A DNA stretch of 64,000 bases from Maribacter aquivivus. Its GTDB lineage: Bacteria > Bacteroidota > Bacteroidia > Flavobacteriales > Flavobacteriaceae. A model generated the notes under the pieces. That model was not told where the DNA came from. It saw only the letters and a list, made by a program, of their open reading frames with translations, and ran no database searches. The stretch is from positions 1,674,001-1,738,000 of the forward strand of contig NZ_FQZX01000001.1 of NCBI RefSeq assembly GCF_900142175.1. The letters are read 5' to 3'. Both the position numbers and the translations under genes were made by a program. Shown here one piece after another: positions 1 to 64,000 of this stretch (position 1 is the first letter of the stretch; each line of letters starts with the position of its first letter).

Positions 1-47
1 CCACCACCTAAAATGCCTAATTTAAAATCTGAAGAAAAATAATCCAT
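1..47 (-). CDS. purK: PurK N-terminus (5-(carboxyamino)imidazole ribonucleotide synthase), partial
   Basis: Only the first 15 codons are inside the window; the gene runs off the left edge. Reading leftwards from the ATG at 47-45 gives MDYFSSDFKLGILGG followed by another Gly. This matches the usual start of flavobacterial PurK, where a short leader precedes the glycine-rich nucleotide-binding turn (LGILGGGQLG in the family). PurK carboxylates AIR with ATP and bicarbonate in purine synthesis. It is divergent from the hpt-adk gene, so two purine-related genes share this intergenic region. The call rests on very few residues and on my memory of the family N-terminus. Confidence 0.6.
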   Translation of the reverse strand, partial: MDYFSSDFKLGILGG

Positions 48-152
48 ATAATTGTTGCTTTGGGCAGTTGAAAAAACGCCTTAAGTACTACAAAAATACG
101 GTTAAATCTTAGAAACCAATTCCTTTCTAATCAAAAACACAAGGCAATACCT

Positions 153-160
153 TATCTTTG
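153..160 (+). promoter_or_regulatory. Bacteroidota-type -7 promoter element for hpt-adk
   Basis: TATCTTTG fits the TAnnTTTG consensus of the primary sigma factor of Bacteroidota and lies 23 bases before the TTG start of hpt-adk. I see no clear TTTG -33 element at the usual 19-21 base spacing, so only the -7 half is supported. Confidence 0.5.
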
Positions 161-183
161 CAAACCTTGATAATTTATGAAAA

Positions 184-1293
184 TTGATACAAATTCACGA
201 CAAGTTTTTTAAACCTTATCTCAGCGAATCTGAAATTTTGCAGGCTGTAAAAACGGTTGCAGATAAAATTGCCGAAGATTATAAAGATGAGACGCCCATT
301 TTTGTAGGCGTGTTGAATGGATCTTTTATGTTCGTTTCAGATTTAATGAAGGCCTATGAACACCCTTGCGAAGTTTCGTTTGTAAGACTTAGTTCTTACC
401 AAGGCTTAACATCTACGGGTATTGTAGAGACATTGTTAGATGTGCCAGAAAATATTGAAGGGCGTAGTGTTATTATTTTAGAAGATATTATTGATACAGG
501 ACGTACCTTGCAGAAACTGGTGCATTTATTTTCAAAAACTAAGGTTAAAGAATTTAAAATAGCCAGTCTTTTTTATAAGCCAGATGTATATAGGGGAGAA
601 TACGCTATCGACTATTTTGGTTTGGCAATACCTGACAATTTTATTGTTGGTTATGGTCTAGATTATAAAGAACAAGGACGAAATTTAAAAGAAGTATACC
701 AATTAAACCAGAAACATATGATTAATCTTGTACTCTTTGGTAAGCCAGGAGCCGGCAAGGGCACACAAGCACAATTTCTAAAAGAAAAATATAATTTAAA
801 GCATATTTCTACCGGAGATGTTTTTAGATTTAATATCAAAAACGGAACGGAGTTGGGCACTTTGGCCAAGTCATATATTGATAAAGGAGAGCTAGTGCCA
901 GATGAGGTGACAATTAAAATGTTGCAAGAAGAAGTGGAGAAGAACGCTGATGCTGACGGATTCATTTTTGACGGTTTTCCAAGAACTGCTGCACAAGCTG
1001 AAGCTCTTGATAATTTCTTAGAATCTAAAGATATGGGCATCAATGCAACCATCGCTTTAGAGGCAAATGATGAAATTTTAATTGATCGTCTTTTAGAAAG
1101 AGGTAAGGTTAGTGGTAGAACAGATGACCAAGATGTAGCTAAAATTAGAAATCGTTTTGATGAGTACAATGCAAAAACTACTCCTGTAAAAGAATTTTAC
1201 GAGGCTCAAGGTAAGTTTCATAGCGTAAACGGTATTGGCTCAATAGCTGATATTACCGAACGCCTAACGAAAGTGATCGAAGGCTTAAAATAA
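184..1293 (+). CDS. Bifunctional hypoxanthine phosphoribosyltransferase / adenylate kinase fusion
   Basis: 369 residues. Residues 1-178 are a hypoxanthine phosphoribosyltransferase with the PRPP-binding motif ILEDIIDTGRT (98-108); it makes IMP or GMP from hypoxanthine or guanine and PRPP. Residues 179-369 are a complete adenylate kinase, starting MINLVLFGKPGAGKGT with the P-loop at 186-194, then the STGD and DGFPRT motifs and a short LID (GRTDD) without zinc cysteines; it interconverts AMP, ATP and ADP. There is practically no linker, so the fusion looks like loss of the hpt stop codon. The start must be TTG at 184: an in-frame TGA ends at 180, the ATG at 177 is out of frame, and the first in-frame ATG would remove the N-terminus. 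obg follows 61 bases later. I believe similar fusions occur in related flavobacteria, but could not check. Confidence 0.93.
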   Translation: MIQIHDKFFKPYLSESEILQAVKTVADKIAEDYKDETPIFVGVLNGSFMFVSDLMKAYEHPCEVSFVRLSSYQGLTSTGIVETLLDVPENIEGRSVIILEDIIDTGRTLQKLVHLFSKTKVKEFKIASLFYKPDVYRGEYAIDYFGLAIPDNFIVGYGLDYKEQGRNLKEVYQLNQKHMINLVLFGKPGAGKGTQAQFLKEKYNLKHISTGDVFRFNIKNGTELGTLAKSYIDKGELVPDEVTIKMLQEEVEKNADADGFIFDGFPRTAAQAEALDNFLESKDMGINATIALEANDEILIDRLLERGKVSGRTDDQDVAKIRNRFDEYNAKTTPVKEFYEAQGKFHSVNGIGSIADITERLTKVIEGLK

Positions 1294-1354
1294 TATAGAA
1301 TCTCTTTTATCAACCATAAGGTTTGATGAAGATTTTTGAACTGAAAGAATAACA

Positions 1355-2356
1355 ATGACCGAAGGTAATTTTGTAGACTACGTAAAAGTGGGTTTGACTT
1401 CTGGTAAAGGAGGCAAGGGATCTGTGCATTTGCACCGTGAAAAATTTATTACCAAAGGTGGTCCTGATGGTGGTGATGGTGGTCGTGGCGGACATATAAT
1501 TGTCCGAGGTAACGAGAACCTTTGGACCTTAATTAATTTTAAATACACAAAACATTTTAAAGCTGGGCATGGTGCACACGGTAGTAAAAGCCGTAGTACT
1601 GGTGCAGATGGTGAAGATGTGTATTTAGATGTGCCGTTGGGTACAGTTGTAAAAGATTTTGAAACCAAAGATGTCCTTTTTGAAATCACCGAACATGGCG
1701 AAGAACGCATTCTGCTTCAAGGCGGTATGGGAGGTCGTGGTAACTGGCATTTTAGAACATCTACAAACCAAACACCTAGATATGCCCAACCGGGTATGGA
1801 TGGCTTAGAAGGTGAATTTTTGTTAGAACTTAAAGTTCTTGCTGATGTAGGTCTAGTAGGTTTCCCTAATGCTGGTAAGTCTACTTTATTATCTGTAATA
1901 ACTTCGGCAAAACCAAAAATTGCAGATTACGAATTTACTACCCTAAAACCTAACTTAGGTATTGTAGAATATCGCGACTTTAAGAGTTTTGTAATGGCAG
2001 ATATTCCTGGTATTATAGAAGGTGCTGCAGAAGGTAAAGGTTTAGGTCATTACTTTTTAAGACATATTGAACGTAATGCGAATTTATTATTCTTGATTCC
2101 TGCCGATAGCAAAGATATCAGTAAAGAATACGAGATATTGCTTGATGAGCTACGTCGTTACAATCCTGAGTTGTTAGATAAGGAACGTCTGATCTGTATT
2201 TCTAAAAGTGATATGCTAGATGAAGAATTGATGGATGAAATGAGAGAAGAGCTCAATAAAGACTTAAGCGGTACTCCGTTTATGTTTATATCATCTGTAG
2301 CGCAAATGGGTATCGTAGAATTGAAAGATAAGCTCTGGGCAATGCTTAACTCTTAA
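1355..2356 (+). CDS. obgE: GTPase Obg (CgtA)
   Basis: 333 residues. The glycine-rich N-terminal Obg domain (about 1-160, with [15 protein letters not shown] and [11 protein letters not shown]) is followed by the GTPase domain: G1 GFPNAGKST (169-177), G2-like TT around 195, G3 DIPG (216-219), G4 SKSD (283-286) and an SSV G5-like motif near 312. Obg is an essential ribosome-associated GTPase acting in 50S assembly and stress control. It lacks the C-terminal OCT domain of some homologues, and its length is usual for Bacteroidota. G4 reads SKSD instead of NKxD, but still carries the specificity Asp. It follows hpt-adk on the same strand and is probably co-transcribed with it. Confidence 0.96.
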
Positions 2357-2422
2357 TCGAATACCTTCCCAAAAACATATATTACTCTTTTATTTTCTTT
2401 AAATTTAAGAAAATGCAATATC

Positions 2423-2941
2423 ATGAGAATCCTTTTTTTTAGTGTTGTACTACTAGTTTTAACTTCTTGCGGGTCAGCTAGGGTTAATTATGATTATGAT
2501 GATCAGACTGATTTTACATCGTATGCCACCTATAACTATTTTGGTGATATGGAAACTGGTCTAAGCGAATTGGACGAGAAAAGGTTAATGGATGCTATGG
2601 ATGCTACTTTAGGCGAAAAAGGATTTATGTTCGCTGAAGAACCAGATATGTTCATTAATATTAAGAGTACTGTCTTTAAAGCACAATCTGCGAACAACGT
2701 AGGTGTTGGTCTTGGTGGTGGTAATGGTGGTATTGGCGGCGGTGTTTCAATTGGTATTCCTGTTGGCGGTTCAAAAATGACCAGAGAACTACAAATAGAT
2801 TTTGTTGATTCTAATAAAGATATGTTGATTTGGCAAGCCGTTAGCGAAAGTCCTTTTCGTGAAGGAGATACGCCTCAAGAAAAATCTGAGAAATTACAAG
2901 CTGTAGTCGATAAGATATTCAGCAAGTATCCACCAGAATAG
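2423..2941 (+). CDS. DUF4136-family lipoprotein
   Basis: 172 residues. The lipoprotein signal ends at the lipobox LTSC (Cys16). The mature part begins with a segment typical of DUF4136 (VNYDYDDQTDF..YATYNYF), then a Gly-rich stretch around 95-115 and a conserved C-terminal half ending near VVDKIFSKYPPE. DUF4136 proteins are small envelope lipoproteins of unknown function that are common in Bacteroidota. The gene stands 66 bases after obg and ends 2 bases before the convergent transglutaminase gene. The family call is from pattern recognition; no biochemical role can be given. Confidence 0.8.
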   Translation: MRILFFSVVLLVLTSCGSARVNYDYDDQTDFTSYATYNYFGDMETGLSELDEKRLMDAMDATLGEKGFMFAEEPDMFINIKSTVFKAQSANNVGVGLGGGNGGIGGGVSIGIPVGGSKMTRELQIDFVDSNKDMLIWQAVSESPFREGDTPQEKSEKLQAVVDKIFSKYPPE

Positions 2942-2943
2942 TC

Positions 2944-3951
2944 CTATTTTACCTTAATTACATACGTAGTAATCAACTGGTCTTCGACTGAAATATGAAC
3001 GTCGTACAGCCCTTTCTTTTCAAAATTTTGGACTAAGCTAATTTCACCTTCTTTCTTTATAATATTTGGATTTCCATTTTTTTGACTCCCACCTTTGTTC
3101 AGCAATAGCTGTGTATTTCCAATAAATTCTTTAGGTACTTGTAGCGTAAAGGTTACCGATGCTCCTTTTTGAATAGTATTATGCATTGCAACTGGGGCAA
3201 TAGGAATTATTGGTGCTAAAAAAGCTTCTTTGTAAATGACTGGTCCCGCAATAAAAGCATCTAGATTTCCTTTTTTTATAGGTTGATTTTCTACTTTTTG
3301 TATTGGAAAATGATTTTTTGCAAATAATTCAGCATCCGCAAGAAAATATCCATCGAAATAATCTTGCTGAAAAAACGGAGTGCCGTTAACAACAATAGTT
3401 TCTCCTGCAGACCAAGTAGCATCACACAGATACCATTTTTCATTAATCTTGATTTTGTTCCAAGAATGGTTGGGTGCACTATCTTCTTCTAATAGTAGGG
3501 TAGGTGTGCGCCCGTAACCATCAATAATATCACAATTAAATCCTGCAAGAGTTGCCATTTCTTTCACTAAGTATGCATACCCAGTACAGGCAGTTTTTTG
3601 ATCTTCTAACAAACTTTTAAATACTTTAGGTGTAATGCTTGTATTCCAATCTAAAAAGGCTTGCCGGTCTTTCGCAAACCTTTTTCTCTTGGTGCTTATT
3701 TTTACATAAGAAGAATAATCATTGGCTATGTTTGTGCTGACCCAAGTGTATATAGCTCTAAATTTTTCGACATCAGTTTCTAATAATGTGGTTAAATTAT
3801 GAGTAAGTACGGGTAAATTTCTTAGGCTAGCATCTTTATAATAATCAGCTATGCTATCTGCTTTTTTAAAATCGATATGATTAAAATCTGAGCGTTGGGC
3901 AAAGCTCATTAATGAAAATAAGAGCGTTGTAAGGAATATAAATTTTCTCAT
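2944..3951 (-). CDS. Secreted transglutaminase-like domain protein
   Basis: 335 residues with a Sec signal peptide (MRKFIFLTTLLFSLMSFAQ). The transglutaminase-like fold is recognised from the Cys-His-Asp triad: Cys122 in KTACTGYAYL, His162 in NHSWNKI and Asp177 in LCDATW. The C-terminal 100 residues look like a beta-rich accessory domain. Such periplasmic proteins are cysteine hydrolases or amide-transfer enzymes acting on proteins or peptidoglycan; the substrate here is unknown. Its ATG overlaps the stop of the upstream gene by one base (TAATG), so the two genes are translationally coupled and may act together. Confidence 0.85.
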   Translation of the reverse strand: MRKFIFLTTLLFSLMSFAQRSDFNHIDFKKADSIADYYKDASLRNLPVLTHNLTTLLETDVEKFRAIYTWVSTNIANDYSSYVKISTKRKRFAKDRQAFLDWNTSITPKVFKSLLEDQKTACTGYAYLVKEMATLAGFNCDIIDGYGRTPTLLLEEDSAPNHSWNKIKINEKWYLCDATWSAGETIVVNGTPFFQQDYFDGYFLADAELFAKNHFPIQKVENQPIKKGNLDAFIAGPVIYKEAFLAPIIPIAPVAMHNTIQKGASVTFTLQVPKEFIGNTQLLLNKGGSQKNGNPNIIKKEGEISLVQNFEKKGLYDVHISVEDQLITTYVIKVK

Positions 3952-4682
3952 TATTTAAAAATATCTCCAATCTTCTGAAAAATATTTCTTTTGCTAGAAT
4001 AAGCGCCGCCAATTACAACCTCGCCCATTAACTCAACATCATAGGTGTCGAACGTAACATTGATATCTATATTAGCACTACCGTTTGCTGGGACTTTGTA
4101 CGTTTTGGTTTCATAACCTATAAAGCTAAGTACTAGAATGTCATTTTCTACTAGCTGTTGTGGGAATTCAAATTTACCGTCAAAATCTGTCTGTGTTCCT
4201 ATTGTAGTTCCTTTCAAGACCACATTTACACCAGGTAATGGTTCATTTGCTTCATCTACTATGGTACCTGTTACGGTGTGTTTTTCCTGAACAATTTCAA
4301 CATATGAAATATCACCCATAATATCTGTGGAAACCACTTCAATAGGTGGTTCTATACTGGCGGTTTCTTGACCTTTAACTTCAGTAGCGCAAAGAGCCAA
4401 TAAAGAAAAACTCATCATTGCTATTCCCTTGTGTAACATAGAATTATTCATAGTTTGTAGCGAGTTGGTTTCATATGTTTTTAGTTGTGAGGCTTTGAAC
4501 ATTCCGCAGGTTTTCTTATTTCCATGGCTTAAATAATTTATAAGCTCATTATCTGAGAAGTTGGTAAAGTCGATAACTTCTTTTTCACAGCTTTGGCAAA
4601 AACCTCCTTTTTCGGTTTTACTAAAATTACTAAATTTTTCTTTGCATGGTTCTTTTACGTCAATTGTTAATGTGCTTTTCAT
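3951..4682 (-). CDS. Membrane protein with cytoplasmic Cys-rich head and carboxypeptidase-D regulatory-like domain
   Basis: 243 residues in three parts. Residues 1-75 are a cysteine-rich head (EPCKEKF, FCQSCEKEVIDF, CGMF) that looks like a zinc ribbon. A hydrophobic segment follows near 83-103. The C-terminal part (about 130-215) is a CarboxypepD_reg-like beta domain: VTGTIVDEANEPLPGVNVVL, then GTQTDFDGKF and VLSFIGYETK, the fold also found at the N-terminus of SusC proteins. I infer a cytoplasmic head, one membrane helix and a periplasmic beta domain. It is translationally coupled to the transglutaminase gene. The function is unknown; a signalling or anchoring role is only a guess. Confidence 0.7.
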   Translation of the reverse strand: MKSTLTIDVKEPCKEKFSNFSKTEKGGFCQSCEKEVIDFTNFSDNELINYLSHGNKKTCGMFKASQLKTYETNSLQTMNNSMLHKGIAMMSFSLLALCATEVKGQETASIEPPIEVVSTDIMGDISYVEIVQEKHTVTGTIVDEANEPLPGVNVVLKGTTIGTQTDFDGKFEFPQQLVENDILVLSFIGYETKTYKVPANGSANIDINVTFDTYDVELMGEVVIGGAYSSKRNIFQKIGDIFK

Positions 4683-4894
4683 AATTCGGTTTTTTATTAG
4701 TACACCTCTAAAGTATAAGGAACACTGATGTTATAAAATGTAAAATGAGTGTAATGTCACTTTCAATGAGTCACCGCGATTTTAAACTTGTTTTAAGATT
4801 TTGAATTACTTTTTCTGATGTAATTAGGTAGTCTTCAAATGTTAATGTTGGTATTTGAGAGTGTAAAAAAAACGTATTGAAAGTAAAATCCTGT

Positions 4895-4902
4895 TATTTT
4901 TG
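4895..4902 (+). promoter_or_regulatory. -7 promoter element before the M13 peptidase gene
   Basis: TATTTTTG fits TAnnTTTG and stands 59 bases upstream of the peptidase ATG, in the 279-bp gap between divergent genes. No -33 TTTG with standard spacing is visible. Nothing else is recognised in 4683-4961. Confidence 0.4.
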
Positions 4903-4961
4903 TAACAAAACTCAAAACGTGCGTCATATAGACTGACACGTTAAAAACTAACTCACACAAA

Positions 4962-7010
4962 ATGAAAAAGATTTATTTTCTTGCTGCCGGTTTGGTAGCC
5001 TTAGCTTCTTGTAAAGAGGAAGCGAAACCTACTGCTGAAGTAGAAACAATACCAGGTATCGTTCTATCGAACATGGATACTACTCAAAACCCTAAGTCAG
5101 ATTTTTATAACTACGTAAACGGAAACTGGATGAAGTTTACCGAGATACCAGATGATAGAACTAGCTGGGGCGGTTTCAGTGTACTTCGTAAATCTACAGA
5201 TGACGACGTATTAAAAATATTGGCTACTGCGAAAGAAAGTGGAAATTATGCTGCAGATACCGATCAAGCGAAAGCTTTGGCAATTTTTGATACTAAGTTA
5301 GATTCTGCTGCTAGAAACAAGGCGGGTATTACTCCGTTAGCTTCGGCATTTGAGGCAATTGCTTCGGTAAAGAATTTAAAAGATTTACAAACCGTATTGG
5401 CAACCAATGCTGCTGTATCTTCTCCGTTCTTAAATATTGGTGCAGGTGCAGATTTAAATAACAGTAGTATGAACGCTGTGTATTTAGGTGCTAACGGATT
5501 AGGATTGCCTGATCGTGATTTCTATTTAGAAGAAGATGAGAAGTCTGTTGAAATTCGTGAAGAGTACAAGAAGCACGTATCTAAAATGTTACAGAAGTTA
5601 GGTGATTCTGAAGCTGATGCAACGAAAGCTGCCGATAAAATTTTAGCTCTAGAAACGCAATTGGCAGAACCTCGTTTAAATAAAGTAGAACGTAGAGATG
5701 CTAGAAACTACAATAACCCTAGAACTATTGCTGAGGTAGATAAAATGATGTCTACTATAGACATGAAGAAACTTATTTCTGATTTAGGTATTACTAAAAA
5801 GTTCGATACACTTTTGGTTACGCAATTAAGATATACAGAAGCTTTAGACAAGTTCTTAAAAACGACGCCAATTGAAGATATTAAAACATTGGTAAGATGG
5901 GATACTTTTAATAGTGCTGCCGGTAAATTAACAACTGATATTGAAACTGCAGATTGGGAATTTTATAGCAAATACCTTAGAGGTGCAAAAGAACAACGTG
6001 CTGCAGATGAGCGTGCATTAGCAACTGTAAACGGTACTGTTGGTGAAGCTTTAGGTCAATTGTATGTTGATGCAAAGTTTCCGCCAGAAGCAAAGGCAAA
6101 TGCTGAGTTGATGATTGCAAATGTAATCGAGGCTTTTAAAGAACGTATTTCTGTTTTAGATTGGATGAGCGATTCTACAAAAACAAAAGCAATTGAGAAA
6201 TTAGATAAATTCACCGTGAAGATTGCTTACCCAGATAAATGGGAAGATTATTCTACTATGGAAGTTTCTGCTGATAAGTCGTATTTCGAGAATATGACCG
6301 CTGTTAATAAATGGGGAGAGTTAAAGAACTATTCAGAAATTGGAGAGCCTGTTGATAAAACAGAATGGGGAATGTCTCCACAGACTGTAAATGCATACTT
6401 CAATCCGTTGAATAACGAGATTGTTTTTCCTGCTGCTATCTTACAACCACCTTTCTATAACTATACTGCTGATGAAGCTGTAAATTATGGTGGAATAGGT
6501 GCTGTTATTGGACATGAAATTTCTCATGCTTTTGATGATAGTGGTTCTCGTTTCGATTCTGATGGAAATTTGAAGAACTGGTGGACAGATGCTGATTTAG
6601 CTGCATTTACTGAAAGAGCTGATGCTTTAGCGGTACAGTATGATAGTGTTATGGTATTGCCAGAAGTTTATGTAAACGGTAAATTCACTTTAGGTGAGAA
6701 CATAGGTGATTTAGGCGGATTGCTAGGTGCTTATGACGGACTTCAAAAATACTACGCAGAAAATGGTCGTCCTGAAGATATTGATGGCTTTACTGCAGAG
6801 CAACGTTTCTTTATGTCTTGGGCTACAGTTTGGAGAACTAAGAGTAGAGATGAGGCTTTAAGAACTCAGATCAAAACTGATCCACACTCTCCAGGTATGG
6901 TTAGAGCAACGCAACCCTTATTAAACATTCAAGAATTTTACGATGCCTTTGATATTAAAGAAGGTGATGCTATGTATTTAGCTCCTGAAAAAAGAGTTAG
7001 TATTTGGTAG
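4962..7010 (+). CDS. M13-family zinc metallopeptidase lipoprotein (neprilysin/PepO type)
   Basis: 682 residues. The lipoprotein signal has lipobox LASC (Cys17). The catalytic motif HEISH is at 518-522 (the two His are zinc ligands, Glu519 the catalytic base), and the third ligand is Glu579 in ENIGDLGG with Asp583. NAYFNPLNNEIVFPAA, about 45 residues before the zinc motif, is the usual M13 substrate-binding signature. Length and the extended N-terminal domain fit the family. M13 enzymes cut short peptides; here it should sit in the periplasm or outer membrane. It is a single gene with its own -7 box and a strong terminator at 7032-7063. Confidence 0.95.
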   Translation: MKKIYFLAAGLVALASCKEEAKPTAEVETIPGIVLSNMDTTQNPKSDFYNYVNGNWMKFTEIPDDRTSWGGFSVLRKSTDDDVLKILATAKESGNYAADTDQAKALAIFDTKLDSAARNKAGITPLASAFEAIASVKNLKDLQTVLATNAAVSSPFLNIGAGADLNNSSMNAVYLGANGLGLPDRDFYLEEDEKSVEIREEYKKHVSKMLQKLGDSEADATKAADKILALETQLAEPRLNKVERRDARNYNNPRTIAEVDKMMSTIDMKKLISDLGITKKFDTLLVTQLRYTEALDKFLKTTPIEDIKTLVRWDTFNSAAGKLTTDIETADWEFYSKYLRGAKEQRAADERALATVNGTVGEALGQLYVDAKFPPEAKANAELMIANVIEAFKERISVLDWMSDSTKTKAIEKLDKFTVKIAYPDKWEDYSTMEVSADKSYFENMTAVNKWGELKNYSEIGEPVDKTEWGMSPQTVNAYFNPLNNEIVFPAAILQPPFYNYTADEAVNYGGIGAVIGHEISHAFDDSGSRFDSDGNLKNWWTDADLAAFTERADALAVQYDSVMVLPEVYVNGKFTLGENIGDLGGLLGAYDGLQKYYAENGRPEDIDGFTAEQRFFMSWATVWRTKSRDEALRTQIKTDPHSPGMVRATQPLLNIQEFYDAFDIKEGDAMYLAPEKRVSIW

Positions 7011-7031
7011 ATTATTTTTTATTAAAAGACG

Positions 7032-7063
7032 AAAAGGGCGCTACATAGTAGCGCCCTTTTTTT
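7032..7063. terminator. Strong intrinsic terminator after the M13 peptidase
   Basis: A 13-bp perfect stem (AAAAGGGCGCTAC at 7032-7044, three-base loop ATA, complementary arm 7048-7060) continues into a T run to 7063. The A-rich left flank makes it usable in both directions, so it may also serve the convergent alpha-2-macroglobulin gene. Confidence 0.85.
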
Positions 7064-7074
7064 GTGTTTTAACT

Positions 7075-7181
7075 CGTCTTTGCGAGGAGCTTTTCGCGAC
7101 GTGGCGATTTGTTTGTTTTCAGTGGTTGTTGAGTTTTTAGTCAGCCCATAATAAGATTACTTCACTTTGTTCGTAATGACG
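7075..7181. repeat. Decayed palindromic intergenic repeat
   Basis: The left end begins CGTCTTTGCGAGGAGC and the right end, read on the other strand, begins CGTCATTACGAACAAAG; the ends are diverged inverted copies around a 40-50 base centre. This resembles the widespread bacterial intergenic element whose ends read CGTCATTGCGAGGAG. It fills the whole gap between the terminator and the stop codon of the alpha-2-macroglobulin gene. Only one copy is in the window, so the family call rests on memory. Confidence 0.45.
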
Positions 7182-10100
7182 TTAGTTTTCAACCGAAACT
7201 CTTACTCCTTCACTATGACTACTAAATTCTGGTGCATACATACTTTGTATGGTGGTAATACCATTACTGAAATCTCCAGCATTATTTACGCGTACATCAT
7301 ATTCAAACACATAAACCCCTTTTGGTAAATAGTCAAAGAAGAAATTGGTACTTGCATCTTTGGTGCTTTCGTAATACCCTAAGCCGTCTTGCCACTTATA
7401 TCTTGAAATTACGTTTACGGGCTCAAACCCTGCTGCACGCATATCTTTCATGTGTATGAATTCCATATCACGGTCGGATCTCAGTTCAATTCTAATCTTA
7501 ACCAAGTCACCTACTTTTAACGTAGTGTTGCCGGTCACTTCAGAAATTACCTCGCCAGAATCTGTATTCTTTTTCAAGAATATTTTCTTCTTTAATTTCA
7601 ACGGAGTCTCGGCGCTTGTAATTTTATCTAAGTCCTCAAAATATTGCCAGTACAAAGCTCCCCAAGCAATTCCGTTGCCTTTTTTGCTAATTTGTACTTC
7701 ACCCATTTTAGGTTGAATTTCAGCAGTGTTCCAAAAAGTTTTAAAGTAGCCTGTTCCTGCTTCCACTTTTACATTTTCTAATTTAGACGGGTCAATCTCT
7801 TTACCGCCAATTAAAATTTCGACTGCATCTGTAACCGATAACCATTCACTGCCTTGTAGTAATAATGCATATACTGCTTCAGTTGTTGCTTTAGTGGTAC
7901 TCCATTGATTGGTCTGCTTATTTTTAAGTAACCATATTTTAAGATTATCAACCGTTTCAATATCCGCAGGGCGAATTTCAGAAAATGCTTCAATCAGTAA
8001 AGCTTGTGTTTCTATAGGTGCCTGATACCAAAACCATGAGTTGGTATTACTTTTCCAGTACATGCCCAATTCATCATTAGTAATGCTATTTTCTTCTAAT
8101 GCACGTAGAATTTTAGTAGATGTTTTTGCGTCATCTATTCTATGCAATATTAAAGCAAGCATTCCCTGTGCATATAAACCTCTTTTGGTCCAATATTTCT
8201 GCGCTTGTTTTATATAATAGGAAGTTATCTCATCTACTTTCTTAGAAGTTTTAATATCCTTAAAAAAGCTGCGCATGTATAAATAATGTACCTGATTTGC
8301 ACTTAAGTGATCATCGTTAATATTAGAGGTATGTTTTTTCATTTGCTCATACTCTTTAACAAACTCAGCATCTAAATATGAAATTGCGTCTTCTATCATA
8401 TTAGATTGTTTGCTGTCCACAGGCGAAGTAACCAAATGATTCAAATGACCCATACCCGAAATTATATGTTGGGTAATGTATCTGTTATCGGGACCACCAT
8501 TGAACCAAGACCAAGCTCCACTTGAATTCTGATTTTGAGCAAGCTTGTTTAAAGCTGATTGTTGCTCGTTCTTCATCTTGTTTAAATTGAACAATAAACC
8601 GATTCTTTTCTTTTGTTGGGTTTCAGATTGTGCATCGCGTAACCAAGGTGTTTCTTGAATTAATAAGGATTTTAATTCCTCATTCTTTTCTAGATTGCTT
8701 AGTAAGGCATCTGAATTTGCCCATTGGTTAAACACCTCACGAATTCTTGGGTTGCTATTTGCAATATGGCTAGCCAATGAATTTGCGTAATACCTTGAGA
8801 ATGTCTGCTCGTTACAATCATACGGGTATTCCATTAAATACGGCAATGCCTGTACTGCGTACCAAGCTGGGTTAGATGTCATTTCTAAAGTCAGCTTATG
8901 GTGTTTCAGCGTGGTCGATGAGGTGTTGCTTAGCTTGTCTAAAGTAAACGTCTTGGTTTGGTTACTGCGAATCCACATTGGTAATGATTCAGTTACCAAT
9001 GTTCTGTTTGATAATACAGGCAACATGTTTTGTTCCCCATCAGAGAAATCAGCTGCTTTTGCAATGATTTTATATTGAACCGATTGCAACCCTACCGGAA
9101 TATTCAATCTCCATGATACTTGGGTATTCCCCATAGCATCAACTTCAAAAGAGTTTGTCTCTAGTGTATTAGAAGCCGCTAACAATTGTTTTGAAATATC
9201 TGCACCTATTACCGCATCTGTCAATTCTAATTTTGCCTGACCAGAGAGTAGTTTTTCTGTTAGGTTAGAAATTTTAGTACTAATTATTATCTCATCACCC
9301 TCACGTAAAAATCGTGGTGCATTTGGCGTCACCATCAATTCTTTTTGGGTCACCGTAGTTAAGTTGGTAATAGTACTTTCCAATTCTTTGGTATGTGCCA
9401 AAAGTTGCAAATTCCAACGGGTTAATGCCTCAGGTGTGGTGAAATTGAACGAAACATTTCCTTCTTTATCTGTCTGTAATGTTGGAAAGAAAAAAGCGGT
9501 TTCTTGGAGATTTTTTCGAATGCTAACTGATCCAAAATCTTGGTTCTCTTTTTCAGGTTCTGTTGTTGATTCGGTAATTTCAACACCTGCGACTCTGCCT
9601 TCTAATTTACTTTCTTTTTCAATAGTACCATAGCCAACAACGACAGTTGCATCTAATGCAGCATCGTCTTCCATCATGCTGTTTGCAATTGGTGCGGCAG
9701 ATCTTTTGTACAGGGGCCTTTGTTCATAGAAGTCTCCGTATGAATGAAAATCTAACCCGAATGAATCGAAAGAATCAAATCTTAGACTTGGGTAGCTCAT
9801 GTCTTCATAATTCGAAAATGTATAGAAGCTGCTGGTCGAAAAGCTGTTATGAGCGTTCGTTCTAATTCGTGAATAGTAATTTGGTCTATGAAATGGATAA
9901 AAGCTCCAAGAATGAGCTCTAAATTGATCTAAAGAGGCATCATACATACTTGCTAATAACTCAGCACTTACTTTTTCACCTTTCGGACCTTTGATCTTAA
10001 AAGACCAAGTTTCATCAACACCCGGAGCTATTTTGTCTCTAAAGGTCGTTGTCTCTATTTGTAAATCGCTAGAAGGGTAGGGAACAAGAATATTATGAGT

Positions 10101-13100
10101 GTTCCATTCAAAATAATTAGCAAATGCATAACTGTAAGTGATTACAAATCCGCCTAAATCATTTTCGGTAACAGGTACAGATATTGTTTTTGAATTGTTG
10201 TTCAACGTAATTAACTTTTCGTCAACTACGGTATTACTCTTTTCGACTCTTACATAAACATTCAGATCCTTAGCACTTGAAAGAAATGTTATTTGTGCTT
10301 TGTCTCCTACTTTATATTGAGCTTTATCTGTTTTTATATGAAACAATTGGTTGTCGGCTAATGTTTGCTCGTTACCAGTAAATGTAATATTAGCGATATC
10401 TTTTACGGCTTGCCCAAATTTATCTTTTGAGTTTAATTCTAACCTGTATTTGCCAGATTCCCAATTCTTGGTTTTACCGAAATTGATTTCCTTAGAATTA
10501 TGAGTGTTGAAGTTAGATTGCCAAACCATTTTACCTTTTTTCCAATTGGCAGAATTGTCTTCGTCTTCAAAAGCGTCATGCGGATAAAGTTTCAAGAATT
10601 CATCTTTTGAAAAACCTTGGTAATCTGGAGCAGCCCATTGTCTGGGTCGTATTACGTTTTCAGGTGCTTGTAATTTGTATAATTTTACTTCGCCTGTTGC
10701 AGGTACAAATTCTCCGTTTAAATTTCTGCTGGTAATAGTAAAGCCTGTGTCCTTTAGGGTCTTATCAATAGATTCTGGAAGAACTAAATTCACATTTAAC
10801 GCATGATAACCAACTGCAACATTCGTAACTGTGCTTCTAGTTTCTCCATTAATATCGGTTACATCTGCTGTAATTTCATAATTAAATGTTGGCAGGTTTT
10901 CTTTCTCTATACTATTATCGGGTATCGCTTTAAACTTTATTTTATAATTACCTGCTGCATCTGTAACGGTCTCGCCTTGTTCAATTTCTTGAGAAGAGCC
11001 ATTAAAATGGGGTCTGAACCAATAATACCATCTGGGTAAATTCACAACTCTTTTTACGCGGTAAACTACCTTTGCATCTGAGATGGAACTACCTGCGTAT
11101 GCTGTTGCTTTACCTATTACCGTTATACTATCATTGACTTTATAAGTGTCCGTAACTGGTTCGAAATTTGTTTCAAATTTAGGTCGTTTGTACTCTTCAA
11201 CTGAAATACTGGTATATCCGTTCAAACGATTTTCATTTGAGGAAACGCGAATAGAAAACTGACCTGTGAGTCCGGAATTTGGTAGTATAAATTCACCCGA
11301 AATAGAACCATAGTCATTGGTGGTCAACGCGAGAGTTTCTATTTCTTGCCCGTTAACATCTGCCAATGTAACTTTAATTTTGGCGTTTTCTAAAACTTTA
11401 GAGATTCCTTTTTCTTGGCTGATGGCTATACCCTTAAAAAATAATGGCTGACCTGGTCTGTATATACTTCTGTCCGTAAAAAGAAAGCACGAATAGTTAA
11501 TTCGTTCTTCATTTTGTGCATACCCTCTGTTTACGTAGTACTCGCCAAAATATGCAGTTTCGCTGTCCTTTTTAGCGGTTATAGAAACGTCGTTCCAACT
11601 TTCTTCGTTTTTTTCGATAGTGATGTTACCATGTTTATCTGTAGTATATGTTTTACGGTTTATTGGTTCTTTATAGTTTTTTCGATACCCTAAAATAACT
11701 TCTGCACCAGCAATAGGTTTGCCATTATTGCGATCGATTACTTGGTAGAACTGATGAGTTAAGTTTTGCGTTTCTATTACTGCTAAATTGGTTACTTGAA
11801 CAGTGGTGAAGCTAAATGAATTTACTTTTTCATCTCCAGATTCTGCCACTATCACATAATTTCCATTTTCTAAAGCAGGTATGGAGATTTCAGTACTATG
11901 CGTTTGATAATCGTTTTCTGTTTTTAAAGATGCCGACCAAGTTTTAGCAACAGACAGTTTTTTTATATAGTCTTGTTTCTTATTGTCTTGATATAATTCT
12001 TCAAGCTCTTTTAATTGTTTCTGGGTAATTTGGTAAGCCATTAACGACAGACGCTCCATATTTTTATAACTAACCAATAGTCTGCTTACCGTGTTGGTTG
12101 GTATGTGCTTTTCTGAAGTCAGTTGAATAGTGGTGTTTTGAATTTCAGATTTTAATACCATGCATTTTTGTGCACCTAAACTTTTAGGGAATCTTGCAAT
12201 TACATCATCGCAAAGTGCAATGGCTTCTTTTAACTTCCATTGGTGTTCTTCATTCGTTTTAGGGGAATAAGTGAGTCCGGATTTTTGGTACTGAAGTGCA
12301 ATTTCAAAGGTGTATAAGCTAGATAGCGGGCTGTGCTTTATGTTTTCCGCTGAATTCTGCAAAACCTCAAGAAATAGATTGTCTTTATTTTCGAAGGTGG
12401 CATTTTCATGAATAAAGCGTAATCGCTCTATATCTACCAATACCAACGGATTCATATCTGGATTGCCAAAATGGAATGATACTAGTTGTTGGTAAATTTC
12501 AAGTGCTCTAGATTGTAATGACAGGTTTTGACCATTAACAAAATTTAAAAAGCTAGCAGAGTATGCCTCGCATAAAATTGCTTCGATGTCAATTTCAAAT
12601 ATATCTGCAGGTTTGTTGATGCTATTTTCGCTAGTCGTGTAAAATTGTAAAGCGGTATGTGCGAGAACGTCAAATAATGTAGGTCTGTATTTTTTGCTTT
12701 CTTCATTCTTTACTAAAATCTCATTAAAATCTGAAATAGGAAGTTGCTGAGTAGTGCTAGCATTTTCTAAAGATGTAGTAAAATGATAATCTATTTCTTT
12801 AAAAATCGTATCTAAATCCCAGGTTCTAAAATCTACCGAATCAATCTTAACAGCTGTCTTGGTTCTATTATTAAATTTATATCTGTTTTGTTTGTAGTAT
12901 TGCCAGTATAATTTTGCTAAATGATTATGTAGTATTTGTTTAGTAGGTTCGGCAGCAATTGCTATTTCTGATTTGAAATCATTAACGATAGTTAATTTAG
13001 CATCTTCTTCGAGTATGTTAATTAAGCCAGATTTATAAATAAGTGCCTTTATAGTCTGTACCTCATTCTTCTCGTTTTTCGCTTTTTTAAAGATAGCTTC

Positions 13101-13247
13101 AGTTTGTTTTAATGCCGATTTATTCAAGTTTTCCATCTTTAAATCAAGAACCTTATCCCATAGTGAATCATAAGAATTGTGCTCTTGTGCATTACCAAAT
13201 TGTGTGGACATAAATACGATTAGAATTAAATATAGCTTTTTCATCAT
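7182..13247 (-). CDS. Alpha-2-macroglobulin-like protein with a SusC-plug-like insertion
   Basis: 2021 residues from the ATG at 13247; a longer reading would need a TTG at 13265. Signal peptide MMKKLYLILIVFMSTQFGNAQ. A helical N-terminal region of about 400 residues precedes the macroglobulin-type beta domains, including an MG2-like segment (DRSIYRPGQPLFFKG). The thioester motif CNEQ, matching CxEQ, lies near residue 1477 and is followed by an alpha-helical thioester domain and a C-terminal receptor-like domain. Bacterial A2M proteins trap attacking proteases in the periplasm. Around residues 1195-1220, just before the conserved stretch VSIRKNLQETAFFFP, there is an insertion containing VVVGYGT and GRVAGVEI, which resembles the plug signature of SusC-type receptors. 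The gene is monocistronic. Confidence 0.9.
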   Translation of the reverse strand: MMKKLYLILIVFMSTQFGNAQEHNSYDSLWDKVLDLKMENLNKSALKQTEAIFKKAKNEKNEVQTIKALIYKSGLINILEEDAKLTIVNDFKSEIAIAAEPTKQILHNHLAKLYWQYYKQNRYKFNNRTKTAVKIDSVDFRTWDLDTIFKEIDYHFTTSLENASTTQQLPISDFNEILVKNEESKKYRPTLFDVLAHTALQFYTTSENSINKPADIFEIDIEAILCEAYSASFLNFVNGQNLSLQSRALEIYQQLVSFHFGNPDMNPLVLVDIERLRFIHENATFENKDNLFLEVLQNSAENIKHSPLSSLYTFEIALQYQKSGLTYSPKTNEEHQWKLKEAIALCDDVIARFPKSLGAQKCMVLKSEIQNTTIQLTSEKHIPTNTVSRLLVSYKNMERLSLMAYQITQKQLKELEELYQDNKKQDYIKKLSVAKTWSASLKTENDYQTHSTEISIPALENGNYVIVAESGDEKVNSFSFTTVQVTNLAVIETQNLTHQFYQVIDRNNGKPIAGAEVILGYRKNYKEPINRKTYTTDKHGNITIEKNEESWNDVSITAKKDSETAYFGEYYVNRGYAQNEERINYSCFLFTDRSIYRPGQPLFFKGIAISQEKGISKVLENAKIKVTLADVNGQEIETLALTTNDYGSISGEFILPNSGLTGQFSIRVSSNENRLNGYTSISVEEYKRPKFETNFEPVTDTYKVNDSITVIGKATAYAGSSISDAKVVYRVKRVVNLPRWYYWFRPHFNGSSQEIEQGETVTDAAGNYKIKFKAIPDNSIEKENLPTFNYEITADVTDINGETRSTVTNVAVGYHALNVNLVLPESIDKTLKDTGFTITSRNLNGEFVPATGEVKLYKLQAPENVIRPRQWAAPDYQGFSKDEFLKLYPHDAFEDEDNSANWKKGKMVWQSNFNTHNSKEINFGKTKNWESGKYRLELNSKDKFGQAVKDIANITFTGNEQTLADNQLFHIKTDKAQYKVGDKAQITFLSSAKDLNVYVRVEKSNTVVDEKLITLNNNSKTISVPVTENDLGGFVITYSYAFANYFEWNTHNILVPYPSSDLQIETTTFRDKIAPGVDETWSFKIKGPKGEKVSAELLASMYDASLDQFRAHSWSFYPFHRPNYYSRIRTNAHNSFSTSSFYTFSNYEDMSYPSLRFDSFDSFGLDFHSYGDFYEQRPLYKRSAAPIANSMMEDDAALDATVVVGYGTIEKESKLEGRVAGVEITESTTEPEKENQDFGSVSIRKNLQETAFFFPTLQTDKEGNVSFNFTTPEALTRWNLQLLAHTKELESTITNLTTVTQKELMVTPNAPRFLREGDEIIISTKISNLTEKLLSGQAKLELTDAVIGADISKQLLAASNTLETNSFEVDAMGNTQVSWRLNIPVGLQSVQYKIIAKAADFSDGEQNMLPVLSNRTLVTESLPMWIRSNQTKTFTLDKLSNTSSTTLKHHKLTLEMTSNPAWYAVQALPYLMEYPYDCNEQTFSRYYANSLASHIANSNPRIREVFNQWANSDALLSNLEKNEELKSLLIQETPWLRDAQSETQQKKRIGLLFNLNKMKNEQQSALNKLAQNQNSSGAWSWFNGGPDNRYITQHIISGMGHLNHLVTSPVDSKQSNMIEDAISYLDAEFVKEYEQMKKHTSNINDDHLSANQVHYLYMRSFFKDIKTSKKVDEITSYYIKQAQKYWTKRGLYAQGMLALILHRIDDAKTSTKILRALEENSITNDELGMYWKSNTNSWFWYQAPIETQALLIEAFSEIRPADIETVDNLKIWLLKNKQTNQWSTTKATTEAVYALLLQGSEWLSVTDAVEILIGGKEIDPSKLENVKVEAGTGYFKTFWNTAEIQPKMGEVQISKKGNGIAWGALYWQYFEDLDKITSAETPLKLKKKIFLKKNTDSGEVISEVTGNTTLKVGDLVKIRIELRSDRDMEFIHMKDMRAAGFEPVNVISRYKWQDGLGYYESTKDASTNFFFDYLPKGVYVFEYDVRVNNAGDFSNGITTIQSMYAPEFSSHSEGVRVSVEN

Positions 13248-13486
13248 AGTAAAATTACAATACAAAACTGTGCCAAGGTAATTTTATATGCAATGAAAAA
13301 TGAGTGAAACGTACTTTTCGTTTAGGTAGGTAAGCTTGCTAGAAGTTTTGGTGGTGATTGCAAAAGAATGATGCACTGTAATTTACCAAAATAGTAATTG
13401 ATAGTTTATCAATTCTAATAATTACATATCCATTGACCTGTAGATGCTCTAAATTATTTATTACTACTATACTTAGTGTTAAAGAA

Positions 13487-13894
13487 TTAATTGGCAGATT
13501 GATGCACTTGAAAACCATCAAAATAATTACCAGCTTGTAGCGATACCGTTAAGGTTCTTTCTGAACCTGTATTATTTTGCGTCATAGAGACATGTATCTC
13601 TTTCGTATTTTTTCTTTCAATGCTAAAGTCTTCCGTTTCAATTAAAAAATCTTCTTGTGTAGTATCAGTATCAGAAATATCATAATCTGAATCATCATAA
13701 AGTAGTATTCCGGCAATCCACCAAGAAGTACCTTTTGTAGTAATGAGAACTTTATTTGCTTCGGCAGAAATAGTTATGTTTTTTTCAGAAAGATGTATGT
13801 TATCATCCCATTCACCATCAATGGCGGATTTATCGCATGAAATAGCACTTAAAATTATAAAAAGTAAAAAGGCAACATGTGTAAAACGTTTCAT
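13487..13894 (-). CDS. Small lipoprotein with BACON-like beta domain
   Basis: 135 residues with lipobox AISC (Cys20). After a polar segment, the C-terminal 90 residues alternate beta-type stretches and contain a WW pair (TKGTSWWIAG), MTQNNTGSERTLTVSLQAG and a final GFQVHQSAN. This order resembles the BACON/Ig-like domains of Bacteroidota surface proteins, where an R-T-L-x-V strand is followed by a V-x-Q end strand. No enzyme motif is visible. It lies 24 bases after the next upstream minus-strand gene and could be co-transcribed with it. The domain assignment is tentative. Confidence 0.6.
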   Translation of the reverse strand: MKRFTHVAFLLFIILSAISCDKSAIDGEWDDNIHLSEKNITISAEANKVLITTKGTSWWIAGILLYDDSDYDISDTDTTQEDFLIETEDFSIERKNTKEIHVSMTQNNTGSERTLTVSLQAGNYFDGFQVHQSAN

Positions 13895-13918
13895 TATAAC
13901 ATCGTTTCTATATCATTA

Positions 13919-14425
13919 TCAAGGCAGATCTATAAAATACTTTTCAGTCAACGGTTCGTCTTGCCAAAAGGCAAGGTCAAAAGTCCAGTAGGGTTTGTCT
14001 TCATATAACAGATGGTAATTACCCCAAGTATATTGAAAAGCATAGGTTTCTTGTTTTTCTTTACTATACACTGTGCCAAAAAGATAAGCGCTAGATGTGC
14101 CGCTAACACTATTGGTATGTATTTCTATTTTATCTATTTGTACCGCTGTGCCAATTGGTATTTCGGCAAGTGTCTCTAGATTAGAGTTCATACCAAAGCC
14201 ATTACCATCTTCTAAGTGATAGCTGTAGTCTTCATATCTAGGTAAGTCATAATTTAAAATTAGGGTAGGTCTTTTTGTAGTTAATTGCTGGCTTAAGATT
14301 TCTGAAAATGGTTTCTCAGTAGCTACATCTCTGTATTTAGGTCTAGTAAGTATATAGAATAGTAAGGTAACCGAGCCAATGACCAGGACTAAAAATATTC
14401 CGCAACCCATTGCTATTTTTTTCAT
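13919..14425 (-). CDS. Single-pass membrane protein of unknown function
   Basis: 168 residues. A strongly hydrophobic N-terminal segment (about 7-28) is followed by a soluble, beta-rich domain with many aromatic residues (YAFQYTWGNYHLLYEDKPYWTFD). I do not recognise the family. The N-terminal segment is more likely a membrane anchor than a cleaved signal, since no clear AxA site follows. It stands 24 bases upstream of the small lipoprotein gene. A 208-base stretch before it (14426-14633) holds nothing I can identify. Confidence 0.6.
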   Translation of the reverse strand: MKKIAMGCGIFLVLVIGSVTLLFYILTRPKYRDVATEKPFSEILSQQLTTKRPTLILNYDLPRYEDYSYHLEDGNGFGMNSNLETLAEIPIGTAVQIDKIEIHTNSVSGTSSAYLFGTVYSKEKQETYAFQYTWGNYHLLYEDKPYWTFDLAFWQDEPLTEKYFIDLP

Positions 14426-14633
14426 ATGATATTTAAATATTCAACAGCTGTTTTTTGGCTGGTTTTAATTTAAGGGGTTATATCTGATTTTATAGTATTC
14501 AATTATAAGTACTTATTTCCACTTTTATATTAATGCTAGCCCTTCTTTTTTAATCCCATTAAAGTATTCTCGATTTTTAAATTCTATGTTCCGAGAATTC
14601 GTTCTTGTTATGTTCGTTAAGAGACATAGTTTA

Positions 14634-15221
14634 TTAAAATCGTGCGAGAAGTCCGCTTTCGTGTGCCGCTTCAACTTCTTCTGGCGTAGCTTTGTTATCT
14701 CCGTTAGTATCAACTAAGTCGAAGAATTTATCCAATCCAATTTTACGATAACTTCGTCCTTCTTCATTCGCATAAGCAACAACCTCTTCTCTAGTAACCA
14801 CACAGTCTCCATTGGCATCAGTACCATTAAAACTATGATTGGGTTTAACTTTAGCGAACTCTGTATCACTCAGTTTTCCATCTTTATCCGTATCAAATAG
14901 GTTAAAGAAGTTGAGTATAGTTACTCTTCTATATTCTCCCTCCTCCATGAAAGCCTCTAGCTCTTCTCGCAAAACTGTTCCATCTCTATTTAGGTCAGCA
15001 TTGTCCATTGGTCCATGCTCACTACTACCCGAAGGGCCTTCTTTTAAAGCTTCGCATGGAGTACGTTTGTCTTCACGTCTAGGAGGTCTTGGTGGTCTAT
15101 TCTCACTGTCTGACATAGTTTCTTGTTCGGTAGCTTTGCTTTCAGCTTTCTTGTTGTTTTCACCACAACTCATGAACAAAGTAATACTTAAAGCGATTAA
15201 AATCTTCTTTACTATTTTCAT
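14634..15221 (-). CDS. EF-hand calcium-binding lipoprotein
   Basis: 195 residues with lipobox FMSC (Cys19). A proline/arginine-rich linker follows (about 42-52). Four EF-hand loops are readable: 76-87 (DLNRDG..), 110-121 (DTDKDG..), 135-146 (DANGDC..) and 171-182 (DTNGDN..). Each has acidic or Asn residues at positions 1, 3 and 5, the central Gly, and Glu at position 12. It should be a lipid-anchored envelope calcium-binding protein, in sensing, buffering or Ca-dependent assembly. It borders the cassette block but lacks matched terminal repeats, so I do not count it as a cassette. Confidence 0.88.
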   Translation of the reverse strand: MKIVKKILIALSITLFMSCGENNKKAESKATEQETMSDSENRPPRPPRREDKRTPCEALKEGPSGSSEHGPMDNADLNRDGTVLREELEAFMEEGEYRRVTILNFFNLFDTDKDGKLSDTEFAKVKPNHSFNGTDANGDCVVTREEVVAYANEEGRSYRKIGLDKFFDLVDTNGDNKATPEEVEAAHESGLLARF

Positions 15222-15292
15222 ATTTTATTTTTTATACTTCTAGTCAGGTTATATAAATTTTGTGAACTTGCTCTAGTATTAAAGCTAATGTC

Positions 15293-15447
15293 ACGGCTAT
15301 GGCAAGTAGGGCAGGCAAGGAAACTTTTTGTTTTATTTTTTCTTTTTTTGTCCCAAAGCGAAATCCTAAAGATTTCGGGACCTCATAAATATACTCAAAC
15401 CTTTCGTTTAAGCCTGAAGACCGTATTGTTTATAGGTTGTGTTGTAC
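15293..15447. repeat. attC-like palindromic spacer (site 0), downstream end of the cassette array
   Basis: The right arm (15421-15447, CCGTATTGTTTATAGGTTGTG then TTGTAC) matches the right arms of the spacers at 18286 and 19010. The left arm (about 15293-15312, GGCTATGGCAAGTAGGGC) is diverged and lacks the outer AAC-type terminus seen elsewhere. The inner block (about 15326-15407) has the shared hairpin GAAATCCTAAAGATTTC. Because its outer left end pairs with nothing beyond the EF-hand gene, it looks like the last site of the array. Confidence 0.65.
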
Positions 15448-15456
15448 GCAGGCTTT

Positions 15457-15996
15457 TTAGTCTGCTGAGTACCATTCTTTTTCCACCTTGTTATAATGAT
15501 AGTCATAGCCATAATAAGATTTAAACCCTATAGAATAATTTTCATTTTCATAGAGTTCATAAATGTACTTTGTCCCAATACTTGTTCTTTCTGGCAAATC
15601 AACATTTGCTTCATTTTTAAGCTCAGTTAATGATTTAGGATAAGAACCATTTATCTCTCTATAAGCCTCAACTATTTCAACTATAGCAACTCCATTATGT
15701 TTTGAATTCTCACTTTGCCATTCTCTAATTGGATTTGAAACCAACCAAATAAAAAGTAACTGAATAAGCGATATAATAAAATAGTATTTAAATTTTGTTG
15801 ATTGCTTTATGTCAATGAGAATTGATATTACAAGACCTATTAATAATACAATCAATAAAAAGATTAAATAAAAAAACAGTCCAAATCCAAATTCCCAAAC
15901 AAAGGAAAAATTCCAGACATATAACACTAAAAACAGAAAGGATAAAATGCCAAAAAGTACTAGAGTAAACTTTTTTGGGTCTGAAATATTTTTCAA
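15457..15996 (-). CDS. Cassette gene A: membrane protein with pseudopilin-like C-terminal domain
   Basis: 179 residues. Three hydrophobic segments (about 10-27, 32-58, 71-86) are followed by a soluble domain. That domain starts VAIVEIVEAYREINGSYPKSLTEL, which resembles the helix and G-x-YP-x-SL-x-L pattern of type II secretion pseudopilins, and ends with Tyr-rich strands (YYGYDYHYNKVEKEWY). The start is TTG at 15996, since no ATG lies near. The gene is tightly framed by its own inverted termini GTTGTAC (15441-15447) and GTACAAC (16019-16025). The function is unknown; a folding unit shared with pseudopilins does not imply pilus assembly. Confidence 0.65.
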   Translation of the reverse strand: MKNISDPKKFTLVLFGILSFLFLVLYVWNFSFVWEFGFGLFFYLIFLLIVLLIGLVISILIDIKQSTKFKYYFIISLIQLLFIWLVSNPIREWQSENSKHNGVAIVEIVEAYREINGSYPKSLTELKNEANVDLPERTSIGTKYIYELYENENYSIGFKSYYGYDYHYNKVEKEWYSAD

Positions 15997-16018
15997 TTGG
16001 TTTTATTTTTCAGCTTGG

Positions 16019-16209
16019 GTACAACGTTAAATGTAAACGTCCGTGCGTGGAAAAAGTCAGCGACTTTCGGTATAGCACAAGGCGTTACACTTTTAATATT
16101 TTTAAATTATCAGTTAAAATAATAAAATTTGTGACGCCGACTTTGCAAATACAAAACTTCCTTAGCCCAAAGCACTAAGAAGCATTGCGTTTACATAGTG
16201 TTGTAAGTA
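16019..16209. repeat. attC-like palindromic spacer (site 1) between cassettes A and B
   Basis: Outer arms: left GTACAACGTTAAATGTAAACG (16019 on), right CGTTTACATAGTGTTGTAAG (16188-16207). They pair as TACAAC and ATGTAAACG, with extra bases in the left arm. The interior differs from the other long spacers, with its own hairpin (GGCGTTACA near 16080 against TGTGACGCC near 16134). It is a second core type in the same array. Confidence 0.7.
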
Positions 16210-16212
16210 GTT

Positions 16213-16698
16213 TTATATTAACTTTTGATATTCTTTAATTTCATTAATCACTTCTTCAATTGATTTTCCAAATTCCGCTTCAGGAATTACGATTGGACTT
16301 CCAAATTTTTTAGTATTTGTATTCATAAGGTTTCGTATGGGATAACTCTTTGTGTTGAGAAATAAATCAATATTATTTAACTCTACAATTAAACAATTTC
16401 CTCTTGATAATTTTCCTTTAGAGAAGTCATCAATAAACTTCCATTCAACTATTCCCATTCCATTAGTTCTTATATTAATTCCACTTCTATTTATAATGAT
16501 AGAATTAGAACGAAATATAGAATCATACAATCCCCATATAGAAATTATTAAAAAGAAAGCAGGAAATAAAGAATATAAAGTGTGCTTTTCAGCATTTAGG
16601 AGAATATATAACGAAATAACACCAAAAACAGAAGATAGAACAATAGACTTTATCCTTGTATTAGCATCTTTTTTATATTTAATAGAATCTTTTTTCAT
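16213..16698 (-). CDS. Cassette gene B: membrane protein with PH-like domain
   Basis: 161 residues. Two hydrophobic segments (about 17-34 and 42-59) are followed by a soluble domain with a PH-like pattern (SIIINRSGINIRTNGMGIVEWKFIDDF), resembling small bacterial membrane proteins of the STM3941 type. A helical tail ends the protein (FGKSIEEVINEIKEYQKL). No catalytic motif is seen. The cassette is bounded by TGTAAGTA (16202-16209) and TACTTACA (16730-16737), and the stop codon is only 4 bases from the site-1 terminus. The function is unknown. Confidence 0.6.
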   Translation of the reverse strand: MKKDSIKYKKDANTRIKSIVLSSVFGVISLYILLNAEKHTLYSLFPAFFLIISIWGLYDSIFRSNSIIINRSGINIRTNGMGIVEWKFIDDFSKGKLSRGNCLIVELNNIDLFLNTKSYPIRNLMNTNTKKFGSPIVIPEAEFGKSIEEVINEIKEYQKLI

Positions 16699-16729
16699 TA
16701 TTTTGAATCAACGCTAGAATTTTGGCAAT

Positions 16730-16750
16730 TACTTACACCTTGTTGTGCGT
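16730..16750. repeat. Minimal 21-bp junction between cassettes B and C
   Basis: TACTTACA (the B terminus, 16730-16737) is joined through only three bases to TGTTGTGCGT (the C terminus, 16741-16750). The long palindrome present at the other junctions is missing. Either its core was deleted or this is the minimal retained form. Confidence 0.6.
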
Positions 16751-16918
16751 TCGTTTTTTTATTCGGTTAACAATTTCAAATCCCAAATATTCTTTCAGTT
16801 TTGGAAATTTGTATCTGTAATATTCATTCCAATAACTTATCATTCTACTTTATGTCTGTTGCCAATACATAGGGTTTTCATCTCTAAATTCAGCGCAAAA
16901 GTCCAGAGTGTTTTCATT
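16733..16918 (-). pseudogene. Disconnected C-terminal part of cassette gene C
   Basis: In the frame ending at the TAA 16735-16733 there are 61 protein-like codons directly after the cassette C open frame: NENTLDFCAEFRDENPMYWQQ, then one TAA (about 16849-16855), then SRMISYWNEYYRYKFPKL and on to EIVNRIKKRTHNKV. The composition (WNEYYRYKFP, YLGFEIV) is typical of coding sequence and fits as the natural C-terminus of gene C. A frameshift at about 16918 and one in-frame stop separate the pieces. The last codons run into the cassette terminus. Confidence 0.6.
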
Positions 16919-17364
16919 TACTTTTTGTCAATAATCGGAAGTAGTTCATAGATGTATTCTCCAATTAATTGAATTAGAAAAGGAACTGTCCATTTTTCTA
17001 AATTATCCGATAATAAATTCAGCCTTTCTTCTCTTATATGTCCATTATGATGTCTCAAATAAATACAATTTAAGATGTCTTTTTGTTTGTCCGTCAGAGT
17101 CTTTTCTAATTCTGGATTTGGCTCGTCAAAGTAAAGTCTGTATGGAATTGTCAAAGTTTCATTGTCAAGTACTACATCCAACTCATTTTCGTGAATCAGA
17201 TTGTCAACCTGGTGAATTGTTCCGTCAAAGGGTTTTACTTTATTATTGTCAAATGGAATGATTTTTAAAACTGCATTTAAATCCGAATACAGTTTTTTCG
17301 GGAAAGATTTGGTAAGTCTTTCCTTATATTCAGATTTTATATTTCGCTTAAATATCTTTAGCAT
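16918..17364 (-). CDS. Cassette gene C: unknown protein, probably truncated by frameshift
   Basis: 148 residues, no signal or membrane segment. It contains LTIPYRLYFDEPNPELEKTLTDKQKDILNCIYLRHHNGHIREERLNLL, then WTVPFLIQLIGEYIYELLPIIDKK. This looks like a family of cytoplasmic helical proteins of unknown function that carry an RHHNG motif and a C-terminal YW..YY region. That last region is present downstream but out of frame (see the pseudogene at 16733-16918), so the annotated frame probably lacks its last 60 residues or so. The cassette termini are TGTTGTGCGT (16741-16750) and ACGCACAACA (17382-17391), the longest match of the array at 10 bases. Confidence 0.55.
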   Translation of the reverse strand: MLKIFKRNIKSEYKERLTKSFPKKLYSDLNAVLKIIPFDNNKVKPFDGTIHQVDNLIHENELDVVLDNETLTIPYRLYFDEPNPELEKTLTDKQKDILNCIYLRHHNGHIREERLNLLSDNLEKWTVPFLIQLIGEYIYELLPIIDKK

Positions 17365-17381
17365 TTCGGTTTTCTCAAATG

Positions 17382-17582
17382 ACGCACAACACAGTACCTA
17401 AGCGTAGTGCGGTAGTAAGGAAACTTTTCGTTTCCGTCCGCGCACGAAGCTAAAGCTTATTGTTTAGTTTTATTTTTTCTTGTCTAAAGCTAAATCCTTA
17501 AGATTTAGCGACTTTATAAATATACACAGACCTTTCGGTTTTGCCCTAAAGTCCGCATTACGTTTAGGCTGTGTTAGCCATA
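17382..17582. repeat. attC-like palindromic spacer (site 2) between cassettes C and D
   Basis: Left arm CACAACACAGTACCTAAGCG and onward to GTAGTGCGG; right arm, on the other strand, TAACACAGCCTAAACGTAATGCGG. They pair over more than 20 bases with two extra bases (TA) on the left. The inner block around 17466-17540 carries the hairpin CTAAATCCTTAAGATTTAG shared in position with sites 0, 3 and 4. A second inner stem lies near 17411-17445. Confidence 0.75.
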
Positions 17583-17586
17583 GTTT

Positions 17587-18276
17587 TTATTTCCGGAATA
17601 TTACTTTGTGAATCCTTAACTCAATTTTTGTCCCACCGATTCCAGTCTTTTCCATAAAGTGCATTCCCATCGGTTTTCCAATATCCACTTTCTCTATTCT
17701 CGATAAGTAATAATCTGCGTCTCTTTCAGAAAATTTTGCTAGTGATTTTAATTTTAAATCTCGAACCATTTTGGCAAAATCCCTTCCATTAATTGGCTCG
17801 ATTTCTTTAACGACTCCAATTTCAGTTGGCAATTCCGTTTCTGTTCCATTAAAGAAATGCATACTTTTTCTAACTCGTTTTTTTGGTTTAAAACCATAAG
17901 GAGCAGGAATTAACAATTCTCTATCTTTTGTGTAATTGTTATGTGAATATTCAGAATCGGAGAAAAGTGCTTTAGTGTAAATTTTATTCTCAGATTGCTT
18001 ATAAAGTAATGAGGTTTTAAATGGATTTTTTGAATCTAATTCTTTGTTTTCAGGTTCAATTTCTAAATCGCAATCTTCAGGTAAATTGTATGTTACTTCG
18101 CAATCACAAAATCCACCGTTCGATTCCAGAATATCAATCAAGTCATCTTTGTCAATTCCATTGTTTTCAGCCCATTCAAATGTATTTCTCAATGAGTGGT
18201 CGCATCCATTCTTTTCAATCCGTTTCTCAATGAAAACGCACAATTCTGTCACTTGTTTTTCGGTAAGAATGGTCAT
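17587..18276 (-). CDS. Cassette gene D: DUF2695-type N-terminal domain fused to an unknown C-terminal domain
   Basis: 229 residues, cytoplasmic. Residues 1-65 fit DUF2695: a Cys25-x-His27 pair (CDHSLRNTFEWAENNGID) and Cys57-x-Cys59 (GGFCDCEVTYNL), likely a metal site. Residues 75-229 form a second domain with no name I can give; it contains LLIPAPYGFKPKKRVRK and GRDFAKMVRDLKLKSLAKFSERDADYYLSR. The cassette is bounded by the 9-base termini TTAGCCATA (17574-17582) and TATGGCTAA (18286-18294). The stop codon is 4 bases from one terminus and the start codon 9 bases from the other, an extremely compact unit. Confidence 0.7.
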   Translation of the reverse strand: MTILTEKQVTELCVFIEKRIEKNGCDHSLRNTFEWAENNGIDKDDLIDILESNGGFCDCEVTYNLPEDCDLEIEPENKELDSKNPFKTSLLYKQSENKIYTKALFSDSEYSHNNYTKDRELLIPAPYGFKPKKRVRKSMHFFNGTETELPTEIGVVKEIEPINGRDFAKMVRDLKLKSLAKFSERDADYYLSRIEKVDIGKPMGMHFMEKTGIGGTKIELRIHKVIFRK

Positions 18277-18285
18277 TTATTAAAT

Positions 18286-18482
18286 TATGGCTAACGGTTG
18301 AGCTATGAACAGTACGGGAGCAAACTGGCGTTTGCTTTCCGCCACGCACATAGCGAAATCTTTTTGTTTTGATTATTTTTTCCTGTCCAAAGCAAAATCC
18401 CAAAGATTTTGCGGACTTTATAAAAATACACAAACCCTGCGACTAAGCCCGAAGCCCGTATTGTTTATAGGTTGTGTAGCCA
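18286..18482. repeat. attC-like palindromic spacer (site 3) between cassettes D and E
   Basis: Left arm GGCTAACGGTTGAGCTATG and on to AACAGTACGGG; right arm on the other strand GGCTACACAACCTATAAAC and AATACGGG. The left arm has about three extra unpaired bases. The inner block (about 18358-18430) contains GCAAAATCCCAAAGATTTTGC, a perfect small hairpin identical to that of site 4. Confidence 0.75.
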
Positions 18483-18485
18483 GTT

Positions 18486-18989
18486 TTATTTATTTTTCAA
18501 TAATTCAGTTTCCAAATTGTCTTTTGCTTCGGAATAACCCATTCCTTTCGTTATTGGATTTCCGTCAGAATCCAAAATCACAAAATATGGCTGAACATTG
18601 GATTTAAAATTCTCCTTTTGATAATCAGACCATTTTTTTCCAACTTTTTTATCGTCAACATATAACCAAACATTGATATAGTCATTTTGCATTGTTTGGA
18701 ATAGGGTCTCATTTTTCATTATCAAGTCCGATTCTATTTTCCGTCCGTTAATTACTGCGTAACCAGTAAAATATAAGAGTATAGGCTTTTTTTCAGTTTG
18801 TGCTTTTTCAATTCCATAATCCAAGTCCTTTAAAATTCGTAGCTCAGAATTCAGATGTTCTTCTTGTTTTTTTCCTTTTTCTATTGCGTTTTGAATATCA
18901 GATTCAGTTGGGAATTCAATTTTATGATTCGGATTTTTACAGTTTAAAAAAGTAAAAATTATTAAATTAAGTAAGAATAGTTTTTTCAT
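18486..18989 (-). CDS. Cassette gene E: thioredoxin-fold lipoprotein lacking the active-site cysteines
   Basis: 167 residues from the ATG at 18989; a longer reading would start at a TTG at 19007. Lipobox FLNC (Cys17). The region 66-160 follows the thioredoxin-like pattern of DsbD C-terminal and thioredoxin_7 proteins: KKPILLYFTGYA, VWLYVDD, and the cis-Pro segment NVQPYFVILDSDGNPI. Where the family has YACVNCRK, this protein has YAVINGRK (77-84), so both redox cysteines are replaced (Val79, Gly82). It cannot do classical disulfide exchange and is more likely a binding or chaperone protein. Cassette termini are TGTAGCCA (18475-18482) and TGGCTACA (19010-19017). Confidence 0.75.
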   Translation of the reverse strand: MKKLFLLNLIIFTFLNCKNPNHKIEFPTESDIQNAIEKGKKQEEHLNSELRILKDLDYGIEKAQTEKKPILLYFTGYAVINGRKIESDLIMKNETLFQTMQNDYINVWLYVDDKKVGKKWSDYQKENFKSNVQPYFVILDSDGNPITKGMGYSEAKDNLETELLKNK

Positions 18990-19009
18990 TTGAACAATGT
19001 ATCTCAAAT

Positions 19010-19211
19010 TGGCTACAACGGTCAGGCTATGCGCAGTGTGGGTTTTGATTTACAATTCCCAATGCGCCACTACTCGTAGCCAAATCTTTTTGTTTTGATT
19101 TATTTTTTCTGTCCAAAGCAAAATCCCAAAGATTTTGCGACCTCATAAAAATACGCAAACCCAGCGAATAATCACCTTAGCCCACATTACGTATAGGCAT
19201 TGTTACCCAAC
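19010..19211. repeat. attC-like palindromic spacer (site 4) between cassettes E and F
   Basis: Left arm GGCTACAACGGTCAGGCTATG and on to GCAGTGTGGG; right arm on the other strand GGGTAACAATGCCTATACG and TAATGTGGG. The left arm carries about four extra bases. The inner hairpin GCAAAATCCCAAAGATTTTGC (19119-19139) is identical to that of site 3. With cassette F's 110-base tail (19212-19321), the whole gene-free gap is 19008-19321; I see nothing else in it. Confidence 0.75.
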
Positions 19212-19321
19212 GTTTTTTCCGCCCGAGTTAGCTTTTTATTAGAATGGCAAGTCCATTAACACAACAGTTGCGTTTGAGTAAGGTCCATCTGCGCAAACTT
19301 GCTTAGAAGGCTTTTTTTGGT

Positions 19322-19783
19322 TTATAGTTGGTAGCTAATTACACCGAGAATGATTAGAATAAAGTCTATCAAAACAGCTTTTTTTAAGTTCAGCTTAGAG
19401 GTTATGATTTTATACCCAATGATAATTCCGACAAGTGCTAAAACATTATGAAGAATCAATATCCAATCGGCTATGCGAAAAGTCGGGTAATAATCGGTAA
19501 TATGATAACGATATAATAAATAAATACTAAGCCAGAACCAAAAGAGATTAATAAGAATAATGAATAGACCGATTATTTTATGCTTCTTTAAGAAGACTAG
19601 GCATGAAACGGAGGTTAAAATCAGAATCAGAATTGTACCGTAAATAACTAAGTCCATCCACAATCTAACATTCTCTATTTCTGGGACAGTTTTATTTAAT
19701 ATTGACCCTGCAGAGAAAAAAAGTATTAGCGACAACACAAGAAAAATAATTGAATGATTTATAATAATTTTTCTTTTGGTCAT
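19322..19783 (-). CDS. Cassette gene F: four-helix membrane protein of unknown function
   Basis: 153 residues with four predicted transmembrane segments (about 9-28, 44-66, 70-92 and 107-150, the last probably split in two). Loops are short and carry no catalytic motif; N- and C-terminal ends are basic. I do not recognise the family. It is the first gene of the array in transcription order. Termini: TTACCCAAC (19203-19211) and GTTGGGTAA (19795-19803), nine matching bases. Unlike the other cassettes it has a 110-base non-coding tail before its downstream terminus. Confidence 0.6.
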   Translation of the reverse strand: MTKRKIIINHSIIFLVLSLILFFSAGSILNKTVPEIENVRLWMDLVIYGTILILILTSVSCLVFLKKHKIIGLFIILINLFWFWLSIYLLYRYHITDYYPTFRIADWILILHNVLALVGIIIGYKIITSKLNLKKAVLIDFILIILGVISYQL

Positions 19784-19797
19784 TTGTTCAAAATGTT

Positions 19798-19847
19798 GGG
19801 TAAATAAGAAATAAACGTACCTAGGTACGTTTATTTCTTATTTACCC
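19798..19847. repeat. Perfect 50-bp palindrome at the upstream edge of the cassette array
   Basis: The two 25-base arms are exactly complementary with no loop: GGGTAAATAAGAAATAAACG and TACCT on the left, its inverse on the right, centred on CCTAGG between 19822 and 19823. Its outer ends GGGTAAA/TTTACCC overlap cassette F's terminus. There is no T run after either arm, so a simple terminator is not obvious. It could form a cruciform or be a recombination or protein-binding site. Confidence 0.9.
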
Positions 19848-19965
19848 GTAATTTAATCAAATCTTCTAAAGTATCAATGAATACGGTTGCTTAGTGGTGT
19901 TTGCCCGTATAATATGTGTATAATATATGTTTGTAAACGACTAAATTTTATTATTACTTGGTCAT

Positions 19966-20751
19966 CTAAAGAGATTTTAGAAGTCCGCCATCAATAGGAA
20001 TATTTGTTCCAGTTATATAAGCTGCATTATCAGATGCCAAGAAGGCTGCTAAAAAACCATATTCTTCTGGGTTACCTATACGTTTCAATGCCACTCTAGA
20101 TTCCATATCTTTTCGTACTTGGCTTTGTTCTACACCTAATTGCTCTGCTTTTTTTGCATTAAGTTGCGTAATACGGTCCGTATCAAAATAACCGGTGAGT
20201 ATGCTATTTACTGTAATGTTGTGTTTGCCAACATCTGTAGCCAAAGTTTTTGCCCACGTTACTACGGCAGCCCTAATAGAATTTGAGAGCGCTAAGTACG
20301 ATAGTGGTTCTTTCACTGAAACTGAGGCAACATTTATAACTCTACCCCAATTCTTTTGCATCATAGACTGTAGTGCCAATTCTGTTGTATAGACCACGGT
20401 TTTAAACAAGAGATCAAAAGCTTCTTGGTAATCATCTACTTTTTTTTCCAATGCACTACCAGCAGATGGCCCTTGTGTATTATTTATCAAAATGTCTACT
20501 GTATTTTTTTCGAAAAAATTGCTAATTACGCTTTTGTAATCCTTAAAATTATTGAAATCTACTGCAAGATATTGGTGCTGCTGTCCTTGGTTTGTAGGCA
20601 ATTCATTTACTATGTTATGTAACTTCTCTTCACTGTGCGACATTAGGGTTACACTAGCGCCACTTGCCGCTAATTGTTGTGCTATGGCTTTACCAATACC
20701 ACCACTACTACCACCAACTAATGCTTTTTTATTTTTTAACGATATGTTCAT
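19966..20751 (-). CDS. SDR-family oxidoreductase with non-classical catalytic site
   Basis: 261 residues, Rossmann fold. The nucleotide motif GGSSGGIG (13-20) stands for TGxxxGxG, NNTQGP (90-95) for NNAG, and the serine strand is NVASVS (140-145). The catalytic YxxxK region reads YLALSNSIR: Tyr152 is present but the Lys position (156) is Ser. The C-terminal IDGG is conserved. It therefore belongs to the divergent SDR branch with an LSNS motif, usually annotated as 3-oxoacyl-ACP reductase-like, and its substrate is unknown. It lies 53 bases after the cupin gene on the same strand and is probably in one operon with it. Confidence 0.85.
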   Translation of the reverse strand: MNISLKNKKALVGGSSGGIGKAIAQQLAASGASVTLMSHSEEKLHNIVNELPTNQGQQHQYLAVDFNNFKDYKSVISNFFEKNTVDILINNTQGPSAGSALEKKVDDYQEAFDLLFKTVVYTTELALQSMMQKNWGRVINVASVSVKEPLSYLALSNSIRAAVVTWAKTLATDVGKHNITVNSILTGYFDTDRITQLNAKKAEQLGVEQSQVRKDMESRVALKRIGNPEEYGFLAAFLASDNAAYITGTNIPIDGGLLKSL

Positions 20752-20804
20752 TTCTTATTTTTTAGATTGGGTAACTGAGCGTAGTCAAAGTAAACAACCA
20801 ATAA

Positions 20805-21122
20805 CTAACGATACTCTTCTCGTGTAGGACTAAATACATCTAACAATTTACAAGCGGTCAAGGCAATACCACTATGTTTTAGATGCGGTGCAATTATTAC
20901 AATATCACCTGGTCCGTACACTTTTGTGGTTCCATCTAAAGTGAATTCAAAATCACCTTCCATAACATGCATAATCTGCTCGTTCATGTGAGAATGTTCA
21001 GGTACTGTGGCACCTTTTTCTACATCCCAAAATGCCATACTCATGTTTTCAGAATGTACCAATTTGCCATGTAAACCGGGCATAATTTCTTTTGAGGGTA
21101 TGGTAGATAGATTCAAGTTCAT
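20805..21122 (-). CDS. Small single-domain cupin
   Basis: 105 residues. Cupin motif 1 is complete: PEHSHMNEQIMHVMEGDFEF with metal ligands His43, His45 and Glu48. Motif 2 is PGDIVIIAPHLKHSG with His83. This is a metal-binding beta barrel without further domains, probably cytoplasmic. Small cupins next to an SDR gene often act on the same small metabolite as isomerase, dioxygenase or sensor, but the substrate cannot be told. It is the first gene of the minus-strand pair. Confidence 0.85.
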   Translation of the reverse strand: MNLNLSTIPSKEIMPGLHGKLVHSENMSMAFWDVEKGATVPEHSHMNEQIMHVMEGDFEFTLDGTTKVYGPGDIVIIAPHLKHSGIALTACKLLDVFSPTREEYR

Positions 21123-21201
21123 TGATTGTTTATTTTTAAACTAAAGATACTCGAATCTATCGCAATTGTAAAGTAGTTGTGCTCAAAGTGCACTTTTAAA
21201 T

Positions 21202-23391
21202 TTAGTTTTTGGTAGGTGAATTGTCAATATAATCCCACCCAATAACTACAAATTCGCAACGTCGGTTCCACTCATGGTCTTCTTCTGAACAGGCTTCTTC
21301 TGTTGCACAAACTACAATTGGTTTTGACTCTCCGTATCCTTTTGAAACCACTCTGCCAGATTCAATTCCGTTTTTAATTAAGAAGTCTTTGGCAGAATCT
21401 GCACGTTTTTGAGATAGGTCTTTGTTATACCCTTTATTACCGCGAATATCTGTATGTGTGCCAATTTCTATAATCATACCTGGGTTCTTTTTCATGATAT
21501 CGATTACGGTCTGCAATCGTTCGCGCGACTCTCTTCTTAGGTACCAAAGGCTATAGTCGAAATGTATTTCTTCGGTCTGTATAACGGTGCGATCTGCATC
21601 TTTTACAAGTGCATTTTCTGTCTGTATGGCATCTTCTATTTTCTTTGCCAATGCTTTTTCTGCCTTTGCTTTTTCAGCTATGCGCTGTTGAGTTAAACGT
21701 GCTGCTTCTTCAATACCTTGTTTTTCTGCTAACAGTGCCGCTTTTTTAGCTGCCTCTAACTTTTTAGCAGCTATCTGTTCTGTACGTAGCTTTTCGGCTT
21801 TTTGCTTTTCTTGTAATGCAAGTGCTGCTGTTTTTTGTTTTTCTAGGATGGAATATAGGTCCATAGAAGCATCATGTTCGGTATTTCTTTCTTTTGTACT
21901 GCGGATGTTCTTGGCATTACCTTCATAACCGTCTTTTTCTGCTTTTACTTCGTAGGATGCTTCACAGACAATGTCAAAATCAAACGCGCCATTTTCTTTG
22001 GTAATGCATGTTGATATTACCTCGTTTTCTGCATTTAGTAATGTCACTTTTGCAAAGGCTAATGGTAGGGTAGTGGTACGATCTGTTATAATACCGGTAA
22101 TAAATTGTTCACAATCTTCAATTGATAACTCTTTGGTTACGCTAAAACTATAGATATCATCACTTCCCTTGCCAGATGGTCTGTTACTTGCAAAATAACC
22201 CGATGCATTATCAGTATTTAATACATACGAGAAATCATCATAACCACTGTTTACAGGTAACCCTAAATTATCTGGATGCTGAAAAGTGCCATTCTTATTT
22301 TTAGAAACAAAGACATCTAAAAGTCCGAAGCCTGGGTGTCCGTTCGATGAAAAATAAAGAGAATTATCCGAAGATATAAAAGGGAATTGCTCCTTCTTGT
22401 CTGTATTAATTACACTACCTAAATTAACAGGAGTGCTAAACGTATTATCAGTTTGTAAGCTTGTTTCATAAATGTCAAAAGAACCGAATCCGCCAGGTCT
22501 ATCCGAAGAAAAATATAATTTTGTACCATCGGCATTTAAAGCGGGGTGCTCATTAGAATACTCATCGCTATTGAATGAGAGCTCGGTAATATTCTTCCAT
22601 TCGCCATCAACTAAACTAGCGCTGTAAATTTTTAAATTAGATACCTTTTGATCATCGGTTTTACGCTTACCATGGTTATAGTTGTTACGGGTAAAGTACA
22701 TGTTGTTTCCGTTGGGTGAAACCGTAAAAGAGCCTTCGTGCAGTTTTGTATTAATAGTATTCGATAAGCTAACGCTAATACTATCGCCCAGTTGTTCTTG
22801 ATCTATTGGGTGTGTGTAAATATCTAGATACTGCTGATTGTTCCACCGGTATGTTTTCGAAGCTGATTTTTTATGTGCTGCAGTGTACCAAATGGCATCA
22901 CCAACGTGCATTGCCCCAAATTCTGATGTAGTCGTGTTCAGGTTACTGTTAACAATTGCGAAACGATCACCAATTGCTTTTACATTTTCTAGGTATATAC
23001 TTTCTTCTTTCAATTGTTGCAATAGCGCCGTATTACCTTCTTTGGTGTAATAATCAAAAAATACCTGTGCGGCTTCATCATATTCACCAATGGCTTTTAA
23101 AGACTGGTTTAGCTTAAAATAATATTGCTCATCTACCGTATCGCCATAATTAGAAATAAGGTAGCGATACCAACGTGCCGAAGCATTTAGATCAAAAGTA
23201 TGGTAATAGCTATCTGCCAAGTTTTTTACGACCAGACTGCTTTTGTTGCTAGGTAATGCCGCTTCATACAAAGCAATGGCATCTGCATAATATTTCTTTT
23301 CAAATAGGTCGTTGGCACGTATTAAGTCTTGTGACCAGACAGATTGAAAAATTCCTAAAAATAGGATGATATAAATATGTAAGTTTTTCAT
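21202..23391 (-). CDS. PorE-like OmpA-family protein (TPR, PD40 propeller, regulatory domain, OmpA C)
   Basis: 729 residues from the ATG at 23391 (MKNLHIYIILFLGIFQSVWSQ, a signal peptide), one base after the upstream stop codon; the longer reading from 23418 would overlap it. Domain order: TPR-like helices (20-130), PD40 beta-propeller blades (about 190-430, with LYFSSDRPGGFGSFDIYE and GYFASNRPSGKGSDDIY), a CarboxypepD_reg-like domain (435-510), a long Ala/Lys/Glu-rich coiled coil (525-605), and an OmpA peptidoglycan-binding domain (about 615-720, THTDIRGN, NKDLSQKRADSAKDFL). This order is that of PorE from the type IX secretion system. It should link the secretion machine at the outer membrane to peptidoglycan. 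Confidence 0.9.
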   Translation of the reverse strand: MKNLHIYIILFLGIFQSVWSQDLIRANDLFEKKYYADAIALYEAALPSNKSSLVVKNLADSYYHTFDLNASARWYRYLISNYGDTVDEQYYFKLNQSLKAIGEYDEAAQVFFDYYTKEGNTALLQQLKEESIYLENVKAIGDRFAIVNSNLNTTTSEFGAMHVGDAIWYTAAHKKSASKTYRWNNQQYLDIYTHPIDQEQLGDSISVSLSNTINTKLHEGSFTVSPNGNNMYFTRNNYNHGKRKTDDQKVSNLKIYSASLVDGEWKNITELSFNSDEYSNEHPALNADGTKLYFSSDRPGGFGSFDIYETSLQTDNTFSTPVNLGSVINTDKKEQFPFISSDNSLYFSSNGHPGFGLLDVFVSKNKNGTFQHPDNLGLPVNSGYDDFSYVLNTDNASGYFASNRPSGKGSDDIYSFSVTKELSIEDCEQFITGIITDRTTTLPLAFAKVTLLNAENEVISTCITKENGAFDFDIVCEASYEVKAEKDGYEGNAKNIRSTKERNTEHDASMDLYSILEKQKTAALALQEKQKAEKLRTEQIAAKKLEAAKKAALLAEKQGIEEAARLTQQRIAEKAKAEKALAKKIEDAIQTENALVKDADRTVIQTEEIHFDYSLWYLRRESRERLQTVIDIMKKNPGMIIEIGTHTDIRGNKGYNKDLSQKRADSAKDFLIKNGIESGRVVSKGYGESKPIVVCATEEACSEEDHEWNRRCEFVVIGWDYIDNSPTKN

Positions 23392-23392
23392 T

Positions 23393-24346
23393 TTAGTAGA
23401 ATCTAGGAGATTTATCATAGCCTTTTTTGAGTCCCCAAAGGTCTAGGTTGAACAGCACGAAAATTTCATGTGATCCATTATTGAATGCGCCTAAATTAGA
23501 CAAGGTGTAATCATAAGCATAGCCTATTCGTACAGAAGGTATAACCGCAATATTGAACATGGCATTTACAGAATCATCTAACCTATACGATATACCACCT
23601 TCAAAACGATTATTGAATAAGGCGTTGAAAGATACATCTGCAGTAATCGGTGCACCCGATACCATTTTGGTTAATACAGATGGCTTTAGTTTCAGATTCG
23701 GATTAATGTCAAATACGTAACCTGCCATACCAAAAAGGTGAATAGCTTCTGAGCCAATACGGTTTAGACCATCTCTATTTTCTAAATGTTTAGAGGTCAA
23801 TAAATTTGGAATGGACAAACCTGCGTAAAATTTATCGCGATTATAAAATGCACCAATACCCACATTTGGGAAGGTGTTATTCATATTCTCATTAAAAGCA
23901 GGGTCATCTTGAACCTCTGGTAGTCTGAATCCGTTAAAATTGGTCTCGAACGTGGTGATACCTCCTTTTAGACCTAAACTCAAATTACTTTGTTCATCTA
24001 GCTTAAGTATATAGGCGAAATCGACATAAATGTTGTTTTCTTTCAAAGAACCATCACCAATATCATCTGATATAATAGATGCCCCCATTTCAATTTTTTC
24101 TGATAATGGAGTATGGGCAAAAAAGGTCAGCGTTTTTGGTGCACCCACGGCATTTTCCCATTGGGTTCTGTATAGCGTACCAAAATTAAGCATGCCAGGT
24201 TCATTGGTCGTGTAAGCAGGGTTGACCACATTCATGTTATACATATACTGTGTATACTGCGGGTCTTGCTGTGCCTGTGTTTTTAAAAAGAACAAAAGCA
24301 TAACTATGCAGATGCCCCAAGTGGTGTTTGTTATTTTCTTGTGCAT
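23393..24346 (-). CDS. PorP/SprF-family outer-membrane protein
   Basis: 317 residues with signal peptide ending LKTQAQ. It opens with the family hallmark QQDPQYTQYMYNMNVVNPAY, followed by beta-barrel strands to the C-terminus (LWGLKKGYDKSPRFY). In type IX secretion, SprF/PorP proteins are needed for secretion and attachment of partner proteins with type B C-terminal domains. The partner here is the 950-residue protein encoded 3 bases upstream, and the PorE-like OmpA gene follows after one base. The three genes form a tight operon. Confidence 0.94.
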   Translation of the reverse strand: MHKKITNTTWGICIVMLLFFLKTQAQQDPQYTQYMYNMNVVNPAYTTNEPGMLNFGTLYRTQWENAVGAPKTLTFFAHTPLSEKIEMGASIISDDIGDGSLKENNIYVDFAYILKLDEQSNLSLGLKGGITTFETNFNGFRLPEVQDDPAFNENMNNTFPNVGIGAFYNRDKFYAGLSIPNLLTSKHLENRDGLNRIGSEAIHLFGMAGYVFDINPNLKLKPSVLTKMVSGAPITADVSFNALFNNRFEGGISYRLDDSVNAMFNIAVIPSVRIGYAYDYTLSNLGAFNNGSHEIFVLFNLDLWGLKKGYDKSPRFY

Positions 24347-24349
24347 GGG

Positions 24350-27202
24350 TTATCTGTTTAAGTATAAACGACCTTGAATAGGTTCTGAATTGCCTTTATT
24401 ATAATTGATGATGTAGAAATAGACTCCGTTTGGCGCCGTAGATGATCCATTTCGACCATCCCAAGCGGGATTAGTTTTGTCACCTTTAAATAACGTTGTG
24501 CCGTATCGGTTCAAAATCTCTAAAGTGAAATTTGGGAATATGGTTTCTATATTAGGAATGAAAAATGTATCGTTTCTACCATCTGCATTTGGTGAAAATC
24601 CGTCGGGTATGAAAAAGTCATAATTTTTAGGATCACAGTTGCTGAAATCTACAGTTACAGGAACACGCGTTGCAGAAGAACATCCGGTAACGGAATTATA
24701 ATTTTCAGCATAGTACGTAGTATCTGTTACTAAAGGGATATCGTCTGTAAGTGCCGTACCGCCAGTTTCTGTTATAAACCAGAATACTTCATTTTCTGTT
24801 TCGTTTTCTAAAGTCCGTAATGCTACAACCGTAGGATCATCTAAACCACAAACAGATAATACATCTGAAGAAATGGCTGTTGGTGCTACGGTTATTACGG
24901 TCGGCGTAATTTCTAATCGTTCAGTGCTTGTACAACCTCCATTGTTGGTAGCGGCAAAATAAGTTTGACCATCTACTAGAATTGTAGCATTGTCTAAAGC
25001 AGTACCGCCAGAGAGCGCACTAAACCATGAAACCGAACTGCCTGCACTTACATTTACATTAATATTCGACAACGTCGGATTCGTTTCTGCACAGAATAAC
25101 GGAGTACTATTATCACTCGTAGGCGCATCAGGGTTACTAAAATTGACCGTTATTTGAACACGTGTGGTTCCCTCACAATTAGTAAGTGGGTCGCTATTGG
25201 TTACAAAATACTCTTCACCGTCTATCAGAACAGTAGAAATCGGTAGAATATTAGTGTCTGTATCAGTATCGTAAAATAAGATATCGCCTTCTGCGGTAAC
25301 ATTAATATCCATCAATGTTGGTGCTTCACTAAAATCACTCAAACAAAAAGTTTGGTTGGCATTGGCTACGGGAGCTTCTGGCACTCCGCCTCTTGAGAAA
25401 TTTTCGCTCTCTTCAAACTCAAAATCTAATCGGCAGGGTGTAGTATCATTTTGAATGCTTCGTACACTAGCGGTATAATTACCAATAGGTAAAGCATCTA
25501 CATCTATTTGATATGCAGCAGTACCACCTGTGAAATTTATAGTATTGGTAGTTAGCACGGTATTTGAACCTAATTCTGTAACATCATAAGTAATAATATA
25601 GGTGCCATCTGGCAGTATAGGTGCATCAACAAGCACATCTATCTGTGTAGCATCGCAATTGTTGTCTATAATCAAATCTAGCTGAATAGCATCTGGTAAC
25701 GGGGTTACGATAAAAATATCTGCTAGAGGACAATTGGTTGGAAATGTATTTAAGATGGCAGGTCTAATTTCATATTCTCCACCTACTAAAAAATTGCTTC
25801 CGGGTACAGTAAGCGTAGCATTACCACTAATAAATTCTAGATCAAATGAATCAGATGTTTCTGTACTGCTATCTGGTCTTGTTAATACATATTGGGTAGT
25901 AAAAGTACCGTTGGCAAAATTACCGCTGGTGTCAAGTATTTCTGTTATTTGTACGGTGGCATCGTTCTGCACACAAATATCTTCAATATCTGCCTGTGAA
26001 CTGGCTACCAAAAAGGTGGTTGGTGGTACAATAACTGTTGGGCAAACATCTCTTATAGGGCTAACGCTAGTAATACCCACTACTTCAAGAGTAACCGTTT
26101 CATTTAGTGGTACTAATGTTGGGTCTACAATAAAATGACCGTCTCCGTCTATTAGAGATGTACTTGCCACGCCAGAAGATCCGTTAATTGTGTATGAAAT
26201 TAAAAATGCGCCATTGTGCAATAGCGTATCATCATATTCTAGTTCAACCACATAATCTTCTTCAATACAAATATCTTCAGCAGTAATGTCTCCATCTAAA
26301 ACAGGTAAAATATCGATGTTGACCGTAACCTCTCTTTTTTCGCAAACAGGGTGGGTAGGGAAAACAGTATATACAAATGAAAAGGTACCGTAACCGAAAG
26401 TGTCGTACAATTCTTGAATATTAATGATCGAATCATTTAAATCACTCAACTGACCGGTAGCATCTTCTGACCATGTTCCGTTTGGATCTTCACCTAATAG
26501 TTGGTCGTTTAGGTCAAAATTAGTGTACGCTGAAAAATCATCGTTGGCACAAAACGTGACACTTGTGGGTCTACCAGGGTTTGGTGGTGGATGTACTTCT
26601 AGAACTACGGTAGCTGTTCTACCTGCACAAGTGTTTACATCAGGTACGGTATAAGTGAAAATGTATATACCTGTACCTGCAGCTTGGGCATTAAAAATAT
26701 TCTCTTCTAAGAAACCGGTAATAGTACTTGGGTCTTCTTCCCAGAGACCATTGAAATCTTGAACTTTACCATCTACATTACTGCCTAGAAAGCCATGTAG
26801 ATTTACACTATTGTCATCTCCACAGGCATTTGCACTACCATCTATATTATCTTCACCTGGGTAACCACCCAAGTTAATATTTACAGTCGCAGTTTCATTA
26901 CAATCAGTATTGGTGTATACAAATGAATGTGTACCGTAGTTATTAATACGCCAAAGATCTACAATTCCAGTGCTTTGGTTTAATGCGTAAAAATTTTCTG
27001 GGTTTGTGGTAGACCAGGTGCCGCCTGCAGTAGGGGAGCCACCTAATCTTGGAAATAGGGCAAAATTGCGATTTGCAACATCTGAGTCTTTTTCGCAAAT
27101 CTCAATACTTGCATCATTACCTGCACATTGTGCTTCGGCTAAGTTTGATAAACCGAGAAAAAAAAGCACCAAGGCAAAGAACCTAAAGTTTAATTTATTC
27201 AT
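24350..27202 (-). CDS. Large secreted protein with type IX 'type B' sorting domain
   Basis: 950 residues with signal peptide (ends SNLAEAQ). The body is a string of Ig-like domains rich in Cys pairs and Asn/Asp/Thr, with repeated strand pairs such as GTYIFTYTVPD and GTFSFVYTVFP near the N-terminus and TYFAATNNGGCTSTERLEI and TYYAENYNSVTGCSSATRV near the end. The last 85 residues are the gliding-motility-associated C-terminal domain: FFIPDGFSPNADGRNDTFFI, NRYGTTLF, WDGRNGSSTAPNGVYFYII. It should be exported by the type IX system and fixed at the cell surface with help of the SprF-like neighbour. An adhesin role, as for SprB-like proteins, is inferred. Confidence 0.92.
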   Translation of the reverse strand: MNKLNFRFFALVLFFLGLSNLAEAQCAGNDASIEICEKDSDVANRNFALFPRLGGSPTAGGTWSTTNPENFYALNQSTGIVDLWRINNYGTHSFVYTNTDCNETATVNINLGGYPGEDNIDGSANACGDDNSVNLHGFLGSNVDGKVQDFNGLWEEDPSTITGFLEENIFNAQAAGTGIYIFTYTVPDVNTCAGRTATVVLEVHPPPNPGRPTSVTFCANDDFSAYTNFDLNDQLLGEDPNGTWSEDATGQLSDLNDSIINIQELYDTFGYGTFSFVYTVFPTHPVCEKREVTVNIDILPVLDGDITAEDICIEEDYVVELEYDDTLLHNGAFLISYTINGSSGVASTSLIDGDGHFIVDPTLVPLNETVTLEVVGITSVSPIRDVCPTVIVPPTTFLVASSQADIEDICVQNDATVQITEILDTSGNFANGTFTTQYVLTRPDSSTETSDSFDLEFISGNATLTVPGSNFLVGGEYEIRPAILNTFPTNCPLADIFIVTPLPDAIQLDLIIDNNCDATQIDVLVDAPILPDGTYIITYDVTELGSNTVLTTNTINFTGGTAAYQIDVDALPIGNYTASVRSIQNDTTPCRLDFEFEESENFSRGGVPEAPVANANQTFCLSDFSEAPTLMDINVTAEGDILFYDTDTDTNILPISTVLIDGEEYFVTNSDPLTNCEGTTRVQITVNFSNPDAPTSDNSTPLFCAETNPTLSNINVNVSAGSSVSWFSALSGGTALDNATILVDGQTYFAATNNGGCTSTERLEITPTVITVAPTAISSDVLSVCGLDDPTVVALRTLENETENEVFWFITETGGTALTDDIPLVTDTTYYAENYNSVTGCSSATRVPVTVDFSNCDPKNYDFFIPDGFSPNADGRNDTFFIPNIETIFPNFTLEILNRYGTTLFKGDKTNPAWDGRNGSSTAPNGVYFYIINYNKGNSEPIQGRLYLNR

Positions 27203-27428
27203 TAATAGGGGATTGGTTGTTGAATATATGAATATGGTTTAAAGGTATTTACGTCAACATTTGTAGGAAATTATATGTTGTGAAAACATCAATATGTAGG
27301 GTGAATACTACCAAACGTGATAAAAAGTGTTAAAAATTAACGTATTTCATCGATGAGATTGTCTCTTTTAGAAGGATTTTCTAGGCTCTAGTTTTGTGTG
27401 GATTCCATAATAATACATGCACAATACG

Positions 27429-27436
27429 TATCTTTG
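27429..27436 (+). promoter_or_regulatory. -7 promoter element of mpl
   Basis: TATCTTTG fits TAnnTTTG, 17 bases before the ATG of mpl. The nearest TTTTG (27392-27396) is about 32 bases upstream, too far for a standard -33 element. The 251-bp region 27203-27453 between divergent genes holds nothing else I can name. Confidence 0.5.
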
Positions 27437-27453
27437 CCACCTAAAATTTAGGA

Positions 27454-28815
27454 ATGCGAATACATTTTATTGCAATAGGAGGAAGTGCCATGCACAATTT
27501 AGCGTTGGCTCTAGAACACAAAGGATATGTTATTACAGGTAGTGACGATGTCATTTTTGAACCTTCTAAATCTAGATTAGCAGCAAAAGGATTACTACCC
27601 GAAGAGTTTGGTTGGTTTTCTGATAAAATTACTAGTGATCTAGATGCTATTGTATTAGGTATGCATGCCAAAGCTGATAATCCAGAATTGCTGAAGGCTC
27701 AAGAACTAGGGATTACAATTTATTCTTATCCTGAGTTTTTATATGAGCAATCTAAAAATAAAACCCGAGTAGTTATTGGTGGTAGCCATGGTAAAACAAC
27801 CATTACTTCAATGATACTTCATGTGCTTAACTTTCATGATATAGAGGTAGATTACATGGTAGGTGCACAGTTAGATGGTTTTGATAGAATGGTGCATTTG
27901 ACAGAAGATAATGATTTTATCGTGCTAGAAGGCGATGAGTATTTGTCTTCACCAATAGATCGCAGACCTAAATTTCATTTATACCAACCTAATATTGCTT
28001 TGTTAAGTGGTATAGCTTGGGATCACATCAACGTATTCCCCACTTTTGAGAATTACGTAGAGCAGTTTAAAATTTTCGTTGATAGTATTGTAAACGGTGG
28101 TTCTATAACATATAATATAGAAGACGAAACAGTAAAGGAGATTGTTGAGGCCTCAGAAAATGCCATTAGAAAATTACCGTATACAACACCTGAATATAGT
28201 GTTGAAGACGGAGAAACGCTGTTGGAAACGAATGAAGGACCAATGCCTATTGAAGTTTTTGGGAAGCATAATCTAAGCAATTTGGCAGGTGCAAAGTGGA
28301 TTTGCCAAAATATGGGTGTTGATGAAGATGATTTCTATGAAGCTATTGCTACATTTAAAGGAGCGTCTAAACGATTAGAAAAAATAGCTGAAGGTAATTC
28401 AAGTATTGCGTATAAAGATTTTGCACACTCCCCTAGTAAAGTTGCTGCTACTACAAAAGCGGTGAAAGAGCAATACCCAAATAGAAAACTGATCGCTTGC
28501 TTAGAGTTACACACGTACAGTAGTTTTAATCCTGAATTTTTAAAGGAATACAAAGGAGCTTTAGATGCTGCCGACGAGGCGGTTATTTTCTTCTTGCCAG
28601 AATCTGTAGCCATTAAGAAGTTAGAAGCGGTAACCCCCGAACAAATTTCAGAAGCCTTTCAAAGAAAAGACTTAAAGATTTTTACCGATGCAAAATCTTT
28701 TCATGAGTTTATAGAAAATAAAGAGTATAAAAATGCTACATTATTATTAATGAGCTCTGGTAATTATGGAGGGCTAAATTTGGAAAAATTGAAAAACTCA
28801 ATTGTAAATAATTAA
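27454..28815 (+). CDS. mpl: Mpl: UDP-N-acetylmuramate:L-Ala-gamma-D-Glu-meso-DAP ligase
   Basis: 453 residues, Mur ligase family. N-terminal Rossmann domain with IAIGGSAMHNLALAL and GSDD; ATP P-loop GGSHGKTTITSM (around 109-120); central-domain LEGDEY (154-159); C-terminal domain from about 320. The motif DFAHSPSK replaces DYAHHPTE of MurC, which, with the length, points to Mpl rather than MurC. Mpl recycles peptidoglycan by joining the tripeptide L-Ala-gamma-D-Glu-meso-DAP to UDP-MurNAc in the cytoplasm. It stands alone with its own -7 box. Confidence 0.92.
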   Translation: MRIHFIAIGGSAMHNLALALEHKGYVITGSDDVIFEPSKSRLAAKGLLPEEFGWFSDKITSDLDAIVLGMHAKADNPELLKAQELGITIYSYPEFLYEQSKNKTRVVIGGSHGKTTITSMILHVLNFHDIEVDYMVGAQLDGFDRMVHLTEDNDFIVLEGDEYLSSPIDRRPKFHLYQPNIALLSGIAWDHINVFPTFENYVEQFKIFVDSIVNGGSITYNIEDETVKEIVEASENAIRKLPYTTPEYSVEDGETLLETNEGPMPIEVFGKHNLSNLAGAKWICQNMGVDEDDFYEAIATFKGASKRLEKIAEGNSSIAYKDFAHSPSKVAATTKAVKEQYPNRKLIACLELHTYSSFNPEFLKEYKGALDAADEAVIFFLPESVAIKKLEAVTPEQISEAFQRKDLKIFTDAKSFHEFIENKEYKNATLLLMSSGNYGGLNLEKLKNSIVNN

Positions 28816-28876
28816 AAATCAAGCAATTTAATAATCTAGTTTTCGTTTGGTCTACACTAACCAATAGTTTTAAATT

Positions 28877-29080
28877 GTGAAAAAATTAAACATTTTAGTA
28901 TTATCCTTCATTTTTTTAGGTGCTGTTTCGTGTAGAGATACCGAAAAAGAGCAAGAACAATTAGACGCAACCCTTAATAAAATTGAGGCTGTTGAACAAG
29001 ATTTAGAGAAAACTTCTGAAGAAGTAGAAAGTAAAGTAAAAGAAGTTGAATCTGCTCTAACGGAATTAGATAGCATTTAA
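28877..29080 (+). CDS. Small coiled-coil lipoprotein
   Basis: 67 residues from a GTG start. Signal with lipobox AVSC (Cys19), then a single highly charged helix with heptad spacing (KEQEQLDATLNKIEAVEQDLEKTSEEVESKVKEVESALTEL cut into pieces of hydrophobics every 3-4 residues). It resembles Lpp-type or other short envelope coiled-coil lipoproteins. It precedes another Lys/Glu-rich secreted protein by 9 bases, so the pair is likely co-transcribed. The function is unknown. Confidence 0.7.
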   Translation: MKKLNILVLSFIFLGAVSCRDTEKEQEQLDATLNKIEAVEQDLEKTSEEVESKVKEVESALTELDSI

Positions 29081-29089
29081 AAAAAAGAT

Positions 29090-29869
29090 ATGAAAGTTAT
29101 TATAAAAAATATAGGGTTGGTGTTATTCTTTTTTACACTAACAACTGCTGCAGGTTATTCTCAGGGAAATTCTGAAGGAAAAGCCAAGGGTAAGGAAAAA
29201 AAGGAAAAAATTCAAAAGTCTGTTGAAGATGAAGCGGAGTCCCAAAAAGGCAAAGCCAAGGAAATGAAGCAGAAGGGGCAAGATAAAATAAAGGATAAGG
29301 CCAAAGGCAAAAAGGAAGATATTAAGGAGTCTGTTGAAAATGAAGTGGAACGCCAAAAGGGCAAAGCTGAGGAAATGAAACAGAAAGGTCAGGACAAGGT
29401 CAAAAAGGCTAAAAAAGAAAAAGGTCTTGAAGATGATGATGACTACATGAAAAATGATGATGATTTTGATGTAGAAGATGAAGCAGAAAAGAAAGAAAAA
29501 AAGGTTAAAAAAGAGAAATCTAATAACGGCAAAGCTTACGGTAGAGATAAAGGCGATATGAGTGGTGAAGAGTTTGGTAAATATCGAGCTTCAATAGCCC
29601 AAGAGCAGGTAGAGGAAACCGAAAAGGAACTTACTGAGAAAGAAGAAGTTCTTAAAAAAGGTAGAGAAAAGGTGAAAAATGCTAAAGAAAAAGTAGCGAA
29701 GGAAAGAGAAGTTAAAGGTGCTGACGAGGAAGTTATTAAGCAAAAGGAAGAAAAGATTTCTAATGCAGAGAAAAAGCTAGACGAGTTAGAAGAGGTAATT
29801 AAACGCAACAAAGAAAAAGTAAAACAAAAAGCAGAAGAAATTAAAAAAATTTCTGAACCTATTCAATAA
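29090..29869 (+). CDS. Secreted Lys/Glu-rich coiled-coil protein with two internal repeats
   Basis: 259 residues. Signal peptide (MKVIIKNIGLVLFFFTLTTAAGYSQ). The rest is almost only Lys, Glu, Asp and Gly/Ala. Two tandem copies of about 40 residues are clear: ESVEDEAESQKGKAKEMKQK-type at about 42-66 and SVENEVERQKGKAEEMKQKG at about 82-101. An Asp-rich stretch (DDDDYMKNDDDFD) splits these from a second coiled-coil half (from about 155). No known family. The extreme charge suggests a structural or binding role in the envelope. A terminator follows at 29893. Confidence 0.7.
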   Translation: MKVIIKNIGLVLFFFTLTTAAGYSQGNSEGKAKGKEKKEKIQKSVEDEAESQKGKAKEMKQKGQDKIKDKAKGKKEDIKESVENEVERQKGKAEEMKQKGQDKVKKAKKEKGLEDDDDYMKNDDDFDVEDEAEKKEKKVKKEKSNNGKAYGRDKGDMSGEEFGKYRASIAQEQVEETEKELTEKEEVLKKGREKVKNAKEKVAKEREVKGADEEVIKQKEEKISNAEKKLDELEEVIKRNKEKVKQKAEEIKKISEPIQ

Positions 29870-29892
29870 CTTTTTCTGAAGAATATTAAAAT

Positions 29893-29925
29893 AAAAGCCC
29901 CTGCATCTTTTGCAGGGGCTTTTTC
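29893..29925 (+). terminator. Intrinsic terminator after the coiled-coil gene pair
   Basis: Perfect 13-bp stem: AAAAGCCCCTGCA (29893-29905), loop TCTTT, complementary arm from 29911, then a T run. It closes the transcript of the two preceding plus-strand genes. Confidence 0.9.
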
Positions 29926-30001
29926 TTTTGCTTTAGTTTAATATTAAGTGAAAAATACTAAGCCTTTTTGAATTTGATTTTTCCAACAACCAACAACTAA
30001 A

Positions 30002-30445
30002 TTACACTCCAAATTGTTTTAAGTGATGGTCTAAATGTTTGTACTGCACTTGACCCCATTGCTCTTTAGTAAATGGACCAAAAGCTGGATGCGGATACCA
30101 TTCTTCGCGATCACGTACCGCATAAAAATCGTCCACTAAAGTTTTTAGTATTTCATGTTCAACAGAGAAGTCTTTGGCTTCTTTAGCTTTTAGTTGAGGT
30201 GCGGTAGGTAAATTCTTTCTCCACGGTTTATCATTGTATAAAGATTTTTTAAAGAACGTTTTTACGAACCAATTCCCTTTAGAAGTATTGGGTGTATTCT
30301 TAATAGCTAATTTCAAAGGGTATTGGCAATGCCAAACCATTTGGCCAACGGTCATTTTTCCCCAACCTTTCTCAGAGGTTTCAGAAAGTTGCTCTATTCT
30401 ACCTTTAATTTCTTGGTATGCCTCTTCGTTTAAAATCGATTTCAT
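30002..30445 (-). CDS. DUF1569 (DinB-like) protein
   Basis: 147 residues, no signal. It has the DUF1569 layout: MTVGQMVWHCQYPL (helix with one His), a basic middle, and HPAFGPFTKEQWGQVQYKHLDHHLKQFGV at the end, whose His residues (YKHLDHHL) would complete a DinB-type metal site with His39. DinB-like four-helix proteins are often thiol-dependent transferases or hydrolases, but members of this branch have no assigned reaction. It stands alone, divergent from radC. Confidence 0.85.
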   Translation of the reverse strand: MKSILNEEAYQEIKGRIEQLSETSEKGWGKMTVGQMVWHCQYPLKLAIKNTPNTSKGNWFVKTFFKKSLYNDKPWRKNLPTAPQLKAKEAKDFSVEHEILKTLVDDFYAVRDREEWYPHPAFGPFTKEQWGQVQYKHLDHHLKQFGV

Positions 30446-30507
30446 GGTTGGTTTTTTAATTGATGCATAAATTTACCATAAAATAATTTGTTCTGTATCT
30501 TTAGCCA

Positions 30508-31206
30508 ATGCACGATAAACCAACTTCCTTATCTATTAAAAATTGGTCAGATGATGATAAGCCAAGAGAAAAGCTAGTTCACAAAGGTCGTTCTGTATTG
30601 TCTGATGCTGAATTGATTGCCATTTTAATAGGTTCGGGTAGTAGGTCAGAAAGTGCGGTTGAACTGTCTAAACGTATATTGGCATCTGTAGATAACAACC
30701 TCAATGAATTAGGTAGACTTTCTATAAAACAGCTGATGGCCTTTAAAGGTATTGGCGAAGCAAAAGCAGTAAGTATTGCAGCAGCTTTAGAAGTAGGTAG
30801 AAGAAGACGGGGAGAAGATGCCGCTAAAATTAAAAAAATAGGAAGCAGTAAAGATGTTTACGAAATTTTACAACCCCTTTTGGGCGATTTGGAACATGAA
30901 GAATTCTGGATTCTATTTCTCAATAACTCCAACAAAGTATTGCATAAAGCACAGTTAAGTAAGGGTGGTATCACTGGTACTTTAGTAGATGTGCGTATAG
31001 TCATGAAACAAGCTTTAGAGCTAGGCGCAGTGGCAATTATACTAGCTCATAATCACCCTTCAGGTACACTAAGACCTAGTGCAGCAGATAAACAGATTAC
31101 CCAGAAGATAAAAGTTGCTAGTGAAACTTTAGATATTAAAGTGTTGGATCATTTGATCATTACCCAAAAAAGTTACTATAGCTTTGCAGATGAAAAAATT
31201 CTATAG
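30508..31206 (+). CDS. radC: RadC-family JAB-domain protein
   Basis: 232 residues. N-terminal UPF0758 helix-hairpin-helix part (REKLVHKGRSVLSDAELIAILIGSG, then KGIGEAKA), and a JAB/MPN metalloprotein domain with the zinc signature HNHPSGTLRPSAAD at about 178-191 and the upstream acidic EHEEFW. Annotated as DNA repair protein RadC, although its cellular role is uncertain. The near -7 box TATCTTTA (30496-30503) precedes the ATG. The next gene starts on the base after its stop codon. Confidence 0.95.
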   Translation: MHDKPTSLSIKNWSDDDKPREKLVHKGRSVLSDAELIAILIGSGSRSESAVELSKRILASVDNNLNELGRLSIKQLMAFKGIGEAKAVSIAAALEVGRRRRGEDAAKIKKIGSSKDVYEILQPLLGDLEHEEFWILFLNNSNKVLHKAQLSKGGITGTLVDVRIVMKQALELGAVAIILAHNHPSGTLRPSAADKQITQKIKVASETLDIKVLDHLIITQKSYYSFADEKIL

Positions 31207-32502
31207 ATGTTATTGATTTATACACATAAAATCACACCACGTCTTACCTATATCATGAGGCATATCTTCGTGAATATATTAGGTGTTGAACTTGATTTTA
31301 CTACTAAAGTAGAGGAGTTTATAAAACATACCGGACCCAAAATAACGTATACAAAACAACCACTGCAGAATGAATTTTTTGTTCGTGGTAACGAGTTGCT
31401 TTTTGAGCAGGGTATTAACGATATTGAATTAAATATTGCAGTGTGGGAAGATATACCTTGTTTTTTTCAAGCAGGGGAGCGTAGTAACCTACCGTTTGAT
31501 ATTTTTGCCGCTAGTTTCTTTCTACTTTCAAGATATGAAGAGTACTTACCCCATGTAAAGGATATTCACGGTAGATTTTCACCCAAAGATAGTATCGCCT
31601 TTCAAAATGGATTCCTTCAGAAACCCGTTGTAGATATTTGGGCTCTTAAATTATTAGATGCATTAAAAGAACGTTTTCCAGATTTGGAATATAAGAATAA
31701 GTCTTATGATTTTATATCTGTAATTGATGTAGCAACTTCTCACTGCTATGCGAATAGGGGTGTAATTCGTGGCTTGGCGGGAATGCTAATGGACATAGGT
31801 ACATTTAAGCTTAAAAGAGTTTATGATCGTATAGCGGTAGCTTTAAATAGACAGAAAGATCCTTATGATAATTATGCAGAATTAATTGCCCTGCACAAGA
31901 AGTATAATGTAAAGTGTAATTTCTTTTTTCAGTATGCGGATTACTCAAAGTACGATAAGAACGTATCTACCAACAGTATTAAATTTAAGTCGCTAATAAA
32001 ATATGTAGCTGATTATGTGCCAGTATCATTGGCAGCAAGCTATAGTTCATTTTCTGACCTAGAACTCTTAAAGAAAGAAAAAGCCAATTTAGAGGTGGTC
32101 ATCAATAGACCTGTAAACAATTGTAAAATGCGATATAATAGGGTAGATGTGCCGCAAACCTATCGTAATCTCATTGCGGCAGAGTTTACCAATGATTACA
32201 CTATGGGGTATACCTTTGAACTTGGTTTTAGGGCAGGTACCTGTACGCCATTTCAGTTTTACGATATTCCGTTAGAAGTAAAGCAGCCTATAAAAGTGCA
32301 TCCGTTTGCTATTCATGATATATCGCTTTCAAAAATTAAGAAAGATCAAGAAGTATTACGTCAAGTGCAATTGATCACTAATGAAGTTAGTAAAGTTAAT
32401 GGTACGCTAATAACTATGTTCTCTAATGAAGTCTTAGGTAACAATGAAGATAGAGATTGGATGAATGTGTACACCGAAGTAATAAAACAACAACATGTTT
32501 GA
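31207..32502 (+). CDS. Polysaccharide deacetylase-like protein
   Basis: 431 residues, no signal peptide. It starts MLLIYTHKITPRLTYI, the usual start of a flavobacterial family annotated as polysaccharide deacetylase, with an N-terminal DUF7033-like part (1-150) and a NodB-like barrel. The usual TIDID-type metal motif reads VIDVATSH here (near 172), and the C-terminal half has GFRAGTC and HPFAIHD. It may act on cell-surface glycans, but the altered Asp motif makes activity unsure. It starts directly after radC and overlaps the following HAD gene by 8 bases, so the three form one operon. Confidence 0.75.
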   Translation: MLLIYTHKITPRLTYIMRHIFVNILGVELDFTTKVEEFIKHTGPKITYTKQPLQNEFFVRGNELLFEQGINDIELNIAVWEDIPCFFQAGERSNLPFDIFAASFFLLSRYEEYLPHVKDIHGRFSPKDSIAFQNGFLQKPVVDIWALKLLDALKERFPDLEYKNKSYDFISVIDVATSHCYANRGVIRGLAGMLMDIGTFKLKRVYDRIAVALNRQKDPYDNYAELIALHKKYNVKCNFFFQYADYSKYDKNVSTNSIKFKSLIKYVADYVPVSLAASYSSFSDLELLKKEKANLEVVINRPVNNCKMRYNRVDVPQTYRNLIAAEFTNDYTMGYTFELGFRAGTCTPFQFYDIPLEVKQPIKVHPFAIHDISLSKIKKDQEVLRQVQLITNEVSKVNGTLITMFSNEVLGNNEDRDWMNVYTEVIKQQHV

Positions 32503-33184
32503 AGATAAAGTAACAGATGTATTTTTTGATTTAGATCATACCTTGTGGGATTTTGATAAAAACTCGGCGCTGACCTTTGAAAAAATATTCAACGATCATA
32601 AAGTTGGAGTAGAACTACAAGATTTTCTAGAGGTGTATGTACCAGCAAACTTGAAGTTTTGGAAATTGTTTAGAGAAGAAAAAATAACAAAAACCGAATT
32701 GCGGTATCAGCGACTTAAATCGGTTTTTGATACTATGGGGCATCCTGCTACAGATGATCTCATCCATTTATTATCCGAAGAATATATTAATCATTTATCC
32801 TCATTTAATACCCTTTTTCCTAATGCTATTGAGGTGTTAGATTATTTGCAACCCAAGTATAAACTGCACATCATTACCAACGGTTTTCAAGAAGTTCAAG
32901 GTAAGAAGCTTAGAAACTCAGGTATTCATAGCTATTTTGATCAGATTATTGATTCTGAAATGGCAGGAGCTAAGAAGCCGAATCCGGTTATCTTTAATTT
33001 GGCTTTAAATAGAGCTGGTGTAGTGCCAGAAAAGTCAATAATGATTGGTGATAGCTTAGAGGCAGATATCTTGGGTGCGAAATCTTTAGGTTTTCATACC
33101 ATACACTTTAATGCCCATAAAGAGGAAACTCATGATGTGGCACCGATAATTTATGATTTGCAAGAAATAAAATCCCTTTTATAG
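32495..33184 (+). CDS. yjjG: YjjG-family noncanonical pyrimidine nucleotidase (HAD)
   Basis: 229 residues. HAD motif I DLDHTLWDFDKNS (nucleophile Asp13 and Asp15 region), motif II ITNG (near 126), motif III Lys in AGAKKPNPVIF, motif IV IGDSLEADILGA. The motif I context WDFDKNS is typical of YjjG, which dephosphorylates noncanonical pyrimidine monophosphates and cleans the nucleotide pool in the cytoplasm. Its start overlaps the preceding gene by 8 bases, indicating translational coupling. Confidence 0.9.
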   Translation: MFEDKVTDVFFDLDHTLWDFDKNSALTFEKIFNDHKVGVELQDFLEVYVPANLKFWKLFREEKITKTELRYQRLKSVFDTMGHPATDDLIHLLSEEYINHLSSFNTLFPNAIEVLDYLQPKYKLHIITNGFQEVQGKKLRNSGIHSYFDQIIDSEMAGAKKPNPVIFNLALNRAGVVPEKSIMIGDSLEADILGAKSLGFHTIHFNAHKEETHDVAPIIYDLQEIKSLL

Positions 33185-33236
33185 AGTTACTATTACTATA
33201 GACAACTATCTATATGTATTAAACTTTGAAGAGGTG

Positions 33237-33782
33237 ATGAAAGAGGTGCGTTTTCTATTATTGGCTTTGGTGGGTCTTCTACTGGTAACGTCTTGTTCAG
33301 AAGAGCAAGATTTTGATCAGATAGACGATTTAACCGTTACCCCAAGTTATGAGGCTAGCATCTTCTATGTAAAAGCTCAAGAAACCTTGATTAATAGAGT
33401 AGAGGGTCTAAACTTTTATACCCAAGAATTTAATTTTGATGCTTTTGAAGAACCTTTTTTTGCAGAAAGGGTATTGTCTGGTGTCATAACTTATGAGTTA
33501 GAGAATACTACCAGTAAGCCTATTGAAATTAGACTTGAATTTTTAGATGAAGCTGAAAATGTTTTAGATACAGAAGTTTTTAGTATGGATGCAGCACCTA
33601 CGGCAATACTACTGCGTGAAGTGGCGTATGGGACTTCAGGTAAAAGCCTCGATATTATAAAAGCAACCTCAGAAATAAAGCTAACAGCTATAAACTTAGG
33701 TGACAATAGCAGCTCTTCAAGTTTGCCGGATCCTGCAATCGTGCTTCGTTCTAGCGCACAATTTACTTTAGACATACGATGA
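33237..33782 (+). CDS. Lipoprotein of unknown function
   Basis: 181 residues from the ATG at 33237 (a GTG lies one codon before). Lipobox VTSC (Cys20), then EEQDFDQIDDLTVTPSYEAS and a beta-rich domain with a Ser-rich tail (NSSSSSLPDPAIVLRSS). No known family is recognised. Its stop overlaps the start of the DUF5723 barrel gene by 4 bases (ATGA), so the lipoprotein and the barrel are probably made together and may form a complex at the outer membrane. Confidence 0.7.
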   Translation: MKEVRFLLLALVGLLLVTSCSEEQDFDQIDDLTVTPSYEASIFYVKAQETLINRVEGLNFYTQEFNFDAFEEPFFAERVLSGVITYELENTTSKPIEIRLEFLDEAENVLDTEVFSMDAAPTAILLREVAYGTSGKSLDIIKATSEIKLTAINLGDNSSSSSLPDPAIVLRSSAQFTLDIR

Positions 33783-35221
33783 GATTATGCCATTGCTTTT
33801 TTATAGCTGGCGTATTGCTTACTTTGAGTTTAAAAGCTCAGAATAAGCAAATTCTTTATGACTTTAATGAAATACCACAATCACTATCTGTAAACCCTGG
33901 TGTAGAATCTGATTTTAAATGGTACGCAGGTGTACCATTATTATCTGGTATTTCTGCTTACGGGGGTTCTAACGCTATTTCTATACATGATATTTTCGCC
34001 AATGACGGGGTAGATATCAATATAAAATTTAGAGAGCGGGCTTTAGAAGTACTTACACCTAAAGATGAGTTAAGTACTACGATACAAATGGAATATTTGA
34101 GTGGCGGATTCAGAAGTGAGAATCCGAATATATTCTACTCCTTTGGTGGGTATCTTGAGTTTGATAATATAGGCTACTGGCCTCAAGATATTGCATATCT
34201 CTTGTACGACGGTAATGCAGATCAATTGGGTAGAAGCTACGATTTGGGCGATTTAAAAGTTCGTGGTTCTCTAGTGAATGTTTTTCATTTCGGTATCAAT
34301 AAAAAAATAGACCGCAGTTTAACTATTGGTGCTAGAGGTAAATTGTATTCGGCAATTGCAGATTATAGCTCTTCAACTAACAATGGGCATTTACGTAATG
34401 TAGAGGGTCAGAATAATAGAATTGCAACGAATTTAAATGCTGATTTACTCTTGCGAACATCTGGTCTTCGTGCTTTGAGAGACGCAAATAATTCTGAAAC
34501 TTTAGGTAATGAAATCATTAGCCGTGCCCTTTTTGGTGGTGATCTTGGTTTAGGTCTAGATCTTGGTTTTACCTATCATTTGTCTGAACGTACTACGGTA
34601 ACTGGTAGTTTATTAGATGTAGGATTTATCTATCATTCTGGTGATACAAAAAGTTATAGTCTAAAAGGGAACACAACAGTTGAAGGTATTGAAATAGATA
34701 TTTTGGATAATTTTGCGAGTCTTGATAGAGATTTTTGGCAAGATTTGGTAGATGAGGTAGAGGGTGCCGTACCGTTTGAAACAGATACCCAAAGCTATGT
34801 TTCGTTTAGACCTACAAAAATGTACGCATCAATTAGAAATGATTTTGGTGAGCCTGTAGGTAACGGTGGATCGCAAAGTTGCGATTGTACAGCCGGATCT
34901 TCTGGAGGTGGCGAATTGCGTACCAAGTACCGAAATTCTGTAGGTGGGCAACTTTATATGATCAACCGACCAAGAGGACCGCAAATGGCACTGACTGGTT
35001 TTTATACTCGTAGAATAGGTAATGTTTTAGCACTTAAAGGAACATATACCATAGATAAATTCAGTTCTACCAATGTAGGTTTGGGAATGAACCTGCAAGC
35101 CGGACCTGTCAACTTTTACGTTATGGCAGATAACTTATTATCTTATAATAATATAGCGGCTACGAACTACGCTTCATTTCAATTTGGATTGAATATTATT
35201 TCTTGGGGTCGCAACAAGTAG
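33779..35221 (+). CDS. DUF5723-family outer-membrane beta-barrel protein
   Basis: 480 residues with a signal peptide (ends LSLKAQ). The start NKQILYDFNEIPQSLSVNPG and alternating amphipathic strands to the C-terminus (FQFGLNIISWG) fit the DUF5723 family of Bacteroidota outer-membrane barrels. A Cys-Asp-Cys and Gly/Ser loop (SCDCTAGSSGGGE) lies near 371-383. The family is related in layout to PorP/SprF and PorV-type barrels but has no proven function. It is translationally coupled to the lipoprotein before it. Confidence 0.8.
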   Translation: MRLCHCFFIAGVLLTLSLKAQNKQILYDFNEIPQSLSVNPGVESDFKWYAGVPLLSGISAYGGSNAISIHDIFANDGVDINIKFRERALEVLTPKDELSTTIQMEYLSGGFRSENPNIFYSFGGYLEFDNIGYWPQDIAYLLYDGNADQLGRSYDLGDLKVRGSLVNVFHFGINKKIDRSLTIGARGKLYSAIADYSSSTNNGHLRNVEGQNNRIATNLNADLLLRTSGLRALRDANNSETLGNEIISRALFGGDLGLGLDLGFTYHLSERTTVTGSLLDVGFIYHSGDTKSYSLKGNTTVEGIEIDILDNFASLDRDFWQDLVDEVEGAVPFETDTQSYVSFRPTKMYASIRNDFGEPVGNGGSQSCDCTAGSSGGGELRTKYRNSVGGQLYMINRPRGPQMALTGFYTRRIGNVLALKGTYTIDKFSSTNVGLGMNLQAGPVNFYVMADNLLSYNNIAATNYASFQFGLNIISWGRNK

Positions 35222-35298
35222 CATATCTTCTTCGCTGCTTTTTATTTTTTTGGCATGCTTTTTTCATATATTACCGTGAATTTAAAATTTACAACGTT

Positions 35299-36201
35299 TT
35301 GAAAATAGTTATCGCCTTAGTATTCACTTTTATTGGATTTTCTTCATTCGCACAAACTAATTTAGATGATTATAAATATATCATCGTACCTAAAAAGTTT
35401 GATGCTTTTAAAAATATGAACGAGCACCAAACAAGTACGTTGGTAAAACATCTTTTTACCGGTAAAGGTTTTGTTGCAGTATATGACGATCAATTGCCCG
35501 AAGATTTGAAATTTAATAGATGTTTGGGGGTTGTTGCAGATTTGCAAGATGATAGTAGTATGTTTTCAACCAAAACCATTATTAATCTAGTAGACTGTAA
35601 TGATAAGATTGTATTTAGTACCATGCAGGGTATTAGTAAGGAAAAGCAATACAAAGAAGCCTACAGCGAAGCAATTAGAGAATCTATGCGCTCATTTAAT
35701 GGAATGAACTACACTTACAGTGCTAAAAGCGAAAAAGATGAGCCTGTGACCGTTAATTTTAAAAATGACGTTAAAAAGTTAGACGAATCTAAGGCTGCTG
35801 CAATTTTAAAAGCAGAAAAAGTAAAGGAAGAGGAGATAACAACCAAAAATACAGAGGTAATTTCTGAGGAAACCGAGCAAACTCAATACTATAATGATCG
35901 TACTCCTGTAACATCTAATATTAAGAAAACAGCACCTGCAACACCTGTTTTAAAAAATGTAGAAGTTAACAAGACAATGAAACAAGATATTTGGTATGCT
36001 CAGGAAACCGATAATGGATATCAGTTGGTAGATAGTTCGCCTAAGGTTAGAATGAATTTATTAAAAAGCTCGACTGACAATGTTTTTATGGCAAAAACCG
36101 ATACTAAAAATGGTATGGTGTACCAAAAAGATGGTAACTGGGTTTTTGAATATTATGAAAATGATAAATTGGTTCAAGAAGAACTGAATATCAAATTCTA
36201 A
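35299..36201 (+). CDS. Secreted protein of unknown function
   Basis: 300 residues from a TTG start at 35299, chosen because it gives a clean signal peptide (MKIVIALVFTFIGFSSFAQ); the longer frame from 35203 would overlap the barrel gene and put 32 odd residues before it. The mature part has an N-terminal domain (about 20-130, DDYKYIIVPKKFDAFK), a low-complexity Lys/Glu linker with TTKNTEVISEE, and a C-terminal beta-strand region (VYQKDGNWVFEYYENDKLV). No family is recognised. Its end overlaps the convergent rarA gene by 4 bases. Confidence 0.65.
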   Translation: MKIVIALVFTFIGFSSFAQTNLDDYKYIIVPKKFDAFKNMNEHQTSTLVKHLFTGKGFVAVYDDQLPEDLKFNRCLGVVADLQDDSSMFSTKTIINLVDCNDKIVFSTMQGISKEKQYKEAYSEAIRESMRSFNGMNYTYSAKSEKDEPVTVNFKNDVKKLDESKAAAILKAEKVKEEEITTKNTEVISEETEQTQYYNDRTPVTSNIKKTAPATPVLKNVEVNKTMKQDIWYAQETDNGYQLVDSSPKVRMNLLKSSTDNVFMAKTDTKNGMVYQKDGNWVFEYYENDKLVQEELNIKF

Positions 36202-37475
36202 AAGTCATATTTTGCCTTCCATCTATTTTTTATAAAATCGCTAAGTGCTTTTTCTCTTGCATTGTTTCCTGGTTTGTAGAAGGTAGTTCCGGTAATTTCA
36301 TCGGGTAGAAATTCGGCATTTACAAAGTTGTTTTGGTAATCATGGGCATATTTATATTCTTGTCCGTAACCTAAATCTTTCATCAATTTGGTAGGTGCAT
36401 TTCTCAACGGTAATGGTACAGTAAGGTTTCCGGTTTGTTTTACGGCTTGTTGGGCTTTACCTATCGCCATATAACTTGCGTTGCTTTTTGCTGAGGTTGC
36501 TAAGTAAATTGCACACTGACTTAATACTATGCGCGCTTCTGGGTAACCAATAGCGGTAACTGCTTGAAAGGTGGTATTTGCCATGACCAATGCAGTTGGA
36601 TTGGCCAAACCAATATCTTCAGATGCTGAAATAAGCATTCTACGTGCAATGAATTTTACATCTTCACCGCCTTCTATCATTCGAGCCAACCAATACACAG
36701 CGCCGTTAGGGTCACTTCCTCTAATAGATTTTATAAAAGCCGATATAATATCATAATGTTGCTCACCTGTTTTATCATATAGCACCGTATTCTTCTGAAC
36801 TTTAGATAATACCAATTCGTTGGTGATGACGATATTGTCGCTTGCTTCAGAATTGACCACAAGCTCAAAAATATTCAGTAATTTTCTGCCATCACCTCCA
36901 GATAAACGTAACAAGGCTTCCGTTTCTTTAAGTTCAATTTTTTTAGACTTTAACAATGTGTCTTTCTCCATTGCCCTTTTTATCAGGTTTTCTAAATCAT
37001 CTTTTCCGAAGGCATTTAAAACATATACCTGACAACGAGAAAGTAATGCAGGTATAACCTCAAAACTTGGGTTTTCTGTGGTAGCACCAATTAACGTAAC
37101 CCATCCTTTTTCAACAGCTGCTAAAAGAGAATCTTGTTGAGATTTGCTGAACCGGTGTATTTCGTCAATAAATAGAATGGGATTTTTAGCGGTGAACAAT
37201 CCGCCAGCTTGCTTCGCTTTATCGATAACTTCTCTAATATCTTTTACGCCACTATTAATAGCACTTAAAATATAGAAGGGTCTTTTACTCTGTTCTGCAA
37301 TAATGTTTGCTAAGGTAGTTTTACCTGTGCCTGGAGGTCCCCAAAGTATTAATGACGGAATGATACCCTTTTTAATTTGATGTGTTAGCGAGCCCTTTTC
37401 ACCCACCAAATGGTGTTGACTAATATACTCGTCTAATGTTTTGGGTCGTACGCGTTCTGCTAAAGGTTCATTCAT
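36198..37475 (-). CDS. rarA: Replication-associated recombination protein RarA (MgsA)
   Basis: 425 residues, AAA+ ATPase. Walker [10 protein letters not shown] (46-54), Walker [11 protein letters not shown] (near 99-108), sensor 1 GATTENPSF and a C-terminal tetramer domain ([39 protein letters not shown]). RarA works at stalled or gapped replication forks with SSB. The start [20 protein letters not shown] is the usual one. The gene is single and convergent with the secreted protein gene. Confidence 0.96.
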
Positions 37476-37613
37476 AGTACAAAAGTATACTAAACTTAAA
37501 TGAGATTAAAAAAGTTGTGTGCCAATTGATTGTTAAGTAAGGTTTGGAATGACAATATGACCAATTTGTAAACGTTGGTAGTATAATTGTTATTCTAAAA
37601 CAAAATTAAGCTC

Positions 37614-38360
37614 ATGTCTGAAATGGGACATTATAAATTTTCAAACAAAGTAATTGCTATTCCGCTATTAGCAATGATTTTGATATGGGGCGTATATTGG
37701 TTAGAATTGGCTTTAGGGGTGAATTTCAATGAATTTGGCGTGAAGCCCAGAACAATACTCGGCTTGCGTGGTGTTGTATTGAGTCCTTTTATTCATGGGT
37801 CTTTGGAGCACTTATATAACAATACTATTTCCTTAGCAATTCTACTAGCTGCTTTATGGTATTTTTATAAAGATGTGGCGTGGAAAGTAATTTTATACGG
37901 AATACTATTATCAGGATTTTTAACATGGATGATTGGGCGTACATCTTACCACATTGGTGTAAGCGGACTCATATATGTCCTAGCCAGCTTTATTTTTTTC
38001 AAGGGGATATTTAGTTCTTATTTTAGATTGGTGGCACTCTCGTTAATAGTTGTTTTTATTTACGGAAGTATGCTTTGGTACATATTCCCAGTAAAAGAAG
38101 GAATGTCTTGGGAAGGACATTTAGGAGGTTTCTTAACCGGATTGTTTCTAGCTAAAGTCGTTAAAGCCCGCATACCACCAACCAAAAAATATGAATGGGA
38201 AAAGGAAGGCTTTAAAGAGGAAGACGACCTATTCTTGCAACATTTTGATGAAAACGGAAACTTTAGAGAATTACCCATAGAAGAAGATATCGATGAAGAA
38301 AGTAGTTTTAAAATTAACTACATCTTTAAAGAAAATTCCGAAAATGAATCTAAAATATAA
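37614..38360 (+). CDS. Rhomboid-family intramembrane serine protease
   Basis: 248 residues with six hydrophobic segments. The catalytic serine is Ser117 in HIGVSGLIY (GxSG) and the catalytic His is His169 in SWEGHLGGF. The oxyanion region is HGSLEHLYNN (61-70). A long acidic cytoplasmic tail (about 185-248, EEDDLFLQHFDENGNF) follows the last helix. Rhomboids cut transmembrane helices of membrane proteins. No substrate is suggested by the neighbours. Confidence 0.93.
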   Translation: MSEMGHYKFSNKVIAIPLLAMILIWGVYWLELALGVNFNEFGVKPRTILGLRGVVLSPFIHGSLEHLYNNTISLAILLAALWYFYKDVAWKVILYGILLSGFLTWMIGRTSYHIGVSGLIYVLASFIFFKGIFSSYFRLVALSLIVVFIYGSMLWYIFPVKEGMSWEGHLGGFLTGLFLAKVVKARIPPTKKYEWEKEGFKEEDDLFLQHFDENGNFRELPIEEDIDEESSFKINYIFKENSENESKI

Positions 38361-38367
38361 TGTTGAA

Positions 38368-39102
38368 TTACAAACGTTGGCGAACTGCTTCGTATAAGAA
38401 TACGGCACAAGCAACAGAAACATTCAATGATTCTATTTCACCAAATAACGGTAGCTTAGCTCTATAATCTGAAGCTTTTAAAATAGAAGGTGTAATACCA
38501 CGATCTTCAGCACCCATAACAATAGCGATAGAATCAGTAAAAGGAACATCATAAACAGAATCATCTGTTTTCTCTGTAGCCGATACTATTTTAATATCTG
38601 ATGCCTGTAAATAGAAAACAGCATCTTTTAAATGGTCAACTTTTGCAATTGGCACTCTATAGGCAGCGCCGGCAGAAGTTTTTATGGTATCTGCAGTTAC
38701 TGGAGCAGCACCTTTCTTTTGAACAATAATGCCATCCACACCTGTACATTCGGCAGTTCTAATAATAGCACCAAAATTACGTACATCAGATAGTTGGTCC
38801 AATAATAAAAATAAAGCCGGACCTTCTTTTGCATTTGCTTTCTCCACTAAATCTTCAAGGGTATGAAATGCAATAGGGGAGATGTTGGCAACAGCTCCTT
38901 GGTGGTTGCTTTTGGTAAGTCTGTTCAATTTTTCAATAGGCACATAGACCATATTGATTTCATTACGACGCAATAAACCTTCTAATTCTTTCATTAGATC
39001 TCCTTTAAGACCTTTTTGTAGAAATACCTTATCTATCTCTTCATTTGAATTGACAGCTTCTATAATGGCTCTTAAGCCATAAATTTGAGTGGTTTTTTGC
39101 AT
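38368..39102 (-). CDS. rlmB: 23S rRNA (guanosine-2'-O-)-methyltransferase RlmB
   Basis: 244 residues of the SpoU/TrmH SPOUT family. A short N-terminal substrate-binding domain (1-80, IYGLRAIIEAV) leads to the catalytic domain with motif 1 LLDQLSDVRNFGAIIRTAECTG (Asn and Arg conserved), KTSAGAA, motif 2 IVMGAEDRGI and motif 3 IPL-like SLNVSVACAVFLYE. It methylates the 2'-hydroxyl of a guanosine in the 23S peptidyl transferase region (G2251 in E. coli). It ends 8 bases from the rhomboid stop (convergent) and has its own -7 box. Confidence 0.93.
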   Translation of the reverse strand: MQKTTQIYGLRAIIEAVNSNEEIDKVFLQKGLKGDLMKELEGLLRRNEINMVYVPIEKLNRLTKSNHQGAVANISPIAFHTLEDLVEKANAKEGPALFLLLDQLSDVRNFGAIIRTAECTGVDGIIVQKKGAAPVTADTIKTSAGAAYRVPIAKVDHLKDAVFYLQASDIKIVSATEKTDDSVYDVPFTDSIAIVMGAEDRGITPSILKASDYRAKLPLFGEIESLNVSVACAVFLYEAVRQRL

Positions 39103-39106
39103 GGGG

Positions 39107-39114
39107 CAAAGGTA
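39107..39114 (-). promoter_or_regulatory. -7 promoter element of rlmB
   Basis: On the minus strand TACCTTTG fits TAnnTTTG, only a few bases before the rlmB ATG, so the leader must be very short. The upstream flank is the terminator stem of the preceding gene, so no standard -33 element can be read. Confidence 0.45.
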
Positions 39115-39118
39115 AATA

Positions 39119-39148
39119 AAAACCGCCCAACTATTGTTGGGCGGTTTT
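39119..39148. terminator. Intrinsic terminator between the 39169-39915 gene and rlmB
   Basis: Perfect 13-bp stem AAAACCGCCCAAC (39119-39131), loop TATT, complementary arm 39136-39148 ending in T. On the minus strand it follows the secreted-protein gene and separates it from rlmB. Confidence 0.85.
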
Positions 39149-39168
39149 AAATAATAAGGTTAAATATT

Positions 39169-39915
39169 TTAGCTATTTAAATAGTCGAAAACTTTAATTA
39201 AATCTTGTTCAGACTTGATGTTTAAATTATTCTCTTTTAGGTATACTTTCAACTCTTCTCTTTTAGACTCATCTACTAACTTGATAAGTTTTTTGTTTTT
39301 TTGAGGAATTTGATCAATTCTATTTACGTCACTTTTTTGAAAATAGAATTCTGTAAATTTTGTAAATCTGCTAGGTACTGCTGCTACAAAAGAATTTTGA
39401 GCAGGTTGACCTTCGGTAAACTTCACAAGAGTTCTTTCGTATAGATCATATTTACTGCCTTTTTTTATAAGAGATAGATAGCCGTTGATAGTAGCATTTT
39501 TTTCGGTAACAAAAGTTTTGAAACTTAACGGTTTTGCATTTACAAGAAGACTAATTTCTTTATCTTTTACTAATGCTTGATATGCTTCATCTTCAGATGC
39601 AGTTTTTTTAATTTCAATCTCTTCGTTTAGGGCATTGTATCTATAGTATATAGAACCGACTACTTCGTCATTATATTTTAAAACTGTTGGGGCGAAAGTG
39701 TTAGAAGTGTATGGGGATCCTTGAAATTTGTCTAGATCTATTTCACGTCTTTTTTGGTAAGCCTCGTTTACTGGACCTAAGAAATTGGCGATAGCTGCTC
39801 CTGCAGCAGCATTTTGGCTTGCTCCACCTAAGTTAGTAGGTACTTGACCCGAATATTGAGCATGTAAAGCTGTACTTGCTATTACGGTTATTGCTAATAA
39901 TAATATTTTTTTCAT
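39169..39915 (-). CDS. Secreted protein of unknown function
   Basis: 248 residues with a signal peptide (MKKILLLAITVIASTALHAQ). The mature protein starts with a Gly/Ala-rich stretch (NLGGASQNAAAGAAIANF), then a folded part containing KFQGSPYTSNTF and a beta region, and ends in a Lys/Glu-rich helical segment (about 205-248). No family or catalytic motif is recognised. It is bordered by a terminator on its downstream side and by an inverted repeat at 39928-39965 upstream, so it is probably transcribed alone. Confidence 0.65.
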   Translation of the reverse strand: MKKILLLAITVIASTALHAQYSGQVPTNLGGASQNAAAGAAIANFLGPVNEAYQKRREIDLDKFQGSPYTSNTFAPTVLKYNDEVVGSIYYRYNALNEEIEIKKTASEDEAYQALVKDKEISLLVNAKPLSFKTFVTEKNATINGYLSLIKKGSKYDLYERTLVKFTEGQPAQNSFVAAVPSRFTKFTEFYFQKSDVNRIDQIPQKNKKLIKLVDESKREELKVYLKENNLNIKSEQDLIKVFDYLNS

Positions 39916-39927
39916 GGTGTGGTTGTT

Positions 39928-39965
39928 TAAGAGGTTTAATTTAAATAAAATTATTAAATCTCTTA
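39928..39965 (-). terminator. Hairpin-like inverted repeat after the VCBS lipoprotein gene
   Basis: TAAGAGGTTTAAT (39928-39940) pairs with ATTAAATCTCTTA (39953-39965) over 12 of 13 positions around a 12-base loop. It is AT-rich and lacks a strong T run, so it may be a weak terminator or simply the leader of the next minus-strand gene. Confidence 0.35.
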
Positions 39966-39977
39966 TATTCAGTATGT

Positions 39978-42900
39978 TTAATTTTTTGTTAATTCGAATG
40001 TTCTCAGTTTGTCATTGTTAAAACCTGCAATAAGTAAGGTGTGGTCATTAAATTTTATTGATTCCGTACTTTTTACGTTTCCTCTCAAATAAAGACCTGT
40101 TTTTTCCATAGTTGCTGGTGTATAACCATCCTTCCCATTTGAAATTAGTGCTAAGCCAGATATAGCATCTAGTCTTGGTGTTTCAACTTCTGTTTCATAA
40201 ATGTTGCCAGATATTACACAATCTTCAAATCCATCTTCATTTAAATCAAAAACTGATATCGCCAAAGTTGGAAATAATTGTGCTTCGTTAGGTAATGTTA
40301 CTTTCTCAAACTCGTTATTGCCTTTGTTTAAAAGTAGGATAGAGTTGAATTCTGTTACTTCATTAGAATATGAATCTTTTAACTTGTCGCCATATATATC
40401 TTCCATAGTCGCTTGTGCGAAATCATTATATGTTGTAAATTTTTCTTTAATAAATGGCATTTGTTGAGATGAACATTCTCTTCCCCTTACAGGTACATAA
40501 GTCTCGTGGTATTTTTTACTTAAGACTACATCGTTAATACCATCATTATCAAAATCATTAGAATATATTTTAAATGGTTTATCCTCACTTGCTGTGAACT
40601 TTATATTTCTGCCAACGTTCCCAATAATGTAATCTTTGTTGCCATCATTATTTACATCCGTTTCTTTTATTTTAAACCACCAGCCCTGGGTGTTTAGAGC
40701 TGTTTCTTCAGTTAAGAGGCGTTGAAATTTTCCATTTTTGTTTTCAAATATTCCTATTGGTGTCCATTCACCAACTGCAATAAAATCTTGCCAGCCATCA
40801 TTATTGAAATCTGTAGTGATAATACTATTGATTAATCCGAAATTTTCTAATTCAGGGGCAATATTTTCAGTAACATTTTTTAATATACCATGGTCATTTT
40901 CATAAAGTATTGAAGCACTATATTTCGGATAACTATGAGGTATTATTCTATTTCCTACTAAAACATCATTATCACCGTCTTTATCAAAATCTATTATGGT
41001 TACCGATTTCCCGCTTTTTGGAAATGACTGTAAAACTGGCGTATCCATCTTATGAAAATTACCTTTGCCATCATTTAAGTATAATCTATCAGCATAATAA
41101 GAGGAGCTTTTTCCATACTCATTTCCACCGCTTACTACATAAAGATCTAGGTCATTGTCATTATCAAAATCAAAGAAAACCGACTCGGCATCTTCTTTTT
41201 CTTTATCTAGTTGAAATGGTTTGGGAGTTCGTTTGATAAATCCATTTTCACTTTGTATGTATAAGGTGCCAGATTGTCCTGATCCACCACCTATGTATAA
41301 ATCTTCTTTTCCGTCGCCATTAATATCCCCTTTAGATGTAAATGGTCCAGTATTAGATTGTTTGTAAGGTAAAAGAATCTCTTGTGCAAAGTCATCATAG
41401 GTGGTTTCTTTATGTTTGAAATCTATATTATATTCTTCTTGATTTTTTGCGATAAAGTAAGGATTTCTGTCAATTGATATTTCTTTAGAAATTAGACTAG
41501 CATCTTTTTCTGAAAAAGTTAAAGTTGAATTTGATTCAACATCAAATTGATACGATATTTTACCGCTAGGCCATTCGATTTTTACAGTATCTATAGTTGT
41601 AGAGTTACCTATGCCAAAATGTGCTGCATTTTCTTGAGAAGACATATAGCCTCTAACTCTTTTTATCTCTTCATATTGATTCTTGCTATCATATGAGATG
41701 CTAACTTTAGCAAAAGATTCTGTTGTTGTGCTTTTGGTAATTACTTTTAGAAAGTTTCCAAGGCTTTGTTCTACTGTGTTGTTTTTATATAATAAAGCCT
41801 TTTGGTCTATATTATTGATTATTAAATCTAAGTCACCATCATTATCAAAATCTCCTTGTGCAGCACCATTACTAAATGTTAATTCTTCTAACCCCCATTC
41901 ATTACTTTTTTCTATAAAGTTTAGGTCACCCTCGTTTTTATATATTAGATTGCTTAAGCTCTCTGATGGCATTTCATCATATAGCTTCTGCTTTATGTTA
42001 TTAGGTATGTTGCCTTTATATTTTACTTTAGTGTTGTATACTTTGTTCTGAAAATCATTGTCTAGGGCGTATTTTCTATAGCCATTGGTGATAAAAATAT
42101 CTTTTAACCCGTCATTATTATAATCAGACATTAAAACAGACCAGCTCCAATCTGAGCTTGCCATTGATGTAAGTTGAGATATGTTTGAATAATGGTTTTT
42201 GCCTAAATTCAATTGAAGTGAATTGAACATGTATTGGTATTGAAAACCGGCAGTATTAGTTAAGTAATTAAACTTATCTGTACTCATTGAAGCCATAAGT
42301 GTTTTAGCTCTGAAATGATCGCTAGATGCCATATCTAATACAAATATGTCTTGTAAATTATCGTTGTTAATATCTGCAATATCTAAGCCCATACCATAAA
42401 ATGAAATATGTTGGGTAAGTTCTTTTACTGAGTTTTTAAAACTACCATTTTTAGTGTTTAGATATAGGGCGTCAGGTAAGTAGTAGTCGCTAGACATATA
42501 TATGTCTAAATATCCATCGTCATTAATGTCAGAGACACATAGTCCTAACCCAAATATTGGGTTTTCTAAACCTACTTCTTTTGTTACATCAACATATTTC
42601 CCATCATTATTTTTGTAAAAGTGACTACTATTGAAATATTTGTTTTCTGAAGAGGTTTTAACTGTTTTAAGAAGAGAAATAGGGTCTAAGCCATACAGTT
42701 CATTTTCATTCATAACTATACAATCCAAATCACCATCGTTATCATAATCAAAAAATGCTGTTTGAGTGGATATTCCTGCATCATCTAGTGCATATTCTTT
42801 TGCGTTTTCTGTAAAGGTGTTGTCATGATTATTAATGTATAGAAGATTGTTTCTATTACTTCTATTATTAGGTCCGCCTTGAGAGATATAGATATCTTGC

Positions 42901-43349
42901 CAACCATCATTGTTAATATCTACAAAGGTTACGCCATTACTCCATTTTTTATTGAAGTTAATACCCGCTTTCGCAGAGATATCTTCAAAGACAAGATTGC
43001 CTTTGTTCAGATATAGTTTGTTTTCAACTTGATTTCCTGAAAAGAAAATATCTAAAAGCCCATCGTTGTTTATGTCTTCAACTCCAACGCCTGCACCATT
43101 ATAGAAATAATCAAAATTAAAAACGTTGTCGTAAGTTTCTATGTTTTCTTTAAGGTCATTGCTAAATGTTATTTGGCTATGTTCACTGGGTATTTTTTTA
43201 AATATTTTTTGATTACTTGATTCATTGGATGCTACATTACTTATTGGTTCTTTTTTTTGATCAGAACATGATAAGACTAGCAATGTTGATATAATTAAAT
43301 AGCTAGTAATCAATAGTTTTTCTGTTGTAATATGTAATAGCTTTAGCAT
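39978..43349 (-). CDS. VCBS/FG-GAP repeat lipoprotein with ASPIC/UnbV domain (CRTAC1-like)
   Basis: 1123 residues. Lipobox VLSC (Cys28). Many calcium-binding propeller repeats of the form DINNDGLLDIFFSGN or DFDNDGDLDLII are spread over about 85-520 and again over about 660-1080. Between them lies an ASPIC/UnbV domain (about 540-625) with VRGYMSSQENAAHFGIG and IEWPSGK. Such proteins are lipid-anchored surface propellers that often accompany SusC/SusD systems; binding of glycans or proteins is inferred. It lies downstream of the SusCD operon on the same strand but beyond a strong terminator (43371-43409). Confidence 0.9.
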   Translation of the reverse strand: MLKLLHITTEKLLITSYLIISTLLVLSCSDQKKEPISNVASNESSNQKIFKKIPSEHSQITFSNDLKENIETYDNVFNFDYFYNGAGVGVEDINNDGLLDIFFSGNQVENKLYLNKGNLVFEDISAKAGINFNKKWSNGVTFVDINNDGWQDIYISQGGPNNRSNRNNLLYINNHDNTFTENAKEYALDDAGISTQTAFFDYDNDGDLDCIVMNENELYGLDPISLLKTVKTSSENKYFNSSHFYKNNDGKYVDVTKEVGLENPIFGLGLCVSDINDDGYLDIYMSSDYYLPDALYLNTKNGSFKNSVKELTQHISFYGMGLDIADINNDNLQDIFVLDMASSDHFRAKTLMASMSTDKFNYLTNTAGFQYQYMFNSLQLNLGKNHYSNISQLTSMASSDWSWSVLMSDYNNDGLKDIFITNGYRKYALDNDFQNKVYNTKVKYKGNIPNNIKQKLYDEMPSESLSNLIYKNEGDLNFIEKSNEWGLEELTFSNGAAQGDFDNDGDLDLIINNIDQKALLYKNNTVEQSLGNFLKVITKSTTTESFAKVSISYDSKNQYEEIKRVRGYMSSQENAAHFGIGNSTTIDTVKIEWPSGKISYQFDVESNSTLTFSEKDASLISKEISIDRNPYFIAKNQEEYNIDFKHKETTYDDFAQEILLPYKQSNTGPFTSKGDINGDGKEDLYIGGGSGQSGTLYIQSENGFIKRTPKPFQLDKEKEDAESVFFDFDNDNDLDLYVVSGGNEYGKSSSYYADRLYLNDGKGNFHKMDTPVLQSFPKSGKSVTIIDFDKDGDNDVLVGNRIIPHSYPKYSASILYENDHGILKNVTENIAPELENFGLINSIITTDFNNDGWQDFIAVGEWTPIGIFENKNGKFQRLLTEETALNTQGWWFKIKETDVNNDGNKDYIIGNVGRNIKFTASEDKPFKIYSNDFDNDGINDVVLSKKYHETYVPVRGRECSSQQMPFIKEKFTTYNDFAQATMEDIYGDKLKDSYSNEVTEFNSILLLNKGNNEFEKVTLPNEAQLFPTLAISVFDLNEDGFEDCVISGNIYETEVETPRLDAISGLALISNGKDGYTPATMEKTGLYLRGNVKSTESIKFNDHTLLIAGFNNDKLRTFELTKN

Positions 43350-43370
43350 GCGGGGGTAATTAAATGTTGT

Positions 43371-43409
43371 AAAAAAAAATAGCTGCCCTAAACTAATAAG
43401 GCAGCTATT
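43371..43409 (-). terminator. Intrinsic terminator of the SusC-SusD-lipoprotein operon
   Basis: On the minus strand AATAGCTGCC pairs with GGCAGCTATT (arms 43400-43409 and 43378-43387) and is followed directly by nine T (43379-43371). It lies between the third operon gene and the VCBS lipoprotein gene. Confidence 0.88.
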
Positions 43410-43432
43410 GTATAAATTATAAATTACTTAGA

Positions 43433-44302
43433 CTACCCACCACAGATATTCAATGTTTGAATACCAACAGTTGGACTTGGTCCGTCTGAAAGTGCTAGTT
43501 CTCCAGTTGGAGCTTCTATTTCATAAGTAATTTCACTATCCCAGTCACCTGATGAGAATGCTAATGTAAATTCAGCAGCTCCTTCAGGTACAGTGAATGT
43601 CTCTGTTCCAGCAGCACCACTTGCAAGTGTGTAAGATGTTTCAACACCATCTATAACTACATCAATCGATGCGCCGTTCCATCCATCACCATAGCTATCT
43701 TCCAATGTAATTGTGTAATCACCAGCAACAGGTGCAGGAGGAATACATTTTATAATTGGATTATAGAAATAAGGAGCATTAAAGAATGAACCTGTAATGG
43801 TACCTGTACTATCATCATTGGTAAAAGTTCTACCGTCTGTTAAAGTTAAGATTAAACGAAATTGAATAGCGTCACCACCATCAAAATCACCTTCAACTAA
43901 ACCTAATTGAGATAAAGCATTAGCTAAAGTTGTTTCATAGCTCGCTCTTGGTAATCCAAATTCACCATCAGTAAAATCAGATGGTAAGAAAGTCTCAATT
44001 AGAATTTCATCAACTGTAGAATCACCGTTAGCTTCTGTATTATCATCAAAACTAATATATAGATCAACTTTTTCTAATAAATCACCATCTTCATAGTCTT
44101 GCTCTTCAAAAGTAAAACTAAAAGTAGTAGAAGTATCAAAACGATCTAAAATACCGCCTGATTCAATTGTTCTTAAAACAGCACCTCTAGTAGTTTCTGC
44201 AAATACTTCATCAATAACTTTACCACCATCGTCATCACATGATGTTATTAGTAGCGAGGATACACCTATAATAGCGCCTAATATTTTATTGTTTATTTTC
44301 AT
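43433..44302 (-). CDS. Lipoprotein accompanying SusC/SusD
   Basis: 289 residues. Lipobox ITSC (Cys22). Acidic, beta-rich protein: an N-terminal domain (about 25-190, AETTRGAVLRTIESGGILDRF) and a C-terminal domain (195-289) with DSYGDGWNGASIDVVIDG, a calcium-type loop found in secreted proteins of Bacteroidota. It is the third gene of the operon, 11 bases after susD. By position it may be a surface glycan- or peptide-binding lipoprotein (SusE/F-like in role, not in sequence). The family is unnamed. Confidence 0.75.
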   Translation of the reverse strand: MKINNKILGAIIGVSSLLITSCDDDGGKVIDEVFAETTRGAVLRTIESGGILDRFDTSTTFSFTFEEQDYEDGDLLEKVDLYISFDDNTEANGDSTVDEILIETFLPSDFTDGEFGLPRASYETTLANALSQLGLVEGDFDGGDAIQFRLILTLTDGRTFTNDDSTGTITGSFFNAPYFYNPIIKCIPPAPVAGDYTITLEDSYGDGWNGASIDVVIDGVETSYTLASGAAGTETFTVPEGAAEFTLAFSSGDWDSEITYEIEAPTGELALSDGPSPTVGIQTLNICGG

Positions 44303-44313
44303 TTTCTTATTTT

Positions 44314-45990
44314 TTAGTTAGCAGATGGGAAGGCTGGTCCGGCTGGATTGGTATCCCAAAATACTTGAGTTGATAAATCAGATTTCTGAGAAACATTTGA
44401 GTTTGTAATAACCTCTGTTTGAGGATACAAAAATGATCTAGGAAAAGCACCTGGATTTAGTTCCCAGTTAGGAGCTAAAGTTGTTGGGAAGCCTGTTCTT
44501 CTGTAATAGTTGAAAGCTTCAACACCACCACCGTAAAGTGCGATCCAGTATTGCTCAGATAAGATGTTTGTTTGGTCATCTCCTGTAGCTGCTGAGTAAT
44601 CGGCAACAATACCGTCAATATATGCTGTTACATCATCATCTGAAGGGGCTACAGATAAATCTGCACCAGAATCTAAAGAACCAAAACTTTGAACTTTAGC
44701 AATCGACTTTGTCATACCAGCTTCTAAAAATGTTGCTTTTGCTGCAGCTGAAGTTGCTACTTCTGCTTGCCAAAAATCTACATAAGATGCTAAGATGATT
44801 GGCTCTATACCGCCGCCTCCGCCACCAAAGCCAAGACCAACAACATCAAAACTACTATCATCGAATCTACCTCCAGCAGGATATACGCCAGCTGCGGTTT
44901 TTTGGAAACCATCTGGTGGGCCTCCTTCATTATTACCGTGAGATCTACCCCAGTATCCATTATCTACTGAACAATAAACAAAACCTTCATAATGAGCAGG
45001 TGGTATAGCAAGTGAACATGCAAGTAATTCCTCATTTGGTGCTACATCCTGCGCACCTGGGGTTTCACTTTCTTGACGATAGAAATAATATCTAATTCTA
45101 GGGTCATTTTTTACTAACATGTTATTCATTAACCAGTTGTTCTGATAAAGGTTAGCTCCACTACTAGTATAGTCGTCGTTGTAATCTGGGTGACGCGTAT
45201 CTGGTTGTAATTCTCTTGTGCCATATTGCCATTGAAAATCATCTGCTGTTTCAGCTATGTAATCACCACCTGCAATAATCGAGTTAAAAGTACTTGTGTC
45301 ACCTGTTGTAACAGCAGCTTTTAATCTTATGGTGTTGATTAGTTTAATCCAGTTTTCAGTGTCACCACCATAGAAAAAATCTACACCACCTTGCGTAGCA
45401 GGATCAGCAGCAAATAATGCTTCAGCTTCGGTTAGCAATGCTAATGCACCTGCGTAAACATCTTCTCCATCATCTAACAAAGGAGCAGGGAACTCAGCAG
45501 GGTTACCTGCTTGACTCAAAGTAGCTTTCCCTAAATAATCGGTAACTAATAAAAGCATATGTGCTTTTAAAGTTTGACCTACAGCGATATGAAATGAGAA
45601 ATCTGTATCAGATTCAGCATCAATCGTTTTTAGGTTTTCAACGTTAGGAAAAATACCTAAGTCAACAGCGTTAGTGAAAACATCGTTATTACCATCTGTG
45701 CTACTGTAAAGACGTTCCCAAATGTCATCAAAAGTATCACCTGGGTAAGTGTTAAAGTAGTTACGACCGTTCATGTAGTCAATTCTGGTTAGTTCAGAAC
45801 CTATATCGTTTATCGTATACATATTAGCAACATATGCTAATTGAATCGAATTCAATAACAGGTTTGGATCTGCTTGATCCGCAGCAAGATCGTTAGGGCT
45901 AGTCCTAAGATCTAGGTCTGTTGTTTCACAAGAGTTTAAAAGCACTCCTGCGGTAAAAACAACGGTTATATATTTAATAATTTTTTTCAT
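44314..45990 (-). CDS. SusD/RagB-family nutrient-binding lipoprotein
   Basis: 558 residues from the ATG at 45990 (MKKIIKYITVVFTAGVLLNSC, lipobox LNSC); a longer reading adds nine residues ahead of the signal. N-terminal DLRTSPNDLAADQADPNLLLNSIQLAY and the TPR-like helices fit the SusD-like group 2 (SusD/RagB outer-membrane lipoprotein). The C-terminal QKSDLSTQVFWDTNP is typical. SusD forms the lid over the SusC transporter and captures oligosaccharides or peptides outside the cell. It is 3 bases after susC. Confidence 0.93.
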   Translation of the reverse strand: MKKIIKYITVVFTAGVLLNSCETTDLDLRTSPNDLAADQADPNLLLNSIQLAYVANMYTINDIGSELTRIDYMNGRNYFNTYPGDTFDDIWERLYSSTDGNNDVFTNAVDLGIFPNVENLKTIDAESDTDFSFHIAVGQTLKAHMLLLVTDYLGKATLSQAGNPAEFPAPLLDDGEDVYAGALALLTEAEALFAADPATQGGVDFFYGGDTENWIKLINTIRLKAAVTTGDTSTFNSIIAGGDYIAETADDFQWQYGTRELQPDTRHPDYNDDYTSSGANLYQNNWLMNNMLVKNDPRIRYYFYRQESETPGAQDVAPNEELLACSLAIPPAHYEGFVYCSVDNGYWGRSHGNNEGGPPDGFQKTAAGVYPAGGRFDDSSFDVVGLGFGGGGGGIEPIILASYVDFWQAEVATSAAAKATFLEAGMTKSIAKVQSFGSLDSGADLSVAPSDDDVTAYIDGIVADYSAATGDDQTNILSEQYWIALYGGGVEAFNYYRRTGFPTTLAPNWELNPGAFPRSFLYPQTEVITNSNVSQKSDLSTQVFWDTNPAGPAFPSAN

Positions 45991-46020
45991 AATATTTCTA
46001 TTAATTAAGATTAGCAATTT

Positions 46021-49000
46021 TTAAAAGGTTGCTTTAAGACTAATTCCATATCTTCTAGAACTAGGACCGTTAATAAAGTCAAAACCTTGAGAGTTACCAA
46101 CACCTGCACCTTGAATATTTGGATCAAAGTTTGCACCTTCTGGAGTGTTGTATGCATCAAACCATAAGTTGAAACCTTGAGCAGTAATTGTCAATGATCC
46201 AAAAGGAGTTCTTTCTAATGCCTTAGCAGGGAAAGTGTACCCTAAAGAAAGTTCTTGTAAACGAAGAACAGAAGCATCATATACTTTTAACTCAGTTGGG
46301 CCAAATAAGATATTGTTGAAGTAGTAAGTAGAGTTATTAATCTGCTTATTGTTTACTTCACCAGTACTTTGAGAAACACCAGGTAAAATATATGTGTTCT
46401 CTCTATCTAAAGTTTCAGTTATTAAACCTCTACCTAATAAAGTACCAATTGTGTTAGATACTACATCACCACCTTTAATATGACTAATTTGAAAACCTAA
46501 ATTCCAATTCTTGTAAGAAAAAGAGTTAATAATGTTCATGATATAGTCAGGGTTTGGATTACCAATAATTGGCACATTTCCATTAGCATCAATTTCTGTA
46601 GTTACATAATCACCACCATCATCAATTAAGAAATTGCCATCAGCATCTCTTGCAATTGCATCACCTACAATTACACCTAATTGCTCACCTTTTATTGCTG
46701 CGTTACCACCAACAGACAATGTAGAACTACCAGCATAAATAATGATGTCTTGCTCTTGTTCTGTTACAGTAAATTTGTTTTTAGTAAAGTTTGCTCTTGT
46801 ATTCCAGTTGAATCCACTTCTGTCATCACTTCTAAACCAATCTACACCTAAATCAATTTCAATACCATCGCCTTCTATTTTACCAACATTACTTTGAGTA
46901 AATGTAAAACCAGTAGAAGGAGAAAGAGGTTCTCTTACGATAAGATCTTTAGTAGTTCTATCGAAATATGTGAAATCTAAAGAAACTCTATTACTAAAGA
47001 ATTTAGATTCAAAACCAACTTCAAATTCAGAAAGTATTTCTGGTTTTAAATCAGGATTCGCTTTGAAACCAGCAACCTGGTTCGTTGTAACTTCACCACC
47101 TTCACCAAATACTTGAGTATTTTGTTCTACAACACTAATTGTAGGGTAAGCAGTTGGGAATGTTGCAGACTGACCTAAACCAGCTCTAAGCTTTAAGAAA
47201 TTAAGTCCTTTTTCAGATTTAATGCCAGGCCAAGCAGCAGTAGGCAAGAAAGATGCACTTACACTTGGGTATGTTTGGCTATTATTCTCTGTTGTAAGGT
47301 TAGAAACCCAGTCAGTTCTAGTAGAACCTGTTAAGAATAACATGTTGTCATAATCTAAAGTAACTTGACCTAGCAAACCAGCGATATTTCTTTTTTCAGT
47401 ATACTGAATAGGAGACTGGTTAGCGTAGTTGAAGTGTCTTTGTATGTCAAATACTATCTGTCCTGTACTAGCAACACCAGACTGGTCAAAAGTAGTTGAT
47501 CTTGTAGTTGCACCAACGTTGAAAGTCATACCTAATTTTTCTGATAAATCATAATTACCATTTAAAGCTAAGTAGTGATCCCAAATTGTATTATTGTTAT
47601 CATAGGTATTTAGGAAACCAAAAATTGCACTTGTAAATGCAACACCACCCTTGTTAGAGTATTGTTCGTTTCTTTCATTGTAATAATCTAAACCTGCTCT
47701 ATAAGTCATGTTAAGATTATCGTTAATGTCATATTGTACAGAAGCGTTCCAGAAAACACGAGTAGTTAACTGAGAGTACTTTGCATTATTAGCAGTCCAA
47801 CGAGGGTTGATAATGTCATTACCATTTCTATAGTAAACACTAGAACCGTCAATTGGGTTTTGGTAAGGTAGACCTAATAAGTCAACACTTCTTGGTGTAA
47901 AGTAAATGTTACCAAAAATTGAAAGACCAGTTGTACCGTTACCTTCACTTGCTGCAATTGGAGGTGAGCTATAATCTGTTCTAGAATAGTTCATTGCTCC
48001 AGATACTGTAAATCTGTTTGATAATTTAGATCTACCACCAATAGAAACGTTAGCTCTTGATAATCCGTTACCAGGAATAAAAGACTCGTCATCTAAATAA
48101 CCAAAGTTAGCGTTGAAGGTAGTATTACCATCTTCAGAAGCACCATTAATGTTAACAGATGTAGAACTTACTGAACCTGGTTTGAAGTAGTCTTCAACAG
48201 AGTCATAAGGTTTCCAATCATATCTTGCACCTTGAAATTCTGGAAAAGCTTCTCTTGTAGATGCAACTGAAGTACTACTGTATGGGTGCTCTAAAGTACC
48301 GTTCTCATCAATGGATGCTTGTCTTGCCCATCCAGAAAGTCCGCTTTCTTCAAAACTTGGACCCCAGTTACTAAAGAACCAACCGAATGCTTGATCAAAT
48401 CCGTTACCATATTCATCTTGGTAATCTGGTAATGAAGCAAATTCATTAACAAAGTAAGATTGATTAACAGTAATTTCTGTTTTCTTTTTACCACCAACAG
48501 CAGAACCTGCTTTAGTAGTAATAAGGATTACACCGTTTTTACCTTGAGAACCATAAAGTGTTGCAGCCGCAAGACCTTTAAGTACTTCAATTTTTGCGAT
48601 GTTGTTTGGATCTAAATCTAAAAATCTTGAAGAACCAGTGTTACCAGTTAAGAAATTAGAACCACCACCGTTTGTATCTTGTGCATTAGTATCACTACTA
48701 AAAGGCACACCATCAACAACAAAAAGAGCTTGGTTACTTCCACTAAAGGAACTTAGACCTCTAACTACAACGTTTGTTGCAGAACCAGACATACCACCAG
48801 CAGCAGTAATCTGAACACCAGATGCTTTACCTGATAATACACGTGCAACATCACCTTCAGAACGAGACTCTAAATCTTCTTCGTCTACAGATGAAACTGC
48901 AAAACCTAAAGCTTTTTTCTCACGCTTAATACCTTGAGCGGTAACAACCACTTCTTCAAGTGCTTGTGCGTCTTCTTCCATTTGTACACTTACTGTGCTA

Positions 49001-49263
49001 CCGGCTCCTACCGATTTTCTTACGGCTTTTTGACCGATGTAAGTAAACAATAATGTTTCGCCTTGTGCGGCCATAATAGAGTAGTTACCATCAAAATCAG
49101 TTTGTGTACCAGTAGTGGTACCTTCAACTACAATGTTAACTCCGGGCAAAGGAAGCCCTCCCTGATCAGTAACCGTACCGGATACTGTTTTTTGCTGTGC
49201 AAAAGAAATATGCACAACTAACGCTAAAAGTAGCGTTAACAATCCATTTAGTTTTGTTCTCAT
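46021..49263 (-). CDS. SusC/RagA-family TonB-linked outer-membrane transporter
   Basis: 1080 residues from the ATG at 49263; the frame to 49293 adds ten residues without sense. Signal peptide (ends VVHISFA), carboxypeptidase-type regulatory domain (about 24-105, VSGTVTDQGGLPLPGVNIVV, GTQTDFDGNYSI), plug domain (about 115-255, LEEVVVTAQGIKREKKALGFAV, SGKASGVQI, VRGLSSFSGSNQALFVVDGVPF) and a 22-strand barrel. It imports substrates bound by SusD using TonB energy. No glycosidase, sulfatase or sensor gene is near, so the substrate is not indicated; peptide import is as possible as glycan import. Confidence 0.95.
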   Translation of the reverse strand: MRTKLNGLLTLLLALVVHISFAQQKTVSGTVTDQGGLPLPGVNIVVEGTTTGTQTDFDGNYSIMAAQGETLLFTYIGQKAVRKSVGAGSTVSVQMEEDAQALEEVVVTAQGIKREKKALGFAVSSVDEEDLESRSEGDVARVLSGKASGVQITAAGGMSGSATNVVVRGLSSFSGSNQALFVVDGVPFSSDTNAQDTNGGGSNFLTGNTGSSRFLDLDPNNIAKIEVLKGLAAATLYGSQGKNGVILITTKAGSAVGGKKKTEITVNQSYFVNEFASLPDYQDEYGNGFDQAFGWFFSNWGPSFEESGLSGWARQASIDENGTLEHPYSSTSVASTREAFPEFQGARYDWKPYDSVEDYFKPGSVSSTSVNINGASEDGNTTFNANFGYLDDESFIPGNGLSRANVSIGGRSKLSNRFTVSGAMNYSRTDYSSPPIAASEGNGTTGLSIFGNIYFTPRSVDLLGLPYQNPIDGSSVYYRNGNDIINPRWTANNAKYSQLTTRVFWNASVQYDINDNLNMTYRAGLDYYNERNEQYSNKGGVAFTSAIFGFLNTYDNNNTIWDHYLALNGNYDLSEKLGMTFNVGATTRSTTFDQSGVASTGQIVFDIQRHFNYANQSPIQYTEKRNIAGLLGQVTLDYDNMLFLTGSTRTDWVSNLTTENNSQTYPSVSASFLPTAAWPGIKSEKGLNFLKLRAGLGQSATFPTAYPTISVVEQNTQVFGEGGEVTTNQVAGFKANPDLKPEILSEFEVGFESKFFSNRVSLDFTYFDRTTKDLIVREPLSPSTGFTFTQSNVGKIEGDGIEIDLGVDWFRSDDRSGFNWNTRANFTKNKFTVTEQEQDIIIYAGSSTLSVGGNAAIKGEQLGVIVGDAIARDADGNFLIDDGGDYVTTEIDANGNVPIIGNPNPDYIMNIINSFSYKNWNLGFQISHIKGGDVVSNTIGTLLGRGLITETLDRENTYILPGVSQSTGEVNNKQINNSTYYFNNILFGPTELKVYDASVLRLQELSLGYTFPAKALERTPFGSLTITAQGFNLWFDAYNTPEGANFDPNIQGAGVGNSQGFDFINGPSSRRYGISLKATF

Positions 49264-49664
49264 TTTTAAATTATTTGAATTAGCTAGCGACAAACTTCAC
49301 AATAATGTGTTAATAATGCAAGACAATTTTAATAAAACTTTAAGAACATGTGATAAAATCAGGAGTTACAGATTAAACACGATCGATATTTAAAGTTATA
49401 TAATTCTTCAGTGTTTTTTTTATCATATTCGTAATTCTTCATAAAAACTCAGAAAAAGCTGCATTTAATTCAAATTGATTATTGTATGGTTTTTTGTGGT
49501 GGTTGTTAAAATATTAAGTGGATTTTAACAGAAGATATTTTACTTTAAAATTGTAGTATTTAAAAAAAAATGAAAATAAATCTAACTTGGTTTGAATTTT
49601 ACTTAAATATTACTACATTTGCCGACCCTTAAAGTAGGGGTAATTTTTTATATATCATTATAGT
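49264..49664. promoter_or_regulatory. 400-bp divergent intergenic region between susC and rpsL
   Basis: No open frame of note. The part next to rpsL holds its promoter (49591-49621). On the susC side I find no good TAnnTTTG element and no clear operator repeat, so control of the SusCD operon cannot be read from sequence. AT content is high throughout, including a run of A at 49561-49570. Confidence 0.5.
49591..49621 (+). promoter_or_regulatory. Complete Bacteroidota promoter of the rpsL (str) operon
   Basis: TTTG at 49591-49594, exactly 19 bases, then TACATTTG (TAnnTTTG) at 49614-49621, 43 bases before the rpsL ATG. This is the textbook -33/-7 pair of the phylum and the best promoter in the window. 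It should drive the long ribosomal protein cluster. Confidence 0.85.
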
Positions 49665-50039
49665 ATGCCAACAATATCACAATTAGTACGAATAGGAAGA
49701 GAGACGATTACTAAGAAGAGTAAATCGGCTGCTTTGGATTCGTGTCCTCAAAGAAGGGGTGTTTGTACACGTGTTTATACTACCACGCCAAAGAAACCAA
49801 ATTCAGCTATGAGAAAAGTAGCAAGGGTAAGGTTAACTAACGGTAAGGAAGTGAATGCTTACATTCCAGGAGAGGGTCACAATCTTCAAGAGCACTCGAT
49901 AGTATTAGTAAGAGGCGGAAGAGTTAAAGATTTACCAGGAGTAAGGTATCATATTGTACGTGGTGCATTGGACACAGCAGGTGTAGCCGGTAGAACACAA
50001 CGTAGATCTAAATATGGTGCGAAACGCCCTAAAAATTAA
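49665..50039 (+). CDS. rpsL: Ribosomal protein S12
   Basis: 124 residues. Starts [21 protein letters not shown] and contains [16 protein letters not shown] and [15 protein letters not shown], the decoding-centre loops with the Lys residues whose change gives streptomycin resistance; both are wild type. S12 guards decoding accuracy at the 30S A site. First gene of the cluster, after a strong promoter; rpsG follows after 23 bases. Confidence 0.99.
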
Positions 50040-50062
50040 TTAAACTTGTTTAAAAGGAAGTA

Positions 50063-50539
50063 ATGAGAAAAAAACAGGCAAAGAAAAGACCACTTTTACC
50101 AGATCCAAGATTTAATGATCAGTTGGTGACACGTTTCGTCAACATGATGATGTGGGATGGTAAAAAATCAGTATCTTTTGGTGTGTTTTATGATGCAATT
50201 GACATCGTAGATGCAAAGAAGACTGATGAGGAAAAGACGGCTTTAGAACTTTGGAAAGATGCATTAAGTAATGTTATGCCACACGTAGAAGTTAGAAGTA
50301 GAAGAGTTGGTGGTGCAACATTTCAGATTCCAATGCAAATTAGACCAGACCGTAAGATATCAACAGCTATGAAGTGGTTGATTAGTTATGCTAGAAAGCG
50401 TAATGAAAAAGGTATGGCTCAAAAATTAGCTGGAGAAATTTTAGCTGCGGCAAAAGAAGAAGGTGCTGCTGTTAAAAAAAGAGTCGATACGCACAAGATG
50501 GCTGAGGCAAACAAAGCATTTTCGCACTTTAGATTCTAG
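50063..50539 (+). CDS. rpsG: Ribosomal protein S7
   Basis: 158 residues: [17 protein letters not shown] start, [16 protein letters not shown] and the C-terminal [16 protein letters not shown]7 starts assembly of the 30S head and lines the E site. In E. coli it is also the autogenous repressor of the str operon; whether that holds here cannot be read. fusA follows after 6 bases. Confidence 0.99.
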
Positions 50540-50545
50540 ATAGAC

Positions 50546-52678
50546 ATGGCAAGAGATTTAAAATTCACAAGAAATATAGGTATTGCTGCGCATATTGATG
50601 CTGGTAAGACTACTACGACTGAGCGTATACTTTTTTATACAGGTGTAAGTCATAAGATAGGTGAGGTTCATGATGGTGCTGCTACTATGGACTGGATGGA
50701 GCAGGAGCAAGAAAGAGGTATTACTATTACTTCGGCTGCTACTACATGTGAGTGGAACTTTCCAATGAAAAATGGTGAGTTGACTGATGAAACAAAACCT
50801 TATCATTTTAATATTATTGATACTCCGGGTCACGTTGATTTTACCGTAGAGGTGAATCGTTCTTTACGTGTATTGGATGGTTTAGTCTTTTTGTTTAGTG
50901 CTGTTGATGGTGTTGAGCCACAATCAGAAACTAACTGGAGATTAGCTGATAACTATAAGGTTCCAAGAATTGGTTTCGTGAACAAAATGGACCGTCAAGG
51001 TTCTAATTTCCTTATGGTTTGTAAGCAAGTAAAGGAGATGTTAGGTTCTAATGCTGTGCCAATAGTACTTCCAATCGGTGATGAAGCTGATTTTAGAGGT
51101 ATTGTTGATTTAGCTAAGAATAGAGCAATTACATGGCATGAAGAAGGTTTTGGTGCTACTTTTGATGTGATTGACATTCCTGAGGATATGAAAGCTGAGG
51201 TTAAGGAGTATAGAGCTGCCTTAATAGAAGCTGTTGCTGAGTATGATGAGGAGTTAATGGAGAAATTTTTCGAAGATGAAGACTCTATTACTGAGGAGGA
51301 AGTTCATGCTGCTTTAAGAGCTGCTGTTATGGATCGTGCGATCATTCCTATGATTTGTGGTTCTTCATTTAAAAATAAAGGTGTTCAGTTTTTATTGGAT
51401 GCTGTTTGTAGGTATTTGCCTTCTCCTGTAGATAAGGAAGATATTCAAGGTACTAACCCTGATACTGGCGTTGTTGAAAAACGTAAGCCTAGTGTTAAAG
51501 AGCCGTTTTCTGCGTTAGCATTTAAGATTGCAACAGATCCTTTTGTAGGTAGATTGGCATTCTTTAGAACATATTCTGGTCGTTTAGATGCTGGTTCTTA
51601 TATATTGAACAACCGTTCGGGTAAAAAGGAGCGTATTTCTCGTATTTATCAAATGCACTCTAATAAGCAAAATGCTATCGATTTTATCGAAGCAGGTGAT
51701 ATTGGAGCAGCTGTAGGTTTTAAGGATATTAAGACTGGTGATACCATGTCTGATGAAAAGCACCCAATTGTTTTGGAAAGTATGGATTTTCCAGAACCTG
51801 TAATTGGTATTGCTGTTGAGCCTAAAACTAAAGCGGATGTAGATAAGTTGGGTATGGCTTTGGCTAAATTAGCTGAAGAGGATCCTACTTTTCAAGTGAA
51901 AACTGACGAAGCTTCTGGTCAAACAATTATATCTGGTATGGGTGAGCTTCACTTAGATATTATTGTGGATCGTTTAAGACGTGAGTTTAAAGTAGAGGTG
52001 AACCAAGGTGAGCCTCAGGTTGAATACAAAGAGGCGTTAACAAAAACTGCTACACATAGAGAGACTTATAAGAAGCAATCTGGTGGTCGTGGTAAATTTG
52101 GTGATATATCTTTCGAAATGAGTCCTGCTGATGAGGATTTCGAAGGAGAAGGGCTTCAGTTTGTTGATCAAATTAAAGGTGGCCGTATTCCTAAGGAATT
52201 TATACCATCAGTAGAGAAAGGTTTTGCTGCAGCAATGCAAAATGGACCTTTAGCTGGATTTGAGATGGATTCTATGAAGGTTGTATTGAAAGATGGATCT
52301 TTCCACCCTGTGGATTCTGATGCACTTTCTTTTGAATTAGCTGCTAAGATGGGTTACAAAGCTGCTGGTAAAGCTGCTGGTGCCGTAATCATGGAGCCAA
52401 TTATGAAGTTGGAAGTTATTACTCCGGAAGAAAACATGGGTGATATCGTTGGGGATTTAAACAGACGTAGAGGAACTATTGGTGATATGAGTGATAGAGC
52501 TGGTGCCAAAGTTGTTAAGGGTACTGTTCCATTATCTGAAATGTTTGGATACGTAACATCTCTTAGAACTTTATCTTCAGGTCGTGCAACTTCAACAATG
52601 GAATTTTCACACTATGCAGAAACTCCTTCCAATATTTCAGAAGAAGTTATCAAAGCAGCAAAAGGTATAACAGCATAA
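50546..52678 (+). CDS. fusA: Elongation factor G
   Basis: 710 residues. GTPase motifs [14 protein letters not shown] (G1), [10 protein letters not shown] (G2), [12 protein letters not shown] (G3), NKMDRQ (G4). Domain IV and V are complete, including SGGRGKFGD and [20 protein letters not shown] moves tRNAs and mRNA by one codon after peptide bond formation. There is no tuf gene after it, unlike in E. coli; rpsJ follows after 9 bases. Confidence 0.99.
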
Positions 52679-52687
52679 ATTTAGGAC

Positions 52688-52993
52688 ATGAGTCAGAAAA
52701 TTAGAATAAAACTAAAATCTTACGATCACAATTTAGTGGACAAGTCTGCTGAGAAGATTGTAAAAACGGTAAAGACAACCGGTGCTGTTGTAACAGGACC
52801 AATTCCTTTGCCAACACATAAAAAGATATTTACGGTTTTACGTTCACCTCACGTGAATAAAAAATCTAGAGAGCAGTTTCAATTAAGTTCTTACAAGAGA
52901 TTGTTGGATATTTATAGCTCTTCATCTAAAACTATTGATGCACTTATGAAGTTAGAGCTTCCAAGTGGTGTTGAAGTGGAAATTAAGGTGTAA
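52688..52993 (+). CDS. rpsJ: Ribosomal protein S10
   Basis: 101 residues: [54 protein letters not shown]10 belongs to the 30S head and in other bacteria also links transcription and translation through NusB/NusG. The gap to rplC (141 bases) is by far the largest in the S10 group and contains a hairpin and a terminator-like element. Confidence 0.99.
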
Positions 52994-53000
52994 ATTTGCC

Positions 53001-53100
53001 GTCTGACTTATGAATAGGTTAGACTACATGTCCTAAGCTGCGTGCGAGGGAAAAACGGAAAAAATAATTTAGGGTTAAATTATTTTGACCCTATTTTTTT
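53001..53100 (+). promoter_or_regulatory. Candidate structured leader/attenuator before rplC
   Basis: Hairpin 1: GTCTGAC (53001-53007) with GTTAGAC (53018-53024). Hairpin 2: AGGGTTAAA (53071-53079) with TTTGACCCT (53084-53092), nine pairs with one G-U, then A and seven T (53094-53100), a terminator shape. It lies inside the ribosomal protein cluster, where a plain terminator would be harmful, so regulated read-through is a sensible inference. No known RNA family is claimed. Confidence 0.5.
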
Positions 53101-53134
53101 GAGAAAAATTTAATAATAATTAATATAAATAAGT

Positions 53135-53752
53135 ATGTCTGGGTTAATAGGAAAGAAAGTAGGCATGACCAGTATTTTTGACGAGAATGGAAAAAACATT
53201 CCATGCACCGTTATTCAAGCTGGACCATGTGTAGTTACCCAAGTCAGAACCGAAGAGGTCGACGGGTATAGTGCCCTTCAACTTGGTTTCGATGACAAGG
53301 CAGAAAGTCGTGCTATTAAGGCTGAATTAGGCCATTTTAAAAAAGCAGGTGCTTCTCCTAAGAAAAAAGTCGTTGAATTCCGAGATTTTGAAGGTGAATT
53401 TAAATTAGGTGACACTGTAGGTGTTGATGTTTTCGTTGAAGGACAATTCGTAGATGTTATTGGAACGTCTAAGGGTAAAGGTTTTCAAGGTGTAGTAAAA
53501 CGTCACGGTTTCGCTGGGGTTGGTCAAGCAACTCATGGTCAGCATAACAGACTTAGAGCTCCTGGTTCTATTGGTGCTGCGTCATATCCAGCTAGAGTTT
53601 TTAAGGGTATGAAAATGGCCGGTAGAATGGGTACTGATCGTGTAACGGTTCAGAATCTAAGAGTTTTAAAAGTAGTTCCAGAAAAGAATCTTTTAGTAGT
53701 AAAAGGTTGTGTTCCGGGCCATAAGAATGCTTATGTAACCATACAAAGGTAG
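53135..53752 (+). CDS. rplC: Ribosomal protein L3
   Basis: 205 residues: [20 protein letters not shown] start and the extended loop [28 protein letters not shown] reaching toward the peptidyl transferase centre. L3 starts assembly of the 50S subunit. It is the first gene after the structured gap and 5 bases before rplD. Confidence 0.99.
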
Positions 53753-53757
53753 ATGTA

Positions 53758-54390
53758 ATGAAAATAGCAGTTTTAGATATTAAAGGAAAAGACACAGGTA
53801 GAAAGGCAAACCTTTCTGATGATGTTTTCGCTATAGAGCCTAATGATCACGCAGTATACCTAGATGTTAAGCAGTATTTGGCTCATCAGAGACAAGGTAC
53901 GCACAAATCTAAGGAAAGAGCTGAGATCGCTGGTAGTACTAGAAAGATTAAGAAGCAAAAAGGTACTGGTACTGCGAGAGCAGGTAGTATTAAATCTCCG
54001 ATTTTTAGAGGTGGTGGTAGAATATTCGGCCCTAGACCTAAAGATTATACTCAAAAGTTAAACAAAAATTTAAAGCGTTTGGCAAGAAAATCAGCATTGA
54101 CTTTAAAGTCTAAAGAGAATGCGATTTTAGTAGTTGAAGACTTTGATTTTGATACTCCAAGAACTAAGGATTTTATTGATGTTTTAAAGACATTAGGTCT
54201 TGAGAATAAAAAATCTTTAATAGTGTTGGGTGATTCAAATAAAGGTGTATATTTGTCTTCGCGTAATTTTAAAGGCTCAGAAGTTATAACTAACTCAGAA
54301 TTAAGTACTTACAAAATTCTTCATGCTAATAGCGTGGTATTGTTAGAGAGCTCTTTAGAGGGAATTGAATCGAATTTAAATAAACAATAA
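53758..54390 (+). CDS. rplD: Ribosomal protein L4
   Basis: 210 residues: MKIAVLDIKGKDTGRKANL, then the tunnel loop region GSTRKIKKQKGTGTARAGSIKSPIFRGGGRIFGP. L4 lines the peptide exit tunnel. In enterobacteria L4 represses its own S10 operon by attenuation in the leader; here the structured gap before rplC is a possible counterpart, which is only inferred. Confidence 0.98.
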   Translation: MKIAVLDIKGKDTGRKANLSDDVFAIEPNDHAVYLDVKQYLAHQRQGTHKSKERAEIAGSTRKIKKQKGTGTARAGSIKSPIFRGGGRIFGPRPKDYTQKLNKNLKRLARKSALTLKSKENAILVVEDFDFDTPRTKDFIDVLKTLGLENKKSLIVLGDSNKGVYLSSRNFKGSEVITNSELSTYKILHANSVVLLESSLEGIESNLNKQ

Positions 54391-54394
54391 TATC

Positions 54395-54685
54395 ATGAGT
54401 GTGTTGATAAAACCAATTATAACGGAAAAAATGACTGCTGATAGCGAGTTGAATAACCGTTATGGATTCGTAGTTGACCCTAAGGCTAACAAATTGCAAA
54501 TAAAAGATGCGGTTGAGGCTACTTATGGTGTTTCTGTGAAAAAGGTTCGTACAATGAATTACGGTCCTACAAGAAAATCCAGATATACGAAAACTGGTGT
54601 GCAACATGGAAAAACAAATGCTATTAAAAAAGCAATTGTTGATGTTGTAGAAGGTGATATTATCGATTTTTACAGTAATCTATAA
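54395..54685 (+). CDS. rplW: Ribosomal protein L23
   Basis: 96 residues: SVLIKPIITEKMTADSELNNRYGFVVD, KANKLQIKDAVEATYGVSVKKVRT. L23 sits at the tunnel exit and docks trigger factor and SRP. It follows rplD after 4 bases and precedes rplB by 9. Confidence 0.98.
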   Translation: MSVLIKPIITEKMTADSELNNRYGFVVDPKANKLQIKDAVEATYGVSVKKVRTMNYGPTRKSRYTKTGVQHGKTNAIKKAIVDVVEGDIIDFYSNL

Positions 54686-54694
54686 AGACAAGAA

Positions 54695-55519
54695 ATGTCA
54701 GTTAGAAAATTAAAACCAATCACTCCAGGACAGCGTTTTAGAGTAGTAAATGGATTTGACGCCATTACTGCTGATAAGCCGGAGAAGAGCTTGCTTGCTC
54801 CGTTAAAAAAGTCCGGAGGTAGAAACAGTCAAGGAAAAATGACCATACGCCAAAAAGGTGGAGGTCATAAAAGAAGGTATCGTGTAATAGATTTTAAGAG
54901 AGATAAGCAAGATGTGCTTGCTACTGTTAAAACTATTGAGTACGATCCAAATAGAACTGCATTTATTGCTCTTTTGGAATATGCAGATGGTGAGAAGCGT
55001 TATGTAATCGCTCAAAATGGTTTGCAAGTTGATCAGCAGGTTTCTGCTGGGTCTACTGTAGCGCCTGAGATCGGTAATGCATTACCATTAAGTGAAATTC
55101 CTTTAGGAACTATAATTTCATGTATTGAGTTAAGACCTGGTCAAGGAGCTGTTATGGCTCGTAGTGCTGGTACATTTGCTCAGCTTATGGCAAAAGACGG
55201 TAAGTTTGTTACTGTTAAGATGCCATCTGGTGAAACTAGATTAATTCTTTCTGGTTGTATGGCAACGATTGGGGCTATATCTAATTCAGATCATCAATTG
55301 CTGGTGTCAGGTAAAGCTGGTAGAAGTAGATGGTTGGGTAGAAGACCAAGAACTAGACCGGTAGCTATGAACCCTGTCGATCACCCAATGGGTGGTGGTG
55401 AAGGTAGAGCTTCAGGTGGTCATCCAAGATCGAGAAACGGAATACCTGCTAAAGGATTCAGAACTCGTTCTAAGACCAAGAGTACCAACAAGTATATAAT
55501 AGAACGTAGAAAGAAATAA
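54695..55519 (+). CDS. rplB: Ribosomal protein L2
   Basis: 274 residues: [21 protein letters not shown] start, [15 protein letters not shown], and the conserved C-terminal [22 protein letters not shown] containing the His that lies near the peptidyl transferase centre. L2 is needed for subunit joining. rpsS follows after 13 bases. Confidence 0.99.
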
Positions 55520-55532
55520 AAACTAGAAAGAA

Positions 55533-55811
55533 ATGGCACGTTCACTAAAAAAAGGACCTTACGTTCACTATAGTTTGGAGAAGAAAATCCAACAAAGTGT
55601 TTCATCCGGTAAAAAAGCGGTAATTAAAACTTGGTCTAGAGCATCTATGATCACTCCTGATTTTGTTGGGATGACAATAGCGGTTCATAATGGAAAACAA
55701 TTTGTACCTGTTTTTGTAACAGAAAACATGGTAGGACATAAACTTGGGGAATTTTCACCAACAAGATCTTTTAGAGGTCATGCAGGTGCAAAAAACAAAG
55801 GAAAAAAGTAA
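55533..55811 (+). CDS. rpsS: Ribosomal protein S19
   Basis: 92 residues: [62 protein letters not shown]19 forms a complex with S13 in the 30S head. rplV follows after 3 bases. Confidence 0.99.
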
Positions 55812-55814
55812 GCT

Positions 55815-56222
55815 ATGGGAGTTCGTAAAAAACAGATGGCCGAAAGAATTAAGGCTGAGAAGAAGATGGTAGCTTTTGCTAAGTTGAATAACTGTCCTAC
55901 TTCACCTAGAAAAATGCGATTAGTTGCAGATTTAATTCGTGGTGTAAAGGTAGAGCAAGCCTTAGCTATTTTAAGGTTTAACCCTAAAGAGGCTTCTAGA
56001 AAGTTAGAGAAATTATTACTTTCAGCTTTGGCTAATTGGCAAGCAAAAAATGAAGAGGCAAGTTTAGAGGATGCTGATTTAATTGTAGCTGAGATTAGAG
56101 TAGATAGTGGTGCAATGTTAAAAAGATTGCGTCCTGCTCCACAAGGTAGAGCACATAGAATTAGAAAACGTTCAAACCATGTTACATTGGTTTTGGGGTC
56201 AAAAAATATAACAGAAAACTAG
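55815..56222 (+). CDS. rplV: Ribosomal protein L22
   Basis: 135 residues: [21 protein letters not shown] and the C-terminal hairpin loop [21 protein letters not shown], which reaches into the exit tunnel near the macrolide site. About 20 extra basic residues precede the core ([21 protein letters not shown]), common in Bacteroidota. One base separates it from rpsC. Confidence 0.98.
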
Positions 56223-56223
56223 A

Positions 56224-56940
56224 ATGGGACAGAAAACAAATCCAATAGGAAATCGTCTAGGAATCATTAGAGGTTGGGAATCTAACTGGTATGGTGGTAA
56301 CGATTACGGAGATAAATTGGCTGAGGATGATAAAATACGTAAGTATATTCATGCAAGACTTTCTAAAGCTAGTGTTTCAAGAGTTATAATTGAACGTACT
56401 CTTAAATTGATAACAGTAACCGTAACAACTGCTAGACCTGGTATTATTATCGGTAAAGGTGGTCAGGAAGTTGATAAGTTGAAAGAGGAGTTGAAAAAAA
56501 TCACCAATAAGGAGGTTCAGATCAACATTTTTGAAATAAAAAGACCGGAGCTTGATGCTAATTTAGTAGCTGCAAGTGTAGCTCGTCAAATTGAAAGTAG
56601 AATTTCTTTTAGAAGAGCAATAAAGATGGCAATCGCTGCAGCAATGCGTATGAATGCTGAAGGAATAAAGATTCAAATCTCTGGTAGATTGAATGGTGCT
56701 GAAATGGCACGTTCTGAATCTTATAAGGATGGTAGAATTCCATTATCTACCTTTAGAGCAGATATCGATTATGCTTTACATGAGGCTCAAACTACATATG
56801 GTAAACTTGGAATTAAAGTTTGGATTATGAAAGGTGAGGTATATGGTAAAAGAGATTTATCTCCATTAGTAGGAATGCAAAAGGATTCTTCTAAAGGTGG
56901 TAAGCAAGAAGGTGGAAGAAAACAACGTCGTAGAAAGTAA
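56224..56940 (+). CDS. rpsC: Ribosomal protein S3
   Basis: 238 residues: [23 protein letters not shown] start, KH domain [17 protein letters not shown]-terminal domain [21 protein letters not shown] and a basic tail. S3 lies at the mRNA entry and takes part in helicase activity of the ribosome. Confidence 0.99.
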
Positions 56941-56959
56941 TTTTTAAAGAACTAAAGTA

Positions 56960-57388
56960 ATGTTACAACCGAAAAGAACAAAGTTCCGTAAGATGCAGAA
57001 AGGCCGTATGAAAGGTCTTGCTGGAAGAGGACACCAACTTTCAAATGGTATGTTCGGTATAAAGAATGTTGATGATGCTGCATTTTTGACTTCACGCCAG
57101 ATAGAAGCTGCTCGTATTGCTGCTACTAGATTTATGAAGAGAGAAGGTCAATTGTGGATTAAAATATTTCCAGACAAGCCGATTACTAAAAAGCCATTAG
57201 AAGTACGTATGGGTAAAGGTAAGGGTGCACCAGAATATTTCGTTGCCGTGGTTAAGCCAGGTAGAATTATGTTCGAAGTGGCCGGAGTTCCTTTGGAAGT
57301 AGCAAAAGAGGCTTTAAGATTAGCGGCTCAGAAACTTCCTGTTAAGACAAAATTCATTGTAGCTCGTGATTACGAGGCTGTAAATTAA
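56960..57388 (+). CDS. rplP: Ribosomal protein L16
   Basis: 142 residues: [24 protein letters not shown] start, [37 protein letters not shown]16 positions the A-site tRNA in the 50S subunit. It starts 19 bases after rpsC. Confidence 0.99.
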
Positions 57389-57400
57389 ACGTAAGGAATA

Positions 57401-57592
57401 ATGAAAAAACAAGAGATTAAAGAAATGTCTGTGGAAGGACTTACGGAGAAATTGGCCGAGTACAAGAAGCAGCATGCAGATTTGAAAATGGCACATTTTG
57501 TAACACCGTTAGAAAATCCACTTCAGATTAGAAAAGTAAGGAGAACAGTAGCGAGATTAGCTACTGAATTAACTAATAGGGAGAACCAATAA
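57401..57592 (+). CDS. rpmC: Ribosomal protein L29
   Basis: 63 residues: MKKQEIKEMSVEGLTEKLAEY, NPLQIRKVRRTVARLATELTNR, the two-helix hairpin of L29, located at the tunnel exit beside L23. Twelve bases separate it from the chosen rpsQ start. Confidence 0.97.
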   Translation: MKKQEIKEMSVEGLTEKLAEYKKQHADLKMAHFVTPLENPLQIRKVRRTVARLATELTNRENQ

Positions 57593-57604
57593 CTGGTGGG
57601 CTTT

Positions 57605-57862
57605 ATGGAGAAAAGAAATTTAAGAAAAGAGAGAGTAGGAGTTGTTACTAGTAATAAAATGGAGAAATCTATTGTTATTGCTGAAGTGAAAAGAGTTAAA
57701 CATCCTATGTACGGTAAATTCGTTTTGAAGACAAAGAAATATGTTGCACATGACGAAAAGAACGATTGTAACATTGGTGATACTGTAAAGATCATGGAGA
57801 CAAGACCTATGAGTAAAACCAAATGTTGGAGATTAGTAGAAATCTTAGAAAGAGCTAAATAA
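57605..57862 (+). CDS. rpsQ: Ribosomal protein S17
   Basis: 85 residues from the ATG at 57605. A GTG at 57596 would add only three residues and is less likely. [68 protein letters not shown]17 binds h7/h11 of 16S rRNA early in assembly. rplN follows after 3 bases. Confidence 0.97.
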
Positions 57863-57865
57863 GTT

Positions 57866-58234
57866 ATGTTACAGCAAGAATCTAGACTAAAAGTAGCGGA
57901 TAACACAGGAGCAAAGGAAGTTTTAACTATCCGTGTTCTTGGTGGTACCAAAAGAAGATATGCTTCAATAGGTGACAAAATAGTTGTTACTGTAAAGGAA
58001 GCTACTCCAAACGGAGGTATCAAAAAAGGTGCGGTTTCAACTGCTGTTGTAGTTCGTACAAAGAAAGAGGTTAGAAGGCCTGATGGATCTTATATAAGAT
58101 TTGATGATAACGCTTGTGTGCTATTGAATCCTGCCGGAGAAATGAGAGGTACTCGTGTTTTTGGACCTGTAGCAAGAGAGCTTAGGGATAAGCAGTTCAT
58201 GAAGATTGTATCATTGGCCCCAGAGGTATTATAA
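57866..58234 (+). CDS. rplN: Ribosomal protein L14
   Basis: 122 residues: [61 protein letters not shown]14 forms an intersubunit bridge and is the site of RsfS docking in other bacteria. This is the first gene of the classical spc group, but no promoter break is visible before it. Confidence 0.99.
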
Positions 58235-58247
58235 TATAACGGACAAG

Positions 58248-58562
58248 ATGAAAAAGTTAAAAATCAAAACAGGAGATACGGTAAGAATTACTGCTGGTGA
58301 CCATAAAGGTACCGAAGGTAAAGTTATGCGTGTAAATCTTGAGAAAAATAAAGCCATCGTTGAAGGTGCCAATATGGTATCTAAACATGAGAAGCCTAGT
58401 GCTAAAAACCCTCAAGGTGGTATTGTAAAAAAAGAAGCTTTAATCCATATTTCTAATTTAGCCTTGATCGACAGTAAATCTGGAGATGTAACAAGAGTAG
58501 GTTACGAAATGAAGGATGGTAAAAAAGTTAGGGTTTCCAAAAAATCCAATGAAGTAATTTAG
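58248..58562 (+). CDS. rplX: Ribosomal protein L24
   Basis: 104 residues from the ATG at 58248; a longer frame from 58206 would overlap the end of rplN and is rejected. [30 protein letters not shown] contains the KOW motif; [29 protein letters not shown] is conserved. L24 is an assembly starter of the 50S subunit. Confidence 0.98.
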
Positions 58563-58564
58563 TT

Positions 58565-59116
58565 ATGGCATACGTTGCAAGATTAAAGAAAGAGTATAAG
58601 GAGCGAATAGTAGCTGCCCTTACCGAAGAGTTTGGTTACAGTAATGTAATGCAGGTTCCTAAGTTAGAGAAGATAGTAATGAGTAGAGGTGTAGGTGCTG
58701 CTGTTGCTGACAAGAAACTTATTGACCATGCAATAGATGAAATGACTATGATAACGGGTCAAAAAGCCGTTGCTACTATGTCTAAGAAAGATGTTGCTGC
58801 CTTTAAGTTAAGAAAAGGTATGCCAATTGGTGCAAAAGTTACCCTTAGAGGTGAGCGTATGTACGAATTTTTAGACCGTTTGGTTACTTCTGCATTACCA
58901 CGTGTTAGGGATTTTCAAGGTATCAAAGCTACTGGTTTTGATGGTCGTGGAAATTATAACTTAGGTGTAACGGAGCAAATTATTTTTCCTGAAGTTAATA
59001 TTGATAAAATCAATAGAATTAACGGAATGGATATTACATTTGTAACTTCTGCAGATACAGACAAGGAAGCAAAATCATTATTAACAGAATTAGGTTTACC
59101 TTTTAAAAAGAATTAG
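58565..59116 (+). CDS. rplE: Ribosomal protein L5
   Basis: 183 residues: [74 protein letters not shown]5 binds 5S rRNA in the central protuberance and contacts P-site tRNA. rpsN follows after one base. Confidence 0.99.
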
Positions 59117-59117
59117 T

Positions 59118-59387
59118 ATGGCTAAGGAATCAATGAAAGCCCGTGAGAGAAAAAGGGAAAGAACTGTAGCAGTTTATGCTGAAAAACGTAAAGCTTTGAA
59201 AGAAGCTGGCGATTATGAAGCGTTACAGAGACTACCTAAAAATGCCTCTCCGGTACGTTTACATAATAGATGTAAATTAACTGGAAGACCTAAAGGTTAC
59301 ATGAGAACTTTTGGTATTTCAAGGGTAAAATTCAGAGAGATGGCTAATGCCGGTTTAATACCAGGTGTTAAGAAAGCTAGCTGGTAA
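59118..59387 (+). CDS. rpsN: Ribosomal protein S14, zinc-free form
   Basis: 89 residues: [24 protein letters not shown], then [30 protein letters not shown]. The short zinc-binding type has CxxC-x12-CxxC; here only one Cys is left, so this is the longer zinc-independent form. It is followed by a 66-base gap without clear signal before rpsH. Confidence 0.98.
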
Positions 59388-59453
59388 GAAAAGAATTATT
59401 AATGGATTCAGGTTTAGCTTAAGTGCTGAAAACCGTTTCCGAATTATATACAT

Positions 59454-59852
59454 ATGGTAACAGATACTATTGCAGATTACCTAACGAGAGTTAGAAACGC
59501 AAGTAGAGCGGGACATAGGGTTGTTGAAATACCTGCGTCGAATCTTAAAAAAGAAATTACTAAAATATTATTCGATCAAGGATATATTTTAAGTTACAAG
59601 TTCGAAGAGAGCAAAGTTCAAGGGACTATTAAAATAGCCTTGAAATACGATAAGCTTACAAAAGAACCTGTTATCAAGAAAATACAGCGTATAAGTAAGC
59701 CTGGTCTTAGAAAATATGCAGGTAATGAAGATTTACCTCGTGTATTGAATGGTTTAGGTGTTGCTATCGTTTCTACATCTCATGGAGTAATGACAAGCAA
59801 GCAGGCAAAGGCAGAAAAAGTTGGTGGTGAAGTTTTGTGCTACGTTTATTAA
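59454..59852 (+). CDS. rpsH: Ribosomal protein S8
   Basis: 132 residues: DTIADYLTRVRNASRAGHRVVEIPASNLKKEI, RISKPGLRKYAG, LGVAIVSTSHGVMTSKQAKAEKVGGEVLCYVY. S8 binds h21 of 16S rRNA. In E. coli it represses the spc operon at the rplE start; a matching RNA structure was not recognised here. Confidence 0.99.
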   Translation: MVTDTIADYLTRVRNASRAGHRVVEIPASNLKKEITKILFDQGYILSYKFEESKVQGTIKIALKYDKLTKEPVIKKIQRISKPGLRKYAGNEDLPRVLNGLGVAIVSTSHGVMTSKQAKAEKVGGEVLCYVY

Positions 59853-59871
59853 TTGATTAAAGATTTAGAAA

Positions 59872-60414
59872 ATGTCTAGAATAGGTAATAATCCAGTCGC
59901 AATTCCTGAAGGAGTTACAGTTGAAATCAACGACAATATCATTTCTGTTAAAGGAAAGTTGGGTGAGTTGACTCAAGAGTTCTCAGGAGTATCGGTTAAA
60001 GTAGAAGACGGACAGGCTTTCGTAACAAGGCCATCTGATTCTAAGGAGCATAAAGCAAAGCACGGTTTATACAGATCACTTATCACTAATATGGTGGACG
60101 GTGTTTCTAAAGGATGGACCAAAGAATTAGAATTAGTAGGTGTGGGTTATAGAGCTAGTAATCAAGGACAGAAACTTGATTTGGCTTTAGGTTTTTCTCA
60201 TAATATTGTATTTAACATTGCCTCTGAGGTAAAGGTTGAAACAATTTCTGAAAAAGGTAAAAATCCAATTGTAAAGCTTACTTCTCATGACAAACAATTA
60301 GTTGGTCATATTGCAGCAAAGATTAGATCTTTCCGTAGTCCGGAGCCGTACAAAGGGAAAGGAATTAAGTTTGTAGGTGAAATATTAAGAAGAAAAGCTG
60401 GTAAATCAGCTTAA
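59872..60414 (+). CDS. rplF: Ribosomal protein L6
   Basis: 180 residues: [76 protein letters not shown]. Two similar domains, the second carrying the rRNA-binding PYKGKG signature near the sarcin-ricin loop. Confidence 0.99.
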
Positions 60415-60425
60415 TAAAGGATATT

Positions 60426-60782
60426 ATGGGATTATCAAAAACACAAAGAAAATTAAGAATCCGACGTAGAATACGTAAGGTTTCTTCTGGAACTGCAGTT
60501 AAACCAAGGTTGTCTGTGTTTAGAAGTAACAGCGAAATTTACGCTCAAGTTATAGACGACGTTAAAGGAGTCACTTTAGTATCCGCTTCTTCAAGAGATA
60601 AGGATATCGCGAAAGCAAAAGGAAATAAAACCGAGATTGCTGCTTTGGTTGGTAAAACAATCGCTGAGAAATCTGTAAAAGCTGGCTTAGATAAAGTCGC
60701 TTTTGATAGAGGAGGTAATTTGTATCATGGAAGAGTAAAATCTTTAGCTGATGGTGCAAGAGAAGCAGGACTAAAATTCTAA
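60426..60782 (+). CDS. rplR: Ribosomal protein L18
   Basis: 118 residues: basic N-terminus [36 protein letters not shown], then [44 protein letters not shown]18 carries 5S rRNA into the central protuberance. Confidence 0.99.
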
Positions 60783-60791
60783 TATACTAGT

Positions 60792-61316
60792 ATGTTCCAA
60801 AAATATAAAAACGTAGAAACTGTTAAGCCAGGTGGTTTAGATTTAAAAGATAAATTAGTTGGTATTCAACGTGTAACCAAGGTAACAAAAGGTGGTAGAG
60901 CATTCGGTTTTTCTGCAATTGTTGTTGTAGGTGATGAGAATGGTGTTGTAGGTCACGGTTTAGGGAAATCAAAAGAAGTTGCTACTGCTATTGCAAAAGC
61001 AATTGAAGATGGTAAAAAGAACTTAGTTCGTATTCCTTTAAACAAGGGAACCTTGCCTCACGAGCAAAAAGGTAAATTTGGTGGTGCAAGAGTATATATT
61101 CAACCTGCATCTCATGGTACCGGTGTAATTGCTGGTGGTGCTGTAAGATCAGTATTAGAATCTGTAGGTGTACATGATGTATTATCAAAATCTCAGGGAT
61201 CTTCAAATCCACATAATGTTGTAAAAGCTACATTCGATGCTTTATTACAACTTAGAGATGCAAAAACTATTGCTACACAAAGGGGTGTTTCTTTAGAAAA
61301 AGTATTTAAAGGTTAA
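60792..61316 (+). CDS. rpsE: Ribosomal protein S5
   Basis: 174 residues: [45 protein letters not shown] in the dsRBD-like N-domain, then [44 protein letters not shown]5 acts in mRNA entry and decoding accuracy. Confidence 0.99.
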
Positions 61317-61326
61317 GAGGAAAATT

Positions 61327-61506
61327 ATGGCAAAGATTAAAGTTACACAAGTAAAAAGTGGAATTAAGAAACCTCAAAATCAAAAAAGAACTTTAGAGGC
61401 TCTTGGTTTAAAAAGAATAGGTCAGGTTGTAGAACACAATGATACACCTAACATTCTTGGAATGATAAATAAAGTTAAACATTTAGTTTCCACTGAGGAA
61501 GCTTAA
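61327..61506 (+). CDS. rpmD: Ribosomal protein L30
   Basis: 59 residues, easily missed because of its size: MAKIKVTQVKSGIKKPQNQK, RTLEALGLKRIGQVVEHNDTP, NILGMINKVKHLVSTEEA. It has the L30 fold signature (short strand, LGL-R-G-V, then M-I-KVKHLV). Position between rpsE (10 bases) and rplO (12 bases) is the canonical one in the spc group. Confidence 0.98.
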   Translation: MAKIKVTQVKSGIKKPQNQKRTLEALGLKRIGQVVEHNDTPNILGMINKVKHLVSTEEA

Positions 61507-61518
61507 ATTTAGAATAAA

Positions 61519-61971
61519 ATGGGTTTAAATAATCTACAGCCTGCAGAAGGTTCAGTAAATAGAGACGGAAAACGCCTTGGAAGAGGTCAGGGTTCTGGAA
61601 AAGGAGGAACAGCTGCAAGAGGTCATAAAGGAGCAAAATCAAGATCTGGTTATTCTAAGAAAATTGGTTTCGAAGGTGGTCAAATGCCTTTGCAGCGTCG
61701 TGTACCTAAGTTTGGTTTTACGAATATTAATCGTAAAGACTACCAAGGTATCAATATAGAGAAATTGCAAGAGCTTGTTGATAATAAGGTTTTAACTAAT
61801 GAAGTTACTTTGGATCTTTTGATCGAAAATGGTTTAGTTGGTAAAAATGATTTAGTGAAAATTTTAGGAAATGGTGAGTTGAAAGCACCTCTGAAAATTT
61901 CAGTACATAAATTTACAGCATCTGCCAAAGCAGCGATTGAGGCAGCAGGTGGTGAAGCAATAAGTTTGTAA
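61519..61971 (+). CDS. rplO: Ribosomal protein L15
   Basis: 150 residues: NNLQPAEGSVNRDGKRLGRGQGSGKGGTAARGHKGAKSRSG, FEGGQMPLQRRVPKFGF, then a C-terminal domain with KISVHKFTASAKAAIEAAGG. L15 is a late assembly protein of the 50S subunit. secY follows after 14 bases. Confidence 0.99.
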   Translation: MGLNNLQPAEGSVNRDGKRLGRGQGSGKGGTAARGHKGAKSRSGYSKKIGFEGGQMPLQRRVPKFGFTNINRKDYQGINIEKLQELVDNKVLTNEVTLDLLIENGLVGKNDLVKILGNGELKAPLKISVHKFTASAKAAIEAAGGEAISL

Positions 61972-61985
61972 GCATAAACGAGAGC

Positions 61986-63329
61986 ATGAAGAATTTTATT
62001 GATACAATATCCAATATTTGGAAAATAGAAGAACTAAGAAATAGAATTCTTATCACTTTAGGTCTTTTGTTAGTTTATCGTTTTGGTTGTCAAATCGTAC
62101 TTCCAGGTATAGATTCAACACAATTAGGTGGTTTAACGGATAGTACTGACCAAGGTATTTTTGGTCTTTTAAATGCATTTACAGGAGGAGCTTTTGCTAA
62201 TGCTTCTGTTTTTGCATTAGGTATTATGCCTTACATCTCCGCTTCTATTGTAGTTCAGTTGATGGGTATTGCAATTCCTTATCTTCAGAAATTACAAAAA
62301 GAGGGTGAAAGTGGTCGTAAGACCATTAATCAAATTACTAGATGGTTAACCATTGGTATTTGTATTGTTCAGGCTCCTGCATACTTATATGGCTTAGAAG
62401 CTTTTGGTGTAAGAGATAGTGCTTTCTTATTAGGTAAAGGATTAGATTTTATGGTGCCTGCAGTTATAATATTAGTGACTGGTACTGTATTTGCTATGTG
62501 GTTGGGTGAAAAAATTACTGATAAAGGTATTGGTAATGGTATTTCACTCTTAATTATGATTGGTATAATCGCTACAATGCCTCAGTCTTTTGTTCAAGAA
62601 TTTATTTCAAGAACTACTGATAATAATGGTGGACTAATGTTTATTTTAATTGAAGTAATTGTTTGGTTCTTGGTTATTTTGGCTTGTATTCTTTTAGTAA
62701 TGGCTACAAGGCAGATACCTGTTCAATACGCTAGAAGAACAGCTTCTGGTGGATATGAAAAGAATATCATGGGATCAAGACAATACATTCCTTTAAAATT
62801 AAATGCATCTGGAGTAATGCCAATTATCTTTGCACAAGCAATAATGTTTGTACCTGGAATGATAGGTGGTGCTTTTGATGACACTGCATTTGGTCAATGG
62901 ATGCAAGTACAATTCAGTGATATATTTGGATGGGCATATAATTTACTATTCGCAATATTGATTATAATCTTTACTTATTTCTACACTGCAATTACGGTTC
63001 CTACCAATAAAATGGCAGATGACCTTAAAAGAAGTGGTGGTTTCATCCCTGGAATACGTCCAGGAAAAGAAACTGGAGATTATTTAGATAAGATTATGTC
63101 TTTAATAACGTTACCTGGATCTATTTTCTTAGCTTTGCTGGCTATTTTACCGGCAATAGTGGTGAAGTTGATGGATGTTCAAGCTGGATGGGCTTTATTT
63201 TACGGTGGTACCTCCCTTTTAATTATGGTTGGTGTAGCTATAGATACAGTGCAGCAGGTTAATTCGTATTTGTTGAATAGACATTATGATGGTTTAATGA
63301 AAACGGGTAAAAATAGAAAAGTAGCATAA
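61986..63329 (+). CDS. secY: Protein translocase channel subunit SecY
   Basis: 447 residues with ten transmembrane helices. N-terminal IWKIEELRNRILITLGLLLVYRFG, LPGIDSTQL, GIMPYISASIVVQLM (TM2), EKITDKGIGNGISLLIMIGI (TM4-5), the basic cytoplasmic loop PVQYARRTASGGYEKN, GVMPIIFAQAIMF, and SGGFIPGIRPGKETGDYLDKI. SecY is the inner-membrane channel for secreted and membrane proteins. infA follows after 3 bases; in many bacteria adk and map lie between, here adk is instead fused to hpt at 184-1293. Confidence 0.99.
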   Translation: MKNFIDTISNIWKIEELRNRILITLGLLLVYRFGCQIVLPGIDSTQLGGLTDSTDQGIFGLLNAFTGGAFANASVFALGIMPYISASIVVQLMGIAIPYLQKLQKEGESGRKTINQITRWLTIGICIVQAPAYLYGLEAFGVRDSAFLLGKGLDFMVPAVIILVTGTVFAMWLGEKITDKGIGNGISLLIMIGIIATMPQSFVQEFISRTTDNNGGLMFILIEVIVWFLVILACILLVMATRQIPVQYARRTASGGYEKNIMGSRQYIPLKLNASGVMPIIFAQAIMFVPGMIGGAFDDTAFGQWMQVQFSDIFGWAYNLLFAILIIIFTYFYTAITVPTNKMADDLKRSGGFIPGIRPGKETGDYLDKIMSLITLPGSIFLALLAILPAIVVKLMDVQAGWALFYGGTSLLIMVGVAIDTVQQVNSYLLNRHYDGLMKTGKNRKVA

Positions 63330-63332
63330 TTT

Positions 63333-63548
63333 ATGGCTAAGCAGGCAGCAATAGAACAGGATGGATCTATCATCGAAGCATTATCAAATGCAATGTTTCG
63401 TGTAGAGTTGGAGAATGGACATGTGGTAACAGCGCATATATCAGGTAAGATGCGTATGCACTATATTAAACTATTACCTGGAGATAAGGTTAAATTAGAG
63501 ATGAGTCCCTATGACCTTACTAAAGCAAGAATTACATATAGATACTAA
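63333..63548 (+). CDS. infA: Translation initiation factor IF-1
   Basis: 71 residues, OB fold: [62 protein letters not shown] cut at usual motifs ([33 protein letters not shown]). IF-1 blocks the A site during initiation. rpmJ follows after 8 bases. Confidence 0.99.
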
Positions 63549-63556
63549 GATACAAG

Positions 63557-63673
63557 ATGAAAGTAAGAGCATCAGTTAAGAAGAGAAGTGCCGACTGCAA
63601 GATTGTTCGCAGAAAAGGCAGGTTGTACGTAATCAACAAAAAGAATCCTAGATTTAAACAAAGACAAGGGTAA
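63557..63673 (+). CDS. rpmJ: Ribosomal protein L36, zinc-ligand-poor form
   Basis: 38 residues, too short for simple gene finders: [38 protein letters not shown]. The zinc-binding form has CxxC, a third Cys and a His; here SADC, INKK and PRFK leave only one of the four ligands. Such forms are common in Bacteroidota. Position between infA and rpsM is canonical. Confidence 0.97.
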
Positions 63674-63675
63674 TT

Positions 63676-64000
63676 ATGGCAAGAATCGCAGGTATAGATA
63701 TACCAAAACAAAAGAGAGGTGTAATAGCCTTAACCTATATTTTCGGAATCGGAAGAAGTAGGTCACAAGAAATATTGAGTAAAGCCCAAGTTAGCGAAGA
63801 TACTAAGGTTTCTGATTGGAATGATGATGAAATAGGTCGTATCAGGGAAGCTGCTTCTGAATTTGTAATTGAAGGTGAATTACGTTCAGAAACTCAGTTG
63901 AACATTAAGCGTTTAATGGATATTGGCTGTTATAGAGGTATTCGTCATAGATCAGGTTTACCTTTAAGAGGTCAGCGTACTAAGAACAACTCTAGAACTA
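63676..64000 (+). CDS. rpsM: Ribosomal protein S13, partial at right edge
   Basis: The first 108 codons are inside the window: [60 protein letters not shown]. The C-terminal tail is beyond the edge. S13 contacts P-site tRNA and forms intersubunit bridges with L5. It starts the alpha group, 2 bases after rpmJ. Confidence 0.98.

Follow-up and report, generated by a model that had tools for sequence, protein, structure and literature searches.

In this study, we analysed a stretch of 64,000 nucleotides from the marine bacterium Maribacter aquivivus (hereafter, the window) and found that an array of six genes in it is very probably, at a probability of roughly 0.88, what remains, without an integrase, of an integron-like system of gene capture that also occurs in many marine relatives. 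Judged from their sequences, the six genes are gene cassettes and the spacers attC-like sites (Table 1). None of the nine PF00589 matches of the genome falls in the window, in agreement with the initial annotation, which had noted no integrase gene. The window holds an attC array without a neighbouring integrase, and in this respect it resembles a CALIN element, whereas its sites belong to a divergent attC family. The array is decayed: our structural finder accepted only two of its spacers, and at the junction of cassettes C and B the sequence reads as a lost site. Among the collected loci, the only homologue of genes A-F was a weak one for F (33% identity over 87 aa).

Table 1. Putative cassettes, attC-like and attI-like sites and flanking genes of the window array; terminus coordinates are given for the minus strand in the order of the termini.
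Feature	Position	Strand	Description
Putative A2M protein	7182..13265	-	2027 aa; far flank; adjoins the SDR gene in genomes with an empty locus
Terminal attC of cassette A	15290..15449	-	repeat families D1/D2; decayed right end with ATT in place of GTT; approximate limit
Cassette A	15290..16024	-	termini GTTGTACCC / GCGTACAAC (16025/15449); far end approximate
Gene A	15457-15996	-	179 aa; nothing above cut-off in Pfam
attC of cassette B, degenerate	16017..16209	-	from sequence; under the structural finder's threshold
Cassette B	16025..16738	-	termini GTAAGTA / TACTTACAAC (16736/16209)
Gene B	16213-16698	-	161 aa; nothing above cut-off in Pfam
Cassette C	16739..17389	-	termini GTTGTGCGTC / ACGCACAAC (17390/16750); own attC almost wholly gone
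Gene C	16918-17364	-	148 aa; without Pfam match
attC of cassette D	17381..17582	-	188 nt; stem pairs 14/16 (structural finder)
Cassette D	17390..18294	-	termini GTTAGCCATA / TATGGCTAAC (18295/17582)
Gene D	17587-18276	-	229 aa; DUF2695 (PF10905, E 1.2e-17)
attC of cassette E	18286..18482	-	R'' short by 3 nt; failed the structural finder
Cassette E	18295..19018	-	termini GTTGTAGCCA / TGGCTACA (19019/18482)
Gene E	18486-19007	-	173 aa; thioredoxin-like Pfam match under cut-off
attC of cassette F	19010..19211	-	AAC to GTT 188 nt; stem pairs 14/16; both A.C mismatches (structural finder)
Cassette F	19019..19803	-	termini TTACCCAAC / GTTGGGTAAC (19803/19211)
Gene F	19322-19783	-	153 aa; without Pfam match
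attI-like site	19795..19847	-	perfect palindrome 19798-19847, 25-nt arms; from inverted repeat and sequence
SDR-family dehydrogenase	19966..20751	-	PF13561; chromosomal flank on the attI side

The attC-like sites share one anatomy, a cassette-private core (N6-AAC / GTT-N6) followed by an 18-nt stem with two A.C mismatches, with a total length of about 188 or 124 nt. With positions 18287-18500, i.e., most of the attC of cassette E, as query, matches were found at 22 places of the own genome, with clusters on contigs C1, C2, and C3. The repeat was present in 38 of 60 genomes when the own genome is counted; 34 of these are from the 35 further members of the genus, and one genome, G005, had no match with this query. 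The structural finder (site range 90-300 nt), whose geometry was fixed after the first alignments had been inspected and whose controls were mononucleotide shuffles, detected 129 sites, spread over 25 of the 30 loci searched from the own genome and relatives, and none in three shuffled sets. When the A.C filter was off and the score was at least 13, 145 sites were found against 11 in one shuffled set; at a score of at least 14, A.C stood at both places in 195 of 213 sites, overlapping loci being counted twice. A search of 80 named integrase loci gave 131 sites in 45 loci, with none on the strand opposite to the integrase and none in one shuffle. The stems also covaried in a set of 48 distinct arm pairs not selected for pairing, from which 20 of 85 BLAST sites had been dropped as unanchorable: 9.56 of 12 inner positions were paired, compared with 7.29 (maximum 8.00) after shuffling of partners, and the two A.C mismatches were present in 37 and 40 of the 48 pairs. 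For the single site folded as single-stranded DNA, the attC of cassette D, z was -3.9 on the gene strand and -4.75 on the other.

All twelve private inverted termini reported in the initial annotation were located within a few bases. A free search (60 nt upstream and 170 nt downstream) recovered five of the six window pairs (A, 7 nt; B, 8; D, 10; E, 8; F, 9), and cassette C reached only 5 nt because the 170-nt limit removed its end. Inverted matches of at least 7 nt surrounded 50% of 1382 random places, those of 8, 9, and 10 nt 16, 4.8, and 1.1%, respectively; the matched termini of the window, taken alone, are weak evidence. When the comparison is confined to set positions within the repeat family, the signal is very strong: shuffling of partners made matched termini far rarer, an outcome that favours the initial annotation over its own refuting condition. 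Among 104 pairs of consecutive sites in the 30 loci, termini matched at 6/6 positions in 70 and at 5/6 in 7, compared with 1.8 and 4.1 after partners had been shuffled, whereas both ends of one spacer agreed at 6/6 in only 4 and at 5/6 in 9 of 129. The corresponding values for the 80 named loci, a set that overlaps the former by at least five loci on identical contigs, were 64 and 10 of 86, again compared with 1.8 and 4.1 after shuffling, and, for the ends of one spacer, 2 and 6 of 131.

On the side of cassette F, the array abuts the attI-like palindrome. Cassette F begins at the end of this palindrome with TTACCCAAC (19803-19795), the TTACCC of which lies inside the outer arm, and the joint is imperfect in this respect and in having T for G. 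The hairpin core AAATAAGAAATAAACGTACCTAGGTACGTTTAT is common to the window site and to the attI behind the integrase stop codon in locus L106, with equal spacing to TT; the 7 nt preceding TT are TTCTTAT in the window, not CGAATTG as in L106. This core occurs at one exact place in the genome and, with 2 mismatches, at C1:1056169, and the palindrome sequence differs among siblings at one locus. Alternatively, attI may be no more than a terminator of the integrase gene. An Rfam search over 14500-20500 returned four plant microRNA family matches at the palindrome, all under the gathering score and taken as chance. In other loci, the first cassette's core was repeated behind the integrase stop codon, at 6/6 in 34 of 45 loci (a count made without a shuffled control), and 11 of the 45 first sites had no 6/6 match to an attI core. 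The attI core lay 41-46 nt behind the stop codon in 8 of 10 loci and keeps a fixed place behind the gene in many genera. As in integrons, attI there stands beside the integrase with the first cassette joined to it, and the window has the attI-like site without the integrase.

The linked integrase is a tyrosine recombinase of 375-380 aa, encoded in the same direction as the cassettes with attI just past its stop codon; this codirectional arrangement of the 375-aa gene was seen in nine loci of the finder set and 45 loci with sites of the named set. The gene was found in 67 of 397 genomes of the family, and finder sites were absent in 13 of 57 loci having at least 1000 nt behind it. The core of the protein is Xer-like, and its N-terminal part of about 100 aa is unannotated, with no credible match in Pfam or PDB. 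The insertion of about 42 residues (35 in one block), which is reportedly necessary in IntI, was present in four IntI proteins (L263-L266) and absent from four members of the new family. Against TIGR02249, the integrase of locus L021 scored 206 bits (cut-off, 265); against NF040815, the NCBIfam model for XerA/Xer entitled site-specific tyrosine recombinase/integron integrase (cut-off, 220), scores were 231.6 (L021), 237.0 (L099), and 219.9 bits (L103). In a tree of 52 rows, the 26 new rows formed one clade (100/98) and 17 IntI another (100/99), the deeper order being unsure owing to long branches. By these tests, the integrase lacks the IntI insertion, falls in a clade apart from IntI and is not an IntI. 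The best PDB entries by sequence were 4a8e and 5hxy, and a Foldseek search with a predicted model (mean pLDDT 81.7, pTM 0.51) ranked XerA and IntI4 first, which indicates no more than a tyrosine recombinase.

These data bear on the reading of the window array as the decayed cassettes of an ordinary integron of the IntI type, a classical CALIN. Its general anatomy is alike, and across the phylum 105 of 395 sampled genomes had an IntI above cut-off. However, none of 36 genomes of the genus had an IntI above cut-off, all but one (G095) of the 108 phylum genomes with an IntI match were outside the class, the arrays are linked to another recombinase, and GTTRRRY was kept by just 20 of 261 sites, so that we regard this origin as very improbable. 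Only slightly better is the chance that the 375-aa protein is a mere neighbour and another enzyme moves the cassettes. Recombinases of 400, 355, and 275 aa do lie near attC sites in four loci (L105, L109, L110, and L111), and the own genome has two more recombinases of 296-301 aa (L030 and L032), XerC/XerD-like by size only; against such enzymes, in many genera the 375-aa gene is followed by the attI core at a fixed place, and sites, in loci that have them, occur only on that gene's strand.

The same chromosomal locus was found empty, with the integrase, or with cassettes only in relatives. Between the SDR and A2M genes of 33 genomes, the site was empty in 12, carried the integrase in 4, carried attC without integrase in 6 (own included) and was otherwise occupied in 11; relatives vary in what the locus contains, an outcome favouring the initial annotation. 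At the window locus, tblastn (1e-6) detected no trace of an integrase. The genome itself encodes an integrase (C1:329044), and locus L021, elsewhere in it, combines the integrase with six attC sites, answering the suggestion that a tyrosine recombinase with co-occurring sites be sought outside the window. A locus that never had an integrase, where an enzyme encoded elsewhere inserted cassettes into an attI-like hairpin behind the SDR gene (attG-like capture), would accord with this distant integrase, the further cassette clusters on C1, C2, and C3 and the lack of a remnant. This seems rather unlikely, as four relatives hold the integrase gene at the same place and the window hairpin has the sequence core and the spacing of an attI. 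We infer that the window locus once carried the integrase and then lost it. The initial annotation, largely right, had left a choice between a divergent integron-like system and an array that has lost its integrase, and both descriptions fit. The palindrome at 19798-19847 as an attI-like site, the non-IntI recombinase and the two recurrent A.C mismatches lie beyond that annotation.

One cassette was common to several genera. Homologues of cassette D occurred in three other genera (76-81% aa identity). In each of them the DNA homology began 1-4 nt ahead of GTT; in two it stopped no more than 8 nt from AAC, and in L291 it continued into the related attC. The L291 homologue shares both cores of cassette D, the core of L293 differs, and only L291 had attC sites on both sides according to the finder. 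A MITE- or REP-like repeat dispersed among ordinary genes would explain the 22 copies and their hairpins, yet it would neither give matching ends of gene units alongside unmatched spacer ends nor start homology between genera at a cassette end, and its probability is negligible. Near-identical cassettes in different loci were also sought: none of the 141 cassettes had a partner in another locus at 75% identity over 70% of the length, and only weaker partial matches were seen, so that sharing between genera rests on cassette D. Genome G005 carried one 451-bp cassette in four copies, which were 96-99% identical and ran as units from TT to G; three of them stood in tandem starting at attI.

Taken as an integron-like system, the array would have been built by circular cassettes that enter at attI and exit between attC sites. 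The 375-380 aa recombinase probably carries out the reaction and most likely recognises attC in a folded, single-stranded hairpin form, which is the presumptive substrate; attC would be joined to attI beside the integrase stop codon, with the cut probably falling after the G of G-TT.

In classical integrons, attI stands beside a tyrosine recombinase gene and cassettes mostly have one ORF in one direction, and attC sites have R''-L''-...-L'-R' symmetry, cassette-private cores and a joint at G-TT. The present system is alike in all these points: the longest ORF lies in the array sense in 134 of 141 cassettes, and the attC sites join imperfect symmetry to private cores. In contrast, its recombinase has no insertion of the IntI type and carries an additional N-terminal part, its core is GTT-N6 rather than RYYYAAC/GTTRRRY, AAC and GTT alone being kept as the initial annotation had recognised, its L boxes are of 18 nt with two A.C mismatches, and its integrase is codirectional with the cassettes, with attI after the stop codon. 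With XerA/Xer it shares the catalytic core, and differs in its own N-terminal part and in its linkage to attI and cassette arrays.

Earlier reports place Bacteroidota among phyla with integrons (PMC8618304) and describe a complete integron in Salinibacter, only In0 having been known before in Bacteroidetes (PMC9024848); IntegronFinder found none in a Tenacibaculum (PMC10013915). In the portions available, integrons of Flavobacteriaceae are not described in these three reports or in PMC9668308, PMC8565304, PMC8138268, and PMC2426708. An integron-like tyrosine recombinase subgroup within which the insertion is not fully conserved has been reported (PMC8138268); the present family and arrays do not appear in the part of that report available. 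No published description of the system was found in the literature searched, preprints and most subscription journals being outside its scope. IntegronFinder recognises IntI by PF00589 overlapping an IntI-domain profile (PMC9668308), and complete forms of the system would probably be missed for this reason.

We consider it fairly probable that these loci represent a second, IntI-independent integron lineage, in which a Xer-type recombinase gained the capture of hairpin cassettes without the IntI insertion, with mismatch-marked attC and palindromic attI sites, and which was overlooked because integron finders seek an IntI-specific domain. If true, this would mean that another Xer-type enzyme can serve as the basis of integron capture; it would also open an uncounted pool of cassettes (141 distinct ones, none closely similar to one in a different locus) and make the role of the IntI domain directly testable.

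The window spans C1:1674001-1738000 of G000. Between its SDR gene and its EF-hand gene lie six genes, all on the minus strand, and the twelve cassette termini that the initial annotation had placed around them are all present. Taken alone, these matched termini are only suggestive of cassettes, because half of 1382 random draws also yielded an inverted match of 7 nt or more; the weight of the cassette evidence rests on the repeat family, beyond the window alone. In this genome and its relatives, the termini of consecutive sites agreed at 6/6 positions in 70 and at 5/6 in 7 of 104 pairs, versus 1.8 and 4.1 pairs with partners shuffled, and the two ends of the same spacer agreed at 6/6 in 4 and at 5/6 in 9 of 129. 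Full agreement was seen in 64 of 77 pairs less than 1600 nt apart and in 6 of 27 pairs at 1600 nt or more, most of which we take to have overlooked sites in between. At 80 named integrase loci, which share at least five loci (identical contigs) with the 104-pair set, 64 and 10 of 86 consecutive pairs matched at 6/6 and 5/6, as did 2 and 6 of 131 spacers at their own ends. The claim that termini match within each cassette was thus borne out, such matches lying far above shuffled partners and spacer ends rarely matching, and the pattern is the trace that circular cassettes with one folded site each would be expected to leave.

Used as a query, one spacer of the window matched at 22 places in its own genome, and 38 of the 60 genomes searched contained matches. 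Read in gene direction, the repeat comprises N6-AAC, 3 nt, an 18-nt arm, a loop, a second 18-nt arm, about 5 nt and GTT-N6, with arms pairing as 6-1-4-1-6 and A.C at both single positions; it is an attC-like site. A structural finder, whose geometry was fixed after the first alignments had been viewed (length range 90-300 nt), detected 129 sites in 25 of 30 loci searched and none in three mononucleotide-shuffled sets. When the A.C condition was dropped, 145 sites scored at least 13 versus 11 in one shuffled set, and at a score of at least 14 both A.C mismatches occurred in 195 of 213 sites (overlapping loci counted twice). The named integrase loci contained 131 sites, spread over 45 loci, with none on the other strand and none in one shuffle. 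Among 261 sites, 123 measured about 120-130 nt, 137 about 180-210 nt and one 110 nt. Two-sided changes occurred at several arm positions in 48 distinct arm pairs, picked by BLAST and outer bases only (20 of 85 sites were unanchorable): position 8 was A-T in 17, C-G in 14 and G-C in 4, position 9 was G-C in 17, A-T in 12, T-A in 7 and C-G in 3, and A.C occupied the two single positions in 37 and 40 pairs. The single-stranded DNA fold of one window site had z-scores of -3.9 and -4.75, one per strand.

In 8 of 10 loci the first attC has its core repeated 41-46 nt past the recombinase stop codon; at L021 the core is repeated there with one difference (by eye), and at L105, which has a recombinase of another type, it stands at 972 nt. 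For the 45 named loci with sites, raw counts without a shuffled control gave core matches of 6/6 in 34 (36-135 nt), 5/6 in 1 and worse in 10. The first 45 nt past the stop had a mean palindrome score of 5.8 versus 2.4 after shuffling (77 loci), the excess being above 4 in 31. The window palindrome has its core and spacing in common with the attI of L106; cassette F begins at its attI joint point, with T where G is expected, and its longer outer arms cover the first bases of cassette F. Among siblings at one chromosomal locus, for example the window and the related genome G004, attI palindromes keep a fixed place and vary in sequence, as if they had been exchanged as a unit. Two palindromes in succession, not one, precede the attI core at L227, L230, L231, L233 and L234; such doubling behind the integrase stop occurs in Winogradskyella, Psychroserpens and others.

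Positions of sites, palindromes and related arrays
Feature	Position	Remark
Query spacer	window 18287-18500	
25-nt match to terminal attC	window 29807-29831, plus strand	distant from the array
attI-like palindrome, varying in sequence	window 19798-19847	
Second copy of window palindrome	C1:1056169-1056194 (L150, G000)	2 mismatches; ~8 kb from cassette cluster C1:1047626-1048405
Other attI palindromes varying in sequence	L099, L100, L102, L103, L104, L106, L107, L117	
Further such palindromes	L151, L154, L160, L162, L164	
Integrase and six attC sites	C1:329044 (L021)	own genome
attC-like site of only ~70 nt	L292 ~1425-1485	before gene D homologue; below finder range
451-bp cassette copies	L321:1701-4119	G005, from attI onward

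A search of 397 genomes, this one counted, turned up homologues of gene D, the DUF2695 gene of cassette D, in three further genera, with 76-81% amino acid identity. In each of the three loci (L291, L292 and L293) DNA homology sets in 1-4 nt ahead of GTT; it stops within 8 nt of AAC in L292 and L293 and extends into attC in L291. The L291 cassette has the two cores of window cassette D and is flanked by attC sites, of which the upstream one belongs to another type. At L292 the start core is intact and preceded by a short site (by eye), and the end is damaged; in L293 the core differs and the structural finder detected no site. G005, negative with the DNA repeat query, contains an integrase followed by a cassette array, in which three tandem copies and one displaced copy of the 451-bp cassette are 96-99% identical, each running from TT to G without a long ORF, possibly a recent amplification of a non-coding cassette. 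The array of G010 holds a unit 91-94% identical to it.

The longest ORF lay in array sense in 134 of 141 distinct cassettes, with the start codon a median of 29.5 nt from TT. A Pfam search with the 126 cassette ORFs that reach 70 aa or more hit 72 families, none with more than two members; those listed include acetyltransferases, superoxide dismutase, GyrI-like, amidase, Abi_2 and several families of unknown function. PADLOC matched 40 models, including AbiD, SIR2 and mads proteins, and some cassette products (AbiD/Abi_2, SIR2 and mads) resemble proteins known from anti-phage defence.

The IntI model TIGR02249 had no match above cut-off in 36 genomes of the genus; the search yielded a protein family 375-380 aa in length, whose alignment to the model covers positions 8-178 and 242-314. 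In an alignment with four IntI, some 42 residues of the IntI insertion are absent from four members. R235, K260, H324, R327, H350 and Y359, assigned as active-site residues, are invariant across 40 members, and for the N-terminal ~100 aa neither Pfam nor PDB gave a credible match. In a 52-row tree the family forms one clade and 17 IntI another. Across the 395 phylum genomes sampled, IntI exceeded the cut-off in 105, and all but one of 108 with any match at 1e-50 lie outside the class; the recombinase family occurs in 7, own included, at 1e-100. Within the bacterial family, with the limit set at 1e-120, at least 67 of 397 genomes contain it (54 of 237 genera), a lower bound because scoring covered the best candidates only, and the contig search confirmed at least 484 relatives, of which 80 were kept. 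By these integrase tests the system is not an IntI integron, and its attC core consensus differs as well. Counting against a strict reading as non-IntI, PMC8138268 describes the insertion as less than fully conserved within its integron-like subgroup of tyrosine recombinases, and the NCBI model NF040815, passed by two of three members tested, already contains 'integron integrase' in its title. Tyrosine recombinases of other sizes stand near attC sites at L105 (400 aa), L109 and L110 (355 aa each), L111 (275 aa) and L113 (272 aa), in the last four on the opposite strand to the sites.

At 1e-60 the SDR gene was detected in 34 of the 36 genomes, and 32 loci were compared with the window (33 in all; G010, a partial SDR hit, left out). 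The locus is empty, with the A2M gene 74-252 bp after SDR, in 12; an integrase follows SDR in four (G008, G018, G020 and G026), with attC sites beside it in three, the contig of G008 ending; attC sites stand without integrase in six (G000, the window's own genome, G003, G004, G015, G019 and G033); and 11 have neither, among them G025 at a contig end. Cassettes may alternatively have been captured by the attI-like hairpin at a locus without integrase; the simplest reading of these sequences is a sedentary integron at one site, its integrase lost in several lineages. A literature search, with preprints outside its scope, found no description of this system, which, core consensus excepted, appears to work like an integron by the sequence features tested. 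The initial annotation had proposed a divergent integron-like system or an array that had lost its integrase, and our analysis agrees: the window array is a CALIN-like remnant, a cluster of attC sites without integrase, of a non-IntI integron-like system.
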